Of a DNA stretch of 64,000 bases, positions 1-64,000 are shown piece by piece. Origin of the DNA: Dyella telluris. GTDB taxonomy: Bacteria; Pseudomonadota; Gammaproteobacteria; Xanthomonadales; Rhodanobacteraceae. The stretch covers positions 868,001 to 932,000 of the forward strand of contig NZ_CP060412.1 of the NCBI RefSeq assembly GCF_014297575.1, read 5' to 3'. The notes beneath the pieces are model-generated. The model saw only the letters and a program-made list of their open reading frames with translations, did no database searches and had not been told where the DNA came from. Position 1 is the stretch's first letter; each line of letters begins with the position of its first letter. A program made the position numbers and the translations under genes.

Positions 1-30
1 TTCTTCCTTGCAAGCGCCCGATGGAAGCGA

Positions 31-1236
31 TCAGCGGTGTTCGTCGGGCCCGCTGTGATGCGGCGCCTGTGCGTGCGGCTGAGGCTGCGCATGCTGCTGG
101 GGCTGCGGATGCGGTGCCGGCGCCGGGCGAGGTGCCTGTTGCGCGTGATACTGCGGAGCCTGTGCGTGGTACTGCGGCGTCGGCGCGCGGTTCTGGGGCG
201 CCTGGACAGCCCGCGATTCGTGCGCGGCGTAGGACGGCTGCGGCGCACTTTCCGCGCGATAGCCGCCGCCCGGAGTGGGCGTTTCACGCGTATAACCGGC
301 ATGGCCTGCCGACGGCGCACCTTCATTCGGGCGCCCGCCATTCGGGCCATGGGAAGCCCCGTTCGCGTGCGGCGCGAAACCCGACGAATGCAGGGCCATG
401 TTGTCGCGCGGCTGCTGCACCGGCGCATTGGCGCGCTGGGCATTCATCGCCGCGGGCGTCGGCTGGCCCGTCGCGCCGCGCGTCGGGCCTTCGCCCGCGC
501 CATTGAACGCACCGGCACGCGGTGTGGCCGCCACCGCCGGCGCGCCGTGATTGAACGACGCGCGCATGCCCTGATTCTGGCTGGCCATGGTGCGCTGCTG
601 CTCCTGCGCCGCCACCGGACCGGCGTGGCGCTCGCGCGCGAAGCCCTGCTCCTGCGCCGTCGGTCGCGCGGCAATGCCGCCCTGTCCGCCGTTGAAGCTC
701 GTGCGGTTGACGTTGACGTTGTTCACCACCGTGCGGTTGTAGACGTTGGTGATGTGCACGTTCTCGATGTGGTTCACCGAGCGGTTGTAGTAGAACGAAC
801 CGCCGCGCCAGTAACCGCCTGCATAGCCGACACCGCCATAGCCGTAGCCGTAGTTGATGCCGCCGTAGAAGCCCACGTGCGCACCCCAGTAGCCGCCATG
901 GAACACATACACGCCACCGGCCCAGCCCCAGTAACCCGGGGTCCACAGCGCGCCGACGTAGGGCGGCATCACCCAGGTGCCCGGAACCCAATAATAGCCG
1001 TCACCATCCCAGGCCCAGTAGCCCGGCACCCAGATGTAGCCCGGCGCGGGAATCGCAGGCTGCGCGTATACCGGCAGCGGCGGCGGTGCGATGCCCACCG
1101 AGATGCCGACGGACACGCTGGCGTTTGCACTCCACGGAAACGCCGCCGTGGTAGCCAGCGCCATCGCGACGACCATGGAGCGCAGCAGGCCGCGATGCAG
1201 CAAAGCCCCGCGGCGATCAGATTGGATCCTCACCAT
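31..1236 (-). CDS. YXWGXW-repeat exported protein with low-complexity tail
   Basis: A 401-residue protein. The ATG at 1236 is preceded by a GGGAGAGG ribosome binding site; an in-frame ATG at 1176 would also leave a signal peptide. Residues about 18-42 form a hydrophobic export signal ending near ANA. Residues about 55-130 hold repeated Trp-Val-Pro-Gly-Tyr-Trp units (PGYIWVPGYW, YYWVPGTW, LWTPGYWGW) typical of the YXWGXW repeat family. A Gly/Tyr segment and an Asn/Val-rich segment follow. The last half is Ala/Pro/Gln/His-rich low complexity. No catalytic motif is visible. The family is usually periplasmic or envelope-associated with unknown function, so only envelope localisation is inferred. 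Confidence 0.75.
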   Translation of the reverse strand: MVRIQSDRRGALLHRGLLRSMVVAMALATTAAFPWSANASVSVGISVGIAPPPLPVYAQPAIPAPGYIWVPGYWAWDGDGYYWVPGTWVMPPYVGALWTPGYWGWAGGVYVFHGGYWGAHVGFYGGINYGYGYGGVGYAGGYWRGGSFYYNRSVNHIENVHITNVYNRTVVNNVNVNRTSFNGGQGGIAARPTAQEQGFARERHAGPVAAQEQQRTMASQNQGMRASFNHGAPAVAATPRAGAFNGAGEGPTRGATGQPTPAAMNAQRANAPVQQPRDNMALHSSGFAPHANGASHGPNGGRPNEGAPSAGHAGYTRETPTPGGGYRAESAPQPSYAAHESRAVQAPQNRAPTPQYHAQAPQYHAQQAPRPAPAPHPQPQQHAQPQPHAQAPHHSGPDEHR

Positions 1237-1539
1237 AACGCCTCTCCCGTGAAGTGGGTCCTCGGTCAAGGTAACGCGGGAGTTGCCTTGCCGTCGTACG
1301 CCATGGAGCGCCACGGGTTCGGCGGGATTCAGCAGCTTGGCTGGTGAGTGAATGGTTTCTTGCGTGGTTCTGTCGATGAAGTGCGCGTTATGACTTGGTA
1401 TGGACCAGGCGTGAAGCGAATGCGTGGAGTCTGGTAAGCACCTGGCCCTTTGGGCGAATCGGGATTTGTGCACGCGAGAGCCGCCGTCGTGGGCCTCGCC
1501 GGAACGAGAAGCGCGAACCATTCCTCTCGCTCGCAAAGC

Positions 1540-1567
1540 CGTCATTCCGGCGCAGGACGGAATGACG
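1540..1567. repeat. Short imperfect REP-like dyad
   Basis: The arms CGTCATTCCG and CGGAATGACG are exact inverted copies separated by 8 bases. The core resembles the GTCATTCC arms of the larger paired repeat at 7659-7749, so it may be a decayed member of that family. Confidence 0.5.
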
Positions 1568-1855
1568 GAGTTGAGCGTGCTGCCAGAACCGCACATCTCC
1601 ACACCAGACGCGCAAAAAGCCCACTAGGGGCTTCGTTGAATGACGCTGTTTCGTGGAGGTCGGGATTGTTCGGCTCATCCATGAGCCTCACCCTTCCGCG
1701 CTTCGCGCTCCAGGGCCAGCCTGCGGCTGTCCAAATTTGCTCCAGGCAAAATTGTCGACTGCGGAGGCAGGATGCCGAAGCGAACATCGGCACCGCCGAT
1801 GGCCCGAAGGGCGAGGTGCAGGATGCACCGAGTTACCAGAGGGTTCGTCCACACT

Positions 1856-1920
1856 TCTCTCTCCGCCAGATACGCAAAAAGCCCCACTAGGGGGCTTTTT
1901 GCGTATCTGGCGGAGAGAGA
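1856..1920. repeat. Perfect 30-bp inverted repeat containing tRNA-Ser 3' end
   Basis: Bases 1856-1885 are the exact reverse complement of 1891-1920, with a 5-base centre (ACTAG). The right arm contains the last 13 bases of tRNA-Ser including its CCA. The inner part (about 1876-1900) is a GC stem followed by a T-run and fits a tRNA terminator. Confidence 0.85.
1876..1900 (-). terminator. Rho-independent terminator of tRNA-Ser
   Basis: On the minus strand, directly after the tRNA, AAAAAGCCCC and GGGGCTTTTT form a 10-bp stem with a 5-base loop, and the T-run lies at the 3' side. Its symmetry could also stop transcription from the other side. Confidence 0.75.
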
Positions 1921-2000
1921 GGGATTCGAACCCTCGATAAGGCTTTTGACCCTATACTCCCTTAGCAGGGGAGCCCCTTCGGCCTCTCGGGCATCTCTCC
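1908..2000 (-). tRNA. tRNA-Ser(GCT)
   Basis: The minus strand folds as a class II tRNA. Acceptor GGAGAGA pairs with TCTCTCC, followed by discriminator G and an encoded CCA (1908-1910). The anticodon loop CTGCTAA gives anticodon GCT, which reads AGC/AGU serine codons. A long variable arm (about AGTATAGGGTCAAAAGCCTTAT) and a GGTTCGAATCC T-arm are present. It lies downstream of csrA and is followed by a strong terminator. Confidence 0.96.
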
Positions 2001-2075
2001 GTTTTTTTGCCCGCATCTCTGCGGAGCCGGCAAGGATACTAACCGGCGCGCTCAAGGTAAAGCTTTTATCGCCTG

Positions 2076-2282
2076 TCAGTGTTCGCCAGTACCGCCGGAG
2101 GCGTCGCCATCCGGCTCGTGCTCGTTCTTGATCCGCTGATAGATCTCTTCACGATGCACGGCAACGTTCTTGGGTGCGTTAATGCCAATGCGCACCTGGT
2201 TGCCCTTGACGCCTAGAACGGTAACGGTCACCTCGTCACCGATCATCAAGGTTTCACCGACCCTGCGGGTCAGAATCAACAT
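2076..2282 (-). CDS. csrA: Carbon storage regulator CsrA
   Basis: A 68-residue RNA-binding protein starting [16 protein letters not shown], the classic CsrA/RsmA N-terminus. A GGAG site lies about 8 bases before the chosen ATG; an upstream in-frame start would add non-homologous residues. CsrA dimers bind GGA motifs in mRNA leaders and control translation and stability of carbon-storage, motility and biofilm genes. The conserved core ([22 protein letters not shown]) is intact. A short acidic/Gly tail (about 53-68) is a normal lineage variation. It lies between alaS and tRNA-Ser, the usual gammaproteobacterial order. Confidence 0.97.
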
Positions 2283-2551
2283 GTTTGCCACTCCATGAAT
2301 ACTTTGGTCACAGGCCCACAGACGGTTATGCCTCACCCCTGAGCTAACCGCCTGAACAGTTCGACGATTGTACCGCCGAAGGCCCTACCGCCTTCCCCGG
2401 TTTCATGCCACAGACTAGGCATCCCCTGTGATGCCATGTCGCGCGACACCGTCGCAACCATCGGTGCCGGCAGTGTCTGGGATACTAGCCGAGCGTCCGA
2501 TGGCAGTGCAATGCGTAAACGCCAACGGAGTATGGTCGGTTGACCCGCCAG

Positions 2552-5188
2552 TCAGGAGGCCAGTCGCTGACCAATCCAGCCCGCCAGGCCATCCAGGATG
2601 CCGGGCAGTTCCGGGGTGTCTGAACCGCCGCCCTGAGCCATGTCCGGTCGGCCACCGCCCTTGCCGTCGATCTGGCTGGCCACATGGGCAACCACGTCAC
2701 CGGCCTTCACCCGGCCCAGTGCCTTTCCGTTCACGCCGGCCACCAGGGACACGCGGCCGTCAGCCGCCCCTGCCAGCAGCACCACGCAATCGACGAGCTG
2801 CTGCTTGAGGTTGTCCATGCTGTCACGCAGGGCCTTGGCGTCCAGACCTTCCAGGCGGGCGGCGACGACCTTGATGCCGTCGACGTCCTGCGCCGTGCCG
2901 GCGAGGTCGGCCGTCGCCGAGCCGGCAGCCTTGGCGCGCAGCGATTCCAGCTCGCGCTCCAGCTTTTTCTGCTTGTCGAACAGCTGGCGAAGTTTCTCAA
3001 CCGCCTCGTCACCATGGGACGAAAGCAGCTGCGCGAACTCACCCAGGCGACGTTCCTCGTCGGCCACGTAGGCCAGCGCACCAACACCGGTCACCGCTTC
3101 GATGCGGCGCACGCCCGAGGCCACGCCAGCCTCGCTGACAATCTTGAACAGGCCGATATCACCCGTGCGGCCCACGTGCGTGCCGCCACAAAGCTCGGTG
3201 GAAAACTCGCCCATCTTCAGCACGCGCACTTCGTCGCCGTACTTCTCGCCGAACAGCGCCATGGCGCCGAATTCGATCGCGTCGTTGTAACCCATGTGAT
3301 GCACTTCGGCCGCTTCGTTGCGACGCACTTCGGCATTCACCAGGGCTTCGATCTCGCGCAGCTCTTCCGCGCTCATCGGCTTGAAGTGCGCAAAGTCGAA
3401 GCGCAGTCGCTCCGGCGCTACCTGCGAGCCCTTCTGGGTAACGTGCTCGCCCAGCACCTTGCGCAGGGCAGCGTGCAACAGGTGCGTGGCCGAGTGATTG
3501 AGCACGATGGCCTGGCGGCGCGTGCCGTCGACATTGGCCTCCACCACATCACCCACGCGCAAGGCCTGCTTGCCGTGCCACTGGCCGGCATGGCCAAAGA
3601 ACACGCCACCCATCTTGAGCGCATCGCCCACGGTGAACGAACCTGCGGCAGACACCAGCGCACCGGTGTCGCCCACCTGTCCACCGGACTCGGCGTAGAA
3701 CGGTGTACGGTCAAGGATGACAAGACCTTCCTCGCCATCGGTCAGCTGATCGAGCTGCTTGCCAGCACGCACAATGCCAACCACCTTGCTGCCCTGGCTG
3801 GTCAAAGCGTCGTAACCGAGGAAGACGGTCGGCGCCAGCTGGCTGGCCAGCTCGGCCGGCATCTGGCCCTTGGCTTCGAACTTGCCGCCTTCGCGGCTGC
3901 GCTCCTGCTGTTCCTTCATGGCCTGCTCGAAGCCGTCCATGTCCACCGTCAGGCCGCGCTCGCGCGCGATATCGGCGGTCAGGTCGATCGGGAAGCCATA
4001 GGTGTCGTACAGGCGGAAGGCGTCGGCGCCGGGAATGCTGTCGCTCGACCTGGCGGCCACGGCGTCGAACAGGCGCATGCCGTTCTCCAGTGTTTCGCCG
4101 AAGCGGCGCTCTTCCGTGCGCAGGGCGTCTTCGACGAAGGCCTGTTTCTGCGCCAGTTCCGGATAGGCCTCGCCCATCTCTTGCACCAGCGGCTTGACCA
4201 TCTTCCAGAAGAAATCGCCACGCACGCCGAGCATCCAGCCGTGGCGCAAGGCGCGACGGATGATGCGGCGAAGCACATAGCCACGGCCTTCGTTGGAGGG
4301 CAGCACGCCGTCGACAATGAGGAACGAACAGGCGCGGATGTGATCGGCGATCACGCGCAGCGACTTGTTGGCCAGGTCCTTGGTGCTGGTCAGTTCGGCA
4401 GCCACCTGGATCAGGTGCTGGAACAGGTCGATTTCGTAGTTGGAGTGCACGTGCTGCAGCACGGCGGCCAGGCGCTCCAGGCCCATGCCGGTATCCACGC
4501 ACGGTGCCGGCAGCGGCGACAACGTGCCATCGGGCGCGCGGTCGAACTGCATGAACACGAGGTTCCAGATTTCGATGTAGCGGTCGCCGTCTTCGTCCGG
4601 CGAGCCCGGCGGGCCACCCGCGATGCCTTCACCGTGATCGAAGAAGATTTCCGTACATGGACCGCACGGGCCGGTGTCCGCCATCTGCCAGAAATTGTCC
4701 GACGCGAATGGCGCGCCCTTGTTGTCGCCGATGCGCACGATGCGCTCCGCCGGCACGCCCACTTCCTTGTTCCAGATGTCGAAGGCTTCGTCATCGGTGT
4801 GATACACCGTGACCCACAGCTTGTCCTTCGGCAGCTTGAAGACGCCGGTCAGCAGCTCCCACGCGTAGGTAATGGCGTCGCGCTTGAAGTAGTCGCCAAA
4901 CGACCAGTTGCCCAGCATTTCGAAGAAGGTGTGGTGGCGCGCGGTATAGCCCACCGCATCCAGGTCGTTGTGCTTGCCGCCGGCACGCAGGCAGCGCTGC
5001 ACGTCGGCCGCGCGCACGTACGACAGCTTTTCGCTGCCCAGGAACACGTTCTTGAACTGCACCATGCCCGAGTTGGTGAACAGCAGCGTCGGGTCGCTGG
5101 CCGGCACCAGCGAGCTGGACGGCACGATGGTGTGGCCCTTCGAGCGAAAATAGTCGAGGAAGGTCGAGCGGATTTCGGCGGTTTTCAT
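2552..5188 (-). CDS. alaS: Alanyl-tRNA synthetase
   Basis: An 878-residue class II synthetase that charges tRNA-Ala in the cytoplasm. The start [14 protein letters not shown] matches the family N-terminus, so the frame upstream of 5188 is excluded. The catalytic domain fills about 1-450. The editing domain carries the zinc motif [12 protein letters not shown] near 562 and CGGTHV near 667. A coiled segment and a Gly-rich DHHA1 C-terminal domain ([14 protein letters not shown]) follow. Length is normal. It lies downstream of recX and upstream of csrA on the same strand, matching the conserved recA-recX-alaS-csrA cluster. Confidence 0.98.
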
Positions 5189-5272
5189 GCGGCTGGGGAA
5201 GACCTGGCGGAATGAGGCCACGTCCGGGGAGCGGCACCGAAGCGACGCCTATCCGCCCCACCAGCGGGGAGC

Positions 5273-5764
5273 TCAGGCGTCGTCGTCGGCTGCGTCGTCC
5301 ACGTCGGCGTGGGTAACACTCCGTACTGTGGCGGCGGGAAAGCCCCGACGCAAGAGAAATTGCGCCCTGCGGGCCTTTTCGTCGCGATCCGGCGCCGATC
5401 CGGCGCCAAAACGCCGCCTCAGCTGGGCCAGCGCGCTGGCCTCCCAGTCCACCTCGGCCTCGTCCAGCACGGCCCGGATCCGGGCCTCGGACAGGCCGTG
5501 GCTTTTCAGCTCGGCCCGTACCCGCATGGGGCCGTAGCCCTGCGAGACCCGGCTGCGCACCAGTACCCCGGCGAAACGATCGTCGTCCTGGTAGTGCTGC
5601 TCGCCGAGGCGGTCGATCGCCGCGCCAGCTTCTTCACCTTCGTAGCCCTTCTGCCGCAGCTTGAGCTTCAGCTCCCGCCGCGAATGCTCGCGGCGCGCAA
5701 GCATGCCCAGCGCCTTGTTGTAGGCACTGGGCTTGCCGGGCTTGTCATTGCGATCGCTGGCCAT
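5273..5764 (-). CDS. recX: Regulatory protein RecX
   Basis: A 163-residue RecX-family protein that caps RecA filaments and limits recombinase activity. It has the three-helix repeat architecture: KALGMLARREHSRRELKLKLRQKGY at the N-terminus, YQDDDRFA in the middle and a C-terminal repeat ending RRGFPAATVRSVTHA. The C-terminal DVDDAADDDA tail is acidic. It lies 98 bp downstream of recA on the same strand. An 18-bp perfect palindrome (5772-5789) sits between them, ending seven bases before the start codon, and may tune recX expression. Confidence 0.93.
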   Translation of the reverse strand: MASDRNDKPGKPSAYNKALGMLARREHSRRELKLKLRQKGYEGEEAGAAIDRLGEQHYQDDDRFAGVLVRSRVSQGYGPMRVRAELKSHGLSEARIRAVLDEAEVDWEASALAQLRRRFGAGSAPDRDEKARRAQFLLRRGFPAATVRSVTHADVDDAADDDA

Positions 5765-5771
5765 GGTTCCA

Positions 5772-5789
5772 GCCTGCCCCGGGGCAGGC
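5772..5789 (-). promoter_or_regulatory. GC palindrome upstream of recX start
   Basis: GCCTGCCCCGGGGCAGGC is a perfect 18-bp palindrome in the recA-recX spacer. In RNA it would fold next to the recX ribosome binding site. Attenuation or translational occlusion is an inference; recX after recA is partly attenuated in E. coli. Confidence 0.4.
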
Positions 5790-5862
5790 GATCAGACCGG
5801 GGCGGCAAGCTTGGGGGCGGCATGCGACTCGCCTGCCCCATCCGGCACGCCCCGGGCGCCGA

Positions 5863-6894
5863 TCAGGCTTCTTCGGTTTCCACCGCCGGCAGCGGCGAGG
5901 AACCGTTGCTCACCAGCAGGCGGGCACGCAGTTCGGCGTCCACTTCGTTGGCGATGGCCGGGTTGTCGCGCAGGAACTGGCGGACGTTTTCCTTGCCCTG
6001 GCCGATGCGGTCGCCCTTGTAGCTGTACCAGGCACCGGACTTGTCGATCAGGTTCTGCGCCACGCCCAGCTCGATGATCTCGCCTTCGCGCGAGGTGCCC
6101 TCGCCGTAGAGGATCTCGAACTCGGCCTGGCGGAATGGCGGCGCCACCTTGTTCTTGACCACCTTGACGCGGGTTTCCGAACCGATGACTTCCTCACCCT
6201 TCTTCACCGCGCCGATGCGGCGGATATCCAGGCGCACCGAAGCATAGAACTTCAGCGCGTTGCCGCCGGTGGTGGTTTCCGGGCTGCCGAACATCACGCC
6301 GATCTTCATGCGGATCTGGTTGATGAAGACCACCAGGCAGTTCGACTTCTTGATGTTGGCGGTGAGCTTGCGCAGGGCCTGGCTCATCAGGCGGGCGTGC
6401 AGGCCCACGTGAGAGTCACCCATTTCGCCTTCGATTTCAGCCTTGGGCGTAAGCGCGGCGACGGAGTCGACCACCACCACGTCCACCGCGCCGGAGCGCA
6501 CCAGCATGTCGGCGATTTCAAGCGCCTGTTCGCCGGTGTCGGGCTGGGAGACCAGCAGGTCTTCCACGTTCACGCCCAGCTTGGCGGCGTAGGACGGGTC
6601 CAGTGCGTGCTCGGCGTCGACGAAGGCCGCCGTGCCGCCGTTCTTCTGGCAGTTGGCGATGACCTGCAGGGTCAGCGTGGTCTTGCCCGACGATTCCGGA
6701 CCGTAGATCTCGACGATGCGGCCGCGCGGCAGGCCGCCGACGCCCAGCGCGATGTCCAGGCCCAGCGAACCGGTCGAAACGGTCTCGATCGCTTCGTCGG
6801 AACGGTCGCCAAGGCGCATGACGGCACCCTTGCCGAACTGCTTTTCGATCTGGCCGAGGGCGGAGGTGAGCGCCTTGCGCTTGTTGTCATCCAT
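5863..6894 (-). CDS. recA: Recombinase RecA
   Basis: A 343-residue DNA-dependent ATPase that forms filaments on single-stranded DNA for strand exchange and triggers the SOS response. Walker A (GPESSGKTT) is near residue 66, Walker B ([10 protein letters not shown]) near 140, loop L1 ([20 protein letters not shown]) and loop L2 ([26 protein letters not shown]) are intact. Length is typical. The ATG at 6894 follows a CAGGA motif. It is the first gene of the recA-recX pair, with pncC directly upstream. I could not find a confident LexA box in the 126-bp upstream gap. Confidence 0.99.
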
Positions 6895-7020
6895 CGTCTT
6901 GAATCCTGGAGGTTGGCAGTGAATGTGGAGGCATGATGCCCGCGGCTGGTCTCACGGGCTGCGATCTCAGGAGGGGAAGTATCCCATACCGGTCAACCCG
7001 GTCCCTGCCGTCGGCGCCCG

Positions 7021-7527
7021 TCAGTCCGTCAGCGTCTTGAGCACGCCGCTGAGCGCCGCGGCGACGGTCTGTCGGCGCACCGCCTCGCGGTCGCCGTCGA
7101 AATGGAACAACTGGGCATAGGCGTAGCCACCGCGCCGTTTCCAGCCGATCCAGACCGTGCCGACGGGCTTGTCCGGCGTGCCGCCGCTGGGCCCGGCAAT
7201 GCCGGTCACGGCCACCGCGACGCCCGCGCCAAAGCGCGACAACGCACCGGAGACCATCTCCAGCGCGGTCTCCTCACTGACCGCCCCGGTACGTTCCAGC
7301 GTGCGGGGATTCACCCCCAACAGGGCTTCCTTGGCTTCGTAGCTGTAGGTAACCACGCCGGCATCGAACCAGGCCGAGCTGCCGGGCAGATCGGTCAGGG
7401 CCTTGGCGATCCAGCCGCCGGTGCAAGATTCGGCGGTCACCATCATCAGGCGCCGCTGCTGGGTCGCGCTGGCCACCTGTTCGGCCAGTGCCTGGAGTTC
7501 GGCATCGGAGGGTACGGACAACGTCAT
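7021..7527 (-). CDS. pncC: Nicotinamide-nucleotide amidase (CinA C-terminal domain)
   Basis: A 168-residue stand-alone CinA C-terminal domain, which deamidates nicotinamide mononucleotide to nicotinate mononucleotide in NAD recycling. The family signatures are present: TAESCTGGWIAKALTDLPGSS (about 30-50), the YSYEAKEALLGV segment, and VAVTGIAGPSGGTPDKPVGTVWIG (about 109-132). The N-terminal CinA/MoaB-like domain is absent, as in the short PncC form. It lies just upstream of recA on the same strand; cinA/pncC-recA adjacency is widespread in bacteria. Confidence 0.93.
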   Translation of the reverse strand: MTLSVPSDAELQALAEQVASATQQRRLMMVTAESCTGGWIAKALTDLPGSSAWFDAGVVTYSYEAKEALLGVNPRTLERTGAVSEETALEMVSGALSRFGAGVAVAVTGIAGPSGGTPDKPVGTVWIGWKRRGGYAYAQLFHFDGDREAVRRQTVAAALSGVLKTLTD

Positions 7528-7658
7528 GGGGGATCCCTGGGGAGTGGGGGCAAGCTGGTCGTTCTACCGCGTGGGGGCGATCCCGCCAAGGGTTGGAGTG
7601 CCAAGCCCTTGATGGGAATGCCGACCGCCAACTTACCCTCAACGTCGCCCCCCTTCAC

Positions 7659-7749
7659 CGTCATTCCCGCGAAAGCGGGAATCCAGCGCCTTTCTGGGGC
7701 GATCCGTACAAAGCCAAGTCACTGGATTCCCGCTTTCGCGGGAATGACG
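7659..7749. repeat. Paired REP-like element, ATTCCCGC family
   Basis: Two exact inverted 28-bp arms (7659-7686 and 7722-7749) flank a 35-base spacer. Each arm also folds on itself around TTCCCGCGAAAGCGGGAA. It lies between pncC and the dipeptidase-like gene and does not code for protein. A close relative lies at 53535-53690. Confidence 0.85.
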
Positions 7750-7787
7750 ATGAGGGATAATGCGGCGTCGACAGGGCCCGCTGACGC

Positions 7788-8933
7788 TCAGCTCCCCCAG
7801 ACGGTTTCGGCGTACTTGAGGAAATTCAGACCCAGGATCTTTTCGATGCGCCCGCCGGAATAGCCCTTCTGCGCAAGCAGCTGGGCCAGCTTGTGGAATT
7901 GCTGCGGGCCGCGCAGATCCACCACGAAGGGATAGGTATCCGGCCGCTCGCCCGCCGCACTGATGCCCGCGGCCTGACGCTCGGCAATCTCTTTCGCCAG
8001 CTGGGCCTGATAGGCCTTGAGGTCATCGATCTGCGTCACCGTGCCGTCGGTGCCGATGCCCACGTGGTCCTCGCCACACACGTTCACGGCGTGATCGATG
8101 TGCGCCACCACGTCCTCGGCGCGCGCGTGGCCGGACGCATTGACGAACGGCATGAAGTAGATACCGACAAAACCGCCCCGCTCCGCTACCAGGCGCAGTT
8201 CCGCGTCGGTCTTGTTGCGCGGCAGGTCGGTCACCGCACGGCAGCCGGTGTGGTTGATCGAGATCGGCGCCCTGGATACACGCGCGGCCTCCAGGCAGGT
8301 GTGCTCGCCACTGTGTGAAAGATCGACCATCACGCGGCAGGCGTTGAGCCGTTCCACCACGTCGCGCCCGAATGGGGTCAGGCCGCGATTCTCCGGCGCC
8401 ATCGAACCATCGCCCAGCTGGTTCGCCGGGTTGTAGGTGAGCTGGAACACGCGCACGCCCAGGTTGGCGAAAACATCCACGCGCGTGGCGTCCTTGCCCA
8501 TCATGGCGCCGTTCTGGAAGCCGTAGATCAGGCCGATCTTCTTCTCGTCGTGGGCACGGCGGATATCCGCGGCGGTAAGTACCTTCAGCACATCGCCCGC
8601 ATGCCCGCGTACCAGCGCATCGGTGGCGGCGATGTCGCGCACGCTGGCCTCGAACGGGTCGTCCGGCCCGGATACATAACCCAGCGTCACGTTCACTGCC
8701 GTCAGGCCGGAGGCATGCGCCTCGGCCAGCACACGCGGCGTCATGCCCGGAACCAGCGAATCCGCGCCCTGGTTGGGATCACCCAGGCCGCCCAACGCAT
8801 TGATGATGATGCCGCTGTCGGAAGTACCAACGCCCTTGGGCGAAGCGCCCAGCGTTTCCAACGGCAGCAGCGATGCCGCCGCCGCGCAGGTCATGCCGGT
8901 AAGGAACGTGCGTCGATCAATCGTCGTCGTCAT
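7788..8933 (-). CDS. Tat-exported membrane-dipeptidase (M19) family protein, metal site incomplete
   Basis: A 381-residue protein with a twin-arginine-type leader (DRRTFLTGM, then an Ala/Leu stretch), so probably periplasmic. The fold resembles renal dipeptidase/peptidase M19. Equivalents of the histidines in DLSHSGEHT (about 190) and INHTGCR (about 212), HIDHAVNV and the GTDGT aspartate are present. The N-terminal DGHND motif that supplies two zinc ligands is replaced by INALGGL, and the bridging glutamate of the EGGH motif reads GFQNGA. The normal binuclear zinc site is therefore partly missing. It overlaps the upstream amidohydrolase gene by 17 bases, implying co-translation. Substrate is unknown. 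Confidence 0.75.
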   Translation of the reverse strand: MTTTIDRRTFLTGMTCAAAASLLPLETLGASPKGVGTSDSGIIINALGGLGDPNQGADSLVPGMTPRVLAEAHASGLTAVNVTLGYVSGPDDPFEASVRDIAATDALVRGHAGDVLKVLTAADIRRAHDEKKIGLIYGFQNGAMMGKDATRVDVFANLGVRVFQLTYNPANQLGDGSMAPENRGLTPFGRDVVERLNACRVMVDLSHSGEHTCLEAARVSRAPISINHTGCRAVTDLPRNKTDAELRLVAERGGFVGIYFMPFVNASGHARAEDVVAHIDHAVNVCGEDHVGIGTDGTVTQIDDLKAYQAQLAKEIAERQAAGISAAGERPDTYPFVVDLRGPQQFHKLAQLLAQKGYSGGRIEKILGLNFLKYAETVWGS

Positions 8934-10320
8934 GGCCCATTTCTTCCCGGGTAACCGGCTTGTAGTCGGCGCGCGGATACTCGTGCCCGCGCTTGACCGT
9001 CAGGCGGATGCTGTGGAGGTTGCCGATGTCCTTCAAGGGGTCGGCGGACAACACGGCGAAGTTCGCCAGCTTGCCCGCTTCGATCGAGCCCATGTCCTTC
9101 GCCTGTCCCGCGGCCTGCGCGCCCACCAGCGTGGCCGAGTGCAGGGCTTCCAGCGGAGGCATGCCCACATCGTGGGCAAGGAAGAAGATCTCGTCGTAAA
9201 CGGACGGCCATACCTGATCCACGCCGCCATCGTTGTCGGTACCCGTGGAAACCGGCACGCCCGCTTTCCATGCCTGGCGAACCAGCCGCGTGGTGGTTGG
9301 CCCCGTGCAGCGCAGCGGCTTGCGATCGGGGTGCGCTTTGCGCTCGGCGTCATAGCGCACGAACAGGCTGCCGGTGGCATCGAGAATCGTGCCGTGCTTC
9401 AGCATGTCCTTGTAGAGCCCCGCGATCACGGGATCGTCGCCGCGTGGCGCGAGCAAGGCGTCGTGGAACGGCGTGTGGTCCTCGTAGGACTTCAGCATCA
9501 CCGGTTCCAGCTGGTAAGCGAGATAACAGGCATGGCTCACCACATCGACACCGGCGTCGATGACATCGGCCGGACGCGTGGGAAACACCGCACTGTGCGC
9601 CCACACCATGATGTGCTGCCGGTGGGCTTCGGCGGTGATTCCCTTCACCAGCTCCGGCGGAAGATCCGCGTAGACCTTGATGGCGGTGGCGGACGTGCCG
9701 CGAGCCAGGGTCACCGCTTCGCGCAGGTCGGTCTTGTCGTTGATCTCCTGCATCCACGGGCTATGGCCCGGCGTCACGCCATAGCTGGCGGCGCCCACGC
9801 GGGGGTCGGCGAAGAAATCCGGGCCGGCCATCAGCGCGGCGTAGTAGATATCCGGTGCGGGAATCTCGCCGGCACGCGCCTCGCGCGCCAGCTCGCCCAC
9901 CGAACGCAGGTCGTCGGCCATGTCCCGAACGGCAGTGACGCCCGCATACAGATTGCGACGCAGGATGGCCTGGGCGCGCTTCGCGTTCGGCGGCGTGGCC
10001 ATGTGCACATGGCTGTCGATCAGGCCGGGAATGACGTAACCGCCATGCAGGTCCACCGTGTGCACGCCGGCCGCGCGCGCGCCTTCCAGCGTGCCGTGCG
10101 GCCCCACCGCCACGATGCGTTCGCCGCGCACCAGGATGTCCTGATTCGCCCGTGGCGCGGCGCCGGTGCCGTCAATCACCGTGCCCCCCGCATAGAGCGT
10201 CACGGCGTCGGTCGTCGAGGGGCTGACGCCATCGCTCCCCGCAGCAAAGGTGGCGGGAACGGACAGCGCAAGAAGCAGCGCCGCCATCAGGCGTGAAACC
10301 GGTCGTTGGTGGGTATGCAT
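8917..10320 (-). CDS. Exported amidohydrolase (imidazolonepropionase-like)
   Basis: A 467-residue amidohydrolase-superfamily enzyme. The ATG at 10320 gives a clear secretion signal (LMAALLLALSVPATFA); longer in-frame starts up to 10362 cannot be excluded and no strong ribosome binding site is seen. Metal-site motifs are visible: GLIDSHVHM near 88, AIKVYAD (candidate lysine) near 200, WAHSAVFP and VVSHACY for the two later histidines, and STGTDNDGG for the catalytic aspartate. Members hydrolyse cyclic amides or peptide-like bonds. It shares a transcript with the M19-type gene downstream, so a joint role in peptide or cyclic dipeptide breakdown is plausible but unproven. Confidence 0.85.
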   Translation of the reverse strand: MHTHQRPVSRLMAALLLALSVPATFAAGSDGVSPSTTDAVTLYAGGTVIDGTGAAPRANQDILVRGERIVAVGPHGTLEGARAAGVHTVDLHGGYVIPGLIDSHVHMATPPNAKRAQAILRRNLYAGVTAVRDMADDLRSVGELAREARAGEIPAPDIYYAALMAGPDFFADPRVGAASYGVTPGHSPWMQEINDKTDLREAVTLARGTSATAIKVYADLPPELVKGITAEAHRQHIMVWAHSAVFPTRPADVIDAGVDVVSHACYLAYQLEPVMLKSYEDHTPFHDALLAPRGDDPVIAGLYKDMLKHGTILDATGSLFVRYDAERKAHPDRKPLRCTGPTTTRLVRQAWKAGVPVSTGTDNDGGVDQVWPSVYDEIFFLAHDVGMPPLEALHSATLVGAQAAGQAKDMGSIEAGKLANFAVLSADPLKDIGNLHSIRLTVKRGHEYPRADYKPVTREEMGHDDDD

Positions 10321-10387
10321 GAGCGGCGATGCTACACATCGCGTTTGCGGCATCACAAGCATGCCGAAGGTACGACCTGCATGCGGG

Positions 10388-11227
10388 TTACCGGGCGAGC
10401 GCGCCGATCAACGCCTGCGTCAGCGGTTTCAGGTAATAGCTGCCTTCCGGAACGGCCTGCACCGCCACGCCATGCCGCGCCAGCGACTCCACCACCAGCG
10501 GGCCCACGGCTGCCACCACCGTTTGCGACAGGGCCGCCTGCCAGGCACCCCGCTGCCCGAGCCGGTCGGCCAGGCGAAAGAGCCGCTCCACCTGCTGCAG
10601 GCTGGTGAAGGCCACCGCGTCGATGCCGCCCCCGGTCATGCGCTGCATCAGCGTGGTCACCGCTGCATCGTCAGAGGCATCGGCATAGCGATAGGGCGCG
10701 ACCGGGCGCACGATGGCACCGGCCGCCGCCAGGAAGTCCATCAGCGGCGTGTTGGGATCGGTGCCGTACAACTGCACCCCTACGCGCCGGCCATGCAGGT
10801 CAAGCTGCTGTAGATACCCGATCATCCCCTGCGTGGTGGCGGGCTCGACCACCACGTCAGGACGCAGGCCCAGTTCGCGCAGCACGCGCCCCGGCTTGGG
10901 ACCGCGAGCGATGATGCGCATCGCGGCAAGCTGCTCGACGAATGGCGTGCGCAACCCCGGCTCGTGGCGGTCGATCGCGCCCAGCAACCGATGCAGGCCC
11001 TCGCCCGTGAACACGAGCAGGTCATCGCAGGTACCCGCGTTGATCTCGCGTATCCATGCCAGCACCGGAGCGGGATCGGCGGCATTGCGGATATCCACCA
11101 GCGGGCAGCGCAGCACGCTGGCGCCACGACGCTCCAGCAACGCGGCAAACACGTCCAGCTCCCGCGATTCGGGAACGGCAATGCAACGGCCGCCCAGCGG
11201 CCCTTCCGTGCCCACAGCCTCATGCAT
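10388..11227 (-). CDS. Uroporphyrinogen-III synthase (HemD family) of the nitrate operon
   Basis: A 279-residue protein of the HemD fold, which cyclises hydroxymethylbilane to uroporphyrinogen III. The start MHEAVGTEG is supported by a GGAGGTG site. Typical segments are GRCIAVPESRELDVFAALLERRGA at the N-terminus, LLVFTGEGLHRLL, and VAFTSLQQVERLFRL / AAVGPLVVESLARHGV in the second lobe. It is the last gene of the nitrate operon, 51 bp after cysG, whose methyltransferase uses its product. This suggests a dedicated or additional supply for siroheme. A separate housekeeping hemD elsewhere is likely, so no symbol is assigned. Confidence 0.85.
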   Translation of the reverse strand: MHEAVGTEGPLGGRCIAVPESRELDVFAALLERRGASVLRCPLVDIRNAADPAPVLAWIREINAGTCDDLLVFTGEGLHRLLGAIDRHEPGLRTPFVEQLAAMRIIARGPKPGRVLRELGLRPDVVVEPATTQGMIGYLQQLDLHGRRVGVQLYGTDPNTPLMDFLAAAGAIVRPVAPYRYADASDDAAVTTLMQRMTGGGIDAVAFTSLQQVERLFRLADRLGQRGAWQAALSQTVVAAVGPLVVESLARHGVAVQAVPEGSYYLKPLTQALIGALAR

Positions 11228-11278
11228 GACCCTGCACCTCCGGGACTGATGGCCCGCCATGGCACCGCATGCAGCCCA

Positions 11279-12718
11279 TCAAACCGCCTCCATCTCTACC
11301 GGCACCGTGCCAACCTCATGCCCGGCATCATCCACCAGTTCGCCGTACCACGCGTGCTGGCGTGCGAACGCCGCGACCTCGCCGATGATCAGCAGCGCCG
11401 GTGTCTTCAGCGCGTGGCGACGGGCCTGCGACGTCAGCGTGGCCAGTGTGGCGACCATCACGCGTTGTCGCGGCAGCGTCCCGTTCTCGATGATGGCGCA
11501 AGGGGTTGCCGCATCGCGCCCACGGGAGATCAGTTCTGTTGCCAGCGCTTCAAGCTTCTCCACACCCATGTAGATCGCCAGGGTCTGGCGGGGATGGCCG
11601 GACACCTGGTCGCCCAGCGTATCCGCCGCGTCCTTGCCGTGCGCCGTGAGCAGGCAAAGCGACTGTGCATGGTCGCGATGCGTAAGCGGTATGCCGGCGA
11701 ATGCCGCACAAGCGACGGCCGCCGTGATGCCCGGCACCACGTCGCAGTCCACCCCATGCCGGCGCAGGTAGGCGAGTTCTTCGCCGCCGCGCCCGAACAC
11801 AAAGGGATCGCCGCCTTTCAGGCGCACCACGCGGCGCCCTTCGCGCGCGTGGGCCAGCATCAGCCGATGGGTATGTTCCTGCGCCACCTGCCGACCACCG
11901 CATCGCTTGCCCACGTCAATGCATTCAGCATCGCGCCGTGCCATGGCCAGCACCTCGGGACTCACCAGCTGGTCATACAGGATTACATCCGCCTGCTGCA
12001 GCTCACGCAGCGCCTGCAGCGTCAGCAGGCCGGGGTGCCCCGGACCCGCCCCCACCAAGGCCACCGAACCCTTGCTGCCCGGCGGCCTTTCGTCCTCCAG
12101 CGCCTCCTGCAGGGCTTGCCCGGCCTGCCCCGGCTTAGCCTGCCGTAGCAGCGACAGCACCGGACCATCGTGCAGCCAGTCGTAGAAGCCTCGTCGTGCA
12201 GCGGTATCAGGGAAGCGACCCACGATGCGTGCACGGTGCTGCTGCGCCAGTGCCACCAGCGCCCCCAGCGAGTGGTCGAGCACGCGCTCCAACTGCTCGC
12301 GGATCCGGCGCCCGATCGCCGGCGCGGCGCCGGCCGTGGATATCGCCACCGTCAACGGTGCGCGATCCACCACGGCGGGCACATGGAATTGCGACAGCGC
12401 GGCATCGTCCACCACGTTGGCAAAGGTGCGTCGCTCTTTTGCCTGCGCCGCGATGCTTGCGTTGAGCGCGCGATCATCCGTAGCGGCGATGACCAGCCAC
12501 ATGCCGTCAAGCCAGGCCGGCTCGAACTCGCCATGCCTTCCCTGCACTTTGCCAGCCTCGATCCACGCGACCACTTCTGGCTCGAAACGCGGGGCTCCCA
12601 CCCATACGTCGGCGCCGGCATCCAGCAAGGCCTTGGCCTTTCGCAGCGCCACGCTGCCACCGCCTACCACCAGCACGGGAAGACCGCTCACATCGGCAAA
12701 CAAGGGATAGAGCTTCAT
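11279..12718 (-). CDS. cysG: Siroheme synthase CysG
   Basis: A 479-residue trifunctional enzyme that makes siroheme, the prosthetic group of nitrite reductase NirB. The N-terminal half (about 1-210) is the precorrin-2 dehydrogenase/ferrochelatase with a Rossmann motif VVGGGSVALRKA near 17 and the NVVDDAALSQFHVPAVVDRAPLTVAISTAGAAP region. The C-terminal half (about 218-460) is uroporphyrinogen-III C-methyltransferase with VGAGPGHPGLLTLQAL and RLKGGDPFVFGRGGEE. The stand-alone order of domains and the length are normal. It sits between nasA and the hemD-like gene on one strand, an arrangement tying cofactor supply to nitrite reduction. Confidence 0.96.
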   Translation of the reverse strand: MKLYPLFADVSGLPVLVVGGGSVALRKAKALLDAGADVWVGAPRFEPEVVAWIEAGKVQGRHGEFEPAWLDGMWLVIAATDDRALNASIAAQAKERRTFANVVDDAALSQFHVPAVVDRAPLTVAISTAGAAPAIGRRIREQLERVLDHSLGALVALAQQHRARIVGRFPDTAARRGFYDWLHDGPVLSLLRQAKPGQAGQALQEALEDERPPGSKGSVALVGAGPGHPGLLTLQALRELQQADVILYDQLVSPEVLAMARRDAECIDVGKRCGGRQVAQEHTHRLMLAHAREGRRVVRLKGGDPFVFGRGGEELAYLRRHGVDCDVVPGITAAVACAAFAGIPLTHRDHAQSLCLLTAHGKDAADTLGDQVSGHPRQTLAIYMGVEKLEALATELISRGRDAATPCAIIENGTLPRQRVMVATLATLTSQARRHALKTPALLIIGEVAAFARQHAWYGELVDDAGHEVGTVPVEMEAV

Positions 12719-12748
12719 GCTTCGCCTCCGTACTGTCGTCGGGTCATG

Positions 12749-15454
12749 TCATGCCTCGGTCGCCGCGCGCGATTCGGCGATCAGTCGTTGCAGCTCCGGC
12801 ACGCACGAGCCGCAATTGCCACCCGCGCGCAGCGTCGCCGTGATCTTGGCGGTGGTATCCAGTCCTTCCTTGCGGATGGCCTCGCAGATCGTGTTCCTGC
12901 CTACGCCGAAGCACGAGCACACCACCGGGCCGGTATCAACGCCGGCCCCCGGCGGCTCGCCGATCAGCAGGCCGGCGCGATCGATATCCTCCAGGCGTTC
13001 ACGCGCGAACAGGCTCGACAGCCATTGACGCGAAGGAAGATCCGGCCGCGATGAAAGAAACACGCAGGCATCGATGCGATCGTCCAGCACGTGCACCGCA
13101 CGATAGACGCCGGTAGTGCGGTCCTCGTACTCCAGCCAGTCCGCATCCGGGTCGTTCACACCCAGCCAGGCCCTGGCCCAGGCACCGCAATCACCGGGGC
13201 GCTCGCGATGGGCCAGCTCGTAGCGGAAGAAGCGCTCGCCCTGGATAAGGGTCCAGTAGCTCAGTTCCGATGCCGGCAGGAAACGACGCCCGAATGCAAA
13301 GCCATACCAGCGCACGGGGAAGGGCTCGATGCGCACGGGCGTGTGCTTGAACTCCGGCTCACCGGATACCGGATCCACCACCGGGTTCACCACGCCCCCC
13401 ACGCGCGCATCGGAGGCGAACTGATCGTTCCAGTGAATAGGCACGAAGACATGGCCGGCAAGCACATCGCCACCATGCCGCACACGCGCCACCATCGCGC
13501 CCCAGCGGGACTGCACCCGTGCAAGCTCACCTTCGCGCACGCCGCTGCGCAATGCATCGTGCGGATGCATGTCGATGTACGGCTCGCTGATATGCCCGGC
13601 CAGCCGGGGTGACTTCCCGGTGCGCGTCATGGTGTGCCAGTGATCGCGTACTCGCCCGGTGTTGAGTACCAGCGGGAACTCGGCATCCGGTGCATGCACG
13701 GGCGCACGGGCCTTCGTGGCGACAAAGCGAGCCCGGCCGTCAGGGTGCGCAAATCGGCCGTCCGAAAGTACGCGTTGCGTTCCCTCGCCATGCTCATTGA
13801 CCGGCCACTGCACCGGTGCCAGGTTGGCGTAACCCTGCGGCGTGAGCGCCGACATGCTCCCGAGATTCAGCACCCGCGGTGCAGCAGGCAGTCCGTCGTC
13901 GCATGCCTCGTGATTGCGGAAGGAGGTAAGCCGCGCATGCTCCACGAAAATCTGCTGCGGCGTCTCGAACTCGAAACCTTCCACGAAACCAAGGCGCTTC
14001 GCGACGTCGCACACGATGCGCCAGTCAGCCCTCGCTTCACCCGGCGCCGGAAGAAACGGCCGCTGCCGGGAGATGCGCCGTTCCGAGCTGGTCACGGTGC
14101 CATCCTTTTCGCCCCAGCCCAGCGCCGGCAGCAACACATGGGCATGCACATTGGTGTCGGTGCGTTCGATGATGTCCGAGCACACCACGAATTCGCATGC
14201 ATTCAGCGCGCGCTTCACACGGTCGGCGTCCGGCAGGCTTACCACCGGGTTGGTGCCCATGATCCACAGCGCCTTGACCTCACCCTCCAGCACGGCATCG
14301 AACAAGGCCACGGCCTTCAGGCCGGGTTGCGAGGCCATGCGTGGCGACGCCCAGAACGATTGCACGATGTCCCGGTGCACGGGATCGTGCAGCTCCATGT
14401 GCGCTGCCAGCATGTTTGCCAGCCCACCCACTTCGCGTCCGCCCATGGCGTTGGGTTGCCCGGTGATAGAGAACGGGCCAGCGCCTGGCTTGCCGATACG
14501 TCCTGTCAACAGGTGACAGTTGATCAGGCTGTTGACCTTGTCCGTGCCGCTGGACGACTGGTTCACACCTTGCGAGAACAGTGTCACGGTCTTCTCGCAA
14601 CGCGCGAACAGGCGATAGAAGGCCAGCAGATCGGACAGCTGCACGCCACACGCCTTTGCCACCACGGCTGGCTCGGGCGCGTCGTTTTCGGCGGCAGCCA
14701 GCGCTTGTGCCAGCCCCAGGGTGTGCGCGTCCACGAAGCTCGCATCCATCACGCCATGCTGGAACAGGAAGCTGAGCAGGCCGTTGAACAACCACACGTC
14801 GGTGCCAGGCTTTACCGGCAAATGCAAATCCGCGGACTCGCACGTGGCGGTGAAGCGCGGATCGATCACCACGACGCGCGCACCCGCCTCCTTCGCCGCG
14901 GCGATGCGCTGGAACACGACCGGATGGCACCATGCCGTATTGGAACCCACCAGCACGATCAGCTCGGCACGGTCGATGTCCTCATAGCAGCCTGGCACCA
15001 GATCCTCGCCAAACGCGCGCTTGTGGCCTGCCACCGCCGACGACATGCACAGCCGCGAGTTGGTGTCGATGTTGGCCGTGCCGAGATAGCCCTTCGCCAG
15101 CTTGTTGACGACGTAATAGTCCTCCGTGAGCAACTGCCCGGAGACATAGAACGCCACGGCATCGGGCCCGTGCTGCTCGATGACACGGCGGAAGCCGTCG
15201 GCCACGCGGTCGAGTGCATCGTCCCAGCCGGTGCGGAAAAACGCCCCGTCCGGCCCGCGCAGCTTCGGGTGCAGCAAGCGCCCCTGCAGGTCCACCGTCT
15301 CCGCCAGTGCCGCGCCTTTCACACATAGTCGCCCATGGTTGGAACCATGCGAGGGATCACCCGCCACGCTCACCGTGCCCAGCGCATCTACACCTGCCAG
15401 CACACCGCAGCCCACGCCGCAGTACGGACAGGTGGTAGCAACGCGGGCGCTCAA
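12749..15454 (-). CDS. nasA: Assimilatory nitrate reductase, catalytic subunit with C-terminal BFD-like domain
   Basis: A 901-residue molybdopterin (bis-MGD) enzyme that reduces nitrate to nitrite in the cytoplasm. The N-terminus carries the [4Fe-4S] motif CPYCGVGC (from about residue 8). Central segments such as GYLGTANIDTNSRLCMSSAV and GSNTAWCHPV match NasA/NarB. The C-terminus has a BFD-like [2Fe-2S] domain (CSCFGVGRNTICEAI near 846, CGSCVPEL near 881), a fusion common in NasA. A TTG start at 15454 is chosen because GGGAGG lies 6 bases upstream and TTGA overlaps the previous stop codon; this frame has no suitable ATG nearby. Electrons probably come from the 410-residue reductase encoded just upstream. 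Confidence 0.95.
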   Translation of the reverse strand: MSARVATTCPYCGVGCGVLAGVDALGTVSVAGDPSHGSNHGRLCVKGAALAETVDLQGRLLHPKLRGPDGAFFRTGWDDALDRVADGFRRVIEQHGPDAVAFYVSGQLLTEDYYVVNKLAKGYLGTANIDTNSRLCMSSAVAGHKRAFGEDLVPGCYEDIDRAELIVLVGSNTAWCHPVVFQRIAAAKEAGARVVVIDPRFTATCESADLHLPVKPGTDVWLFNGLLSFLFQHGVMDASFVDAHTLGLAQALAAAENDAPEPAVVAKACGVQLSDLLAFYRLFARCEKTVTLFSQGVNQSSSGTDKVNSLINCHLLTGRIGKPGAGPFSITGQPNAMGGREVGGLANMLAAHMELHDPVHRDIVQSFWASPRMASQPGLKAVALFDAVLEGEVKALWIMGTNPVVSLPDADRVKRALNACEFVVCSDIIERTDTNVHAHVLLPALGWGEKDGTVTSSERRISRQRPFLPAPGEARADWRIVCDVAKRLGFVEGFEFETPQQIFVEHARLTSFRNHEACDDGLPAAPRVLNLGSMSALTPQGYANLAPVQWPVNEHGEGTQRVLSDGRFAHPDGRARFVATKARAPVHAPDAEFPLVLNTGRVRDHWHTMTRTGKSPRLAGHISEPYIDMHPHDALRSGVREGELARVQSRWGAMVARVRHGGDVLAGHVFVPIHWNDQFASDARVGGVVNPVVDPVSGEPEFKHTPVRIEPFPVRWYGFAFGRRFLPASELSYWTLIQGERFFRYELAHRERPGDCGAWARAWLGVNDPDADWLEYEDRTTGVYRAVHVLDDRIDACVFLSSRPDLPSRQWLSSLFARERLEDIDRAGLLIGEPPGAGVDTGPVVCSCFGVGRNTICEAIRKEGLDTTAKITATLRAGGNCGSCVPELQRLIAESRAATEA

Positions 15455-16683
15455 GGCTGCCCTCCCGTTGCCTGGCAATAGGCCTGGCCGAACAACAGGC
15501 GATCACGCCAGCGCGCGACATCCGTGCGATGGTTGATCAGGTCGACGTACCAGCTTCCATCGCGCGCGTCGCCGTAAAGCACGGCGCCCACCAGTCGCGG
15601 GCCGTCGAGCACCAGCCGCTTGTAGATGCCGCGCCGGGGATCGCGCATCACCAGGTCCTCCGTGCCCGCACCGCCCATGAAGTCGCCGGCGGAGTAAAGG
15701 TCGATGCCGGTCACCTTCAGGCGCGTGGCGGTTTGCCCGGTGCGATAGCGACGATGGCCGAAGCGCGCGAGATGGGCCGCGCAGACGTTCGCCTGCTCCC
15801 ACACCGGCGCAACCAGCCCGAAGGTCAACTGGCGATGCTGCACGCATTCACCCACGGCATAGATGCTGGGGTCGTAGGTCTGCAGCGTGTCATCCACCAC
15901 GATGCCGCGCTCGCAATAGATGCCGCTTTCCTGCATCAGTGCGATATCCGGTTGCACGCCGATGGCGATCACCACCAGATCGGCCTCCACGCAGCTGCCG
16001 TCGGCCAGCCGCACCCGCTCGATGCGGTCCTTGCCCTCGAAGGCGGCGGTCTCCGCACCCAGCCGAAGGGCTAGCCCCCTGCCCTCCAGATTCCTTGCCA
16101 GCAGCTTTGCCGCATCGCCATCGAGCTGCTGATTGAGCAGCACGTGACTGCGATGGATCAACGTGACCTGCATGCCACGCCGTGACAGGCCGTTTGCAGC
16201 CTCGATGCCCAGCAACCCGCCACCGATGACCGCCGCGCGCCGGTGCCGGCCCGCCGAGGCGACCATGTGTTCGACATCGTCGATGTTGCGGAACGACACG
16301 ATGCCGGGCAGCTCGTTGCCCGGCACCTTGAGCATGGCGGGACGCGAACCGGTGGCGATCAGCAATCGGTCGTAGGCACGCTCGATTCCGTCACGCGAAC
16401 GCACGACACGTCGTGCGCGATCCACCGACACCACCGGGTCACCCCGATGCAGTTCGATGCCCCGCTCGGCGTACCAGGCCGGCTCGTTGAGCATGATCTC
16501 GTCGGCCTGCTTCTCGCCGCTGAGCAGCAGCGACAGCAGGATGCGGTTGTAGTTGCCGTAGGGCTCCGCACCGAACACGGTGATGTCGTAAAGATCCGGC
16601 GCAAGCTGCAACAACTCCTCGACCGTACGCATGCCGGCCATGCCATTGCCGATGACCACCAGGCGTGGACGCGGTCTATTCAT
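15451..16683 (-). CDS. NAD(P)H/FAD-dependent nitrate reductase electron-transfer subunit
   Basis: A 410-residue pyridine nucleotide-disulphide oxidoreductase starting MNRPRPRLVVIGNGMAG (FAD motif). A second dinucleotide motif (AAVIGGGLLGIEAANGL) lies near 150 and IYAVGECVQHRQL near 280. It resembles the N-terminal part of NirB and NasB/NasC-type subunits that pass electrons from NAD(P)H to NasA. Its ATG overlaps the nirD stop codon (ATGA) and its own stop overlaps the nasA TTG start, so translation of the three genes looks coupled. Partner assignment is inferred from context. Confidence 0.88.
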   Translation of the reverse strand: MNRPRPRLVVIGNGMAGMRTVEELLQLAPDLYDITVFGAEPYGNYNRILLSLLLSGEKQADEIMLNEPAWYAERGIELHRGDPVVSVDRARRVVRSRDGIERAYDRLLIATGSRPAMLKVPGNELPGIVSFRNIDDVEHMVASAGRHRRAAVIGGGLLGIEAANGLSRRGMQVTLIHRSHVLLNQQLDGDAAKLLARNLEGRGLALRLGAETAAFEGKDRIERVRLADGSCVEADLVVIAIGVQPDIALMQESGIYCERGIVVDDTLQTYDPSIYAVGECVQHRQLTFGLVAPVWEQANVCAAHLARFGHRRYRTGQTATRLKVTGIDLYSAGDFMGGAGTEDLVMRDPRRGIYKRLVLDGPRLVGAVLYGDARDGSWYVDLINHRTDVARWRDRLLFGQAYCQATGGQP

Positions 16684-17027
16684 GCATCCCCACGCCTGAC
16701 CTGCACCGTGTCGCCCTCGCGCCGCACCTGCCATGCGTGCACGGCCAATGCCGGCGATTCCAGGCATTCGCCCGTGCACAGGTCGAAGTGCTGCTTGTGG
16801 ATGGGCGAGGCGACCACCACATGCCCGCCCAGATCGCCGACCAGTCCACGCGACAGCACTGCCGCGCCGGTCGACGGATCGACATTGTCGATCGCATAAA
16901 GCTCGCCGCTGGCCATGTGGAACACCGCTACCTGTTCGCCGTCCACCAGGGCGCAAACGCCCGTATCGGGGACAATGTCGTCGATCGCGCAGACCGACAT
17001 CCAACCGGCACAGTCTTTGGTCGCCAT
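16680..17027 (-). CDS. nirD: Nitrite reductase [NAD(P)H] small subunit NirD
   Basis: A 115-residue Rieske-fold protein and partner of NirB in reducing nitrite to ammonium. The ATG at 17027 has a GGAG site 6 bases upstream; a GTG immediately before it is a possible alternative. The family pattern is clear: VAVFHMASGELYAIDN, DPSTGAAVLSRGLVGDLGG and VVASPIHKQHFDLCTGECLE. As in enterobacterial NirD, the canonical Rieske Cys-X-His pairs are absent, so it probably binds no cluster. It starts three bases after the nirB stop codon. Confidence 0.95.
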   Translation of the reverse strand: MATKDCAGWMSVCAIDDIVPDTGVCALVDGEQVAVFHMASGELYAIDNVDPSTGAAVLSRGLVGDLGGHVVVASPIHKQHFDLCTGECLESPALAVHAWQVRREGDTVQVRRGDA

Positions 17028-17030
17028 CAC

Positions 17031-19601
17031 TCACTCCGTTTCCACGACGGCGGGGATACGCCCGCGGCGCGCCTGTTTTTCCGCTGCCGTCGCCGGGCGG
17101 ATCTGCCCACGTTCGGGCACGAAGTCCACACGATCATCGCCGGCATCGCTGTTGACGAAATGCTTGAACCGTCGACGTACCAGTGGATCAGTGACGGCCC
17201 GCTTCCACTCGCATTCGTAGGTATCGACGACCTGTTTCATCTCCGCTTCGAGTTCCTCGCCGATGCCCAGGCTGTCGTGGATGATCACGTCGCGCAGGTA
17301 GTCCATGCCGCCATCCAGGTTGTCACGCCACACACTGGTGCGCTGCAGGCGATCGGCGGTGCGGATATAGAACATCAGGAAGCGGTCGATGTAGCGCACC
17401 AGCGTGTCGCCATCCAGATCGCCGGCCAGCAGCTCCGCGTGCCTCGGCTTCATGCCGCCATTGCCGCAGACGTAGAGGTTCCAGCCCTTTTCGGTGGCGA
17501 TGATGCCGACGTCCTTGCTCTGCGCTTCCGCGCATTCGCGCGTGCAGCCCGACACGGCGAACTTCAGCTTGTGCGGCGAGCGCAGGCCCTTGTAGCGGTT
17601 CTCCAGATCGATGGCCTTGCCCACCGAATCCTGCACGCCATAGCGGCACCAGGTGGAGCCCACGCAGGATTTCACCGTGCGCAGCGACTTGCCGTAGGCG
17701 TGTCCGGATTCAAAGCCCGCGGCGATCAACTCCTCCCAGATCAGGGGAAGCTGTTCCACCCGGGCGCCGAACATGTCCACGCGTTGGCCACCGGTGAGCT
17801 TGGTGTAGAGGCCGTACTTGCGGGCGATCTGGCCGATGGCGATCAACCCGTCAGGCGTCACCTCGCCACCAGCCATGCGCGGCACCACCGAGTAGGTACC
17901 ATCCTTCTGGATATTGGCGAGAAAATAGTCGTTGGAATCCTGCAGCGAAGCATGCTCACGCTGCAGCACGAACTCGTTCCAGCACGAGGCCAGAATGCTC
18001 GCCGCCACCGGCTTGCAGATATCGCAGCCCAGCCCATGGCCATGCCGCGCGAGCAACTCGTCGAAGCGATGGATCTGGCCCACGCGCACCAGGTGATAGA
18101 GCTCCTGTCGCGAATAGGGGAAGTGCTCGCACAGGTGGTTGTTCACCGCCATGCCCTGGCGCTTCATTTCCGCCTTCATGATCTGCGTGGCCAACGGCAC
18201 GCAGCCACCGCAGGTAGTACCTGCGCGCGTGGCCTGCTTCAGCGCACCGATGGTGGTGGCTCCCGCTGCCACGGCCTCGCACAGCTGCGCCTTGCTTACG
18301 TTGTTGCACGAACAGATCTGCGCCGTCGCGGGCAAGGCATCCACCGCCAGCCCCGGTTTCGTCGTGCCCTCCACGAGCGGGAGCATCAGCGATCCCGGCG
18401 AATCGGGCAGATCCAACCCGTTGAGCATCATCTGCAGCCAGGCGCCATAGTCGGTGGCGTCGCCCACCAGAACGCCGCCGAGCAAACGCTTGCCATCGCC
18501 CGAGACGACCAGCTTCTTGTAGATCTGCCGGTGCTCGTCGCTGTATTGATACGAACGACTGCCCGGCGTCGCGCCGTGGGCGTCGCCGATGCTGGCCACG
18601 TCCACGCCCATCAGTTTGAGCTTGGTGGACATGTCCGCTCCGGCGAACTCCGGCAGGCTGGGCGCCTGGCTGCGCACCAGCAACGCGTGCAGGTGATTGG
18701 CGACCACGCGCGCCATGTCATAGCCGGGCGCCACCAGTCCGAACACCTTGCCACCCCATTGCGCGCACTCGCCGATGGCGTAAACGTCGCGATCGCGCGT
18801 GCGGCAGAAGTTGTCCACCATGATGCCGCCACGCTGGCCCACGCCCAGCTCGCTGCTGCGCGCCAGTTCATCGCGCGGACGAATGCCTGCCGAGAACACG
18901 ATGAGATCGGTTTCCAGATGGCTGCCGTCAGCGAACGTCATGCGATGGCGCATCGCTTCGCCATCGGAGATCCCCAGCGTGTTCTTGCCGGTGTGTACCA
19001 CCAGGCCGAGGTCTTCGATGGTCCGGCGCAGCACCTGGCCGCCGGCATCGTCCACCTGCACCGCCATCAGGCGCGTGGCGAATTCCACCACGTGCGTTTC
19101 CAGCCCCATGTCGCGCAGCGCCTTGGCGCATTCCAGCCCGAGCAGGCCGCCGCCGATCACCACGCCGTGCGTCGAACGCGTGCCCCAGTGGGCGAGCTCA
19201 TCCAGATCGTCGAGCGTGCGATACACCAGGCAGCCCGGGCGATCATTGCCGGGAATGGGCGGCACGAACGGCGTCGAGCCGGTCGCGATCACCAGCTTGT
19301 CATAGGCAATGACGTCACCGTCGCTAGTGGTCACGCGCTTGATCGCGCGATCGATGCCCACGGCGCGAGTGCCAAGCCGCAGCGACATGCCGGCCTGCTC
19401 GAAGAACCCCGGCGTCACCAGCGAAAGATCATCGGCGCTCTTGCCGGCGAAGAATTCGGACAGGTGCACGCGGTCGTATGCCGGCCGGCTCTCCTCGCAC
19501 AACACGGTGACTTCCAGCCCCGGCGGCTGCAACGACGCCAGTTCTTCGAGCAGCTTGTGGCCAACCATGCCGTTGCCCACGACGACCAGTTTCATTCCCA
19601 T
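17031..19601 (-). CDS. nirB: Nitrite reductase [NAD(P)H] large subunit NirB
   Basis: An 856-residue cytoplasmic enzyme that reduces nitrite to ammonium with NAD(P)H. The order of parts is canonical: an FAD/NAD-binding oxidoreductase (VVVGNGMVGHKLLEEL at the N-terminus, GVVIGGGLLGLECAKAL near 145), a BFD-like [2Fe-2S] segment (CSCNN near 430, CGGC near 465), then a ferredoxin-like/siroheme half with the [4Fe-4S]-siroheme cysteines CVGSTWC (about 650) and CTREC (about 686). A GGAGG site precedes the ATG. It lies 19 bp downstream of the transporter gene and directly upstream of nirD. Siroheme comes from CysG in the same operon. Confidence 0.98.
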   Translation of the reverse strand: MGMKLVVVGNGMVGHKLLEELASLQPPGLEVTVLCEESRPAYDRVHLSEFFAGKSADDLSLVTPGFFEQAGMSLRLGTRAVGIDRAIKRVTTSDGDVIAYDKLVIATGSTPFVPPIPGNDRPGCLVYRTLDDLDELAHWGTRSTHGVVIGGGLLGLECAKALRDMGLETHVVEFATRLMAVQVDDAGGQVLRRTIEDLGLVVHTGKNTLGISDGEAMRHRMTFADGSHLETDLIVFSAGIRPRDELARSSELGVGQRGGIMVDNFCRTRDRDVYAIGECAQWGGKVFGLVAPGYDMARVVANHLHALLVRSQAPSLPEFAGADMSTKLKLMGVDVASIGDAHGATPGSRSYQYSDEHRQIYKKLVVSGDGKRLLGGVLVGDATDYGAWLQMMLNGLDLPDSPGSLMLPLVEGTTKPGLAVDALPATAQICSCNNVSKAQLCEAVAAGATTIGALKQATRAGTTCGGCVPLATQIMKAEMKRQGMAVNNHLCEHFPYSRQELYHLVRVGQIHRFDELLARHGHGLGCDICKPVAASILASCWNEFVLQREHASLQDSNDYFLANIQKDGTYSVVPRMAGGEVTPDGLIAIGQIARKYGLYTKLTGGQRVDMFGARVEQLPLIWEELIAAGFESGHAYGKSLRTVKSCVGSTWCRYGVQDSVGKAIDLENRYKGLRSPHKLKFAVSGCTRECAEAQSKDVGIIATEKGWNLYVCGNGGMKPRHAELLAGDLDGDTLVRYIDRFLMFYIRTADRLQRTSVWRDNLDGGMDYLRDVIIHDSLGIGEELEAEMKQVVDTYECEWKRAVTDPLVRRRFKHFVNSDAGDDRVDFVPERGQIRPATAAEKQARRGRIPAVVETE

Positions 19602-19620
19602 CCCGATGACCTCCGTGGAT

Positions 19621-20958
19621 TCAGTCGATGGCCATGACTGGCCCGCCTGCCTGTTGCAATGCCTCCCGGTAAAGCCGCTCTTCGTCGGCCGTGTGCTCGC
19701 GGCTGAAGCGCACCGCCAGCGCGCACACGGAACCGGCGATCACGAAGCAGCCCAGCACCAGGAAGCTCTGTTGCACCGAGCCAGTGAATTTCTGCAGGAA
19801 CCCCGCAGCCACTGCGCCCACGTTGCCGCCCGCGCCGACAATGCCTGCCACGCCGCCAAGCGCCCTGCGATCGATGAAGGGCACCAACGCATACGTGGCG
19901 CCGCAGGCCATGTGGGTGAACAGGCCGAACGAGAGCATCGCCGCGATGGCCTCGCCCGCGGCATGCGCACTGGAGAACCACAGCAAGCCAAGCCCTTCGC
20001 AGAGCATCAGCACGCACAACAGGCGCGCACGTGCGGAAAGTCCGCGCTGGCGCGCGAGCCGGTCAGACGCCAGTCCACCCAAGGCACGCGCAAACAAGGC
20101 GAGCAGGCCGAAACAGCCCACGGCCAGCCCCGCCCCGCCAAGACTCAAGCCGAAACGGTCGACGTAATACGCCGCCGCCACGCCGTGCACGAACAGCTCG
20201 ATGCCGAAGCAACCGGCGTACGTCACGAACAGCATCCATACGCGGTAGTTGCCCGCAGCCTGCAGGAACGCCGACCACCCACCCCGCTTGCCGCTGCCCA
20301 CCGCCACGCCACGCGCACGCAGTTCGCGGTAGTTGCCCTCGGGACAGTCCTGGGTGCAGCGCCAATACAGCACGCCGACAATCACCATCAGCGCGCCCGG
20401 CAACAGCATCGCCACGCGCCAGCCGGCGCCATGCGCCACGCCCAGTGCCACGACACCGGCCAGCACCATCGGCATCACCGCCTGCGCCGCGCCGCCGCCC
20501 GCATTACCCCAGCCCGCCGTCGTGGCATTGGCCGTACCCACCACATTGGGCGCGAACATCACCGACGTGTGGTACTGCGTGATCACAAAGCCGGCACCCA
20601 CCATGCCGATGGCCAGCCGCGCCACCAGGAATGATGCATAGCCTTGCGACAACGCGATGCCGAACACGGGAATGGCACCGAGCAGCAGCAAGGCGGTGTA
20701 GGTCCGTCGCGGCCCGAAGCGATCGCACAACGGCCCCACCAGCAGGCGGCCGAACACGGTGACCGCGACGGCCGCGATGGTGATGTTGGCAATCTGGTCC
20801 TTGCCCAGCGCGAACTCGCTGCGCACCAGCGGCATCAACGGCGCGATCGCAAACCACGCGAAGAAGCACGCAAAAAAAGCCATCCAGCTCAAATGGAACG
20901 CCCGCATCTGCGGCGTGCGCCACTGGAACAATTCGATCCGCGTCGCCTTGCCCGACAT
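19621..20958 (-). CDS. MFS nitrate/nitrite transporter (NNP family)
   Basis: A 445-residue inner-membrane protein with about 12 hydrophobic segments. After a short cytoplasmic N-terminus (MSGKATRIELFQWRTPQMRAFHLSW) come FACFFAWFAIAPLMPLVRSEF and the MFS-type loop GPLCDRFGPRRTY. GAGFVITQYHTSVMFAPNVVGTANATTAGWGNAGGG matches the nitrate-signature region of NarK/NasA-type carriers. The start is the Met after GGGGGTGGT; the extra 35 upstream residues are not family-like. It is the first gene of the nitrate operon and would import nitrate for NasA and NirBD. It is 317 bp from the next upstream gene, a spacer holding the operon control region. Confidence 0.93.
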   Translation of the reverse strand: MSGKATRIELFQWRTPQMRAFHLSWMAFFACFFAWFAIAPLMPLVRSEFALGKDQIANITIAAVAVTVFGRLLVGPLCDRFGPRRTYTALLLLGAIPVFGIALSQGYASFLVARLAIGMVGAGFVITQYHTSVMFAPNVVGTANATTAGWGNAGGGAAQAVMPMVLAGVVALGVAHGAGWRVAMLLPGALMVIVGVLYWRCTQDCPEGNYRELRARGVAVGSGKRGGWSAFLQAAGNYRVWMLFVTYAGCFGIELFVHGVAAAYYVDRFGLSLGGAGLAVGCFGLLALFARALGGLASDRLARQRGLSARARLLCVLMLCEGLGLLWFSSAHAAGEAIAAMLSFGLFTHMACGATYALVPFIDRRALGGVAGIVGAGGNVGAVAAGFLQKFTGSVQQSFLVLGCFVIAGSVCALAVRFSREHTADEERLYREALQQAGGPVMAID

Positions 20959-21046
20959 ACCACCCCCGCCCCGAAGATGATGGAATGCTCCCTGCCGGCC
21001 GCCATGGCGGCCGCAGCCCCTCCCCGGGGCCTCCTGCATGTTGCTA

Positions 21047-21062
21047 TGCAACACATATGCCA
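21047..21062 (-). promoter_or_regulatory. Sigma-54 promoter of the nitrate assimilation operon
   Basis: The minus strand reads TGGCATATGTGTTGCA. This matches the -24/-12 consensus TGGCACG-N4-TTGCA with exact GG-N10-GC spacing; the mismatches are T for C and A for G. Transcription would start near 21036, about 78 bases before the transporter ATG. A short dyad TGTTGC-TAT-GCAACA (21039-21053) overlaps the -12 side. Sigma-54 control fits nitrogen-regulated genes. Confidence 0.7.
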
Positions 21063-21156
21063 CCGGCAGGCAGCACGGAAAAACGGGGACTTAGGCGGAA
21101 TGCCTCAGGAGAAAGCCCATCGCCCTGCACCAGCGAGCGCCCTGTACAGGGCCAGT

Positions 21157-21173
21157 TGCACCATTGCAGTGCA
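21157..21173 (-). promoter_or_regulatory. NtrC-type enhancer site
   Basis: The dyad TGCACTGCAATGGTGCA differs by one base from the NtrC consensus TGCACC-N5-GGTGCA. Its centre is about 117 bp upstream of the -12 element, a usual NtrC enhancer distance. A weaker GGTGCA half-site lies nearer, around 21126-21131. Confidence 0.65.
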
Positions 21174-21275
21174 GCAATACCAAGCACACGGACAAACAGG
21201 GGCCAGCCCCGCCCCGCGGCAAGCTCAACAGGGCGCTCGCTTGATCAGTATCGCGGCGAGGCGGTGCTGCCCGTA

Positions 21276-22688
21276 TCAGTTACATCGATGGCCAGGCGAC
21301 AGCGGCCGGCCCATGACGATGTCGAAAGCCGCCTGCCCCATCGCCGCATAGCCCTGATCGTTCGGATGCAAGCCCGCATCGCCTGCACACACGGTGGCCA
21401 TGCCGGGCGGCAAGGGGTGCTGTGCCGCCGCGAGGGGCGACGGCTGGTACCGACCCGTCAGCACGTCGGCAAAGGGCAGCACGCCGTCCAACTTGGCATC
21501 GTGTTCGATCCACCGGTTCACCTGCTGACGCACGGCTTCCTTCTCGGGCGTGAACCAGCCGGGGCTGGGAAGCCCGGCGAATGGCGGCACCGTGCCCACA
21601 TAGACGCGCAGGCCGTGCTGATGGGCGACGTCCGTCAGCATGCGCAGCCCGGCGATGAGGTCGCCGGCCAGCACGCCGTTCGGCTGGCCGGCCCGGTCGA
21701 TGCCACGGTTGATGTCATTGGATCCCAGCAGCACGAGCACGTCAGTGACGCCGGGCTGGTCGATCACGTCACGCTCGAATCGCTTCAGTCCGGACATGCC
21801 GGCTTTCGGGTTGCCGATCTGGTCGGTGGTGAGTTCGTCCGCGCTGATGCCCATGTTGGCCACAGCCATGGGCGCAGGCGTGCCGGCCACATTGGCCAGC
21901 GACGAAAGCACGCCAGGCCAGGTGGTGGCCGGCGTCGTGGCGAATGCACCATCGGTGATCGAATCGCCAAAGGCGACGATGCCTCGCGTCGACTGCGGCA
22001 CCTGCACGTCGACACCGTTGAGCACATACACGTGCGGTGAGTTGTCGGCGTCGGGAAGATCAAACGGTTGGCGGCCGGCGAGCGTCAACGCATCCACTGC
22101 GTTCCCCGCCACGATCGTCGTGGTGGGACCGTGCTCCATCGGGTGCACGTCAGCCAGATGCGCACCCTCGGCGAAATGCAGGCTGACCACCACCGTGGAC
22201 AAGGCAGGCACATCCAGTTCCACCGCATCGCTGGTCGACAGTCCACCCGCCGGAATGATCAGGCTGTCTTTGCCATCGAAGCGCAATGCCCGGTCGCTGG
22301 CCTTGACGATCTGCGTGAGATCGCTGGAACCCGGCGCACCCAGCGCGACATGTGCCGATGCCACGGTCAGCGGCGCGTCGCCAAAGTAGTTCGACAAGCG
22401 GATACGCAGCTTGCCGCCGCCCACGCTGGTCAGCACGGCCTGGCGCACGGTGAAGCCATCCCGCCCCTTGGCTGCGGCGGGCTCACTGCGCGTCTGCGCT
22501 CCGTTTTCATGCGCCTCGGACGACACATTGGAGGTCATCGCCTGCGCCCACGTCGCGACCCACTTCTGTGCAGCCGCCGGGGCCTCGGCGTGAATCGGCA
22601 TGCCGGCGAATGACAAAAGCAGCAGGACCATGGCGGCAGGACGCCACCAGCGCATGCATGCATGAATGCCGTGCAGGGCGACTCGCAT
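21276..22688 (-). CDS. Exported SGNH/GDSL hydrolase
   Basis: A 470-residue secreted hydrolase. A GGAGAG site precedes the ATG at 22688 and a signal peptide ends near HAEA (about residue 36). The SGNH blocks are in order: the catalytic serine in VAFGDSITDG (about 240), the oxyanion glycine in VANMG, GSNDIN (about 307) and the catalytic Asp/His region DAGLHPNDQGY (about 443). The N-terminal about 200 residues form a beta-rich accessory region typical of the larger secreted esterases of this group. Substrate (lipid ester, acetylated glycan or other) cannot be read from sequence. The gene stands alone, 382 bp from mutS, which runs in the opposite direction. Confidence 0.88.
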   Translation of the reverse strand: MRVALHGIHACMRWWRPAAMVLLLLSFAGMPIHAEAPAAAQKWVATWAQAMTSNVSSEAHENGAQTRSEPAAAKGRDGFTVRQAVLTSVGGGKLRIRLSNYFGDAPLTVASAHVALGAPGSSDLTQIVKASDRALRFDGKDSLIIPAGGLSTSDAVELDVPALSTVVVSLHFAEGAHLADVHPMEHGPTTTIVAGNAVDALTLAGRQPFDLPDADNSPHVYVLNGVDVQVPQSTRGIVAFGDSITDGAFATTPATTWPGVLSSLANVAGTPAPMAVANMGISADELTTDQIGNPKAGMSGLKRFERDVIDQPGVTDVLVLLGSNDINRGIDRAGQPNGVLAGDLIAGLRMLTDVAHQHGLRVYVGTVPPFAGLPSPGWFTPEKEAVRQQVNRWIEHDAKLDGVLPFADVLTGRYQPSPLAAAQHPLPPGMATVCAGDAGLHPNDQGYAAMGQAAFDIVMGRPLSPGHRCN

Positions 22689-23070
22689 CGTTCGTGCTCT
22701 CCATCAGTGGTGGTCAGCCGCATCGTGGTCAACCGCGCGCAGCAGCGCGTCGCGGCCCGCATCCACGGTGCGTCCCGACCCGGAAGGGCCACCTTACCAG
22801 TCTCATGGGTGACATCACGGACATCGCCCGCGAGGGGCCCCAAGGGCAAATGCAGCATATCCATGCATTGGGGGGGACGAAGAGGGAGCGCAACCAGGGG
22901 GTATCAGGCGATACTTGTCGTTCCCGGATGGCGGAGCGGCCTGCGCGCCGGTGCCGCGCACATGGCCCGGAAGCATGCACGAGACCTGCCGCACGGGGCC
23001 CTGCATCACGCCCCCATCCACGGAAAAAGCGGGCATGATCGCCCTCATAACCAACTGAACAGCATTGAAA
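22689..23070. other. Divergent intergenic region upstream of mutS
   Basis: A 382-bp spacer between divergent genes. No gene, RNA or strong dyad is supported; it presumably holds the promoters of both neighbours. Confidence 0.5.
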
Positions 23071-25698
23071 ATGATGGAAAACACGACCTCGCAGAGCAGC
23101 AACGACATCCATGGCGAGACGGTCGCCAAAAGCGAGGCAATCCACACGCCGCTCATGCGCCAGTACCTGGGAGCCAAGGCGGAACACCCGGATGTGCTGC
23201 TGTTCTTCCGCATGGGCGATTTCTACGAGCTGTTCTACGACGATGCGCGCAAGGCCGCGCGCCTGCTCGACATCACGCTGACCCAGCGTGGCCAGTCCGC
23301 GGGCCAGCCCATTCCCATGGCAGGCGTGCCGTATCACGCCGTTGAAAACTATCTGGCGCGCCTGGTGCGCCTGGGCGAGTCCGTGGCCATCTGCGAGCAG
23401 ATCGGCGACCCGGCCACGTCCAAGGGCCCGGTGGAACGCAAGGTGGTACGCATCGTCACGCCCGGCACCGTCACCGATGCCGCGCTGCTGGAAGAGCGTC
23501 GGGACAACCTGCTGATGTCCATTTCCGCCGGCGCGCACGGTGCCTACGGCCTGGCCTGGGTGGATCTGGCCAGCGGCCGCTTCCTGCTCAGCGAAGTGCC
23601 GAGCGCCGAAGCGCTGGCGTCGGAACTCGCACGCCTGCAGCCGGCCGAAACGCTGGTGGGCGAAGACGTGGCATGGCCGAAGTTCGTCAGCACCCTGCCC
23701 GGCCTGCGCCGTCGCCCACCGTGGCACTTCGACGGCGACGCGGCGAAGCGCGAACTCAATCGCTTCTTCGGCACGCGCGATCTGGGCGGCTTCGGCGTGG
23801 ATCGCCTGCCGCTGGCCGTTGCTGCTGCCGGCTGCCTGCTGGGCTATGTGGAAGAAACGCAGAAGAGCGCGTTGCCGCACATGACCGGCATGTCGGTGGA
23901 AAGCGCCAGCGACACCATCGCGCTCGATGCCGCCACGCGCCGCAACCTGGAGCTGGATACGCACCCCAGCGGACGCACCGAGCACACCTTGCTCGGCGTG
24001 CTGGACGAAACCGTGACGCCGATGGGCGCGCGCCTCATGCGCCGCTGGCTCAACCGCCCGCTGCGTTCGCGCGACCTGCTGCGCGCACGCCACCAAGCCA
24101 TCGGCACCCTGATCGATCACCGCCAGCACGAACCGCTGCGCGAACAGCTGCGCGGCATCGGCGACCTGGAGCGCATCCTTGCCCGCGTCGCGTTGCGTTC
24201 GGCACGCCCGCGCGACCTCTCCACGCTGCGCGATGGTCTGGCCGCCGCGCCCGCGCTGCGCGCGCTGATCGCCACGCTGGACAGCCCGCTGCTGCACGCA
24301 CTGGTGGATCGCATCGGCGATCACGCCGACAACGCCGCCCTGCTGGCCCGCGCCGTGGTGGCGCAACCGCCGGTACTGCAGCGCGACGGCGGCGTGATTG
24401 CCGACGGCTACGACGCGGAACTTGACGAACTGCGTCGTCTCTCCACCCACGCCGACCAGTATCTGGTCGAGCTGGAAGAACGCGAGAAAGCCGCCAGCGG
24501 CATCAATACGCTGAAGGTCGGCTACAACCGCGTGCACGGTTATTACATCGAGATCAGCAAGGGCCAGGCGGACAAGGCGCCAACGCACTACACGCGCCGC
24601 CAGACCACCAAGAATGCCGAGCGCTACATCACCGAAGAACTGAAGGGCTTCGAAGACAAGGTGCTCTCGGCCAAGGAACGCTCGCTGATGCGCGAGCGCG
24701 CCCTGTATGAAGCCCTGCTCGACACGCTCACCGAACAGCTCGAGCCCCTCAAGAGTGCTGCCACCGCCATGGCCGAACTCGACGTGGTAGCCACGCTGAC
24801 CGAGCGTGCGGTGACGCTGGACTGGGCCGCACCCGAGCTTACCGACGAGCCCGGCATTGCCATCGAACGTGGCCGCCATCCGGTGGTGGAGAAGGTGCGC
24901 GACGAGCCGTTCGAGCCGAACGACCTGCAGCTGGATGACGGCCGCCGCATGCTGGTGATCACCGGTCCCAACATGGGCGGTAAATCCACCTACATGCGCC
25001 AGAACGCGCTGATCGTGCTGCTCGCGCATATCGGCAGTTACGTGCCGGCATCGCGCGCGGTGATCGGCCCGATCGACCGCGTGTTCACCCGCATCGGCGC
25101 GGGCGACGACCTTTCGCGCGGCCAGTCCACCTTCATGGTGGAAATGAGCGAAACGGCCAACATCCTGCACAACGCCACCGAACACAGCCTGGTGCTGATG
25201 GACGAAGTGGGCCGTGGCACCAGCACCTACGACGGCCTGGCGCTCGCCCGCGCGGCGGCCGTGCACCTGGCCGCCGCCAGCCGCTCCTACACGTTGTTCG
25301 CCACGCACTACTTCGAGCTGACCGAGCTGGCCAACGAGTACGGCACCATCGCCAACGTGCATCTGGACGCCGTCGAGTACGGCGAGCAACTGGTGTTCAT
25401 GCATGCCGTGAAGGAAGGCCCGGCCAACCGCAGCTTCGGCCTGCAGGTGGCCGCGCTCGCGGGCCTGCCCAAATCAGTGATTGCCGATGCGCGCCGCACG
25501 CTGGCCGAACTGGAGCGCGGCATGTACCAGCATGCGTCGGCCGCCAGCCCCGGCACGCCGGCGCAGGAGTCGCCGCAGATGGGCCTATTCGCCGCGGCGC
25601 CGTCGGTGGTGGAGCGCGCGCTGGAACACATCGATCCGGATGCCATGACCCCGCGCGAGGCACTGGAAGCGCTCTATCGGCTTAAGGCGCTCAACTAG
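23071..25698 (+). CDS. mutS: DNA mismatch repair protein MutS
   Basis: An 875-residue mismatch-recognition ATPase. The mismatch-binding domain holds [15 protein letters not shown], containing the conserved Phe-X-Glu wedge. The connector, lever and clamp domains follow, including the [17 protein letters not shown] clamp segment. The ATPase has Walker [10 protein letters not shown] near 632 and Walker B/signature [12 protein letters not shown] near 710. The C-terminal part includes a short Ala/Pro linker before a terminal helical segment. Length is typical. The start is uncertain: ATG codons at 23071 and 23074 both fit and neither has a clear ribosome binding site. Confidence 0.98.
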
Positions 25699-25712
25699 GT
25701 GTAGACGAACGA

Positions 25713-25736
25713 GCGCGTCTGAAGTTTCAGACGCGC
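25713..25736 (+). terminator. Hairpin after mutS
   Basis: GCGCGTCTGAA and TTCAGACGCGC are exact inverted 11-base arms with 2 bases between, 15 bases after the mutS stop codon. A T-run is lacking, so it is a terminator-like stem of moderate support. Confidence 0.5.
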
Positions 25737-25799
25737 CTGATTCTGACGTCGGGAGGGTGTGCCTATGCTTCGCACTCGCCTCCGTGGAACGTCACGCCC

Positions 25800-26621
25800 G
25801 TGCCGAATCTCGACGAACATCTCTTGCTGAGGTCCGGCTGGCGCAACGCGCTGGCCTGGTGGGTCTGGCTGCAAGAGAATCTCTCGCTCGGCCACCTCTT
25901 GCTGTATGCCGCGGTGGGCGCCGTGCTGGGCCTGTCACTCGGTGTCATGACGGCGCTGGCCCTCAGACGGTTGGGCCTGTTGCGCCGCTCGCACGTGTTC
26001 TGGCGGGTGCTGACGGCTTGCTACTTTCTCTATATCCCGGCTGTCTTGTTCATCGCAGGCGCACAAGCAGGACTTTGCGTAGCAGGACATCGCGTCTTCA
26101 ATGACCAGATGGAACGATATCGCAGCGACATCCAGCATTTTGCTGGCAACATGCTCGGCGACATCAGACAAAATCTGCAACACGCCCTGGGAGGGTCAGC
26201 CGACCTGAGCCAGGCTTCGCTCAACGATCTGATCGATCGCTCCGTCGACCAGGCGGTTGCAAAGGTGACTGCCAGCGAGCAACGCACGGGAGCGAGGGCA
26301 ATGCTCAACCAGTTGATGCTCAGGGCAGTGAACGCACCGAGCGCTCGCGTCGCGCTACGTCATCGCGTGAAGGCCGCCATCGAATCGGTGGGCATGGACA
26401 GTGGCGAATCCGCAGCGTTGATGAACACACGCCTGGACGGACTGAGCAACGGCCAGTTTGTGGTCGATCTGATGGAGGCACGTATGCGTGGCTATCTCAG
26501 GAACTTCTACGTCGGCGTCGCCATCCATGCGTCGCTATGGCTGTTGCCGCCGGTGCTTGAGATCGCACTGGCCTGTGGGCTGATGCGGCGACGCACTTCG
26601 GCGCTGGCCCCCGAGGCCTGA
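25800..26621 (+). CDS. Membrane protein of unknown function
   Basis: A 273-residue protein with a GTG start; no earlier in-frame start exists and the ribosome binding site is weak. Hydrophobic segments are at about 32-55 (LLLYAAVGAVLGLSLGVM), 68-95 (CYFLYIPAVLFIAGAQAGLCVAG) and 242-262 (NFYVGVAIHASLWLLPPVLEIALACGL). A helical, charged region of about 140 residues lies between, probably outside the cytoplasm. The layout suggests an anchored periplasmic helical domain. No family is recognised. Base composition looks slightly less GC-rich than in neighbours. Confidence 0.7.
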   Translation: MPNLDEHLLLRSGWRNALAWWVWLQENLSLGHLLLYAAVGAVLGLSLGVMTALALRRLGLLRRSHVFWRVLTACYFLYIPAVLFIAGAQAGLCVAGHRVFNDQMERYRSDIQHFAGNMLGDIRQNLQHALGGSADLSQASLNDLIDRSVDQAVAKVTASEQRTGARAMLNQLMLRAVNAPSARVALRHRVKAAIESVGMDSGESAALMNTRLDGLSNGQFVVDLMEARMRGYLRNFYVGVAIHASLWLLPPVLEIALACGLMRRRTSALAPEA

Positions 26622-26640
26622 TCGTCAGAAACACCAAACT

Positions 26641-26991
26641 TCAATGCGGATATTCGGATCTGCGCGCGTTGCCGATGGCTTCCAGTACCGGCGTGGGCAG
26701 ATGGTCCAGATTGAGCACGACCTTGCCCGAATGCACCGCGCGCACGGCAGTAAGCGGTATTTCGAAATCGCCGCCGTTCTCGATATAGACGACGAGCATG
26801 TTGCCGCCCGGGAGCACCCGGCGTACCGAACCGATGCCGTCTTCGCCATCGGCCACGAAGATCAGGTCGCCTTCTTCGATGCGTTCTGCCACGACGCCGT
26901 CTCCGCTACAGGAAAGTGGCGGCATCGTGGGCCAGATCTGGTCGCGCATGTGTGAAAGTGCCGGCCCGGCGTTCAGCGGGGCGTCGGCCAT
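26641..26991 (-). CDS. Conserved-looking small protein of unknown function
   Basis: A 116-residue soluble protein. The central part (EEGDLIFVADGEDGIGSVRRVLPGGNMLVVYIENGGDFEIPLTAVRAVHSGKVVL) alternates beta-strand-like patches. It resembles small PRC-barrel or DUF2171-like domains that mediate binding, but this is only a fold-level resemblance. No signal peptide or cysteine cluster is seen apart from one Cys. An internal Met at 35 could be the true start. It lies downstream of the response regulator on the same strand with a 164-bp gap, so co-transcription is uncertain. Confidence 0.6.
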   Translation of the reverse strand: MADAPLNAGPALSHMRDQIWPTMPPLSCSGDGVVAERIEEGDLIFVADGEDGIGSVRRVLPGGNMLVVYIENGGDFEIPLTAVRAVHSGKVVLNLDHLPTPVLEAIGNARRSEYPH

Positions 26992-27105
26992 GGCCGATAG
27001 GTCACAACTATGGACCTCATCAAAACAATCGAATTCAACCTATGGGCGCACTGGCCTACAGTGCACGTCAGCCAGCCATCGCCAGCGAGCCTCTTGGGCA
27101 GGATG

Positions 27106-27135
27106 AAGGGTGGCGCCCATAGCGGCGCCGCCCTT
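27106..27135 (-). terminator. Hairpin downstream of response regulator
   Basis: AAGGGTGGCGCC and GGCGCCGCCCTT form a 12-bp stem with one T-G wobble and a 6-base loop, 21 bases past the response-regulator stop codon. There is no clear U-run on the minus strand. Confidence 0.4.
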
Positions 27136-27155
27136 TGTCTTTGGAAAGGCCGGCC

Positions 27156-27737
27156 TCAGGCGGCCAGTTCGGGAACGCCGATGGGCGCAGGTTCGTCCGA
27201 GGCATTGGCCAGCATCGCCGGGATGGTTTCCACCGGCACCGACACCGGCAGTGACACCACGTTCGCCGACTCGCGCAGGGCCAGGCGACCAAAGCCGACC
27301 AGGCGATCGATGCTGCGCGCCACTTCCATCTGCCCGAAAGGCTTGCGGATGAAGTCGTCGGCGCCGAAGCGCTGCACGTAGAACTGCTCGGTGGCCTGCT
27401 GGTTGCCGCTGATCATCACGATGGGCACGTGCTGGGTCACCGGATCGTGGCGCAGCGCACGCAACACGGCGAAGCCGTTCATGCCGGGCAGGACAATGTC
27501 CAGGAAGATCATGGCCGGTGGCTCGGCGCGGGCCATTTCCAGCGCGCTTTCGCCATCGGCGGCACGCACCACTTCATAGCCATCCACTTCCAGCATGCGG
27601 CCGAGCACGGCCCGGATGGTGGCCGAATCGTCCACCACCAGCACCCGCGCACCATGCGTGGTCTTGCGCCACGGCTCGTCCGCCTGCCCCGGCGTCGTAC
27701 CCCCAAGCAGTCGCTTCAGGAATCCCATGCTCGCCAT
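27156..27737 (-). CDS. CheY/PilG-like response regulator
   Basis: A 193-residue single-receiver protein. The ATG at 27737 has a strong GGGAGGA site 5 bases upstream. A 29-residue N-terminal extension (MASMGFLKRLLGG...) precedes the receiver domain. Receiver residues are complete: acidic pair VVDDS near 36, phosphoryl-accepting Asp in FLDIVLPGMNG near 79, Ser in VMISG near 108 and Lys in IRKPF near 130. No output domain follows; a roughly 45-residue hydrophobic/Pro tail ends the protein. It resembles twitching-motility regulators PilG/PilH, but no pil or che genes are adjacent, so the pathway is unassigned. Confidence 0.85.
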   Translation of the reverse strand: MASMGFLKRLLGGTTPGQADEPWRKTTHGARVLVVDDSATIRAVLGRMLEVDGYEVVRAADGESALEMARAEPPAMIFLDIVLPGMNGFAVLRALRHDPVTQHVPIVMISGNQQATEQFYVQRFGADDFIRKPFGQMEVARSIDRLVGFGRLALRESANVVSLPVSVPVETIPAMLANASDEPAPIGVPELAA

Positions 27738-27840
27738 CGCTGTCCTCCCACTTCAAGTTCTTGGAAAAATCACGCGCCCGCGTGACTTTCCGTGAGGGAC
27801 ATGCTTACCCAGATCCACTATGCGTTCTGAGATGGGTGAC

Positions 27841-28239
27841 TCACATGGAATCCTTAAGCCGTCGCAGTTCTCGACGTGCCTGCTTGTCCGGACGGCCCGG
27901 CGGAGCCATCGCACCTACAAGCTTGCGCTGAGCCTTCGCCGCGTCGCGCGCCGCGATACTGGCCTCGCTTTCGCGATAAAGCGCCTGCGCGACAGGGGCC
28001 GGACCGCGCTTGTCGGACAGCGCCAGCACCTCGACTTCCAGGCGTTCCTCGCCGCGGCCGATGCGGAACACATCGCCCACCTGCACGGCCTTGGGCGGCT
28101 TGCAGGAACCGTCGTTCAGGTCGATCTTGCCGCCGTCGATGGCCTGCTTGGCGAGGCTGCGGGTCTTGAAGAAACGGGCGGCCCAGAGCCAGACATCAGC
28201 GCGCACCGGCGCCTGCGGGGGAGTTTCGTGAGATGCCAT
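27841..28239 (-). CDS. hslR: RNA-binding S4 heat-shock protein Hsp15
   Basis: A 132-residue S4-domain protein. The start MASHETPPQAPVRADVWLW is chosen because the S4 core follows at once (RADVWLWAARFFKTRSLAKQAIDGGKIDLNDGSCKPPKAVQVGDVFRI). The C-terminal third is basic (KAQRKLVGAMAPPGRPDKQARRELRRLK). Hsp15 binds 50S subunits carrying stalled nascent chains released under heat stress and helps recycle them. Length equals that of E. coli Hsp15. The ribosome binding site is weak. Confidence 0.9.
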   Translation of the reverse strand: MASHETPPQAPVRADVWLWAARFFKTRSLAKQAIDGGKIDLNDGSCKPPKAVQVGDVFRIGRGEERLEVEVLALSDKRGPAPVAQALYRESEASIAARDAAKAQRKLVGAMAPPGRPDKQARRELRRLKDSM

Positions 28240-28271
28240 GGCGCCATTGTCGCGCAAGCCCGCACTACATT

Positions 28272-28390
28272 TGTAGGAGCGCACCCTGTGCGCGATCGAT
28301 CCTGCGTCGCACGATGAGGCAGCCCGGCTGTCTCTTCAGTTGGCTCACCTTGACGTAGTGCGACGGTCCCGCACAGGGTGCGCTCCTACA
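28272..28390. repeat. Paired REP-like element, GTAGGAGCGC family
   Basis: Exact inverted 20-bp arms at 28272-28291 (TGTAGGAGCGCACCCTGTGC) and 28371-28390, with a 79-base spacer between hslR and the DUF4440 gene. Sister copies lie near 36.1, 51.0, 58.6 and 61.5 kb. Confidence 0.85.
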
Positions 28391-28754
28391 ACAACGACGG
28401 CAGCGGCGTGCCCTGATGGAACTGCATCTGCCAGCGGCCATCGCGCAGACGCCAGATCGAACTGCGCAGCGAGTCGGCCCCAGGGCGCTGTGGCGTCGCC
28501 ACGCGATAGCCGCGATAGGTCACCAGCGCCACGTCCTCGGCCAACAGGGTCAGCCGGAAATCGCTGACCTCGCGCGGCGAGAAGGATTCGCCGCGCAGCG
28601 CCTGGATCACGGCCTCCCGCGTCCACTGCGTGCCGGAAACGCCGAACTCGAAGAAATCCGGGGCAATCAGTCGGCGCAGGGCCTCTTCATCGGCACGTAC
28701 TTCCTGCCGGTGCAGTTGCGTCTCCAGGTCGAACAAGTGCGCAGCGAGATCCAT
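28386..28754 (-). CDS. DUF4440/NTF2-like small protein
   Basis: A 122-residue cone-shaped NTF2-like protein of the DUF4440 group: LFDLETQLHRQEVRADEEALRRLIAPDFFEFGVSG, then RLTLLAEDVALVTYRGYR and SSIWRLRDGRWQMQFHQGTPLPSLL. Such folds host diverse small-molecule enzymes or binding proteins, and no active-site set identifies this one. The ATG at 28754 has GAGGAA 6 bases upstream; a GTG at 28772 would overlap the previous gene's stop. It follows the AEC transporter by 10 bp, so they are probably co-transcribed. Its TAG stop codon lies inside the right arm of a REP-like element. Confidence 0.82.
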   Translation of the reverse strand: MDLAAHLFDLETQLHRQEVRADEEALRRLIAPDFFEFGVSGTQWTREAVIQALRGESFSPREVSDFRLTLLAEDVALVTYRGYRVATPQRPGADSLRSSIWRLRDGRWQMQFHQGTPLPSLL

Positions 28755-28764
28755 CACGGTTTCC

Positions 28765-29667
28765 TCAGCCACTCAGCAACAGATTGCCGATGGGAATGGT
28801 GACCAGCGACAACACGATGCCGGCGCCCAGAACGGTGTTCGCCAGCGTCGGCTCAAGATCGTATTCATCGGCCAGGATGGCGGCGGAAATCATCGGCGCC
28901 ACCGCAGCCTGCAACACCCCCACCGTCAACGTAAGTCCGCCGACGCCGGTCGCCACGCCCAGACCCCAGGCGATCAGCGGGGCCAGCAACAGTTTCCAGC
29001 CCAGGCCGGCAAGCAGGGCGGGAAACTGCCCCTCGCCCAGCTGGAACTTGAACTGCATGCCCACGGAGAACAGCGCCAGCGGCGTCAACGTGGCGCCGAT
29101 GGGCCCCAGGACACCGTCGACCAGGGAGGGCCAGCCACCCAGCACCCCCACGATGCCGCCGATCAGCAGCGCGAGGAAGGCCGGAAAGGTAAGGATGCGA
29201 CGCGCAATGACCACCGGTTGCGCAGCGCGCCCGGCATACAGCGAGGCTACCGCCACGCCTGCCGAAGCCAGCAGGGGAAAACAGCCCAGCTGATCGGCCA
29301 CCACGGCAAGGGCAAGTCCTTCCTTGCCGTGCAGGGCCATCATCATGGGATAGCCCATGAACGAGGTATTGCCCAGGCCGCACACCAACGTAAGCGCACC
29401 GATGCGCCCGCGCGACCAGCCGAGCAGCTTGCCCAGCGTGGCGAACAGCAGCCAGGCACCGAAGAACACGATCCACATCGCCGCCACGGGAAACCACAGC
29501 TGCCTGTCCACCTGCACCCTGGGCACCAGCGCCAGCACCAGCGCCGGCAACGCGATGTTGATCACCCACCAGTTGATGCCGTGCACGATGCCCGCCGGTG
29601 GACTGGCGAAACGCGCCACCAGCGCACCGAGCAGAAGGCAGGTGAACAGCAACAGCAGAGCGCTCAT
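28765..29667 (-). CDS. AEC-family (auxin efflux carrier-like) transporter
   Basis: A 300-residue inner-membrane carrier with about ten hydrophobic helices arranged as two halves separated by a short polar loop near residue 150. Family features include INWWVINIALPALVLALVP early, the CGLGNTSFMGYPMMMALHG helix near 117 and APMISAAILADEYDLEPTLANTVLGAGIVLSLVTIPI at the end. The ATG at 29667 is preferred because the 25 residues upstream read through a terminator hairpin. Substrates in this family are often mono- or dicarboxylates; none can be assigned here. Confidence 0.88.
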   Translation of the reverse strand: MSALLLLFTCLLLGALVARFASPPAGIVHGINWWVINIALPALVLALVPRVQVDRQLWFPVAAMWIVFFGAWLLFATLGKLLGWSRGRIGALTLVCGLGNTSFMGYPMMMALHGKEGLALAVVADQLGCFPLLASAGVAVASLYAGRAAQPVVIARRILTFPAFLALLIGGIVGVLGGWPSLVDGVLGPIGATLTPLALFSVGMQFKFQLGEGQFPALLAGLGWKLLLAPLIAWGLGVATGVGGLTLTVGVLQAAVAPMISAAILADEYDLEPTLANTVLGAGIVLSLVTIPIGNLLLSG

Positions 29668-29685
29668 GGACGTCCCGGACAGCAA

Positions 29686-29709
29686 AACGGCCGCAGTATA
29701 GCGGCCGTT
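29686..29709 (-). terminator. Terminator of htpG
   Basis: AACGGCCGC and GCGGCCGTT flank a 6-base loop and the minus strand continues TTTTG. It lies 59 bases after the htpG stop and just before the AEC transporter start. Confidence 0.75.
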
Positions 29710-29767
29710 TCGCGGTGCTTCGTTTGAAACGTTTGGCGTCATGCCGCACGCTCCGGGCGCGGGACGG

Positions 29768-31639
29768 TCAGCCCACGATCAACCGATTCAAGCGCTGCAC
29801 GAACGCTGCCGGATCCGGCAGCTGCGCGCCCGCGGCGATTTCCGCCTGGTCGAGCAGCAGGTTGGCGAGATCGGCTGCCTTGGCCGTGTCACTCTCACCT
29901 TCCAGGCGCTTGAGCAGGGGATGCTGCGGATTCACTTCCAGCGTCGGCTTTGCCTGCGGCACGTCATGCCCGGCTTCGCGCAACAGGCGTGCAAGATGCG
30001 GCGCCATCTCGTAGTCGGACAACGCCAGGCACGACGGCGAGTCGGTGAGGCGCGCCGACACGCGCACATCGCCCACGCGTTCGCCCAGCAGCTCCTTCAG
30101 CTTGTGCACCAGCGGCTCGGCCGCCTTGCTGGCCTCTTCCTGCTGCTTCTTGTCCGCCTCGTCCAGCGGCAGCTCGCCCTTGGCGACATTGCGGAGCTTC
30201 TTGCCGTTGTACTCGGTGAGGCTGTTGAGCATCCACTCGTCGACGCGGTCGGTCATCAGCAGCACTTCAATGCCCTTGGCCTTGAAGGCTTCCAGTTGCG
30301 GGCTGCCGGCGGCGGCGGCGTAGCTGTCGGCGGTGATGTACCAGATGGTGTCCTGGCCCATCGCCATGCGACCGATGTAGTCATCCAGCGATACCGTCGG
30401 CCCGGTGTCCCCGCTCGTCGTCGAGGCAAAGCGCAGCAGCTTGGCGATGCGCTCGCGGTTGGCATGGTCTTCGCCGATGCCTTCTTTCAATGTGTTGCCG
30501 AAGGCCTTGTAGAAGGTGGCGAACTTCTCCGGCTCGTCGCGTGCCAGCCTCTCCAGCAGGTCGAGCACGCGCTTCACGCAGGCGGCGCGGATGCGCTCCA
30601 GCTGACGGTTGTGCTGCAGGATCTCGCGGCTCACGTTGAGCGGCAGGTCATCCGCGTCCACCACGCCGCGCACGAAGCGCAGGTAGTTGGGCAGCAGTTC
30701 TTCCGCCGCATCCATGATGAAGACGCGCTTGATGTAGAGCTTGAGTCCCTTGCGCTCGTCGCGCCCGCCCATCATCAGGTCGAACGGCGGCTGCTCGGGG
30801 ATGTACAGCAGCGTGGTGAAGCTCTGGTTGCCTTCCACGCGGTTGTGCGTCCACGCCAAGGCATCATTGAAGTCGTGGCCGAGCGACTTGTAGAAGCTCT
30901 GGTAATCCTCGTCGGAGATCTCGTTGCGCGGCTTGGCCCACAGCGCGGACGCGTCGTTGACGACCTCCCATTCGCTGCCCGGCTTGCCGTCTTCTTCTTT
31001 CGGCATGCGGATCGGGAACGCCACATGGTCGGAATACTTGCGGATCAGCGAGCGCAGCTCCCAGCCCTTGAGGAACTCGTCCTCGTCGGCCTTCAGGTGC
31101 AGGATCACCGCCGTACCGCGTTCGGGCAGGTCGACCTGGGCAAGGCTGTATTCGCCCTTGCCGTCGCTCTCCCACTGCACGCCTTCACTGGCCGGCAGAT
31201 CGGCCCGGCGACTGAGCACGGTGACGCGGTCGGCCACCACGAAGGCCGAATAGAAGCCCACGCCGAACTGACCGATCAGGCGCGCATCGGTCTTCTGCTC
31301 GCTGCTCATCGCCTCCAGGAAGCGACGCGTGCCGGAGCTGGCGATGGTGCCGATGTTGGCCACCACCTCGTCGCGGTTCATGCCGATGCCGTTGTCGCGC
31401 ACGGTGACGGTGCGCGCCTGCGGATCCCAGCTCACCTCGATCTGCAGTTCACCGTCGCCGGCCAGCAGGTCGGGGTTGGCAAGGGACTCGAAACGCAGCT
31501 TGTCGCAGGCGTCGGAGGCGTTGGAGATCAGCTCGCGCAGGAAGATTTCCTTGTGCGAGTACAGCGAGTGCGTGACCAGGTGCAGCACCTGGGCGACTTC
31601 GGCTTCGAATTTACGGGTTTCGGGCGCGGCGTGGGTCAT
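29768..31639 (-). CDS. htpG: Molecular chaperone HtpG (Hsp90)
   Basis: A 623-residue bacterial Hsp90. The GHKL ATPase domain contains [54 protein letters not shown] and [15 protein letters not shown]. The middle domain includes [18 protein letters not shown] (about 330-347). The C-terminal dimerisation part is also complete. The start [15 protein letters not shown] fits the family; the ribosome binding site is poor. It lies 118 bp downstream of htpX on the same strand, separated by a terminator-like stem, so the two stress genes are adjacent but probably transcribed independently. Confidence 0.98.
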
Positions 31640-31701
31640 ACGGAAGGCTCGTTCGGTGAGTCGTCGAAGATCGGGTAAACAGGGAAGATACACAAACAGA
31701 A

Positions 31702-31719
31702 GGGCCGACGAGTCGGCCC
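31702..31719 (-). terminator. Terminator of htpX
   Basis: GGGCCGA and TCGGCCC form a 7-bp stem with a CGAG-type loop. The minus strand then reads TTCTGTTTGTG, a U-rich tail. It sits 39 bases after the htpX stop. Confidence 0.65.
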
Positions 31720-31757
31720 CTCATGATGCCCGCCCCCTGTCGGAGGGCAGGTGAAGA

Positions 31758-32654
31758 TCAGGTGTTGTTGCTTGCGTTCTGCAGGGCGGCAATGCGCTCT
31801 TCCAGCGGCGGGTGGCTCATGAACAGGCGCTTGAAGCCCGTGGCCAGGTGACCGGAGATGCCGAACGCGGCAATGGTCTGCGGTAGCGTGCTCTCGCCGT
31901 GCTGCACCTGCAGGCGCTGCAGGGCCGACACCATCGAGCCACGACCGGCCAGCTTGGCACCGGCGGCATCCGCGCGGAACTCGCGCCAGCGCGAGAAGGC
32001 CATCACGATCATCGAGGCGAACAGGCCGAACACCACCTGCAGCACCATCACCGTGATGAAATAACCGATGCCGCCGCCACCTTCGCGGTCACGGCCACCG
32101 GACAGCCAGCTGTCCACCAGGCGACCCACCACACGTGCAGCCACGATCACCAGCGTGTTCAACACGCCCTGGATCAGGGTCAGCGTGACCATGTCGCCGT
32201 TGGCGACGTGGCCGATCTCGTGGCCGAGCACGGCGGAAACCTGCTCGCGGTCCATCTGCTGCAGCAGGCCGGTGCTCACGGCCACCAGCGAGCTGTTCCT
32301 GGTCATGCCGGTGGCGAAGGCGTTCATTTCCGGCGCGTCGTAGATCGCCACCTCGGGCATGCCGATGCCGGCGTTCTGCGCGTGGCGGCGCACGGTTTCC
32401 ACCAGCCAGCGCTCGCCTTCATTCTGCGGCTGCCCGATCACTCGGGCGCCGGTGGACATCTTGGCGGTCCACTTGGACATGGCCAGCGATATGAAGGCGC
32501 CGCCCATGCCGATGACGGCCGCATAGGCCAGCAGGTTGCCCAGGCCCTGGCCGCGGGCGGCTGCCCACTGGTCGATGCCAAACAACCGGCACACGATGGT
32601 GAGCAGGGCAAGAACGGCGATATTGGTAAGCAGGAACAATGCGATGCGACGCAT
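31758..32654 (-). CDS. htpX: Membrane metalloprotease HtpX
   Basis: A 298-residue M48 zinc protease of the inner membrane that degrades misfolded membrane proteins with FtsH. The start MRRIALFLLTNIAVLALLTIV begins the first membrane helix; the 15 upstream residues in frame are not family-like. A second helix (NLLAYAAVIGMGGAFISLAMS) follows. The zinc motif HEIGH is near residue 145, with the third ligand Glu in FSRWREFRADAAGAKLAG near 222. Two further hydrophobic stretches (LVIVAARVVG, FITVMVLQVVFGLFASMIVM) lie between. Length is typical. Confidence 0.96.
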   Translation of the reverse strand: MRRIALFLLTNIAVLALLTIVCRLFGIDQWAAARGQGLGNLLAYAAVIGMGGAFISLAMSKWTAKMSTGARVIGQPQNEGERWLVETVRRHAQNAGIGMPEVAIYDAPEMNAFATGMTRNSSLVAVSTGLLQQMDREQVSAVLGHEIGHVANGDMVTLTLIQGVLNTLVIVAARVVGRLVDSWLSGGRDREGGGGIGYFITVMVLQVVFGLFASMIVMAFSRWREFRADAAGAKLAGRGSMVSALQRLQVQHGESTLPQTIAAFGISGHLATGFKRLFMSHPPLEERIAALQNASNNT

Positions 32655-32856
32655 GGCTGTCTCTCGGGCAGTCATGAAAGGGGATGTGGCCTTGGCCACC
32701 GCTTAAGGATCGTGGTGAATTCTTGCGGTTTCAAGGGGCGCTGATGGGGCTTTCCTGTGTAAGCGACCGAGGTTTCAACGTCGCGTCAGCCTGTCGGGTC
32801 CTGCCGGGGCCTTCGGTAAGCCCCACCAACGTACGACCCATCCGTAAAATGGGCCG

Positions 32857-33717
32857 ATGAACTACCGCGGGCGATTCGCACCTTCTCCGACCGGCCATCT
32901 GCATTTCGGTTCCCTCGTGGCCGCGGTGGGCAGCTGGCTTTGCGCACGCCATGCTGGCGGGGCATGGCTGCTGCGCGTGGAGGATATCGACCCGCCCCGC
33001 GAAATGGCCGGTTCCGCCGAAAGCATCCTGGCCGCCCTGCCCGCCTTCGGCCTGGTGGCGGACGAACCGCCGCTGTTCCAGTCACGCCGCATCGCCGCCT
33101 ACGACGCGGCCTTCGAACAACTCAGGGCTACCGACCAGATCTTTCCGTGCTGGTGCAGCCGCAACGACCTGGCCGGCGGACTGCATCTGGACGGACGCTG
33201 CCTGGCCGCACCGGTGGAAGGCCGCCCGCCGGCCTGGCGAGTACGCGTGCCGGACATCGACGTCGGCTTCGTGGACGCCCTGCAGGGCCCGCAGACCCAG
33301 AACCTGCGCCAGGCCGCCGGCGACTTCGTGATCCGCCGGGTGGAGGGCTATTACGCCTACCAGCTGGCCTGCGTGGTCGACGACGCGTACCAGGGCGTGA
33401 CCGAAGTGGTGCGCGGCAATGACCTGCTGGATTCCACCCCGCGCCAGATCTTTCTGCAGCGGTGCCTGGGCCTGCCCACGCCTGGCTACCTGCACCTGCC
33501 ACTGGCGCTCGATGGCGAGGGCCGCAAGCTGTCCAAGTCCGAACGGGCCCATCCGGTGGACCCCACCGCCCCGCTGCCGGCGTTGTGCCGGGCGCTGGAA
33601 TTCCTTGATCTGCCGGTGCTCCCGGCGGCCCGCGATGCCCACGCGCTGCTGGCGCACGCCCTGGCGCATTTCTCGCCGGCCCGCCTGCCGCACTGCCGCG
33701 AGCGTGCGGCAGCCTAA
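32857..33717 (+). CDS. gluQ: Glutamyl-Q tRNA(Asp) synthetase
   Basis: A 286-residue paralogue of the glutamyl-tRNA synthetase catalytic core that attaches glutamate to queuosine-34 of tRNA-Asp. It has the signature YRGRFAPSPTGHLHFGS (HIGH-type), LLRVEDIDPPR, the cysteine-containing PCWCSR segment of the zinc site (about 97-103), and KLSKSERA (KMSKS-type) near 226. The anticodon-binding domain is absent, as expected. The gene diverges from htpX across a 202-bp spacer. Confidence 0.95.
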   Translation: MNYRGRFAPSPTGHLHFGSLVAAVGSWLCARHAGGAWLLRVEDIDPPREMAGSAESILAALPAFGLVADEPPLFQSRRIAAYDAAFEQLRATDQIFPCWCSRNDLAGGLHLDGRCLAAPVEGRPPAWRVRVPDIDVGFVDALQGPQTQNLRQAAGDFVIRRVEGYYAYQLACVVDDAYQGVTEVVRGNDLLDSTPRQIFLQRCLGLPTPGYLHLPLALDGEGRKLSKSERAHPVDPTAPLPALCRALEFLDLPVLPAARDAHALLAHALAHFSPARLPHCRERAAA

Positions 33718-33871
33718 ACGGCCGTCGCGGCATTTCATGCCCAGACCACCTACGGACCCTGAAGACGGCGTACTCTCCGTAGACGTTTTGCCATGTTCCG
33801 CGTGATAGACATGGCGACGCCCCGGCCACACGACCGGGCGAACTGGACACAGGCATCTTTGGAGAACAGGC

Positions 33872-34612
33872 ATGACGCAACGCACGGCATTGGTCACTGG
33901 CGGCACGGGCGGTATCGGCACGGCGATCATTCGCTACCTCGCGCGCCAGGGGCATCGGGTCGCCACCAACTACCGTGACCAGGCCAAGGCCGAAGCGGTG
34001 AAGGAAGCGATGGCCAAGGAAGGAATCGAAGTGCTGCTGGTGCCGGGCGACGTGAAAGATCCGGACTCCTGCGAAGCGATGGTCCGCATCATCGAAGGCG
34101 CCTTGGGCCCGGTGGAGATCCTGGTCAACAACGCCGGCATCACGCGCGACACCACCTTCCACAAGATGACCTATCCGCAGTGGATGGAAGTGGTTAACAC
34201 CAACCTCAACGCCTGCTTCAACGTCACCCGTCCGGTGATCGAAGGCATGCGCCACCACAAGTGGGGCCGCATCGTGCAGATCAGCTCGATCAATGGCCAG
34301 AAGGGTCAGTACGGTCAGGCCAACTACGCCGCCGCCAAGGCCGGCATGCATGGCTTCACCATTTCGCTGGCCCAGGAAAATGCCAAGTTCGGCATTACGG
34401 TGAACACCGTGTCACCGGGTTACGTGGGCACCGACATGGTCATGGCCGTGCCCGACGACGTGCGCGAGAAGATCGTGGCGCAGATCCCGGTGGGCCGTCT
34501 GGGCAAGCCCGAGGAAATCGCGCACGCCGTGGCCTTCCTCACCGGCGAAGAGGCCGGCTGGATCACCGGCGCGAACCTGTCGATCAACGGCGGTCACTAC
34601 ATGGGTTGGTGA
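33872..34612 (+). CDS. phbB: Acetoacetyl-CoA reductase (PhbB-type SDR)
   Basis: A 246-residue short-chain dehydrogenase with TGGTGGIG (NADPH motif, 9-16), NNAGITRD (about 88), catalytic Ser in ISSINGQKGQ, and YAAAK (Tyr/Lys about 151-155). FHKMTYPQWMEVVNTNLNACFNVTRPVIEGM and SPGYVGTDMVMAVPDDVREKIVAQIPVGRLG closely follow PhbB, which reduces acetoacetyl-CoA to (R)-3-hydroxybutyryl-CoA for polyhydroxyalkanoate synthesis. A TGGAGA site precedes the ATG. No phaC or phaA is nearby, so a fatty-acid-type 3-ketoacyl reductase role remains possible. Confidence 0.88.
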   Translation: MTQRTALVTGGTGGIGTAIIRYLARQGHRVATNYRDQAKAEAVKEAMAKEGIEVLLVPGDVKDPDSCEAMVRIIEGALGPVEILVNNAGITRDTTFHKMTYPQWMEVVNTNLNACFNVTRPVIEGMRHHKWGRIVQISSINGQKGQYGQANYAAAKAGMHGFTISLAQENAKFGITVNTVSPGYVGTDMVMAVPDDVREKIVAQIPVGRLGKPEEIAHAVAFLTGEEAGWITGANLSINGGHYMGW

Positions 34613-34621
34613 CGAGGGCGA

Positions 34622-34712
34622 GAAGTGAGTGAAGAGGAGTGAGTAGTGAGAGAAGGCTGGCAAGCTCCTGGCTCTCTCTCACTACTCACTTCTTACTCTT
34701 CACTTCTTGCTT
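34622..34712. repeat. GA-rich imperfect inverted repeat
   Basis: A purine-rich left arm (about 34622-34656, with GAAGTGA and GTGAGTAGTGAGAGA) is matched by a pyrimidine-rich right arm (about 34673-34712) with small insertions. It lies between the convergent phbB and tcdA genes and includes the tcdA stop codon. Confidence 0.65.
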
Positions 34713-35563
34713 TCCAGCAGTCGCTCCAACACCTTGCCCACCGCCGCAAAGGCAAAGGCGCCGGTGACGTGCGTGGCGGCGCCCAGGCCGCCGCCGCAGG
34801 CCAGGTTCAGCGCTTCGGTGCCGTTCGCCACCGGCGGGCGCGTGCCGCACACGGTGCCGTCAGGCTGCGGGTACTGCACGTTCTGCAGTGAATACACCGC
34901 CGACACGCCGAAGTAGCGATCCGGATTGCGCGGGAAGTTGAAATCGGTGCGGAGCTTCTTGCGGATGAGGCTGAACATGGCGTCGTGCTCGGTACGCGAA
35001 AGGTCGCGCACGCGGACCTGGGTGGGGTCGGTACGGCCACCGGCCGAGCCCACGCTCACCATCGGCAGCTTGCGCCGGCGGCACCACGCAATGGCCTCCA
35101 GCTTCACGCGGAAAGCGTCGCAGGCATCCAGCACCACGTCGTAACCGCGGTCCAGCAACTCGTCGAGCGTGGACGTGGTGAGGAAACGCTCGATGGCGTC
35201 CACCTTGATCGCCGGATTGATCGCGCGCAGGCGCTCTTCGATCACCTTCACCTTGGACTTGCCGAACTGGCCGTCCAGCGCGTGCAGCTGTCGGTTGGTG
35301 TTGGACACGCAGATCTCGTCCGCGTCGATCAGCGTGAGGTGACCCACGCCACTGCGCGCCAGCGCTTCGGCGGCCCACGAGCCCACGCCACCAATGCCGA
35401 TCACGCAGACATGCGCCTGCATCAGCCGGTCGAGGCTGCCCACGCCATAGAGCCGCTCCACGCCTGCAAAGCGTTCACGCGGAAACGCCACGCCCGTGTC
35501 TGCGTTGGGTTCGGTTTGTTCTTCCACCGTGGCGGCGTTTTCGATCTGCATCTGTGAAGCCAT
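34700..35563 (-). CDS. tcdA: tRNA threonylcarbamoyladenosine dehydratase TcdA
   Basis: A 287-residue ThiF/MoeB-fold enzyme (formerly CsdL/YgdL) that cyclises t6A37 in tRNAs reading ANN codons. ATP-binding GIGGVGSWAAEALARSGVG lies near 56 and LIDADEICVSNTNRQLHAL near 78. The middle contains VLDACDAFRVKLEAIAWCRRRKLP, and YFGVSAVYSLQNVQYPQPDG and the hydrophobic Gly/Ala segment near the C-terminus are typical. The ATG at 35563 has an AAGGTG site 6 bases upstream; an earlier Met at 35587 lacks support. The stop codon sits within the GA-rich inverted repeat. Confidence 0.95.
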   Translation of the reverse strand: MASQMQIENAATVEEQTEPNADTGVAFPRERFAGVERLYGVGSLDRLMQAHVCVIGIGGVGSWAAEALARSGVGHLTLIDADEICVSNTNRQLHALDGQFGKSKVKVIEERLRAINPAIKVDAIERFLTTSTLDELLDRGYDVVLDACDAFRVKLEAIAWCRRRKLPMVSVGSAGGRTDPTQVRVRDLSRTEHDAMFSLIRKKLRTDFNFPRNPDRYFGVSAVYSLQNVQYPQPDGTVCGTRPPVANGTEALNLACGGGLGAATHVTGAFAFAAVGKVLERLLESKK

Positions 35564-35666
35564 GACAACACCTTGAAGAAGCGCCATTTTATCGGGAACT
35601 GTCCACGCCTGCAGGCACCCCGCTATGCTTGGGGTTCAACCGTCACCCCCCAAGGGATTCCAGCGC

Positions 35667-36056
35667 ATGCGTTCCGCCCTGTTGCTCGTGCTCGGCCTGG
35701 TCATCGGCATCGTCGGAACCGTGTTCGCAATGAATGCGCTGCAGGAACGCCAGCCATACTCACATTCCCTGATGGTCACCATGGCCCACCACGCCGGTGC
35801 GCTGAGCGCTGCGGTGAAGGCGCAGAAGTGCGATGCCGCCCAGTCGCAACAGCACCTCACCCGCCTGCTGGAAACCCAGGCAGACATAGGTGAGGCCTTC
35901 CCGGGCGTGGATCAACCGTTCAAGGACGAGGCTGCCAAGCTGCGCGAGAAGACCCAGGCAGCCATCCAGGCGGCACCGGCGGACTGTGCCGCACTGGCCG
36001 CGGCGATCAAGCCGATCGGTGAGACCTGCCAGTCCTGCCACCAGCAATACCGATAA
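35667..36056 (+). CDS. Cytochrome c'/c556-like protein
   Basis: A 129-residue exported haem protein. The ATG at 35667 follows AAGGGA and opens a signal sequence or anchor (MRSALLLVLGLVIGIVGTVFA). The mature part is predicted helical and contains paired cysteines at KCDAAQ and DCAALA. The C-terminus holds the haem-binding CQSCH followed by QQYR, the placement seen in four-helix cytochrome c'. It is somewhat short for the family, so a c556-like or truncated variant is possible. Redox partner is unknown. Confidence 0.8.
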   Translation: MRSALLLVLGLVIGIVGTVFAMNALQERQPYSHSLMVTMAHHAGALSAAVKAQKCDAAQSQQHLTRLLETQADIGEAFPGVDQPFKDEAAKLREKTQAAIQAAPADCAALAAAIKPIGETCQSCHQQYR

Positions 36057-36075
36057 AGGCAGCCCCTTCCCTGTT

Positions 36076-36151
36076 GGAGCGCCCTTGGGCGCGACCGGGA
36101 TGCCGGAGGCGAAGCAAGCGTGGATGCCGCAGTCGCGCCCAAGGGCGCTCC
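36076..36151. repeat. Paired REP-like element, GGAGCGCCCTTGGGC variant
   Basis: Exact inverted 20-bp arms GGAGCGCCCTTGGGCGCGAC (36076-36095) and its complement (36132-36151), followed by CTACA. It lies 19 bp after the cytochrome gene and just beyond the DUF962 gene stop. Confidence 0.85.
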
Positions 36152-36170
36152 TACACGGGCAGTCACCTCG

Positions 36171-36473
36171 TCAGAGCTTTACCTTGCCGCGCAGGATCTG
36201 CCAGTACATCACCCAGTCACCCATCAGGCTGTACAGCGGATGGGTGAAGGTGGCGGGTCGATTCTTCTCGAACACGTAGTGCCCGATCCAGGCAAAGCCG
36301 TAGCCCGCCACCGGCGCCAGCAGCAGCCACCAGGCATTGCCGGTAGCCAGCGCGGTAACGATCACGCCCAGCACCAGTGTGCTGCCGGCGAAGTGCATGC
36401 GCCGGCACTGACGATCGCTGTGCTCGCCCAGATAGAACGGATAGAACTCGCGAAAGCTGGCGTACTGCGACAT
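36171..36473 (-). CDS. DUF962/Mpo1-like membrane protein
   Basis: A 100-residue protein of the DUF962 (Mpo1-like) family: ASFREFYPFYLGEHSDRQCRRMHFAGSTLVLGVIV, a second hydrophobic stretch NAWWLLLAPVAGYGFAWIGHYVFEKNRPATFTHPLYSLMGDWVMYWQIL. The conserved His residues (GEHS, MHF, GHYVFEKNRP, THP) are present. Yeast Mpo1 is a dioxygenase acting on 2-hydroxy fatty acids; a similar role in bacteria is not established. The start MSQYASF fits the family better than upstream GTG alternatives. Confidence 0.85.
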   Translation of the reverse strand: MSQYASFREFYPFYLGEHSDRQCRRMHFAGSTLVLGVIVTALATGNAWWLLLAPVAGYGFAWIGHYVFEKNRPATFTHPLYSLMGDWVMYWQILRGKVKL

Positions 36474-36552
36474 GCGGGTCACCGTAGAGGGTTCTCCCGG
36501 AGGGTAATCCGCCGCGCCCGAACATGCATGCGCGGGCGCAACATGCCGGGCC

Positions 36553-37428
36553 TCAGGCTGGCAACGGGATGAACTCCTCCTCGTCGCCGATGACCTTGCC
36601 CATGCGCTGGGCCACCCAATCCGCCTTGGCCTGCTCGATGCGTTCGCGCGTGCTGGCCACAAAGTTCCACCACAGGTGGCGCTCGCCATCCAGCGGTGCG
36701 CCGCCAAACAGCATCACGCGGCTCTTGCGGCGCGCGCGCAGCGGCGGTGAGGCATCACCGACCTGCACGGCGGCGTGCATGGGCTGCACGGTGACACCGT
36801 CCCATTCCACTTCGCCATCCACCACGCACACGCCACGCTCCACGTGCTGCTCGGGCCACGGCAGCTCAGCGCCCTCTTCCAGCGTCGCCTCGACGAAGAA
36901 CATCGGCGCGAACACCTTCACCGGCGACTCCTTGCCGTAGCCGGTGCCGGCAATGAGCACGAGCTCTGCGCCCGGCAGGGAAATCCTTGGCAGCTCATCG
37001 GCGCCGTGGTGATGGAACTCCGGTTCCACCTCGGCATCCTTTTGCGGCAACGCCACCCACACCTGGATGCCATGCGCGCGCAGGCCGCCACCGCGCGCTT
37101 CCGGCGGCGTGCGCTCGGAATGCACGATGCCGCGACCAGAGGTCATCCAGTTCACTTCACCCGGCCGGATGTCCGCGATGCTGCCCAGGCTGTCGCGATG
37201 GCGGATCACGCCTTCGAACAACCACGTCACCGTGGCCAGGCCGATGTGCGGATGCGGACGGACGTCCATGCCCTTGTCGTCGAGGAAGGTGACGGGCCCC
37301 ATGTAGTCGAAGAACACGAACGGTCCCACGTGCCGTGCCTGCAGCACCGGCAGCAGCCGGCGCACGTTGAAGCCGTCGCCAAGGTCATGCACGCGGCCAT
37401 CGATCAGGGTCGGTTGCTGTTCCATCAT
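36553..37428 (-). CDS. Pirin family protein
   Basis: A 291-residue bicupin. GAGGAG lies directly upstream of two adjacent Met codons; the first is used. The N-terminal cupin carries the pirin metal pattern: RPHPHIGLATVTWLFEGVIRHRDSLG and GRGIVHSERTP, giving the three His and one Glu set. The C-terminal cupin includes APMFFVEATLEEGAELPWPEQHVERGVCVVDGEVE. Some pirins are quercetinases, others are regulators, and the sequence does not decide. It lies 10 bp downstream of the old-yellow-enzyme gene on the same strand, so they are probably co-transcribed. Confidence 0.92.
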   Translation of the reverse strand: MMEQQPTLIDGRVHDLGDGFNVRRLLPVLQARHVGPFVFFDYMGPVTFLDDKGMDVRPHPHIGLATVTWLFEGVIRHRDSLGSIADIRPGEVNWMTSGRGIVHSERTPPEARGGGLRAHGIQVWVALPQKDAEVEPEFHHHGADELPRISLPGAELVLIAGTGYGKESPVKVFAPMFFVEATLEEGAELPWPEQHVERGVCVVDGEVEWDGVTVQPMHAAVQVGDASPPLRARRKSRVMLFGGAPLDGERHLWWNFVASTRERIEQAKADWVAQRMGKVIGDEEEFIPLPA

Positions 37429-37438
37429 GTCTCCTCGT

Positions 37439-38497
37439 TTACCAGGCGCGCTGGTATTGCTCGGGCGCGTCAATCGCCACGCCCAGTTCCTGTGCGGCAC
37501 GCCGCGGGAAATACGGATCGCGCAGGCTTTCGCGTGCGATCAGCACGACGTCGGCCGCTCCTTCGTCGATAATCCGCGCCGCATGTGTGGATTCGGTGAT
37601 GAGCCCGACCGCGCCCGTGGCGATGCCTGCGTCATGACGCAGCCGCGCCGCGAACGGTACCTGGTAACCGGGCGACACGGGAATCTTCACGTGCGATACC
37701 AGGCCGCCACTGGATACGTCGATCAGGTCAACGCCCATCGACTTCACCATCTGCGCCAGCTGCACGCTCTGCTCGACGTCCCAGCCACCATCGCGCCAGT
37801 CGGTGGCGGAGATGCGCAGCCACAACGGCAGATGTTCCGGCCACACCTCGCGCACCGCCACGATCACCTCACGCACCAGTCGCGTGCGGTTTTCGAAGCT
37901 GCCGCCGTATTCGTCGGTACGTTCGTTGCTCAGCGGCGACAGGAACTGGTGCAGCAGATAGCCGTGGGCACCGTGCAGTTCGATCAGCTCGAAGCCTGCC
38001 CCCAGCGCGCGTTCGGCGGCCGCACGGAAATCCGCGATCACCTGGGCGATGCCCTGTTTGTCCAGCGCCTGCGGCACATGCCAGTGCTGGTCGAACGGAA
38101 TGGCCGACGGCGCCACGGTAGGCCACGCACCCGCATCGGCAGCAAGCGGACCACCACCCTCCCAGGGACGCTGCGAGCTGGCCTTGCGCCCGGCGTGCGC
38201 GAGCTGCACGCCCGCCACCGCGCCGTTGGCCTTGATGAAACGGGTGATCGGCTGCCAGGCCGCCTGGTGCGCTTCACTCCACAGGCCGACATCGCCCGCG
38301 GAGATACGGCCTTCGGGCGAGACCGCCGTGGCCTCGGCGATGACCAGGCCGGCACCGCCCACGGCGCGGCTGCCCAGATGCACCAGATGCCAGTGATCGG
38401 GCATGCCGTTGGTGGCCGAGTACTGGCACATCGGCGCGATCACGATGCGGTTGCGCAGTGCAACGCTGCGTTGCTGGTAGGGAGTGAAGAGTTTCAT
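37439..38497 (-). CDS. namA: Old-yellow-enzyme family NADPH dehydrogenase (YqjM type)
   Basis: A 352-residue FMN-dependent ene-reductase of the TIM-barrel OYE family. YqjM-class features are present: Cys in APMCQYSATNG near 23-30, HWHLVHLGSRAVGGAGLVIAEATAV, the active-site GVQLAHAGRKASS, and ELHGAHGYLLHQFLSPLSNERTDEYGGS with the catalytic His pair region (about 175-200). Such enzymes reduce activated C=C bonds of enals, enones and nitro compounds and respond to oxidative or xenobiotic stress. It lies 10 bp upstream of pirin in the same direction. Confidence 0.93.
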   Translation of the reverse strand: MKLFTPYQQRSVALRNRIVIAPMCQYSATNGMPDHWHLVHLGSRAVGGAGLVIAEATAVSPEGRISAGDVGLWSEAHQAAWQPITRFIKANGAVAGVQLAHAGRKASSQRPWEGGGPLAADAGAWPTVAPSAIPFDQHWHVPQALDKQGIAQVIADFRAAAERALGAGFELIELHGAHGYLLHQFLSPLSNERTDEYGGSFENRTRLVREVIVAVREVWPEHLPLWLRISATDWRDGGWDVEQSVQLAQMVKSMGVDLIDVSSGGLVSHVKIPVSPGYQVPFAARLRHDAGIATGAVGLITESTHAARIIDEGAADVVLIARESLRDPYFPRRAAQELGVAIDAPEQYQRAW

Positions 38498-38548
38498 CGG
38501 ACCTGCTCCGGAAAGATCAGCCAGAGATGCCGGCTGCTCGCGCCGGGT

Positions 38549-39445
38549 TCAAGTACTCTTTTGGGTAGCTTGTGCATCGAGCCAGTCGGCAACGCGCGTC
38601 GCCACCGGCCCCGGCGTCTTCATCCAGCCGAAATGATCCGCCTTGTCAGCGCCAAGGTCGGCCGCCGTGACCACCTGCTGCACAGCTTCACCCTGTGGCA
38701 TTTTCTCCAACAACCATGACAGCGATGTCTGCGGCGCCAGCCAGTCGTCCTGCAGGCGTAGCGCGAGCACGGGCAAACGCAGTTGCTGTAGCAGGGCTTC
38801 GACGTCGGCCGCCATGCCCATGGCGGCATAGCGACCGGTACGACCGGTGCGCGCCCAGTCATCGATCAGCCGGCGCGCTTCGTTGCCACCAAAGCCGATC
38901 CTGCGTCCCGGCAGATAACCGAACGCTCTTGCCAACCAGGGCGCCAGGGCATACGCCAGCCAGAGCAGTCGCCCCTGCGGAAACTGGCGCCAATAAGGCG
39001 CACCACTCGCCACGGCCAGCAGGCCGGCCGGTTCGCGTGGATGCAGGGCGGCGTACAACACGGCGATCTGCGCGCCCAGGCTGTGCCCGCCCAGATACAG
39101 CGGCGCCTGTGCCACGTGGGCGCGCGCAACGGCGATACCCGCCGGCAAGTCGTCCACAAGCAGCTCGCGGTAGCCCCAGTCCTGCCGACGGCTTGCACGC
39201 CTGTCGCTGGAACCGATCCCTCGCCATTCGTGGATGGCCACGGTCACCCCGCGTGCGGCCAGCGCCTGTGCCAGCGGCAGGTAATGCTTCGCGGCGACCC
39301 CCAGGGCCGGCACCCAATAGAGCAGACGCGTGGTCGCCTGTGCGGGACGCTGCAGCAGCACGTCGGCACGTGCTCCATCCGCAGCGACCGCAGGAATGGC
39401 CTCGCAGGGTGGCAGCTTGGCGGCAAGGGGAAACGTCGCGGGCAT
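38549..39445 (-). CDS. Alpha/beta hydrolase
   Basis: A 298-residue cytoplasmic alpha/beta-hydrolase. The oxyanion region is LLYWVPALGVAAKHYLPLAQALAARG and VAIHEWRGIGSSDRR (about 41-82). The nucleophile elbow is YLGGHSLGAQIAVLYAAL with Ser near 122. The candidate catalytic His is in DKADHFGWMKTPG near 272 and an Asp in LRLQDDWLAP near 235. No signal peptide. The architecture is typical of serine lipase/esterase-like enzymes, but substrate is not evident. It is 51 bp from the OYE gene on the same strand and might be co-transcribed. Confidence 0.85.
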   Translation of the reverse strand: MPATFPLAAKLPPCEAIPAVAADGARADVLLQRPAQATTRLLYWVPALGVAAKHYLPLAQALAARGVTVAIHEWRGIGSSDRRASRRQDWGYRELLVDDLPAGIAVARAHVAQAPLYLGGHSLGAQIAVLYAALHPREPAGLLAVASGAPYWRQFPQGRLLWLAYALAPWLARAFGYLPGRRIGFGGNEARRLIDDWARTGRTGRYAAMGMAADVEALLQQLRLPVLALRLQDDWLAPQTSLSWLLEKMPQGEAVQQVVTAADLGADKADHFGWMKTPGPVATRVADWLDAQATQKST

Positions 39446-39513
39446 TCACGGCACGCCATGGCGGAAGAGCTCCGCAGGCTAGCGAATTCAGGCGCGGCCA
39501 AACAGTCGCGCAA

Positions 39514-39545
39514 AAGAAAAGGCCGGCATCAACCGGCCTTTTCTT
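39514..39545 (-). terminator. Terminator of first cold-shock gene
   Basis: AAGAAAAGGCCGG and CCGGCCTTTTCTT form a 13-bp stem with loop CATCAA, 31 bases after the csp stop codon; T-rich tracts on both sides make it potentially bidirectional. Confidence 0.8.
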
Positions 39546-39575
39546 CATACTGCGAGCGGGTTTCCCCTGATGACT

Positions 39576-39785
39576 TCAGGCGGGCGCCACTTCGTCGGCC
39601 TGCAGGCCCTTCTGGCCCTGCACCACCTTGAAGCTCACCTTCTGCCCTTCCTTCAGGCTGCGGAACCCCGATCCGCTGATGGCGCGGAAATGCACGAACA
39701 CATCCGGGCCGCTCTCACGACTGATAAAGCCAAAGCCTTTGGCGTCGTTGAACCATTTGACAGTGCCAACTTCACGATCCGACAT
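39576..39785 (-). CDS. Cold-shock protein (CspA family), copy 1
   Basis: A 69-residue single-domain nucleic-acid chaperone: [30 protein letters not shown] contains both RNP1 (KGFGFI) and RNP2 (VFVHF). It binds single-stranded RNA/DNA and melts secondary structure at low temperature or during growth shifts. It is about 80% identical by eye to the second copy 300 bp upstream. A leader of about 140 bases with conserved blocks precedes the gene, and its promoter matches that of copy 2. Confidence 0.97.
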
Positions 39786-40020
39786 GACTCACTCCGATCA
39801 ACTCGATGCTGAGACAAGTCAGCCTCCCCTTTGGCCGACGGCTTACTGGGCATGCAGGGATCGGGGTGAAGCGATGTGGACCCTTGCGAGTCGCGCACCG
39901 GGCACGCACGTGACCGAGCAACCACAGTGAATCCAGCATAACGGATTTCTTTAATGCAAGTGAATGGTCTTAATCATTAATTCTGATTTTCACATTTCAA
40001 CGACATTTGCGAATAAAACA
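39786..40020 (-). promoter_or_regulatory. Leader and promoter of cold-shock copy 1
   Basis: No protein gene is seen. The minus strand has a candidate promoter TTCACT (39959-39964), 18 bases, TATGCT (39935-39940). Downstream come CTGTGGTTGCTCGG (39914-39927), ACATCGCTTCACCCC (39863-39877) and CCAGTAAGCCG (39839-39849). All recur, in order, in front of copy 2, indicating a structured cspA-like 5' leader. Confidence 0.65.
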
Positions 40021-40050
40021 AAAAAGCCAGGCATTGCTGCCTGGCTTTTT
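40021..40050 (-). terminator. Terminator of second cold-shock gene
   Basis: AAAAAGCCAGGCA and TGCCTGGCTTTTT form a 13-bp stem with a 4-base loop. The minus strand continues with a T-rich run (TTTTTTGTTTT). It lies 22 bases after the csp copy 2 stop. Confidence 0.85.
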
Positions 40051-40072
40051 CTTCAACGCTTGAAGGCGTTTA

Positions 40073-40282
40073 TTACTGCGGCATCACTTCGTCGGCCTGC
40101 AGGCCCTTCTGGCCCTGCACAACCTTGAAGGAGACCTTCTGGCCTTCCTGCAGGCTCTTGAAGCCGTTGCCCTGGATCGCGCGGAAATGCACGAAGACAT
40201 CCGGGCCGTTGTCACGGCTGATGAAGCCGAAGCCCTTGGCATCGTTGAACCACTTGACGGTACCGATCTGACGATCAGACAT
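40073..40282 (-). CDS. Cold-shock protein (CspA family), copy 2
   Basis: A 69-residue cold-shock domain protein with RNP1 KGFGFI and RNP2 VFVHF, nearly identical to copy 1 (main changes [30 protein letters not shown]). The ATG at 40282 has GGAG upstream; a GTG three codons earlier is not needed. Each copy has its own terminator and its own leader, so this is a tandem duplication that kept its control signals rather than an operon. Confidence 0.97.
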
Positions 40283-40291
40283 GTTAATCAC

Positions 40292-40623
40292 TCCATAGGA
40301 TTTTAGAGACTCAGCCTGCGCAACACGCGCTGGCCGGCTTACTGGTGTGCGGGAAACCCTAGGGGTGAGGCGATGTTGCTAGATCGAGATCAGGCGGCAT
40401 CGGGTCACAAAACTCTGGTGACCCCAGCAAACACAGTAAGCGCATGATAGCCGCTCCGGGGTCGCAAGGCGAATAGGGAAATACCTATCGAAGCTGAATG
40501 AATAACCGTCAGTCCTTACAAATCGGATTTGATTTTCACGCCATCTTCGCATTTCATCCCTTTCCTTGATGGGCAGGTTTATTGCCCCCCCTAACCCCCG
40601 AACATCCCCTCCGGAGAAGCCTC
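40292..40623 (-). promoter_or_regulatory. Leader and promoter of cold-shock copy 2
   Basis: A 332-bp spacer without a gene. Copies of the leader blocks are CCAGTAAGCCG (40335-40345), ACATCGCCTCACCCC (40362-40376) and CTGTGTTTGCTGGG (40423-40436). The candidate -10 TATCAT is at 40444-40449 with TTCGCC about 18 bases further upstream, aligning with the copy 1 promoter. An AT-richer stretch (40495-40550) lies beyond. Confidence 0.6.
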
Positions 40624-41106
40624 ATGAAGTTCCATCGCCATCGTCGTCTGGCCCTCCTTGCCCTTGTCGCAGGCGGCGTGATCCTGGCCGGATGCTCCAA
40701 CAAGCCGGAAACCCGCCCGTCGACGACGACCCATGGCAGTACTACGGCCGCCAGCGGCTCGCACGCCGCCACCAGCGGCACCTCCGGCACCACCCGGACC
40801 CGCACCGGCACGGTGACCACCTCCGGCGGCAAGCCGCTGCCCAACAGCACCGGCATCCCCGCCTGCGACGACTACCTGGCGAGCTACGTGTCCTGCCATG
40901 CCGCCGCAGGGGTCTACCCGGCTGACCAGATCCAGTCGCGCTACGAGGACATGCGCACCAGCCTGTTGCAGGACTCGGTGGATCCCACCACCCGACCCCA
41001 GCTGGGCGCGCGCTGCGCTGCGCTGGCCAAGCAGCTGCGCGCCACGCTGCAGGGCAAGTCGTGTGGCCCTGCCAGCCCCGCCGCCGCCAGTGGCGGCTCG
41101 CACTGA
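40624..41106 (+). CDS. Putative lipoprotein of unknown function
   Basis: A 160-residue exported lipoprotein. A GGAG site precedes the ATG. The signal peptide ends in the lipobox LAGC (Cys at about 24), followed by a roughly 45-residue Ser/Thr/Gly linker. The folded C-terminal part (about 72-150) has four cysteines (IPACDDYLASYVSCHAA, GARCAALA, GKSCGP) that could form two disulphides. No family is recognised with confidence. It ends 3 bases before the stop codon of the convergent ycaQ gene. Confidence 0.8.
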   Translation: MKFHRHRRLALLALVAGGVILAGCSNKPETRPSTTTHGSTTAASGSHAATSGTSGTTRTRTGTVTTSGGKPLPNSTGIPACDDYLASYVSCHAAAGVYPADQIQSRYEDMRTSLLQDSVDPTTRPQLGARCAALAKQLRATLQGKSCGPASPAAASGGSH

Positions 41107-41109
41107 GTT

Positions 41110-42384
41110 TCAGCGCAACAATGCACGCAGCGAGGCGGCCACAGGAGCCGGCCGGCTGCGTGCAAGCTTCACCTTGGGCGTGCCATGCCATTGCGCCGAT
41201 GCGCGGATGGCATCGGCGATGTCTCCGAGCAGGCGAGGCGTAGCCTCGACCTCCGGCTCCAGATAGAGCACCTTGACCTCGAACACGCCTTCGCGACGAT
41301 GTGCCTTCGCATCAAGACGACCTACCAAACGCCCCCGGTGAAGGATGGGCAGCACGTAGTAGCCATACTTCCGCTTGGGCGCGGGCACGTAGCATTCGAT
41401 GGTGTATTCGAAACCGAACAGCACCTGCGCGCGCGCACGATCCCATACCACCGGATCGAATGGCGACAACAATGTGGTGTGCGTGGCACGCAGCTGGCCT
41501 GATGCCGCCTGCGCAAGCCAATCCGCGTGATCGCGATGCACGTAGGCAGGCACGCTCCAGTCCGCCACCTGCACCACCAACAGCTCGCCTTCGGCCACCA
41601 GCGGCGCCAGCTCCTTGTCGGTCACTGCGGGTTTCAACCGGTAATAGTCGGCAATCCAGCGCACCTGCGCGATGCCAAGTGCGCGCACGCTGTCGAGGAT
41701 GAAGCGCCTGCGCAGTGCATCCGAATCCAGTTCCAGCAGCGCCCGGTCCATGGGCGGATCAAGTTTGGCCAGCACACGATCGGCCAGATCGTAGACGCGC
41801 TGGAAGCGTTCGCGACGCGTCACCATCAGCTCGCCGAGAGCGAACCACGCTTCCAGCCAGCGCTTTTCGGGTTTCCATGACCACCAGCCGCCCGCGCTGC
41901 GCGTTTCGCTCTCGAAGTCCGCCGCGCGTGCCGCACCGTTGTCGCGGATGCGCGCGAGCAGTGCATCCATGCCATCGCGATGCTCGCGATGCATGCGATC
42001 GGCGTGCTTGTACGCCCAGTGCATGGCACGCTGCCTGCGCCATGCCTGGTGCAACGGAAGATCCGCCGCGGGCACGAAGCACGCCTCATGCGCCCAGCTT
42101 TCCGCAATGCGCCCGGTATCGAGCACATCCTCCAGCCATTGCGGATCGTAGTCGCCGATACGCGAATGAAGCACCAGATAGGGGCTGCGCGCGACCACAT
42201 GAATGCTGTCGATCTGCAGAAGGCGCATACGGGCCACGGTTGCGACGACATCGTCCTTGCACGCACGCGCCTTTGGCTTGTTGAGCACGCCCTGCGCCGC
42301 CAGATGCAGGCGCTGCGCCTGCGCCAGGCTCAACGAAACCGGTGGCGCAGATGAAGAAACCGACAACGATAACGATGACTTCAC
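41110..42384 (-). CDS. YcaQ-type winged-helix DNA glycosylase
   Basis: A 424-residue protein of the HTH_42/YcaQ family, including AlkZ-like enzymes that unhook interstrand crosslinks and remove bulky alkylated bases. The catalytic QxD/QxQ-type motif is visible as RMRLLQIDSIHVVARSPYLVLHSRIGDYDP near 53-80. The three winged-helix repeats and a C-terminal barrel (PFDPVVWDRARAQVLFGFEYTIECYVPAPKRKYGYYVLPILHRGRLVGRLDAKAHR) follow. The start is a GTG with a GAGG site at a longish distance. No other repair genes are adjacent. Confidence 0.9.
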   Translation of the reverse strand: MKSSLSLSVSSSAPPVSLSLAQAQRLHLAAQGVLNKPKARACKDDVVATVARMRLLQIDSIHVVARSPYLVLHSRIGDYDPQWLEDVLDTGRIAESWAHEACFVPAADLPLHQAWRRQRAMHWAYKHADRMHREHRDGMDALLARIRDNGAARAADFESETRSAGGWWSWKPEKRWLEAWFALGELMVTRRERFQRVYDLADRVLAKLDPPMDRALLELDSDALRRRFILDSVRALGIAQVRWIADYYRLKPAVTDKELAPLVAEGELLVVQVADWSVPAYVHRDHADWLAQAASGQLRATHTTLLSPFDPVVWDRARAQVLFGFEYTIECYVPAPKRKYGYYVLPILHRGRLVGRLDAKAHRREGVFEVKVLYLEPEVEATPRLLGDIADAIRASAQWHGTPKVKLARSRPAPVAASLRALLR

Positions 42385-42535
42385 GTGATAACGATGCCTC
42401 TATTGAGGTGGCATTTAGCCGTGCTTTGCTAGGTTGAAGCCTGCGCGAAGGACATGCAGCGCGCCATATCGATCCACACTGCACTATCGCGCGTTTCCGC
42501 AGACGAGCCACTCATTCTGGCATGGAGTAACGACG

Positions 42536-42964
42536 ATGAAACCCCGCACTCCCCTACTCGCTTTGGTGACCGCCGGTTCGATGATGCTCGCCGGCTCGCT
42601 GTTGGCACAGGATCAACCCATGCCAACGCCTCCTCCGCCGCAACCAACGACGCAGAACATGCCTGCATCACCACCGACGCAGACCATGCCGGCCGCGACA
42701 CCCACGCCTCCGCCACCGCAGGGCGGCACGCAGGCGAACACGTCCGCCGCTGGCCAGCAGGTGACGATCAACTCCAGCGTTCCCCCGGTGAACGCGGGCC
42801 CGGCACCGAGTTTCGAACAGCTGTCCGGTGGCACCAAATACATTACGGAATCGCAGGCCTCGGCTTATCCGCTGCTTGCCAATGACTTCTCGTATGTAGA
42901 CAAGGGTCACAGCGGCCACATCACCAAGGCGCAATACGAAGCCTGGGTGAGCCACAATCAGTAA
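42536..42964 (+). CDS. Exported Pro-rich protein with degenerate EF-hand
   Basis: A 142-residue protein. A GGAGTAACG site precedes the ATG. A signal peptide (PLLALVTAGSMMLAGSLLAQ) is followed by a Pro/Thr/Gln-rich linker of about 60 residues. The C-terminal segment NDFSYVDKGHSGHITKAQYEAW resembles an EF-hand, but calcium ligand positions are replaced (Gly at 3, Ser at 5, Gln at 12 of the loop), so calcium binding is doubtful. Periplasmic location is inferred. Its role is unknown. Confidence 0.8.
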   Translation: MKPRTPLLALVTAGSMMLAGSLLAQDQPMPTPPPPQPTTQNMPASPPTQTMPAATPTPPPPQGGTQANTSAAGQQVTINSSVPPVNAGPAPSFEQLSGGTKYITESQASAYPLLANDFSYVDKGHSGHITKAQYEAWVSHNQ

Positions 42965-43098
42965 GATGCAGCTCCACTGACGCGGGTCGCCGGCAACGGC
43001 GGCCCGCGTCGTCACATGCGATGCATGGCAGTGCTGCTATGGAACCCGATACCGGCGCCGCGCACTGACCGCACGCCCGACCAGGATGGAGCCTCACC

Positions 43099-44220
43099 AT
43101 GCGACTCACCGCCCTGGCAGCTTCGCTGCTCACGCTTGGCCTGCCCCCGCTCGCTGCCTACGCACAGAATCCCGATCCGATGGATATCCGTGCCTGCACC
43201 GCCATCGAAACCGATTCACAGCGACTGGCCTGCTACGACCACGCCACCGGTCGCGACAACCTGCCCGCCGCGCAGAAGAAGAGCGACACCACGGAGCAGG
43301 CCGCCACCGCGACACCGCCGGCCAAGGCGTTCAGTCATGAGGCATCGCGCACCGCAAGCGCCGCGCCGCCCACCACCGCCACCACGACCGAGCCGGAAGC
43401 GGCACCGCTGTCGTTGCTCGACAGCCGCTGGGAACTGTCGCCCGAGAGCAAGCTGGGCACGTTCAACCTGCGTGGCTACAAGCCGATCGTGGTGTTGCCG
43501 TTCTTCGCCAGCAGCAACCAGAACCGGCAGCCCAGCAGCCCCAATCCGCTCAACACCGTGACCGATCGTGAGTACCTGGACAACATCGAGAGCAAGTTCC
43601 AGCTCAGCCTGAAGACCAAGGTATGGCAGGGCCTGTTCGGCGACGCGGGCGACGTGTGGGTGGCCTTTACCGAGTCCGCGCGCTGGCAGGTCTACAACCA
43701 GCCCGAATCGCGGCCCTTCCGCGAAACCAACTACGAGCCGGAAGTCATGCTCATGTTCAACACGAACTATGAGGTGCTCGGCTGGAACGGCCGTCTGCTT
43801 GGCGTTGCCTTCAACCACGAATCCAACGGCCAGTCCGACCCGCTGTCGCGCAGCTGGAACCGCGTGATGGGCTACATCGGTTTTGAACGCCCCAGCTGGA
43901 CCATCATGTTGCGGCCGTGGTGGCGCGTCCCGGAAGGCGGCACGGACGACAACAACCCCGATATCAGCAATTACATGGGGCGCGCCGACATGCAGATCAT
44001 CCACGAATGGAAAGGCCAGGAATTCGGCCTGATGCTGCGACATTCACTGCGCGGCGGCAGCGAAAGCCATGGCGCGGCGAAGTTCACCTGGTCGTTCCCG
44101 GTGGCCGGCAACCTGCGCGGCTACATGGAACTGTTCAAGGGTTACGGCGAAAGCATGATCGACTACAACCACAATGCCACCTACCTCGGCATTGGTGTGT
44201 CGCTGCTCGACTGGTATTGA
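43099..44220 (+). CDS. pldA: Outer-membrane phospholipase A (PldA/OMPLA)
   Basis: A 373-residue outer-membrane phospholipase A1/A2. A GGAGCC site precedes the ATG and a signal peptide ends at AYA. A Lys/Ala/Thr-rich periplasmic insert of about 80 residues (with CTAIETDSQRLACYDHATG at the start) precedes the barrel. The barrel carries the active-site block GVAFNHESNGQSDPLSRSWNR near 236, with His and Ser of the NHxSxG motif; the protein ends in the aromatic residue Tyr. The N-terminal insert is a Xanthomonadales-style extension compared with E. coli PldA (289 residues). Confidence 0.93.
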   Translation: MRLTALAASLLTLGLPPLAAYAQNPDPMDIRACTAIETDSQRLACYDHATGRDNLPAAQKKSDTTEQAATATPPAKAFSHEASRTASAAPPTTATTTEPEAAPLSLLDSRWELSPESKLGTFNLRGYKPIVVLPFFASSNQNRQPSSPNPLNTVTDREYLDNIESKFQLSLKTKVWQGLFGDAGDVWVAFTESARWQVYNQPESRPFRETNYEPEVMLMFNTNYEVLGWNGRLLGVAFNHESNGQSDPLSRSWNRVMGYIGFERPSWTIMLRPWWRVPEGGTDDNNPDISNYMGRADMQIIHEWKGQEFGLMLRHSLRGGSESHGAAKFTWSFPVAGNLRGYMELFKGYGESMIDYNHNATYLGIGVSLLDWY

Positions 44221-44223
44221 GCG

Positions 44224-45402
44224 CTACCACCAGGTCCGTTTGGTGCCGGTGAGGATGCGCAGCATCTGCCCGCGTGCGATGGGCATTCGCCCCAGCGGAC
44301 CGAAGACGCGATCGCGCACCGTGGCCAGGCTGTCGTGGTGCGACTGGAACAGCGGCGTCAACCAGCGGCTCAGGTACTGATAGATGCCCACATGCGTCCG
44401 GCGCGCGCGCCGATATCCATCGAGTGCCGAGGCGACATCGTCATTCGCCGCCAGCGCATCGGCCAACGCCTGCGCATCGAGCAGGGCCATGTTGACGCCC
44501 TGCCCCAGCTGCGGGCTCATGGCATGCGCGGCGTCGCCGATGAACGCGATGTTGTTCCACACGGACCGTCGCAACACGACATCCCGGTAGCGTGCGCGAT
44601 GCAACTGGCTGGCTGCCCGGATGCCGTCCAGCATCGGCAGCGCATCGGGCCAGAGCTCGCCGACGCGCTGGCGCATGCGCACCAGTGCATCATCGTCGAA
44701 GGCATCGACCTGATCGCCGGGCAGGCTGTAGAAGAAGGTCAGCCAGCGGCTGTCCGTATCGTCGCGATGCCCCACCGGCATCAGGCCGATCATCTCGCGC
44801 GTTCCGGCATAGCGCTGGTGCAGGGTGTCCGCATGTGGCCAGTGCGCGGCCGGCAGCAGGCACCACATGGCGCCCCACGGATAAAGCGGTTCGCGCCGGG
44901 TCACGCCATGCTGATGCCGCAACACCGAATGCGCGCCGTCCGCGGCAACGATCAGGTCAAAGGGACCGTGACGCTCACCAACGGTATCGATCAGATGGCG
45001 GCCATCTTCCGACAGGTGGTCGATCCGTGTGCCGCTGCGAATTGTGCCGCGCGCGGGGTACGCACCGTCCAGCAGGGAAAACAGCGCGCCGCGCGTCATG
45101 CCCAGCCCAAAGCAACCGGGCGCGTGCTGGCCGTAACGCATGTCCATCACCATGCGGCCGGCGGCATTGCAGCCATAGAGGCGCTCGATGCGCTGGCCAC
45201 GGGCCAGCGCCTGCTCGTGCAGCCCCAGCCTGGTGAGCACGGAAAGACCCGTGGGCTGCAACAGGAAGCCAGCACCCACGGGACCGGGCGCAGCGGCTTG
45301 CTCGAAAACGGTCAGCTCATGCCCGGCGGCACCCAGCAACAGGCAGCTTGCCTGCCCGGCCACGCCGTAACCCACCACGGCGATACGCAGCTTGTCTCGC
45401 AT
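44224..45402 (-). CDS. FAD-dependent monooxygenase
   Basis: A 392-residue group A flavoprotein monooxygenase-like enzyme. FAD Rossmann motif RIAVVGYGVAGQASCLLL is at the N-terminus, the DG fingerprint DLIVAADGAHSVLRHQHG near 155, and the second FAD motif IAFIGDAAHAMSPQLGQGVNMALLDAQALADAL near 290. Members hydroxylate aromatic or polyprenyl substrates using NAD(P)H and O2. Substrate cannot be deduced. Its stop is 3 bp from the convergent pldA stop. Confidence 0.87.
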   Translation of the reverse strand: MRDKLRIAVVGYGVAGQASCLLLGAAGHELTVFEQAAAPGPVGAGFLLQPTGLSVLTRLGLHEQALARGQRIERLYGCNAAGRMVMDMRYGQHAPGCFGLGMTRGALFSLLDGAYPARGTIRSGTRIDHLSEDGRHLIDTVGERHGPFDLIVAADGAHSVLRHQHGVTRREPLYPWGAMWCLLPAAHWPHADTLHQRYAGTREMIGLMPVGHRDDTDSRWLTFFYSLPGDQVDAFDDDALVRMRQRVGELWPDALPMLDGIRAASQLHRARYRDVVLRRSVWNNIAFIGDAAHAMSPQLGQGVNMALLDAQALADALAANDDVASALDGYRRARRTHVGIYQYLSRWLTPLFQSHHDSLATVRDRVFGPLGRMPIARGQMLRILTGTKRTWW

Positions 45403-45463
45403 GACGCTCCTTGTCGGGCCGGACGCGAGGCCCGGCTTCTGGCAACGGCATCATGCCGTGCAT

Positions 45464-45495
45464 CACGGACGTTGGCACGGTGGCCAACGTCCGTG
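45464..45495 (-). terminator. Hairpin downstream of slyD
   Basis: CACGGACGTTGGC and GCCAACGTCCGTG are exact 13-base inverted arms with a 6-base loop, 7 bases after the slyD stop. A T-run is lacking, so this may be an mRNA-stabilising or Rho-assisted end. Confidence 0.5.
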
Positions 45496-45502
45496 CGGTA
45501 CA

Positions 45503-45985
45503 TCAGTGGTCGTGACCACCTGCGCCGTGCACGTGACCGTGCGAGAGCTCTTCCTCGCTGGCCGCACGCACGTCGGTCACTTCAACGTCGAAGTGCAGGG
45601 TCTGGCCGGCGAGCGGGTGGTTGCCGTCGATGTGCACCTTGCCGTCTTCGACCTTGGTCACGGTGACGTTGATGACGCCCTGCGGGCCGCGGCCCTGGAA
45701 CTGCATGCCCGGCTGGATGTCTTCCACGCCCTGGAAAGCCTCGCGCGGCACTTCCTGGACGAGCTCGGCGTGGTGCACGCCGTAGCCTTCTTCCGGCGCC
45801 ACGTCGACCTTGAACTGGTCGCCAACCTGGCGACCTTCCATCGCCTTTTCCAGACCCGGCACGATCTGGCCGACGCCCTGCAGGTACACGAGCGGCTCGC
45901 GACCCTGCGAGCTGTCGAGCACCTGGCCGTTGTCGTCGGTGAGGGTGTAATGGAAGGCAACCACGGAATTGTTGGCGATCTGCAT
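45503..45985 (-). CDS. slyD: FKBP-type peptidyl-prolyl isomerase SlyD
   Basis: A 160-residue SlyD-type prolyl isomerase and chaperone. The start MQIANNSVVAFHYTLTDDNGQVLDSSQG fits the family. FKBP residues (YLQGVGQIVPGLEKAMEGRQVGDQFKVDVAPEEGYG) come next, followed by the insert-in-flap domain (about 72-125). The tail is His-rich but short (HGHVHGAGGHDH), with about five His residues against many in E. coli SlyD, so nickel handling may be weaker. The ribosome binding site is poor. Confidence 0.93.
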   Translation of the reverse strand: MQIANNSVVAFHYTLTDDNGQVLDSSQGREPLVYLQGVGQIVPGLEKAMEGRQVGDQFKVDVAPEEGYGVHHAELVQEVPREAFQGVEDIQPGMQFQGRGPQGVINVTVTKVEDGKVHIDGNHPLAGQTLHFDVEVTDVRAASEEELSHGHVHGAGGHDH

Positions 45986-46134
45986 GTTGTTCTCGACTGG
46001 GGAAGGAGCGCCAGCAGAAGCCGGCACGAATGTGAAAGCCTACCAGACCGCCTGTGAGGATGCCGGCCACGAAGATTCCGGAAGCCGCGCCGTATCCCTA
46101 GCCGGAGGGCGCCACGATTGGCGATACTCCGCCC

Positions 46135-47748
46135 ATGATCGCCCCGTATCGCCTGCTATGCCGTTGTACTGCCGTGCTTTTCGGCATGGCCCTGGTCCTG
46201 CCATCGATGGCCGCACAGGCACCTGCAGCCGGCACAACCACCGTGGCCGCGCCAGCCCCGGCCAGCGCCCCGTCGTCGCTGGGCGAGCAGATCGACGGCC
46301 TGATCAGCCAGCCCCGTTTTGACGGCGCCGACTGGGGCATCGCGGTGATTTCGCTGAGCAGCGGCCGCACGGTCTACAGCCACCACGCGGACCAACTGTT
46401 CCAGCCCGCCTCCACCGCCAAGCTGTTCACCGCCGCCGTGACGCTGAGCGAGCTCGGAGCGGACTACCGCATCCCCACCCGCGTGCTGGCCGGCGGCGAG
46501 ATCCGCAACGGCCGGCTGGACGGTTCGCTGATCCTCTATGGCATGGGCGACCCCACACTGGGCGCCGACCCCGCCACGGCGCACTGGCCCGACCAGCTGG
46601 CCGGGCAGTTGGAGGCCAAGGGCTTGCGCCATGTGCATGGCGACCTGATCGCCGACGCCACCTATTTCGCCAGCCCGATGATGGGCAGCGGCTGGGAGGC
46701 GACTGACCTGCAGAGCTGGTTTGCCGTGCCGGCAAGCGCGCTGAGCGTGGGCGAAAACCAGGTGGAGGTCACCGTCTCGCCGGGTGTCAGCGCGGGCGCA
46801 CCGGCGGTGCTGCGCTTTGATCCGGCCGATGCGATCCCCGCCGTCACCAACGACTTGCTGACCAGCGCCCAGCGCACACGCAACGACGTGAACCTCTATC
46901 GCGCCCCCGGTGACGGCACGCTGTATGCGTTTGGCAACATAGCGGCCAAATCCGCCTCGCAGAATTACAAGCTCGCCCTGCCCGACCCGGCCCGGTTCGC
47001 CGGCGAGCAGTTGCGGGAAGCGCTGCTGCGCCATGGCATCCAGCTCGACGGCAAGGTCACCACGGTGCACTGGCCACGGCGCGACGCTTCACTGCCTGTC
47101 CAACCGGTGACGCTGGCCGAAGTGCTGTCGCCGCCGGTAAGCGAGATCCTCGGACGCGGCCTGAAGCGTTCGCAGAACCTCTATCTGCAGAACCTGCTGC
47201 TGCTCGCCGGCGTCAAGGCCCAGGCAAATACCGAGCAACGCGACGGCAGCGCGGGCTTCATCACCAGCGAACGCTGGGGCATCCGTGCCATGCGCGAACT
47301 GCTGGAACAGATCGGCATTGCGCCCACCGCCAGCATGATCGAGGAAGGGACGGGGCTCTCACGCCGCAACCTGGCCACACCCAGCGCCATGGCACGACTG
47401 CTCGCCTTCCTGGCCAGCCAGCCCTACGGGCCCACGCTGGTGGAGGCGCTGCCGATTGCCGGCGTGGATGGCACGCTGCAGTGGCGCATGCGCAACACGC
47501 CTGCGGAAAACAACGTGCACGCCAAGACCGGCAGCATGAGCTTCGTGCACTGTCTGGCCGGCTACGTCACCAGCGGCGATGGCGAACGGCTTGCATTCGC
47601 CATCATGCTCAACAACTACGATCCGCCGGCGGGTGCGCCCAGCGCCACCAAGGACATCGACCAGATCGCCGAGCTGCTCGCCGGGTCACGCACTGCGCCA
47701 AAGGCCGCCGTGGCCTCGCCCGCCGTAGCCGCTCACCCCGCCAACTGA
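46135..47748 (+). CDS. dacB: D-alanyl-D-alanine carboxypeptidase/endopeptidase (PBP4, S13)
   Basis: A 537-residue periplasmic penicillin-binding protein. A signal peptide ends near MAAQA, followed by a Pro/Ala linker. The active-site set is SxxK in PASTAKLF near 94, SxN in KRSQNLYLQ near 346, and KTG in HAKTGSMS near 464. The insertion domain between SxxK and SxN is characteristic of S13. It trims or cleaves peptidoglycan cross-links. The gene overlaps the convergent glutathione peroxidase gene by 16 bases. Confidence 0.93.
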   Translation: MIAPYRLLCRCTAVLFGMALVLPSMAAQAPAAGTTTVAAPAPASAPSSLGEQIDGLISQPRFDGADWGIAVISLSSGRTVYSHHADQLFQPASTAKLFTAAVTLSELGADYRIPTRVLAGGEIRNGRLDGSLILYGMGDPTLGADPATAHWPDQLAGQLEAKGLRHVHGDLIADATYFASPMMGSGWEATDLQSWFAVPASALSVGENQVEVTVSPGVSAGAPAVLRFDPADAIPAVTNDLLTSAQRTRNDVNLYRAPGDGTLYAFGNIAAKSASQNYKLALPDPARFAGEQLREALLRHGIQLDGKVTTVHWPRRDASLPVQPVTLAEVLSPPVSEILGRGLKRSQNLYLQNLLLLAGVKAQANTEQRDGSAGFITSERWGIRAMRELLEQIGIAPTASMIEEGTGLSRRNLATPSAMARLLAFLASQPYGPTLVEALPIAGVDGTLQWRMRNTPAENNVHAKTGSMSFVHCLAGYVTSGDGERLAFAIMLNNYDPPAGAPSATKDIDQIAELLAGSRTAPKAAVASPAVAAHPAN

Positions 47749-48218
47749 GCCTTCAGGTCCTTGCCGATCTTCTCGGGCGTATCCGTGGGCGCGTAGCGCT
47801 TCACCACCTGCCCGTCGCGATCGACCAGGAACTTGGTGAAGTTCCACTTGATCGCCTCGCTGCCCAGCAAACCCTTGCCCTCGCTCTTGAGCCACTTGTA
47901 GAGCGGGTGCGTGCCTGCGCCGTTCACCTCGACCTTGGCGAACATCGGAAACGTCACGTCGTAACTGGTGGAGCAGAAGTTGCGGATCTCCGCTTCGTCG
48001 CCGGGCTCCTGGTGACCGAACTGGTCGCACGGGAAACCCAGCACCACCAGCCCCTGCTCGCGGTCGGCGCGCCACAGGGCTTCCAGGCCGGTGTATTGCG
48101 GGGTGAAGCCGCATTTGGAGGCCACGTTGACGATCAGCAGCGTCTTGCCGCGGTAATCGGCCAGCGAACGTTCGTTGCCGTCGATATCGCGCGCGGAAAA
48201 GTCATAGACAGAGGTCAT
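47733..48218 (-). CDS. Glutathione peroxidase-family peroxidase
   Basis: A 161-residue thioredoxin-fold peroxidase. The peroxidatic Cys is in NVASKCGFTPQYTGLE (about 36), Gln in GFPCDQFGHQEPG (about 70) and Trp/Asn in KWNFTKFLVDRDG (about 124), completing the GPx catalytic tetrad. A second Cys in GFPCDQF could serve as a resolving residue. The enzyme is of the Cys type and may use thioredoxin rather than glutathione. It probably reduces organic hydroperoxides. Confidence 0.92.
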   Translation of the reverse strand: MTSVYDFSARDIDGNERSLADYRGKTLLIVNVASKCGFTPQYTGLEALWRADREQGLVVLGFPCDQFGHQEPGDEAEIRNFCSTSYDVTFPMFAKVEVNGAGTHPLYKWLKSEGKGLLGSEAIKWNFTKFLVDRDGQVVKRYAPTDTPEKIGKDLKAQLAG

Positions 48219-48372
48219 GGCGTCGGTCCTCGTTGAAAGACAGTCAGTCTAGGACCTGTCGGCACCAGGGGCGTAGCCCCACGGAAGTCCCGCGTGCCGT
48301 ATGCTTTGCACCGGCCGGCCCTGCCGGCGGCAGTCCCCACGCCCGCGCCTCCCCGGCTTCCGAAGGTACCCC

Positions 48373-49401
48373 GTGATCAGATTTCAGGATGTGCACAAGT
48401 CCTACCGTGTCGACGGCCGGGACATTCCTGCACTGCAACCTTTCAACCTCGACATCGCCGATGGCGAGGTGTTCGGCATCATCGGCCATTCGGGCGCGGG
48501 AAAATCGACGCTTATACGTCTGATCAACCTGCTCGAGCGCCCCAGCGGCGGGCGCATCCTGATCGGCGACACCGACATGACCGCGCTGGACGAGTCGGCC
48601 CTGCGCCACCAGCGCCAGCGCATCGGCATGATCTTCCAGCACTTCAACCTGCTGTCCTCGCAGACGGTGGCGCAGAACGTGGCCTTCCCGCTGCGCCTGG
48701 CCGGCGAACGCGACGAGGCGACCATCCGCCGGCGCGTGGATGAACTGCTGGCGCGGGTGGGCCTGACCGCCCATGCGGACAAGTACCCATCGCAGCTTTC
48801 CGGCGGCCAGAAACAGCGCGTGGGTATTGCCCGCGCACTGGCCAACCGGCCGTCGATCCTGTTGTGCGACGAAGCCACCAGTGCGCTCGATCCGCAGACC
48901 ACCGCGGCGGTGCTGGACCTTCTTGCTGAAATCAATCGCGAACTCAAGCTCACCATCGTGCTGATCACGCACGAGATGGACGTGGTGCGCCGCGTGTGCG
49001 ATCGCGTCGCCGTGCTCGATGCCGGCCGCATCGTGGAAAGCGGTGCCGTGGCGGACGTATTCCTTCACCCCCAGCACGCCACCACGCGCCGCTTCGTCAA
49101 CGAAGCCCTGCCGGAGGAAGCCGCCGGCGAGCAGATGCCGTTCTTGCACGTGCCGGGCCGCATCCTGCGCCTGTCGTTCCGCGGCGAAACCACCTGGACG
49201 CCGGCGCTGGGGCGCGTGGCGCGCGAAACCAACGTTGATTTCAACATCCTCGCCGGACGCATCGACCGCATCAAGGACCTGCCCTACGGCCAGCTCACGC
49301 TCGCCATGCAGGGCGAACGCGTGGACGACGCGCTGGCCACGCTGCGCGAGGCCGGCATCGAAATCGAAGAACTCACCGTGTCGCCGGAGAACCGCGCATG
49401 A
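48373..49401 (+). CDS. metN: Methionine ABC transporter ATP-binding protein MetN
   Basis: A 342-residue ATPase of the D/L-methionine importer. A GTG start at 48373 with an AAGG site is chosen; upstream in-frame residues do not fit. Walker [10 protein letters not shown] is near 38, the signature [15 protein letters not shown] near 140 and Walker [14 protein letters not shown] near 163. The C-terminal about 90 residues (from [20 protein letters not shown]) form the NIL/ACT-like domain that senses methionine and inhibits transport. The gene overlaps metI by 4 bases (ATGA). Confidence 0.96.
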
Positions 49402-50081
49402 GCGCCCCGCTGCTGCAGAGCCTGTTCCCCAACATCGACGACTGGGCTGAAATCGGCAACGCCTGTATCGACACCCTGCTGATGCTGGGCGGTTCGCTGC
49501 TGCTCACCGTAGTGCTGGGGCTGCCGCTGGGCGTGCTGCTGTACCTCACCGGCAAGGGGCAGTTGCGCGCCATGCCGAAGCTCTACGCGGTGCTGTCGCT
49601 GGTGGTGAACATCCTGCGTTCGATTCCCTTCATCATCCTGATGATCGTGCTGATGCCGGTGACCTATGTGCTGGTCGGCACCAAGCTGGGCATCCGTGGC
49701 GCCATTCCGCCGCTTGTCATCGGCGCCGCGCCGTTCTTTGCGCGACTGGTGGAAACCGCCCTTCGCGAAGTGCAGCGCGGCGTCATCGAAGCCAGCCAGG
49801 CCATGGGCGCGACCACCTGGCAGATCGTGCGGCACGTGCTGTTGCCCGAGGCACGTGGCGGCCTGATCGCTGGCACCACCGTCACCGCCATTGCGCTGGT
49901 GGGCTACACGGCCATGGGTGGCGCCATTGGCGCGGGCGGTTTGGGCGACCTGGCCTACCGCTACGGCTACCTGAGTTACAAATCGGATTACATGGTGGTG
50001 ACGGTGATCTTGCTGATCGTCCTGGTGCAATTGCTGCAGATGGCCGGCGACCGCATCGTAGCGCGGTATACACGGCACTGA
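49398..50081 (+). CDS. metI: Methionine ABC transporter permease MetI
   Basis: A 227-residue inner-membrane permease with five or six helices (first [25 protein letters not shown]). The EAA-type coupling loop is in [29 protein letters not shown] near 133-160. The C-terminal region [22 protein letters not shown] is typical of the family. It starts within the last codons of metN (ATGA overlap). A rho-independent terminator follows 6 bases after the stop codon and separates it from metQ. Confidence 0.96.
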
Positions 50082-50087
50082 GTCAGG

Positions 50088-50119
50088 AAAAAGGCCCGGC
50101 ATTCCACCGGGCCTTTTTT
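50088..50119 (+). terminator. Terminator between metI and metQ
   Basis: AAAAAGGCCCGG and CCGGGCC plus TTTTTT form a 7-bp GC stem extended by A-T pairs with a 7-base loop. The position, 6 bases after the metI stop, splits the met locus. Confidence 0.8.
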
Positions 50120-50161
50120 GCATCCGGCGGTATGGACGGCTATTCTTGTGCGCCGCACAAG
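50118..50161 (+). promoter_or_regulatory. Candidate metQ promoter with overlapping palindrome
   Basis: TTGCAT (50118-50123), 17 bases, TATTCT (50141-50146) looks like a sigma-70 promoter directly after the metI terminator. The dyad CTTGTGC-GCC-GCACAAG (50145-50161) overlaps the -10 end and predicted start, as an operator would. Confidence 0.5.
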
Positions 50162-50178
50162 TTAACAACCTGATCCAT

Positions 50179-50991
50179 ATGACGAAGATGCATAAGTTCA
50201 TAGCCATTTTCTCCGCCCTGCTCCTGCTGGCGGGCTGTTCTTCGTCGTCCAACGGCGGTGGCGATGCCGGCAGCCAGAAGCTGGTGGTGGCCGCCACGGC
50301 CGTGCCGCACGCGGAGATCCTCAAGCAGGTCAAGCCGATCCTGGCCAAGGAAGGCGTGGACCTGGAAATCAAGGTGTTCGCCGACTACGTGCAGCCGAAC
50401 GTGCAGGTGCTGGAGAAGTCGGTCGACGCCAACTATTTCCAGACCAAGCCCTACCTCGATGCATTCAACCGCGAGCGCGGTACCAACCTGACCATCGTCA
50501 CGGGCGTGCACATCGAGCCGTTCGGCGCTTACTCGCGCAAGATCAAGTCCATCGACCAGCTGCCCGACGGCGCCACGGTGACCTTGCCCAACGACCCCAG
50601 CAACAACAGCCGCGCACTGCTGCTGCTGGCCAAGCACGGCCTGATCACGCTGAAGGATCCGAGCAACGAGCTGTCCACGCAAAAGGACATCACGGCCAAC
50701 CCGAAGCACCTCAAGCTGCGTGAACTGGAAGCCGCCATGCTGCCGCGCACGCTGGATGAAGTGGACCTGGCCCTGATCAACACCAACTATGCGCTCGCCG
50801 CCGGCCTCAGCCCGACCAAGGACGCACTGCTGATCGAAGACAAGGATTCACCGTACGTGAACTACCTGGTGGCACGTCCGGACAACAAGGACGATCCGCG
50901 CATCCAGAAGCTCGCCAAGGCGCTGACCAGCCCCGAGATCAAGGCGTTCATCGAGCAGAAGTACCAGGGCGCGGTGTTGCCGGCGTTCTAA
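50179..50991 (+). CDS. metQ: Methionine-binding lipoprotein MetQ
   Basis: A 270-residue substrate-binding lipoprotein. The lipobox LLAGC places the lipidated Cys near residue 20 (starts at 50179 or 50188 are both possible). The mature part follows the NlpA/MetQ pattern: KLVVAATAVPHAEILKQVKPILAKEGVDLEIKVFADYVQPN, NANYFQTKPYLDAFN-type and PNDPSNNSRALLLLAKHGLI. It delivers methionine to MetNI. A terminator and a probable own promoter lie between metI and metQ. Confidence 0.95.
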   Translation: MTKMHKFIAIFSALLLLAGCSSSSNGGGDAGSQKLVVAATAVPHAEILKQVKPILAKEGVDLEIKVFADYVQPNVQVLEKSVDANYFQTKPYLDAFNRERGTNLTIVTGVHIEPFGAYSRKIKSIDQLPDGATVTLPNDPSNNSRALLLLAKHGLITLKDPSNELSTQKDITANPKHLKLRELEAAMLPRTLDEVDLALINTNYALAAGLSPTKDALLIEDKDSPYVNYLVARPDNKDDPRIQKLAKALTSPEIKAFIEQKYQGAVLPAF

Positions 50992-51010
50992 GATCCTGCG
51001 CGGTCTTTCT

Positions 51011-51090
51011 GTAGGAGCGCACGGGTGCGCGACCGCGGCGTCCCGTCGTTACCTGGGCGCCATGATGGTCGCGCACCCGTGCGCTCCTAC
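51011..51090. repeat. Paired REP-like element, GTAGGAGCGC family
   Basis: Exact inverted 24-bp arms at 51011-51034 and 51067-51090, beginning GTAGGAGCGCACGGGTGCGC, with a 32-base spacer. It fills most of the space between the convergent metQ and pncB genes. Confidence 0.88.
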
Positions 51091-51116
51091 ATTGCTTTTC
51101 AGCGGACCTGGTGGCT

Positions 51117-52313
51117 TCAGCAGGGCACCGCTTCAGGGTTGGCCGGAATCTCGAACACCTGGCGCAGGTAGGTTACGTAGGCGCTGTCCTCGCACATGTT
51201 CTTGCCTGGCGTATCGCTGATCTTGGCCACCGGCTGACCGTTGCAGCGGACCATCTTGATGACGATCTGCAGCGGCTCTGGCCCCACGTCGTTGGTGAGA
51301 TTGGTGCCCACGCCGAACGCCACCTGGCAGCGACCGTGGAAGTGCTGGTAGAGCTGCATCACCTTGGGGATGTCCAGGCCATCGCTGAACACCAGCACCT
51401 TGCTGCGCGGATCCACGCGATTGGCCCGGTAGTGCGCAAGCACGCGCTCGCCCCATGCAAACGGGTCGCCCGAGTCGTGGCGGGTGCCGTCGAACAGCTT
51501 GCAGAAATACATGTCGAAATCGCGCAGGAAGGCGCTGAGTCCGTACACGTCGGACAGCGCGATACCCAGGTCGCCGCGGTACTCCCTTGCCCAGGTTTCC
51601 AGTGCCGCCACCTGCGAGTCGCGCAGCCGCGGCCCCAGCGCCTGATGCGCCTGCAGATATTCGTGCGCCAGCGTACCCAACGGCGTCAGGCCGAGCTTCC
51701 ACGCCAGCCACACGTTGCTGGTACCCGCCAGCTGACGACCCAGGCCGTCGCGCAGCGTGGTGACAACTTCCTCATGCCACGCGCGCGAGAAGCGCCGGCG
51801 CGTGCCGTAGTCGGCGATCTTGCACTCCTGGAAGCCATCGGTGTCGCGCAACAGGGCAATCTTCTCGCGCAGGCGGCGCCGCCCTTCGGACAGGTCCAGG
51901 CCCGGCTGGGTATTGCGGAAATATACCTCGTTGACGATGGCCAGCAACGGCACCTCGAACAGGATGGTGTGCAGCCACGGGCCGCGGATGTGTATCTCGA
52001 TTTCGCCAGGGCCATCCTGTGCAGGGATGATCTCCACGTATTTGGCGTTGAGCTGGAACAGCCCGAGGAAATCGACGAAATCGCTCTTGATGAAGCGCCA
52101 GCTGCGCAGGTAGTCCAGCTCCTCGTGGGTAAAGCGCAGGGAGCACAGGCCTTCCAGCTCTTTGCGGATCTCAGCGATATAGGGCACCAGATCCACGCCG
52201 GGATTGCGGCATTTGAACTTGTATTCGACCTGGGCCGCCGGATAGTGATGCAGCACGACCTGCATCATGGAGAACTTGTAGAGATCGGTGTCGAGCAGGG
52301 AAGTAACGATCAT
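51117..52313 (-). CDS. pncB: Nicotinate phosphoribosyltransferase
   Basis: A 398-residue Preiss-Handler enzyme that makes nicotinate mononucleotide from nicotinate and PRPP. Family blocks: [33 protein letters not shown] at the N-terminus, the [20 protein letters not shown] region, [17 protein letters not shown] (about 272), [35 protein letters not shown] near the PRPP site and [23 protein letters not shown] C-terminus. The ATG at 52313 fits homologues; longer in-frame extension is unlikely. It complements pncC earlier in this window in NAD salvage, though the two are distant. Confidence 0.95.
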
Positions 52314-52397
52314 CGGTCGCTCACGCGCGCGGGGGATGGCCTGATTATCCCGCCACGCCTGCGCCACGGCGAGCCGCCGGCAAACGACAGGCAAATA

Positions 52398-52435
52398 AAA
52401 ACCCCGGTAGCCAGGGGAGGGGCTAGCGGGGTTTT
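52398..52435 (-). promoter_or_regulatory. Terminator-like hairpin in pncB leader
   Basis: AAAACCCCG / CGGGGTTTT plus TAGCC / GGCTA form a two-part stem (one G-G mismatch) with an 8-base loop. On the minus strand it ends in GGGGTTTTTATTTG. It lies about 85 bp before the pncB start, where an attenuator would be. Confidence 0.5.
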
Positions 52436-52631
52436 GTCAGGCCTGGTCCATAACAAAGAGGGGAAAAGGACCGGCCCCCCAGTGGCACGATGTGCTGAGC
52501 CACTTCTTGTCGCCATCACAGCGATACGATGACTTAGTGTGGCCGGAGCGGACCAAGTTCAAGCGCTCCGACGGTTTCGTTCAGCTTTTGGCAAGCTGGC
52601 CGCCACGCCTACAATTGGCGGACTCCCGGTC

Positions 52632-53462
52632 ATGGAACGCCGCCCGATGATGCGCCCCCTTCGCCGCCTGTGCCTGCTTGTCCTGGCGCTTGCCCCGCCC
52701 CTGCATGCCGCCGATCTCACGGTCGATGTCGGCCATGGCCCCAAGACCTACACCACGGCCCAATTGCTGGCCCGCGGCGACGCCCGCGAGGTCGCCATTC
52801 CCGCCGACGTCGCCTTCAAGCGCGCCATGCGCTACCGGGCCGTGCCGCTGAAGTCCCTGCTGGAGGGCGTATCGGCGGACGACACCCTGCAGTTCGTGGC
52901 CTCGGACGGGTTCGCCGCCCAGATTCCCGCCGCCCTGATCGTGCAGGCGCAGGGCTCGGAGGCCTGGCTGGCCGTGGAAGACCCGGCCCATCCCTGGCCG
53001 ACCCTGGCCGAGATCAAGGGCGATGCCGGCCCGTTCTATGTGGTCTGGACCCATCCGGAAGCCATGAAGGTCGGCCCGGAACAATGGCCGTTCCAGCTGG
53101 CGTCGATCCGCCGCCAGCCCTCGGTGGCCCAACGCTTCCCCGCCACCCTGCCCGACCCGTCGCAGAAGCCCGGCAGCCCGGTGCAGCGCGGTTTCCTGGT
53201 GTTCCAGCACACCTGCTTCGCCTGCCACACCCTCAATGGCCAGGGTGACGCCAAGCTGGGCCCCGACCTGAACGTGCCGCACAGCCCCACGGAATATCTG
53301 CGCGAGGACCTGTTCCGCGCCTATATCCGCGACCCGCAGTCACTGCGCCATTGGCCACAGGCGCGCATGCCGGGTTTCGATCGCAAGGCGCTGTCTGATC
53401 AGGACCTGGATGACCTGCTGGCGTACCTGCGGCACATGGCTGGGCGGAAGGCCGGGCCGTAA
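52632..53462 (+). CDS. Exported c-type cytochrome with extra N-terminal domain
   Basis: A 276-residue periplasmic protein. A signal peptide ends near LHAAD (starts at 52632 or 52647). Residues about 30-170 form a non-haem domain (VDVGHGPKTYTTAQLLARGDAREVAIPADVAFKRAMRYRAVPLKSLLEGV) that reminds one of small SUOX-fold/molybdopterin-binding-like periplasmic domains, with weak support. The C-terminal domain is a cytochrome c with CFACH near 200 and a distal Met candidate in ARMPGFDRKALSDQDLDDLLAYLRHM near 250. An electron-transfer role is expected, but the partner is unknown. Confidence 0.8.
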   Translation: MERRPMMRPLRRLCLLVLALAPPLHAADLTVDVGHGPKTYTTAQLLARGDAREVAIPADVAFKRAMRYRAVPLKSLLEGVSADDTLQFVASDGFAAQIPAALIVQAQGSEAWLAVEDPAHPWPTLAEIKGDAGPFYVVWTHPEAMKVGPEQWPFQLASIRRQPSVAQRFPATLPDPSQKPGSPVQRGFLVFQHTCFACHTLNGQGDAKLGPDLNVPHSPTEYLREDLFRAYIRDPQSLRHWPQARMPGFDRKALSDQDLDDLLAYLRHMAGRKAGP

Positions 53463-53534
53463 AACCCGACTGCAGAACTCCCTACGTCTCGGTCACCTCA
53501 TCGCTGGCGATCACCTCGCCGCTACCGATCACCT

Positions 53535-53690
53535 CACCGTCATCCCCGCGAAAGCGGGACGAGCGCGTAGCGCGAAGAACACCCGAAGGGTGGCCCCGGA
53601 GGGGCGAGCAACGCGAGTAATCCAGTGCCTTTCAAGTGGTGAGGAAGACCGAAAGTCGCTGGATCCCCGCTTTCGCGGGGATGACGGTGA
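53535..53690. repeat. Paired REP-like element, TCATCCCCGC family
   Basis: Exact inverted 25-bp arms at 53535-53559 and 53666-53690 around a GGGGATGA-type core (CCCGCGAAAGCGGG), with a 106-base spacer. It matches the element at 7659-7749 with ATTCCC changed to ATCCCC. Confidence 0.82.
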
Positions 53691-53733
53691 GGAGACGTGC
53701 GGGGGTACGGGGCCACGCAGGGTCCTGGAACCC

Positions 53734-54837
53734 CTAAGGCGCCGGCCCCACCGTCGGCCGGCTGGTCGAATCCAGCCACTGCTGCAACGATTTCTGCCGC
53801 TGCGCATAAGGCAGCTGCGCAAACTGCCGCACGCTGGCGTAGAACGCCGGCCACTGCCCTTCCGCATGACGGAACAGGGCGAGGAACACGGGCGTCCAGC
53901 GGTCATAGATGCCGAACGGCAACAACCGCGCGTTGTTGATCGGTGCGTTGACCCAGGCGTCGTAACGGTGGTCGTTCGGCCAGTCGAGGTCGCGCCACTG
54001 CACGTAACGCACGCGGAAATCATCGATCGCCTGCTTCTTGCCGGCCGCCATGGCCTGCTCGTCCACGCCGCTGGCGTAAAGCTTTTTCAGGCGGTCACGC
54101 AGATCCATCACCAGCCAGGTGAAGCCATCGTCCATGGTCTTCTCGTGGTCGTCTTGTGGCGCCAGGCCACGCGACTGCCGCCATTCGCGCAGGCCTTCTT
54201 CCTCCACGAAACTGGCAAACGATTCGTTGAAGGCACTGTCGTCCTTCACGTAGATCAGCTGATGGGCAAGCTCGTGGAAAATGGTGCCGGCCAGCTCGTC
54301 ATCGTCCCAGCGCATCATGCTGCTCAGGATGGAGTCGGAGAACCAGCCCAGCGTGGAATACGCCGGCACGCCGCCGACATAGATGTCGTTGCCCTCCGCT
54401 TCCAGCCGCGCGGCCTCGGCGTTGGCCTTGTCCTTGGCGAAGTACCCGCGATAGGCCACGCAGCCGGCAAAGGGAAAGCAGTGCTGGATGGGTGATACCG
54501 AATAGCGCGGCGTGGCGAAGACATTCCACACCACGTACGGGCGGTCCAGCTTCACGTAGCTGGTATAGCTGCGGTTATCCGGCAGATCCAGGTGATCGGT
54601 GGCGTAGCGGCGCGCTTCCTGCGAGAGCGCCAGGCGCTTGCGGGTGGCCTCGTCGGTGGCGGGGTCGCGCAGCACGGCGCTGACATCGCGACGGCTCGTC
54701 ACCAGCTCGCCCTGCCCCTTCGCCACGTGTGCGTAGTAGTCCACGGTGCTGCAGGCAGAAAGCATGAGGCCCATCGCCAATGCGGCAATGGGCCTTTGAA
54801 GTCGCAGGTGTCGGGGCACGAAGCTTGGCAACCACAT
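53734..54837 (-). CDS. Lipoprotein zinc aminopeptidase-like protein
   Basis: A 367-residue lipoprotein. The lipobox LSAC places the lipid anchor near residue 29. The zinc motif HELAH is in LAGTIFHELAHQLIYVKDDSAFNESFASFVEEEG (about 188-220), with Glu of NESFASF as the likely third ligand; this is the putative aminopeptidase group (PF10023-like). The region YVVWNVFATPRYSVSPIQHCFPFAGCVAYRGYFAK is conserved in that group. It acts at the periplasmic face of a membrane; substrate is unknown. Confidence 0.87.
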   Translation of the reverse strand: MWLPSFVPRHLRLQRPIAALAMGLMLSACSTVDYYAHVAKGQGELVTSRRDVSAVLRDPATDEATRKRLALSQEARRYATDHLDLPDNRSYTSYVKLDRPYVVWNVFATPRYSVSPIQHCFPFAGCVAYRGYFAKDKANAEAARLEAEGNDIYVGGVPAYSTLGWFSDSILSSMMRWDDDELAGTIFHELAHQLIYVKDDSAFNESFASFVEEEGLREWRQSRGLAPQDDHEKTMDDGFTWLVMDLRDRLKKLYASGVDEQAMAAGKKQAIDDFRVRYVQWRDLDWPNDHRYDAWVNAPINNARLLPFGIYDRWTPVFLALFRHAEGQWPAFYASVRQFAQLPYAQRQKSLQQWLDSTSRPTVGPAP

Positions 54838-54871
54838 GCCTCGATTGTGCCCTGATCCGGGCGGCTATGGC

Positions 54872-55300
54872 TCAGTGGCCGTGACCGCTCCAGCTGCCGT
54901 GACTGCCGCCACTCCAGCTACCGCGACCGCCACCATGGTAGGAACCGCCACCGTGGTAGGAACCGCCACCGTGATAGTAGCCACCGCCGCCATGGTAGTA
55001 GCCATGCCCGTAGTAGCCGCCGTGGTAGTAGCCACCATGCCCGTAGTAGCCCGAACCCCAGACTCCGCCAATGCCGATGCTCACCGCGGGGCCGTAGCAG
55101 CAGCCGTATCCGTAGTAGCCATAGCTGGGGTAGTAGTAGCCGGGAGCGGCGTAACCGCTGTAGACCACGCCGGTACCGTAATAGGCATCGCCACCGCCGG
55201 TGGCCACCGGGCGCACGTAGTTGTAACCGGGGTCGTAATAACAACCGGATAGCGCCGCCGTGACAACCGCCAGGGCGAGACCGGCAAGTACGCGTTTCAT
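54872..55300 (-). CDS. Gly/Tyr/His-rich lipoprotein
   Basis: A 142-residue lipoprotein with lipobox LSGC (Cys near 20). The rest is low complexity: Tyr/Gly/Pro up to about 70, including a CC pair, then repeated short Tyr-His-Gly-Gly units (about 78-125) and a Ser/Trp/Gly/His tail. The composition suggests an extended, metal- or surface-interacting envelope protein, but function is unknown. It is preceded on the same strand by the histone-like gene, 129 bp away. Confidence 0.72.
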   Translation of the reverse strand: MKRVLAGLALAVVTAALSGCYYDPGYNYVRPVATGGGDAYYGTGVVYSGYAAPGYYYPSYGYYGYGCCYGPAVSIGIGGVWGSGYYGHGGYYHGGYYGHGYYHGGGGYYHGGGSYHGGGSYHGGGRGSWSGGSHGSWSGHGH

Positions 55301-55370
55301 GACAAAAGGCCGTCTGGGGAAGACAGCACTACTGTGAACCTATTTCGCTAAGTGCGCACTGAATGCTCCT

Positions 55371-55406
55371 GGCATGGCCGGCAGACGGTGTTCTGCCGGC
55401 CATGCC
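55371..55406 (-). terminator. Strong hairpin after histone-like gene
   Basis: GGCATGGCCGGCAGA and TCTGCCGGCCATGCC are exact 15-base inverted arms with a 6-base loop. It begins 24 bases after the histone-like stop codon. A U-run is absent. Confidence 0.55.
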
Positions 55407-55429
55407 GGAACCCGGAACGGCCGCCGGGT

Positions 55430-56239
55430 TCAGTTATCGCCGTTGCGTTCAGGCGGCTGGCGGATGTGGCCGTAGGTGGCTTCGCTCGAAACGCCACTGC
55501 TGCCTGTTCCCATGCCGACGCTGCCGTTGTCGCCTACGGGATGTTCGCCGGCGCCCGGCCAGGTCGGCCCTTGCCGCACGCGTTCCTGCTTGGCTTCCAG
55601 CAGGGCCTGGATCTTCTCTACCGCCTGCTGCGGCGTGATGTGCTTGCGCGCAGGACGCCGGGGGCGGGTGGCGGCGGGTGTCGCCCGGCTGCGCCGGACG
55701 GTGGACGCCTTTCGGGTGGCCACCTTCCCTGCCGCCTTGCGGGTTGCCGCGGCGGTCTTGCCGGCGATGCTGTGCTTCGTCGTGGCCTTGCGGGCCGTCT
55801 TGCTCGTCGCTTTACTGGCCGTTGCGCGTTTGCGTGCGGTCTTTTTCGCCGCGGCTTTCTTCACGGCCGTCTTCTTCACCGCCGTCTTGCGCGGTGCAGC
55901 CCGCTTTGCCACGGCCTTGCGGGCGGTGGTCTTGCGTGCCGTCGTCTTGCGGGCAGTGGACTTGCGTGTCGCAGTCTTGCGTGTCGCAGTCTTCTTGGCG
56001 GGCGACTTGCGGGCGGTGGTCTTCTTCGCTGCGACTTTTCGGGTTGCCGCCTTGCGGGCCGTGGTCTTCTTCGCTGCGACTTTTCGGGTTGCCGACTTGC
56101 GTGCGGCGGTCTTGCTGACAGCGCGGCGTGCCGGAGTGGTCGCGCGCTTGCGGGCGGTGCTTTTCTTGGCAGTGGATTTTCGGGTGGCGGTTTTCCTGGC
56201 CGAGGATTTCTTCGCGGCCGGCTTGCGCTTCGTTGCCAT
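55430..56239 (-). CDS. Histone H1-like Lys/Ala/Arg-rich protein
   Basis: A 269-residue, strongly basic protein. About residues 1-200 consist of tandem short units of the form AxRKxxTRK and KKTTARK, a eukaryotic H1-tail-like composition known from bacterial histone-like DNA-binding proteins. A compact C-terminal segment (ARKHITPQQAVEKIQALLEAKQERVRQGPTWPGAGEHP, about 200-238) and a Gly/Ser tail follow. It probably compacts DNA or RNA by charge. Because the region is repetitive, the exact length may vary between strains. Confidence 0.8.
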   Translation of the reverse strand: MATKRKPAAKKSSARKTATRKSTAKKSTARKRATTPARRAVSKTAARKSATRKVAAKKTTARKAATRKVAAKKTTARKSPAKKTATRKTATRKSTARKTTARKTTARKAVAKRAAPRKTAVKKTAVKKAAAKKTARKRATASKATSKTARKATTKHSIAGKTAAATRKAAGKVATRKASTVRRSRATPAATRPRRPARKHITPQQAVEKIQALLEAKQERVRQGPTWPGAGEHPVGDNGSVGMGTGSSGVSSEATYGHIRQPPERNGDN

Positions 56240-56366
56240 GCGTCTTCACTCCTGCGGTTGTCGAGATAGCCCGACGCCCCCTCACGCCAGGCTAAACCGA
56301 GAAGTAACACTGCAAAGATGTATCAGGGGTGAGCAAAACCCCTGTTTTTCAATATCGGTGATGCCT

Positions 56367-56969
56367 TCAGAACCTCGGATTCGAGAGTTCCGAGAGGAAA
56401 TGCAAGAACACTTCCGGGCGGATCGCGAGGGTGAAAATGACGCCGAATGCAGCACCCCACAGGTGCGCGCTATGGTTGACGTTGCCTTGTCCGCGACGAT
56501 CCATGTAGATGGAATACACCACGTAGAGCACGGCGTAGATGATGGCCGGCATCGGTATCACGAACACCACGATGCGCGACCACGGCGCCAGCAGGATGAA
56601 GGAAAACAGCACCGCCGAGACAGCACCCGACGCACCCAGGCTGCGGTAATTGGGGTTGCTCCGGTTCTTCAGGTAGGTCGGCAGGATCGAGACCACCAGC
56701 GCCACGATGTAGAACAGCGCGAACCCCATCACGCCCAGCTTGGCGGCGAAGAAGCCCTCCATCACGCGCCCGAAGAAATACAGCGTGATCATGTTGAACA
56801 GCAGGTGCCCGAAATCGGCGTGCACCACGCCATAAGTCACCAGTCGGTGGTATTCGCGGCTGCGCGTGATGGCGGGCGGCCACAGGATCAGATCGTTCAT
56901 CAGGCGGGCGTTATTGAACGCCATGAAGGACACGACGGCGGTGATGGCGATGATGATCAGGGTGACCAT
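56367..56969 (-). CDS. Rhomboid family intramembrane serine protease
   Basis: A 200-residue six-helix membrane protein. The start MVTLIIIAITAVVSFMAFNNARLM is the first helix; the ATG has a weak site. The conserved YRLVTYGVVHADFGHLLFNMITLYFFG lies near 43-70, the active-site Ser in GASGAVSAVLF near 119, and the catalytic His in NHSAHLWGAAFGV near 168. Substrates are unknown. It diverges from phzF across 165 bp. Confidence 0.93.
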   Translation of the reverse strand: MVTLIIIAITAVVSFMAFNNARLMNDLILWPPAITRSREYHRLVTYGVVHADFGHLLFNMITLYFFGRVMEGFFAAKLGVMGFALFYIVALVVSILPTYLKNRSNPNYRSLGASGAVSAVLFSFILLAPWSRIVVFVIPMPAIIYAVLYVVYSIYMDRRGQGNVNHSAHLWGAAFGVIFTLAIRPEVFLHFLSELSNPRF

Positions 56970-57134
56970 GCAATGTTCCGTACAGGGCAAAAGGCGACGA
57001 CAAAGAGTTCCCATCTTGGCGGCGCGAGGCGCGCTTGTCGACACCGGAAATCGCGGAAAAGCCCAAGCGCAGGGCGGCATTAGGGATTATCATGCGCGGC
57101 TTCCCCGCCTTTCCCCAGGCCCAGGCCCCACTCC

Positions 57135-58016
57135 ATGTCGATCCGTTACCTGCATCTGGACGTCTTTGCCGCCACACCCGGCGGCGGCAACCACCTGGGC
57201 GTCGTCACCGACGCAACCGGCTGGACCGACGCCCGCATGCAAGCCTTCGCCCGCTGGACCAACCTCGTTGAAACGACCTTCCTGCTGCCGCCCAGCCAGC
57301 CCGGCGCCAGCTACCGCGTGCGTATCTTTACGCCGCACAAGGAAATTCCCTTCGCTGGTCACCCCAGTATCGGCAGCGCGCACGCCGTGCTGCTGTGCGG
57401 ACTGGCCGAACCGGTGGATGGTGTGCTGTGGCAGGAATGCGGCGCCGGCGTGCTGCCCATCCGTGTGGAAAACAACGGCAGCGGAAAACAGTTGCTGTTG
57501 AAATCACCTCGTTCCGTCGTGGAGAAGACCGGGCGCGACGCGCACGCGCTGCTCGACGGTGCCTTGTCCGGCATCGGGCTCGGCACGCTGCCGCCGGCCT
57601 ATGTGTCCGGCGGTCGCCACTGGTGGCTGGCCGAATGCGCGGACGAAGCCTCGCTGCGCCAATGGAAGCCCGACCACGCTGCCATCGGCGCGTTGGCCAA
57701 GGCCACCGACAGCATGGGCCTGTGCGTGTTCGCCCGCAGTTCGCATCCCGATTACCAGCTGGTGGTGCGCGCGCTGCCGGCGGGCGTGGGCCTGGTGGAA
57801 GATCCGGCCTCCGGCGCAGCCAACGGCCTGATTGCCGCCTACATCGCCCATGCCGAACCTCAGGGCCCGCTGGCACGCGGTTACGTGGTGAGCCAGGGCC
57901 GCGAAATTGGCCACGATGCCAGCCTCACGGTGCGTATCGACGGCGAGGACGTGTGGATCGGCGGCCACACCAACACCATCATCGACGGCACCCTGCAGTG
58001 GATCGGCAAGGATTGA
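57135..58016 (+). CDS. PhzF family isomerase
   Basis: A 293-residue phenazine-biosynthesis-like/DapF-fold protein. [14 protein letters not shown] near the N-terminus, [39 protein letters not shown] (the conserved PxHxxxGxxH-type region) near 55-90 and [15 protein letters not shown] near 220 define the family. Members catalyse isomerisation of hydroxylated cyclohexadiene carboxylates in phenazine producers and unknown reactions elsewhere; no other phz genes are here. It overlaps the yaiI gene by a TTGA junction. Confidence 0.9.
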
Positions 58017-58480
58017 GCTCCCGTCCGCAAATCTGGGTGGATGCGGACGCCTGCCCCGCCGCCATCAAGGAAGTGCTGTTCCGCGCGGCGGAACGCGAAC
58101 AGGTGCAGGTCACCCTGGTGGCCAACCAGTGGCTGCGCACGCCGCCCTCGCGTTTCGTGCGCGCCATCCAGGTACCCGGTGGTTTCGACGTGGCGGATAA
58201 CGAGATCGTCGATCGCGTGACCGCCGGCGACCTGGTGGTGACGCAGGACATCCCGCTCGCTGCCGCCGTGATCGCCAAGGGCGCCCTGGCCGTGCATCCG
58301 CGCGGCGAACTCTATACGCCCGACACCATTGCGCAGCGGCTTTCCATGCGCAATTTCATGGATGAACTGCGCGGCGCCGGCGTGGATACCGGTGGCCCGG
58401 CCGCCTTCCATGCACGTGACAAGCAGGCCTTCGCCAATCAGCTGGATCGCTGGCTGGTGAAGTTCCGGCAGACACGCTGA
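58013..58480 (+). CDS. YaiI/YqxD family protein (DUF188)
   Basis: A 155-residue protein starting with TTG inside the phzF stop (TTGA). It has the conserved [24 protein letters not shown]-terminus, [29 protein letters not shown] near 60-90 and the [26 protein letters not shown] tail. This PIN-like fold is found widely as YaiI/YqxD, with function not established; a nuclease-like role is only a fold-based guess. Translational coupling with PhzF is implied. Confidence 0.88.
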
Positions 58481-58517
58481 GGCGCCCTGCGCCATGCCAT
58501 CCTTGCCTGCCCTTGTG

Positions 58518-58662
58518 GGAGCGCACCCTGTGCGCGACTTGCCTCATGGGTCACTACAGGGCAACCGGTGACGCAGCGCCGACCTCTGCATGCGATGCCC
58601 TCTGGCAACGAACCCACGCTGTGGCGGTTTTCAGCGCCGCGGTCGCGCACAGGGTGCGCTCC
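58518..58662. repeat. Paired REP-like element, GTAGGAGCGC family
   Basis: Exact inverted 21-bp arms at 58518-58538 and 58642-58662, core GGAGCGCACCCTGTGCGCGA, spacer 103 bases. It lies between convergent yaiI and the dehydrogenase gene. Confidence 0.85.
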
Positions 58663-58684
58663 TACCATTCGCTGAATGGATCGA

Positions 58685-59572
58685 TCAGAGCTTGCGCTCA
58701 TCCAGATGGGCGCGGCGTGCAGCCACCTGCGCCATGATTGACCAGTCGACGTCCTCGTCACCCGCGGACAATGCCTCAAGCAGGCTGTCGCGCAGCAGAC
58801 CGGCCATCGGCAGCGGTACGCGCGTTGCATCGGCGGCGGCCAGTGCAAGACCGATGTCCTTGTAGCCCAGCGGCAAGGCAAAGCCCGCTGGCGTATAGCG
58901 TGATTCCGCGATGAGCTTGCCGTAACCCTGGTACGCCGGCGCAGCAAACAGCGTGCTCGTCATCACCTCGAGGAAATCCGCTGCGCTCACGCCATGGGCG
59001 CGGGCGAGCGCCGATGCCTCGGCCATGCTTTCGATGGCCGCGCCAAGCATGAAGTTGCCCGCAATCTTTACTACGTTCGCGCGTTCCGGCGCGTCGCCCA
59101 GCGGCCAGATGCGGCTGCCCATGGCGTCGAGCAAGGGACGTACGCGTTCGATCACCTGCGGCTTGCCTGCGGCGAGGATGTTCAACTTGCCGGCGGCCGC
59201 CACGTCGGGACGACCGAACACCGGCGCGGCAAGGTAATCCAGGCCACGCTCGGCATGGGCCTGCACCAGTTCGCGCGCCAACGCCACCGAAATGGTCGCG
59301 TGATTGACGTGCACCGTGCCCTTGTCCATGCCGTCCAGCAGGCCGTCCTCGAACAAAACACTGCGCACCGCCTGATCGTTGGCCAGCATGCTGAACAACA
59401 CGTCGCCCTGCGCGGCGCGATCGGCGGTCTTCACCACTTTCGCGCCCAGCGATGCCAGCGGCTCGGTCGGGCCCGGCGATCGATTCCACACCGTCACGTC
59501 ATGACCGGCCTTGATCAGGTTGCTCGCCATGGCACTGCCCATGGAACCCAAACCGATGAAACCCACCTTCAT
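58685..59572 (-). CDS. NAD(P)-dependent beta-hydroxyacid dehydrogenase family
   Basis: A 295-residue GarR/3-hydroxyisobutyrate dehydrogenase-like enzyme. The ATG at 59572 has GGAGGATG upstream. Rossmann motif VGFIGLGSMGSAMASNLIKAGHDVTVWNRSP is at the N-terminus; the substrate motif is replaced by VNHATISVALARELVQAHAERGLDYLAAPVFGRPDVAAAGKL, and the catalytic Lys lies in NVVKIAGNFMLGAAIES near 169. Substrate may be a short beta-hydroxyacid or a glyoxylate/succinic-semialdehyde type compound; not determined. Confidence 0.88.
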   Translation of the reverse strand: MKVGFIGLGSMGSAMASNLIKAGHDVTVWNRSPGPTEPLASLGAKVVKTADRAAQGDVLFSMLANDQAVRSVLFEDGLLDGMDKGTVHVNHATISVALARELVQAHAERGLDYLAAPVFGRPDVAAAGKLNILAAGKPQVIERVRPLLDAMGSRIWPLGDAPERANVVKIAGNFMLGAAIESMAEASALARAHGVSAADFLEVMTSTLFAAPAYQGYGKLIAESRYTPAGFALPLGYKDIGLALAAADATRVPLPMAGLLRDSLLEALSAGDEDVDWSIMAQVAARRAHLDERKL

Positions 59573-59636
59573 GCCGCATCCTCCAGGCAAAACCATCAAG
59601 GCGTGTTAACACGCCACGCGTTCAATGAGTGCGAAA

Positions 59637-60821
59637 TCACGCCACTTCACCCGCCGCGTGACCCGATGCCCACGCCCACTGGAAGTTGTAGCCGCCCAGC
59701 CAGCCGGTCACGTCGACCACTTCGCCGACAAAGAACAGGCCCGGCACGAGCTTCGATTGCATGGTGGATGAGGACACGCCATCGGTATCCACGCCACCAA
59801 GCGTCACCTCCGCCGTGCGATAACCTTCCGTGCCGCTGGCGACAATGGGCCAGTCGTGCAGCTGCTCACCGATGTTCTTCAGTTCCGCTTCGCGGTACTG
59901 GCGCATGGGCCTGCTCTCGAACCACAGCTCGCACAGGCGCTGGGCCAGCCTGCGCGGCAATGCATCGCCCAGCACGTTCTTCAGTTCCGCCGCAGGCCGC
60001 GCGGCGCGCTGCTCCTGCAGCCATTCGGCGAGATCCAGCCCCGGCGACAGGTCGATGCGCAGATCGTCGCCCGGCTGCCAGTACGAGGAAATCTGCAGCA
60101 CGGCGGGGCCGCTGATGCCGCGATGCGTGAACAACATGCCCGCGCGGAACGCGTGCTTGCCGACGCGGGCTTCCACCATCGGCAAGGCCACGCCAGACAG
60201 GTCGTGATAGCGCTCCTGATGCTTGCCGCTGAGCGTCAACGGCACCAGCCCAGCACGCGTGGGCAGCACCGCGTGGCCGAACTGCCGAGCCAGCTCGTAG
60301 CCGAACCCGGTGGCGCCCATGGTGGGAATCGACAGGCCGCCGGTGGCGATCACCAGCGATTGCGCGTGCACCTCACCGTTGGCGGTGATCACGCTGAAGC
60401 CCTCCTCCGTCTTGCGCACGCGCTTGACGCCGCAGGAGGTCTCGATGCGTACGCCGGCCTGCGTGCACTCGTCCAGCAACATGCGCACGATCAGCTTGGA
60501 GGATTCGTCGCAGAACAGCTGGCCGAGTTCCTTCTCGTGATAGGCAATGCGGTGTTTTTCCACCATGGCGATGAAATCCCACGGCGTATAGCGCGCCAGC
60601 GCGGACTTGGCGAAATGGGGATTGGCCGACAGGTAGCAGGCCGGTGTGACGCCCATATTGGTGAAATTGCAGCGCCCGCCGCCCGACATCAGGATCTTCT
60701 TGCCGACCTTGTTGGCATGATCCACCACCAGCACGCTGCGCCCGCGCTGGCCGGCCACGATGGCGCACATCAGGCCGGCAGCGCCGGCGCCAATGACCAG
60801 TACATCCACTTTCACGCGCAC
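59637..60821 (-). CDS. HI0933/BaiN-type flavoprotein
   Basis: A 394-residue FAD protein with VLVIGAGAAGLMCAIVAGQRGRSVLVVDHANKVGKKILMSGGGRCNFTN near 6-55, LVIATGGLSIPTMGATGFGYELARQFGH in the middle, and VPGLFFVGEVVDVTGWLGGYNFQWAWASGHAAG near the end. These are signatures of the HI0933/BaiN family of flavin oxidoreductases, most with unknown substrate. The start is a GTG with an AAGG site; a second GTG two codons later is equally plausible. Confidence 0.9.
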   Translation of the reverse strand: MRVKVDVLVIGAGAAGLMCAIVAGQRGRSVLVVDHANKVGKKILMSGGGRCNFTNMGVTPACYLSANPHFAKSALARYTPWDFIAMVEKHRIAYHEKELGQLFCDESSKLIVRMLLDECTQAGVRIETSCGVKRVRKTEEGFSVITANGEVHAQSLVIATGGLSIPTMGATGFGYELARQFGHAVLPTRAGLVPLTLSGKHQERYHDLSGVALPMVEARVGKHAFRAGMLFTHRGISGPAVLQISSYWQPGDDLRIDLSPGLDLAEWLQEQRAARPAAELKNVLGDALPRRLAQRLCELWFESRPMRQYREAELKNIGEQLHDWPIVASGTEGYRTAEVTLGGVDTDGVSSSTMQSKLVPGLFFVGEVVDVTGWLGGYNFQWAWASGHAAGEVA

Positions 60822-60921
60822 ACCGCCTTCATGACCACTCCTCGAGCCTGGCTGGGCATTATCGGTCAGGACGGGCCATATCGCTTAAACTGGCGCTTTC
60901 CTTTGCCCCGGAATCGCCACC

Positions 60922-61404
60922 ATGCCCTCTTTTGACGTCATTTCCGAAGTCGACAAGCACGAACTGACCAACGCCGTGGACCAGGCCAACCGCGAGCTGG
61001 CCAGCCGCTTCGACTTCAAGGGCACCGACGCGAAATTCGAGCTGGACGCGTTCGTGATCACCCAGTCGGCGCCCAGCGAGTTCCAGCTGGAGCAGATGCT
61101 GGACATCCTGCGTGGCCGCCTGACCTCGCGGAAGATCGACATCCGCGCGCTGGAAGTGGGCGATGCCGAAACCAACCTCGGCGGTTCGCGCCAGAAGATC
61201 ACCGTGAAGCAGGGCATCGAACAGCCTGTCGCCAAGAAGCTGGTGGCGTCGCTGAAAGAGGCCAAGCTGAAAGTCGAAGCGCAGATCAATGGCGACAAGC
61301 TGCGCGTGACCGGCAAGAAGCGCGACGACCTGCAGCTGGCGATGGCCGTGCTGCGCAAGGCGGACGTTGAACTGCCGCTGCAGTTCGATAATTTCAGGGA
61401 TTGA
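60922..61404 (+). CDS. yajQ: YajQ family cyclic di-GMP-binding protein
   Basis: A 160-residue protein with two RNP-like ferredoxin domains: PSFDVISEVDKHELTNAVDQANRELASRFDFKGTDA and QKITVKQGIEQPVAKKLVASLKEAKLKVEAQINGDKLRVTGKKRDDLQLAMAVLRKA. In Xanthomonas a YajQ protein binds c-di-GMP and controls virulence regulators; elsewhere functions vary. Length is typical. It diverges from the BaiN-type gene by 100 bp. Confidence 0.95.
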   Translation: MPSFDVISEVDKHELTNAVDQANRELASRFDFKGTDAKFELDAFVITQSAPSEFQLEQMLDILRGRLTSRKIDIRALEVGDAETNLGGSRQKITVKQGIEQPVAKKLVASLKEAKLKVEAQINGDKLRVTGKKRDDLQLAMAVLRKADVELPLQFDNFRD

Positions 61405-61476
61405 GCCGGCACCACGCCACGCTTCCATGGAAACCCGCCACATGGCGGGTTTCCTGTCTCTGCCCGCCCCTTGTGG

Positions 61477-61590
61477 GAGCGCACCCTGTGCGCGACGAAA
61501 GTGCCGAACGGGTGATTACCTCCCACCACGCAACGAAGGTCGTCAACTGAGGAGCCACATGGCGCCGCGGCCGCGCACAGGGTGCGCTCC
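61477..61590. repeat. Paired REP-like element, GTAGGAGCGC family
   Basis: Exact inverted 19-bp arms at 61477-61495 and 61572-61590, same core as the elements near 28.3 and 58.6 kb, spacer 76 bases. It lies between convergent yajQ and the DUF1345 gene. Confidence 0.85.
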
Positions 61591-61611
61591 TACCTTGGTC
61601 ACGCGGCTTGC

Positions 61612-62301
61612 TCAGCCCGCCAGCCCGGCCGCGATATTCACGCTGATCGCAATGATGAACACGTTGAAGAAGAACGCGATCACGCTGTGCAGCAAGGCCA
61701 CGCGTCGCAGATAGCGGCTGCTGATCTGCACATCGGAGACCTGGAAGGTCATGCCTATCACGATGGCGAAATACATGAAGTCCCAGTAATCGGGCTGCTC
61801 GGTGCCGGGAAACTCCAGCCCTTCGTTCTTCTTGCCGAAGTCGCCATAGTAGCCGTGTGCGTAATGCATGCCGAACATCACGTTGAGGAACAGCCACGAA
61901 AGAACGATGGTCCCGGCGGCAATCACCAGCGCCTTGGCATCACCGCCCTTGGCGCCGCTCATTTCAGTGGTCAGCGCGAGTGCGACGAAGCCGGTCAGTA
62001 TCAGCGCCGTCCACAGCACACCCCAGCGTCCGGTGTCCTGCTTGCGGGCCTGGCCACGCATCACGTCGGGTGAGGTCGTCGTGCAGAACAGCAGCGTGAG
62101 CTCGGCGAGATAGATCAGCACGCCCAGGTCGAATCCCAATAGCAAGGCCTTGGCCGGCTTCAGCGCCAGCCAGAACCACAACACCAGTCCGGCGGTGAGC
62201 GCCAGCGCGCCGGCAATCATCAGTCGTGGCCGCGCCCGCAGCACCCGGAAGGGAATGAAACCGCGGGCGTGCGGGCGGGTATCGTCCGGTGCGGTGCTCA
62301 T
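61612..62301 (-). CDS. DUF1345 membrane protein
   Basis: A 229-residue integral membrane protein of the DUF1345 family, with hydrophobic segments at about 28-45 (LMIAGALALTAGLVLWFWLAL), 54-70, 95-110, 129-148 (ALVIAAGTIVLSWLFLNVMFGMHYAH) and near the C-terminus (ALLHSVIAFFFNVFIIAISVNIAAG). The signature YYGDFGKKNEGLEFPGTEQPDYWDFMYFAIVIGMTFQVSDVQISSRYLRR is visible. Function is unknown. The ATG at 62301 has a GGGGTG site. Confidence 0.88.
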   Translation of the reverse strand: MSTAPDDTRPHARGFIPFRVLRARPRLMIAGALALTAGLVLWFWLALKPAKALLLGFDLGVLIYLAELTLLFCTTTSPDVMRGQARKQDTGRWGVLWTALILTGFVALALTTEMSGAKGGDAKALVIAAGTIVLSWLFLNVMFGMHYAHGYYGDFGKKNEGLEFPGTEQPDYWDFMYFAIVIGMTFQVSDVQISSRYLRRVALLHSVIAFFFNVFIIAISVNIAAGLAG

Positions 62302-62435
62302 GCGCGCACCCCGGCACCGTTCTGGCTGCTTGTCGTCACCACGATCTCTCCATGACCCGGAAGCGGGCATGGCGCATCTTAGTGCCAGCAGGTCAACTTC
62401 CCCTCATCCGCGCCGATCCGGCGCGAATGGCCGCC

Positions 62436-62711
62436 TCAGACGTGCAGGTCCTGATACTCGGGATGACGGGTCATCCAGATCTCGGAATAGGAACAGGCCG
62501 GATCGACCTTCCAGTGCTCCTCACGCGCCATGTCCAGCGCGGTGCGCACGAGGTTGGAGGCAATCCCGCGCCCGCCCACCGCGGACGGCACGATGGTGTG
62601 GGTAATGGTCATCACGCCGCTTTCGAGCGTGTAGTCCAGCACGCAGGGCACGCCATCCACCTTGGTTTCAAAACGGTGGGCCCTGGAATTGTGATTGATC
62701 TCGGCAAACAT
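62436..62711 (-). CDS. Small GNAT-family N-acetyltransferase
   Basis: A 91-residue protein of the small YjdJ-type GNAT group (PF14542-like). After a beta-rich N-terminus (NHNSRAHRFETKVDGVPCVLDYTLESGVMTITHTIVP) comes the acetyl-CoA loop GGRGIASNLVRTALDMAREEHWKVDPACSYSEIWMTRHPEYQDL. The ATG at 62711 has a GAGGTG site. Lys or Cys targets are not known. Confidence 0.88.
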   Translation of the reverse strand: MFAEINHNSRAHRFETKVDGVPCVLDYTLESGVMTITHTIVPSAVGGRGIASNLVRTALDMAREEHWKVDPACSYSEIWMTRHPEYQDLHV

Positions 62712-62865
62712 GAAACGCACCTCGAGCAGCAAGGCGCGGAGATTAAAGCAAGTGGCAGCGAACCACGCGTGAAGACCGGCGCCTTTCGCGTTCGCATTTC
62801 GTGCATGACTCTTTCGCCAGGCTTAGTGGACGCTGCCGCCACACCACGCCATGGGGATGTACGCG

Positions 62866-63291
62866 ATGAAAAGGAAAGCTGCTGCCGTCTGGTCGGGCGG
62901 CCTGAAGGAAGGCACCGGTACGATATCCACTGGCACCGGCATCCTGCACGACGCGCCATACGGATTTCGCTCACGCTTTGAAGACGCCCCCGGCACCAAC
63001 CCGGAAGAACTGCTCGGTGCGGCTCATGCGGGCTGCTACAGCATGGCGCTCGCTCTGGGCCTTGAGCAGGCCGGGCACCCGGCCAACCGCATCGAAACCC
63101 GCGCGGTGGTGAGCCTGGACAACGACGGCGATGGTTTCTCCATCACCACCATCGATCTCACCTGCCGTGCGAAAGTGCCGGGCATGGATGCGGCCACTTT
63201 CGACCGCATCGCCCGCGCCACGAAAGAAGGCTGCCCGGTTTCCAAGGTGCTCAAGGCCACCATCAACCTCGACGCGACACTGGAAGACTGA
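62866..63291 (+). CDS. osmC: OsmC-type organic hydroperoxide reductase
   Basis: A 141-residue OsmC/Ohr-fold peroxidase. Start at 62866 follows GGGGATG; a Met at 62851 is a weaker alternative. Both catalytic cysteines are present: the peroxidatic Cys in EELLGAAHAGCYSMAL (about 55) and the resolving Cys in TKEGCPVSKVL (about 121). The sequence is nearer OsmC than Ohr (WSGGLKEGTGTIST, SRFEDAPGTNPEEL). It detoxifies organic hydroperoxides using dithiols. Confidence 0.94.
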   Translation: MKRKAAAVWSGGLKEGTGTISTGTGILHDAPYGFRSRFEDAPGTNPEELLGAAHAGCYSMALALGLEQAGHPANRIETRAVVSLDNDGDGFSITTIDLTCRAKVPGMDAATFDRIARATKEGCPVSKVLKATINLDATLED

Positions 63292-63401
63292 CCGGCTCGC
63301 CGCGTCGACAGGATATTCACGCCTGTCATCCCCACGGCGATCCACGCGTTCGATGAATGGCTGCGCCGTGTGGCGCCCCGTGAGTGAGTTCAGGACGCGT
63401 A

Positions 63402-64000
63402 GTGAAGATCCACTGGAATCGACGGCAATTTCTGCAGATGTGCCTGGGCGGGTTCGCCGCCCTCCCCTTCGCCCGCATCGCACGCGCCTTGCCGGATGGA
63501 CGTCCGGCCTGCCGCCTGAGCGCGGAACAGACCGAAGGTCCGTATTACCTGGATCGCGCGCTGCTGCGCCAGGACATCACCGAGGGCAAACCCGGCTCGC
63601 CGCTGGCATTGCATTTTGAAGTGCTCGACAGCCGCACCTGCCGGCCGTTGAGCGATACCGCGCTGGAAATCTGGCACTGCGATGCGCAGGGCCTGTATTC
63701 GGGCTTCACCGCGATGTCGCCGGGTGGCCCCGGCATGGGACCATCGCCGGGACCGCCACCCGGCGGCCGGCCACCCATGGGCATGCCGCCCGGTCCGCCG
63801 CCCGGCATGGCGGGTGGCCCGCACGGTGGGCCGCCGAAGAGCACGCCGTCCGATGAGCTGACCTTCCTGCGCGGCGTGCAGGTCGCCGATGCGCGAGGCA
63901 TGGTGGCATTCCGCACGATCTTCCCCGGCTACTACGCCGGACGCTGCAACCACATCCACCTGAAGCTGCACGTGGGCGGTCGGATGCAGGATGGCCACTA
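63402..64000 (+). CDS. Intradiol ring-cleavage dioxygenase, truncated by window end
   Basis: An incomplete gene running off the window. A GTG at 63402 opens a Tat-type leader (NRRQFLQMCLGGFAALPFARIARAL). The core has TEGPYYLD near 43, DTALEIWHCDAQGLYSGF near 84, and GYYAGRCNHIHLKL near 178-191, supplying the Tyr and His-X-His iron ligands of non-haem Fe(III) intradiol dioxygenases. A roughly 45-residue Gly/Pro/Met-rich insertion (about 104-148) interrupts the catalytic domain. Exported dioxygenases of this form are found in several soil bacteria, with unknown substrate. No stop codon is visible. Confidence 0.83.
   Translation, partial: MKIHWNRRQFLQMCLGGFAALPFARIARALPDGRPACRLSAEQTEGPYYLDRALLRQDITEGKPGSPLALHFEVLDSRTCRPLSDTALEIWHCDAQGLYSGFTAMSPGGPGMGPSPGPPPGGRPPMGMPPGPPPGMAGGPHGGPPKSTPSDELTFLRGVQVADARGMVAFRTIFPGYYAGRCNHIHLKLHVGGRMQDGH

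Follow-up and report, generated by a model that had tools for sequence, protein, structure and literature searches.

Putative NtrC/sigma-54 control of the nitrate assimilation operon of Dyella telluris, and a symmetric sequence across its -12 box

What controls transcription of the nitrate assimilation (nas) operon of Dyella telluris, a member of the Rhodanobacteraceae? The operon lies in a stretch of 64,000 nucleotides, which we call the window; its positions are counted from the first letter (Table 1), and the genome was searched whole (4,991,029 bases, 4.99 Mb). On the minus strand the gene order is narK-nirB-nirD-FAD oxidoreductase-nasA-cysG-hemD. This confirms, from narK to hemD, the seven-gene operon of a preliminary description made from the DNA sequence, and a single transcript would presumably cover all seven genes. 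The FAD/NAD(P)-dependent oxidoreductase is by our reading a nasB-like electron donor, and nasA scores under the cut-off curated for the NasC and NasA models. The nas block is placed between mutS and cinA-recA. After hemD follow amidohydrolase and M19 peptidase genes, which are present in 3 of 19 compared neighbourhoods (19 kb each), all from one genus. The transporter is found in 20 of 147 Rhodanobacteraceae genomes, an even draw from a larger group in which the D. telluris genome itself is counted. Among the best 80 of 578 loci kept from a scan of named genomes for narK relatives, the top ones belong to Rhodanobacter, Dyella and Frateuria.

Table 1. Features of the nas locus (window positions), and second ANTAR leader matches in other loci (positions within each locus).
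Feature	Position	Strand	Remark
hemD-like uroporphyrinogen-III synthase	10388..11260	-	
cysG, siroheme synthase	11279..12718	-	
nasA, assimilatory nitrate reductase catalytic subunit	12749..15478	-	C-terminal BFD [2Fe-2S] domain
FAD/NAD(P)-dependent oxidoreductase	15451..16686	-	start approximate
nirD, Rieske-type small subunit	16680..17030	-	
nirB, nitrite reductase large subunit	17031..19601	-	
narK-type nitrate/nitrite MFS transporter	19624..20958	-	ATG at 20958, start picked from alignment
Predicted untranslated leader, about 78 nt	20959..21036	-	start inferred 12 bases past the -12 C
Hyphenated dyad TGTTGC-ATA-GCAACA	21039..21053	-	spans the -12 box and continues to about -3
Predicted sigma-54 promoter TGGCATATGTGTTGCA	21047..21062	-	GG 21060-21061, GC 21048-21049
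Putative NtrC site 2, weak	21126..21142	-	only the GGTGCA half (21126-21131) fits
Putative NtrC enhancer site 1, TGCACTGCAATGGTGCA	21157..21173	-	centred at about -129 relative to the predicted start
Terminator-like stem-loop	21199..21215	-	between GDSL gene and enhancer; 1 compared to a shuffle mean of 0.3: weak
Second ANTAR leader matches	L040 5081-5155; L042 5043-5115; L049 5047-5119; L051 5060-5128; L055 1952-2025		

Upstream of narK, the minus strand carries a predicted sigma-54 promoter in which GG and GC lie ten bases apart, exactly the spacing given in the preliminary description. The sigma-54 consensus context is TGGCA..TTGC[AT] with GG-N10-GC, and transcription would start near 21036. 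TGGCATATGTGTTGCA is single in the whole genome. The general pattern TGGCAYNNNNNTTGCW occurs at 18 places genome-wide compared to 7 for a reversed control; it is therefore unselective and on its own proves little. Further upstream lies the NtrC dyad that had also been described, TGCACTGCAATGGTGCA, centred 117 bp away from the -12 C. NtrC sites follow the consensus TGCACYNNNNNGGTGCA, a dyad of the TGCAC-N7-GTGCA type about 100–150 bp upstream of the promoter. TGCACTGCAATGGTGCA has zero mismatches to it on the minus strand, and the dyad is perfect. With one mismatch, the consensus is common (74 strand-wise matches compared to 21 in the reversed control). Perfect matches number two in the whole genome, the nas site and one before a gene that its sequence would name glutamine synthetase glnA. 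At this glnA promoter, as at nas, the perfect dyad stands upstream of a perfect sigma-54 site, at 103 bp instead of 111 bp. By our own arithmetic (2 x 18 x 150 / 4.99 Mb) about 0.001 chance pairings are expected. Since both perfect NtrC dyads lie upstream of sigma-54 sites, the pairing goes beyond chance. A second, weak site is placed 31 bp downstream of site 1.

The preliminary description had proposed to look for the two elements in related genomes, and both are conserved in all 24 distinct Rhodanobacteraceae nas promoters. This set includes the window's own promoter; with duplicates there are 28 family sources (L034, L026, L028 and L030 were omitted as duplicates of L153, L143, L138 and L149). 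The sigma-54 site has no mismatch to TGGCAYNNNNNTTGCW in 14 of the 24 promoters, one in 8 and two in 2, and the NtrC dyad has none in 19, one in 4 and two in 1. The distance between dyad and promoter is 109–112 bp in 23 of the 24; L152 has two overlapping NtrC matches, which give 122 bp (the script's choice) or 109 bp. A GGTGC half-site 30–32 bp downstream of site 1 was found by script in 22 promoters, or in 23 when L152 is re-read, and is missing in L149. The neighbourhoods tell the same story over larger distances. There a single match to the sigma-54 pattern (W allowed in place of the first T of TTGC) is found in 18 of the 19 and none in L204; a perfect NtrC dyad is present in 15, with two overlapping copies in L201. 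Both are always at nas.

The genome also encodes the proteins required: an rpoN gene is present (481 bits, cut-off 277), and so is ntrC (617 bits, curated cut-off 558.6). The nitrogen control proposed earlier is borne out by the position of the elements, the rarity of the pair, the conservation in all 24 promoters and the presence of both genes. Hence, an NtrC/sigma-54 nitrogen-starvation switch very probably drives the nas operon. Against it count the two family promoters with two mismatches to the sigma-54 pattern and the one with two to the NtrC pattern. That NtrC binds the nas promoter, and does so depending on its phosphorylation, we infer from the sequence. Four further proteins reach 325–421 bits with the ntrC model, so a different activator of the NtrC class could act here.

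If the switch works as we envisage, phosphorylated NtrC would occupy site 1 when ammonium is short. Site 1 would then help NtrC onto the weak site 2, which is about three helical turns nearer to the promoter. Through looping, NtrC would contact the sigma-54 polymerase waiting at -24/-12, the promoter would open, and the seven genes from narK to hemD would be transcribed. An antitermination step of the NasT/NasR kind was not found in this lineage. Promoter and enhancer are ordinary in kind: they are textbook elements, known biology in another lineage. The new parts are that the RNA layer was not found in the family and that a dyad is fused to the -12 box. As a layout of the regulation, the preliminary description holds for NtrC and sigma-54, and is incomplete in that the second enhancer half-site and the -12 dyad were missed.

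How does this compare to nas operons outside the family? Of 72 outside loci, 62 have a sigma-54 site no more than 260 bp from narK (at most one mismatch), compared to 0.3 in shuffled sequences. The stretch from this site to the narK start is longer there, with a median of 166 bp in the 62 outside loci compared to 98 bp in 7 of 8 named family loci. A match to the NtrC consensus 60–160 bp upstream is found in just 2 of the 62 at no more than one mismatch and in 15 at no more than two. The strong dyad is thus a feature of the family and not a general one.

Among known systems, the same transporter, nirB, small subunit and nitrate reductase genes form BCAM1686-1683 of Burkholderia cenocepacia, a species not among the 72 outside loci. 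The available part of that report names the nitrate genes as common sigma-54 and NtrC targets and gives changes of -6.5 to -6.8 (taken as log2) for nitrate transporter, nirB, small subunit and nitrate reductase in an ntrC mutant (PMC5491218). NtrC control is also shared with nasFEDCBA of Klebsiella oxytoca, which is described in the portion of the source at hand as under general nitrogen control via NtrC (PMC5424462). The target of NasR in K. oxytoca is a leader that contains a terminator and two hairpins with hexaloops, according to the accessible section of the paper (PMC3369931); such a leader was not found in the window. An ntrC mutant of Acidovorax citrulli cannot use nitrate as its sole nitrogen source, as stated in the part of the article available (PMC10052978). 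By comparison, the NtrC regulon has been extended to nas genes of alpha- and betaproteobacteria, and the main text of that study, as far as it was available, holds no word beginning with Xanthomonad (PMC5343134). In the literature collection that was searched, there was nothing on nitrate with NtrC or RpoN for Rhodanobacter, Dyella or Rhodanobacteraceae, and Luteibacter together with nitrate assimilation returned only a review on fungal endosymbiosis, of which a part was available.

The -12 dyad is a further feature of the promoter. Counted from the T of TGGCA, it consists of positions 9–14 and 18–23. All 24 family promoters form at least five of the six pairs (six in 16, five in 8), 18 contain the exact form TG[TA]TGC-N3-GCA[AT]CA, and positions G18, C19 and A23 are invariant. 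Beyond the dyad, no column is conserved to 70% (23 aligned rows). A scan around the promoter covered 1386 six-base registers; among them the dyad ranks first, at 0.944, followed by shifted or nested forms of itself. The next independent register, at 0.618, is also the top register of the glnA set and hence belongs to the sigma-54 consensus. This glnA set served as a control and comprises the glnA promoters of the same 20 genomes, all with a sigma-54 site at no more than two mismatches (column counts used the 15 with at most one). They pair at 0.25 at the nas register, and none of the 20 reaches five of six pairs; L226 and L227 form four. The glnA promoter of D. telluris, unlike its nas promoter, forms one pair in six at that register. 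Outside the family, a site was recognised in 59 nas promoters, two of which reach five pairs (L038 and L103). In the 19-kb neighbourhoods the dyad pattern occurs in 15 of 19, always at nas.

Changes within the dyad are partly paired. On the narK tree, the difference between T-A and A-T at positions 11/21 maps to one split between two clades with support of 0.99 or more; the A-T form turns the TTGC of the -12 box into ATGC. A second paired difference, G-C or T-A at 10/22, separates L149. In about six cases a single change disrupts a pair and has no counterpart in the other arm (L027, L140, L138, L145/L147, L148/L150 and L149). A conserved sequence of two-fold symmetry whose changes are in part paired is what the operator of a dimeric transcription factor would look like. 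The symmetry is kept in the sequences compared, and it is two events that speak for paired change.

Could the operon be controlled in another way altogether? One could argue that the motifs are chance look-alikes and that the operon has a sigma-70 promoter, given how common the sigma-54 pattern is by itself. The pairing with NtrC sites and the conservation speak against it, a simple scan of 20900–21300 found no sigma-70-like site, and we find this explanation hardly credible. It is also very improbable that an ANTAR protein still provides nitrate-specific antitermination on the leader. In the known type, each ANTAR hexaloop has A at position 1 and G at position 4, according to the part of the source available (PMC3369931). 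No ANTAR protein was found in the D. telluris genome or in any of the 147 drawn family genomes; as the 14 control genomes of the family search were negative too, that search does not show absence. A side-by-side comparison comes from 31 genomes taken from the best 80 of 578 narK relatives, where one and the same search detects an ANTAR protein in 23 genomes, namely in 23 of 23 outside the family (its positive control) and in 0 of 8 Rhodanobacteraceae. The RNA tells the same story. In many outside leaders a short hairpin whose hexaloop resembles AACGGC recurs, together with a T-run terminator, and a covariance model built from 19 of these leaders finds a leader upstream of narK in 43 of the 72 outside loci (E of 0.01 or better; 24 of the 53 loci not used for training). 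The same model finds none in the 28 family sources (24 distinct promoters, the window included) at E up to 1, and the best score of the window leader with filters off is -0.7 bits. Compared to shuffled sequences the window leader folds at a z of -0.33, a Herbaspirillum leader at -3.30. A strict rule for hairpin pairs, applied to 200-base and 260-base stretches, selects 0 of 28 family and 28 of 72 outside loci. In favour of an ANTAR leader one can cite less strict rules. A loose A..G.. hexaloop rule accepts 22 of 28 family stretches and 68 of 72 outside ones and is uninformative, as it also accepts 13.5 and 30.7 after shuffling. The rule for specific loops accepts 2 of 28 (L028 and L138, the same promoter; shuffles 0.2) compared to 45 of 72. 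Terminator-like stems before T-runs occur in 3 of 28 (L136, L138 and L028; shuffles 1.3) and in 28 of 72 (shuffles 1.9). Rfam gave one match on 20850–21400, at 10.9 bits with a gathering score of 60 and an E of 6.6, which was discarded. That NasT-like antitermination is unsupported had already been noted from the window, and the zeros among 147 genomes and 28 family sources, with positive controls outside the family, strengthen it.

This leaves the question of what the -12 dyad does beside the NtrC/sigma-54 switch. It may be the binding site of a further protein, a candidate reading with a reasonable chance that falls short of probable. In a more specific version of this reading, a repressor or co-regulator that responds to nitrate, nitrite, molybdenum or some other signal would use the dyad as its operator; bound there, a repressor would block the -12 contact and hold off the sigma-54 polymerase until it is released. 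Such an operator would have taken over the pathway-specific control that elsewhere falls to NasT, and would supplement the NtrC switch rather than replace it. We consider it unlikely. It would explain why all 24 promoters keep at least five pairs and why G18, C19 and A23 are invariant in a right arm that falls outside the sigma-54 consensus. It would also account for the two paired differences and for the fact that none of the 20 glnA promoters reaches five pairs, and the dyad occurs where ANTAR control was not found. However, unrepaired changes outnumber the two paired ones about three to one, and no regulator gene is common to the operon flanks of the 19 neighbourhoods (19 kb, genes called by a simple script, some of them cut). 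The Burkholderiaceae loci L038 and L103 combine five of six pairs with an ANTAR leader. Moreover, of the two further perfect copies of TGWTGCNNNGCAWCA in the genome, one is taken as intragenic and the other precedes a prpB-like gene, which we read as 2-methylisocitrate lyase; the latter is probably there by chance. Alternatively, the right arm could be constrained for promoter opening or polymerase clearance at this one promoter, and its match to the -12 box as a dyad would then be a by-product. This we regard as possible, with some doubt. The arm lies within about -8 to -3, the region that opens during initiation, and the excess of single unrepaired changes fits. Nevertheless, the 20 glnA promoters of the control set are unconstrained at those positions, and a paired T-A/A-T difference would not be expected.

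It seems quite unlikely that nas operons of the Rhodanobacteraceae lost antitermination of the NasT type and that specific control moved to the promoter, with a dimeric repressor on the -12 dyad. If true, nitrogen starvation and a second signal would be read at one 130-bp site, and not at a promoter plus a leader RNA. If a repressor does bind the dyad, one layer of regulation would clearly have been exchanged for another. The contrast itself merits attention: many relatives from other families have both a sigma-54 promoter and an ANTAR leader, but in the Rhodanobacteraceae ANTAR protein and leader RNA were not found, and a symmetric site is joined to the -12 box instead. The 15-bp dyad could be used directly as bait for the factor.

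Other candidates for parts of such a system were rejected. With one mismatch, TGWTGCNNNGCAWCA matches at 184 places compared to 56 in the reversed control, and six look-alikes among the matches listed were compared and not taken as operators. L162, L168 and L182 have long common flanks and are therefore members of a multi-copy repeat; L179, L160 and L164 lack such flanks. The repeat, CTCCGCGTTAAGTCCTC...AAGGCCATTT, belongs to the D. telluris genome and includes GGTTGCCAAGCAACA (around 1430–1585 in L162, L168 and L182). A 228-aa frame in four loci, tried as a regulator, is an L-PSP-domain protein.

Some observations concern the arrangement of related promoters. In four neighbourhoods (L197, L199, L200 and L204) cysG-hemD is oriented opposite to nas; the sigma-54, NtrC and dyad patterns of these loci are found only at narK, none at the reversed cysG-hemD. 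The glnA promoters of one clade (L217, L218, L219, L223, L225, L226 and L227) share a GCACGCGCG block just past the -12 box. In L226 and L227, GTGCTT and AAGCAC flank the -12 box of glnA, maybe as another dyad of different spacing.

The outside leaders seem to have three hexaloop hairpins of the ANTAR type, not two (L035, L039, L043 and others; alignment about 3324–3444), and the middle one, for example GGTCC-AACGAT-GGACC, is visible in many alignment rows. In five Paraburkholderia/Burkholderia loci a second match to the ANTAR leader model lies about 300 bases downstream of narK (Table 1), as if there were another antitermination point inside the operon.

An inverted repeat, AGCGAGCGCCCTGT, with arms at 21125–21145 and 21228–21248, surrounds the enhancer and was considered as a part of the switch. 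Its two arms are the sole exact copies in the genome, and three more exist at one mismatch. The upper arm falls within 21179–23142, which has no match in the four relatives compared; it is hence outside the conserved switch, and we rejected the repeat. The same segment, about 2 kb with a GDSL-lipase gene, separates mutS from the nas enhancer. In the closest of the four relatives, the shared sequence extends up to 21178 and stops there, just upstream of the NtrC site.
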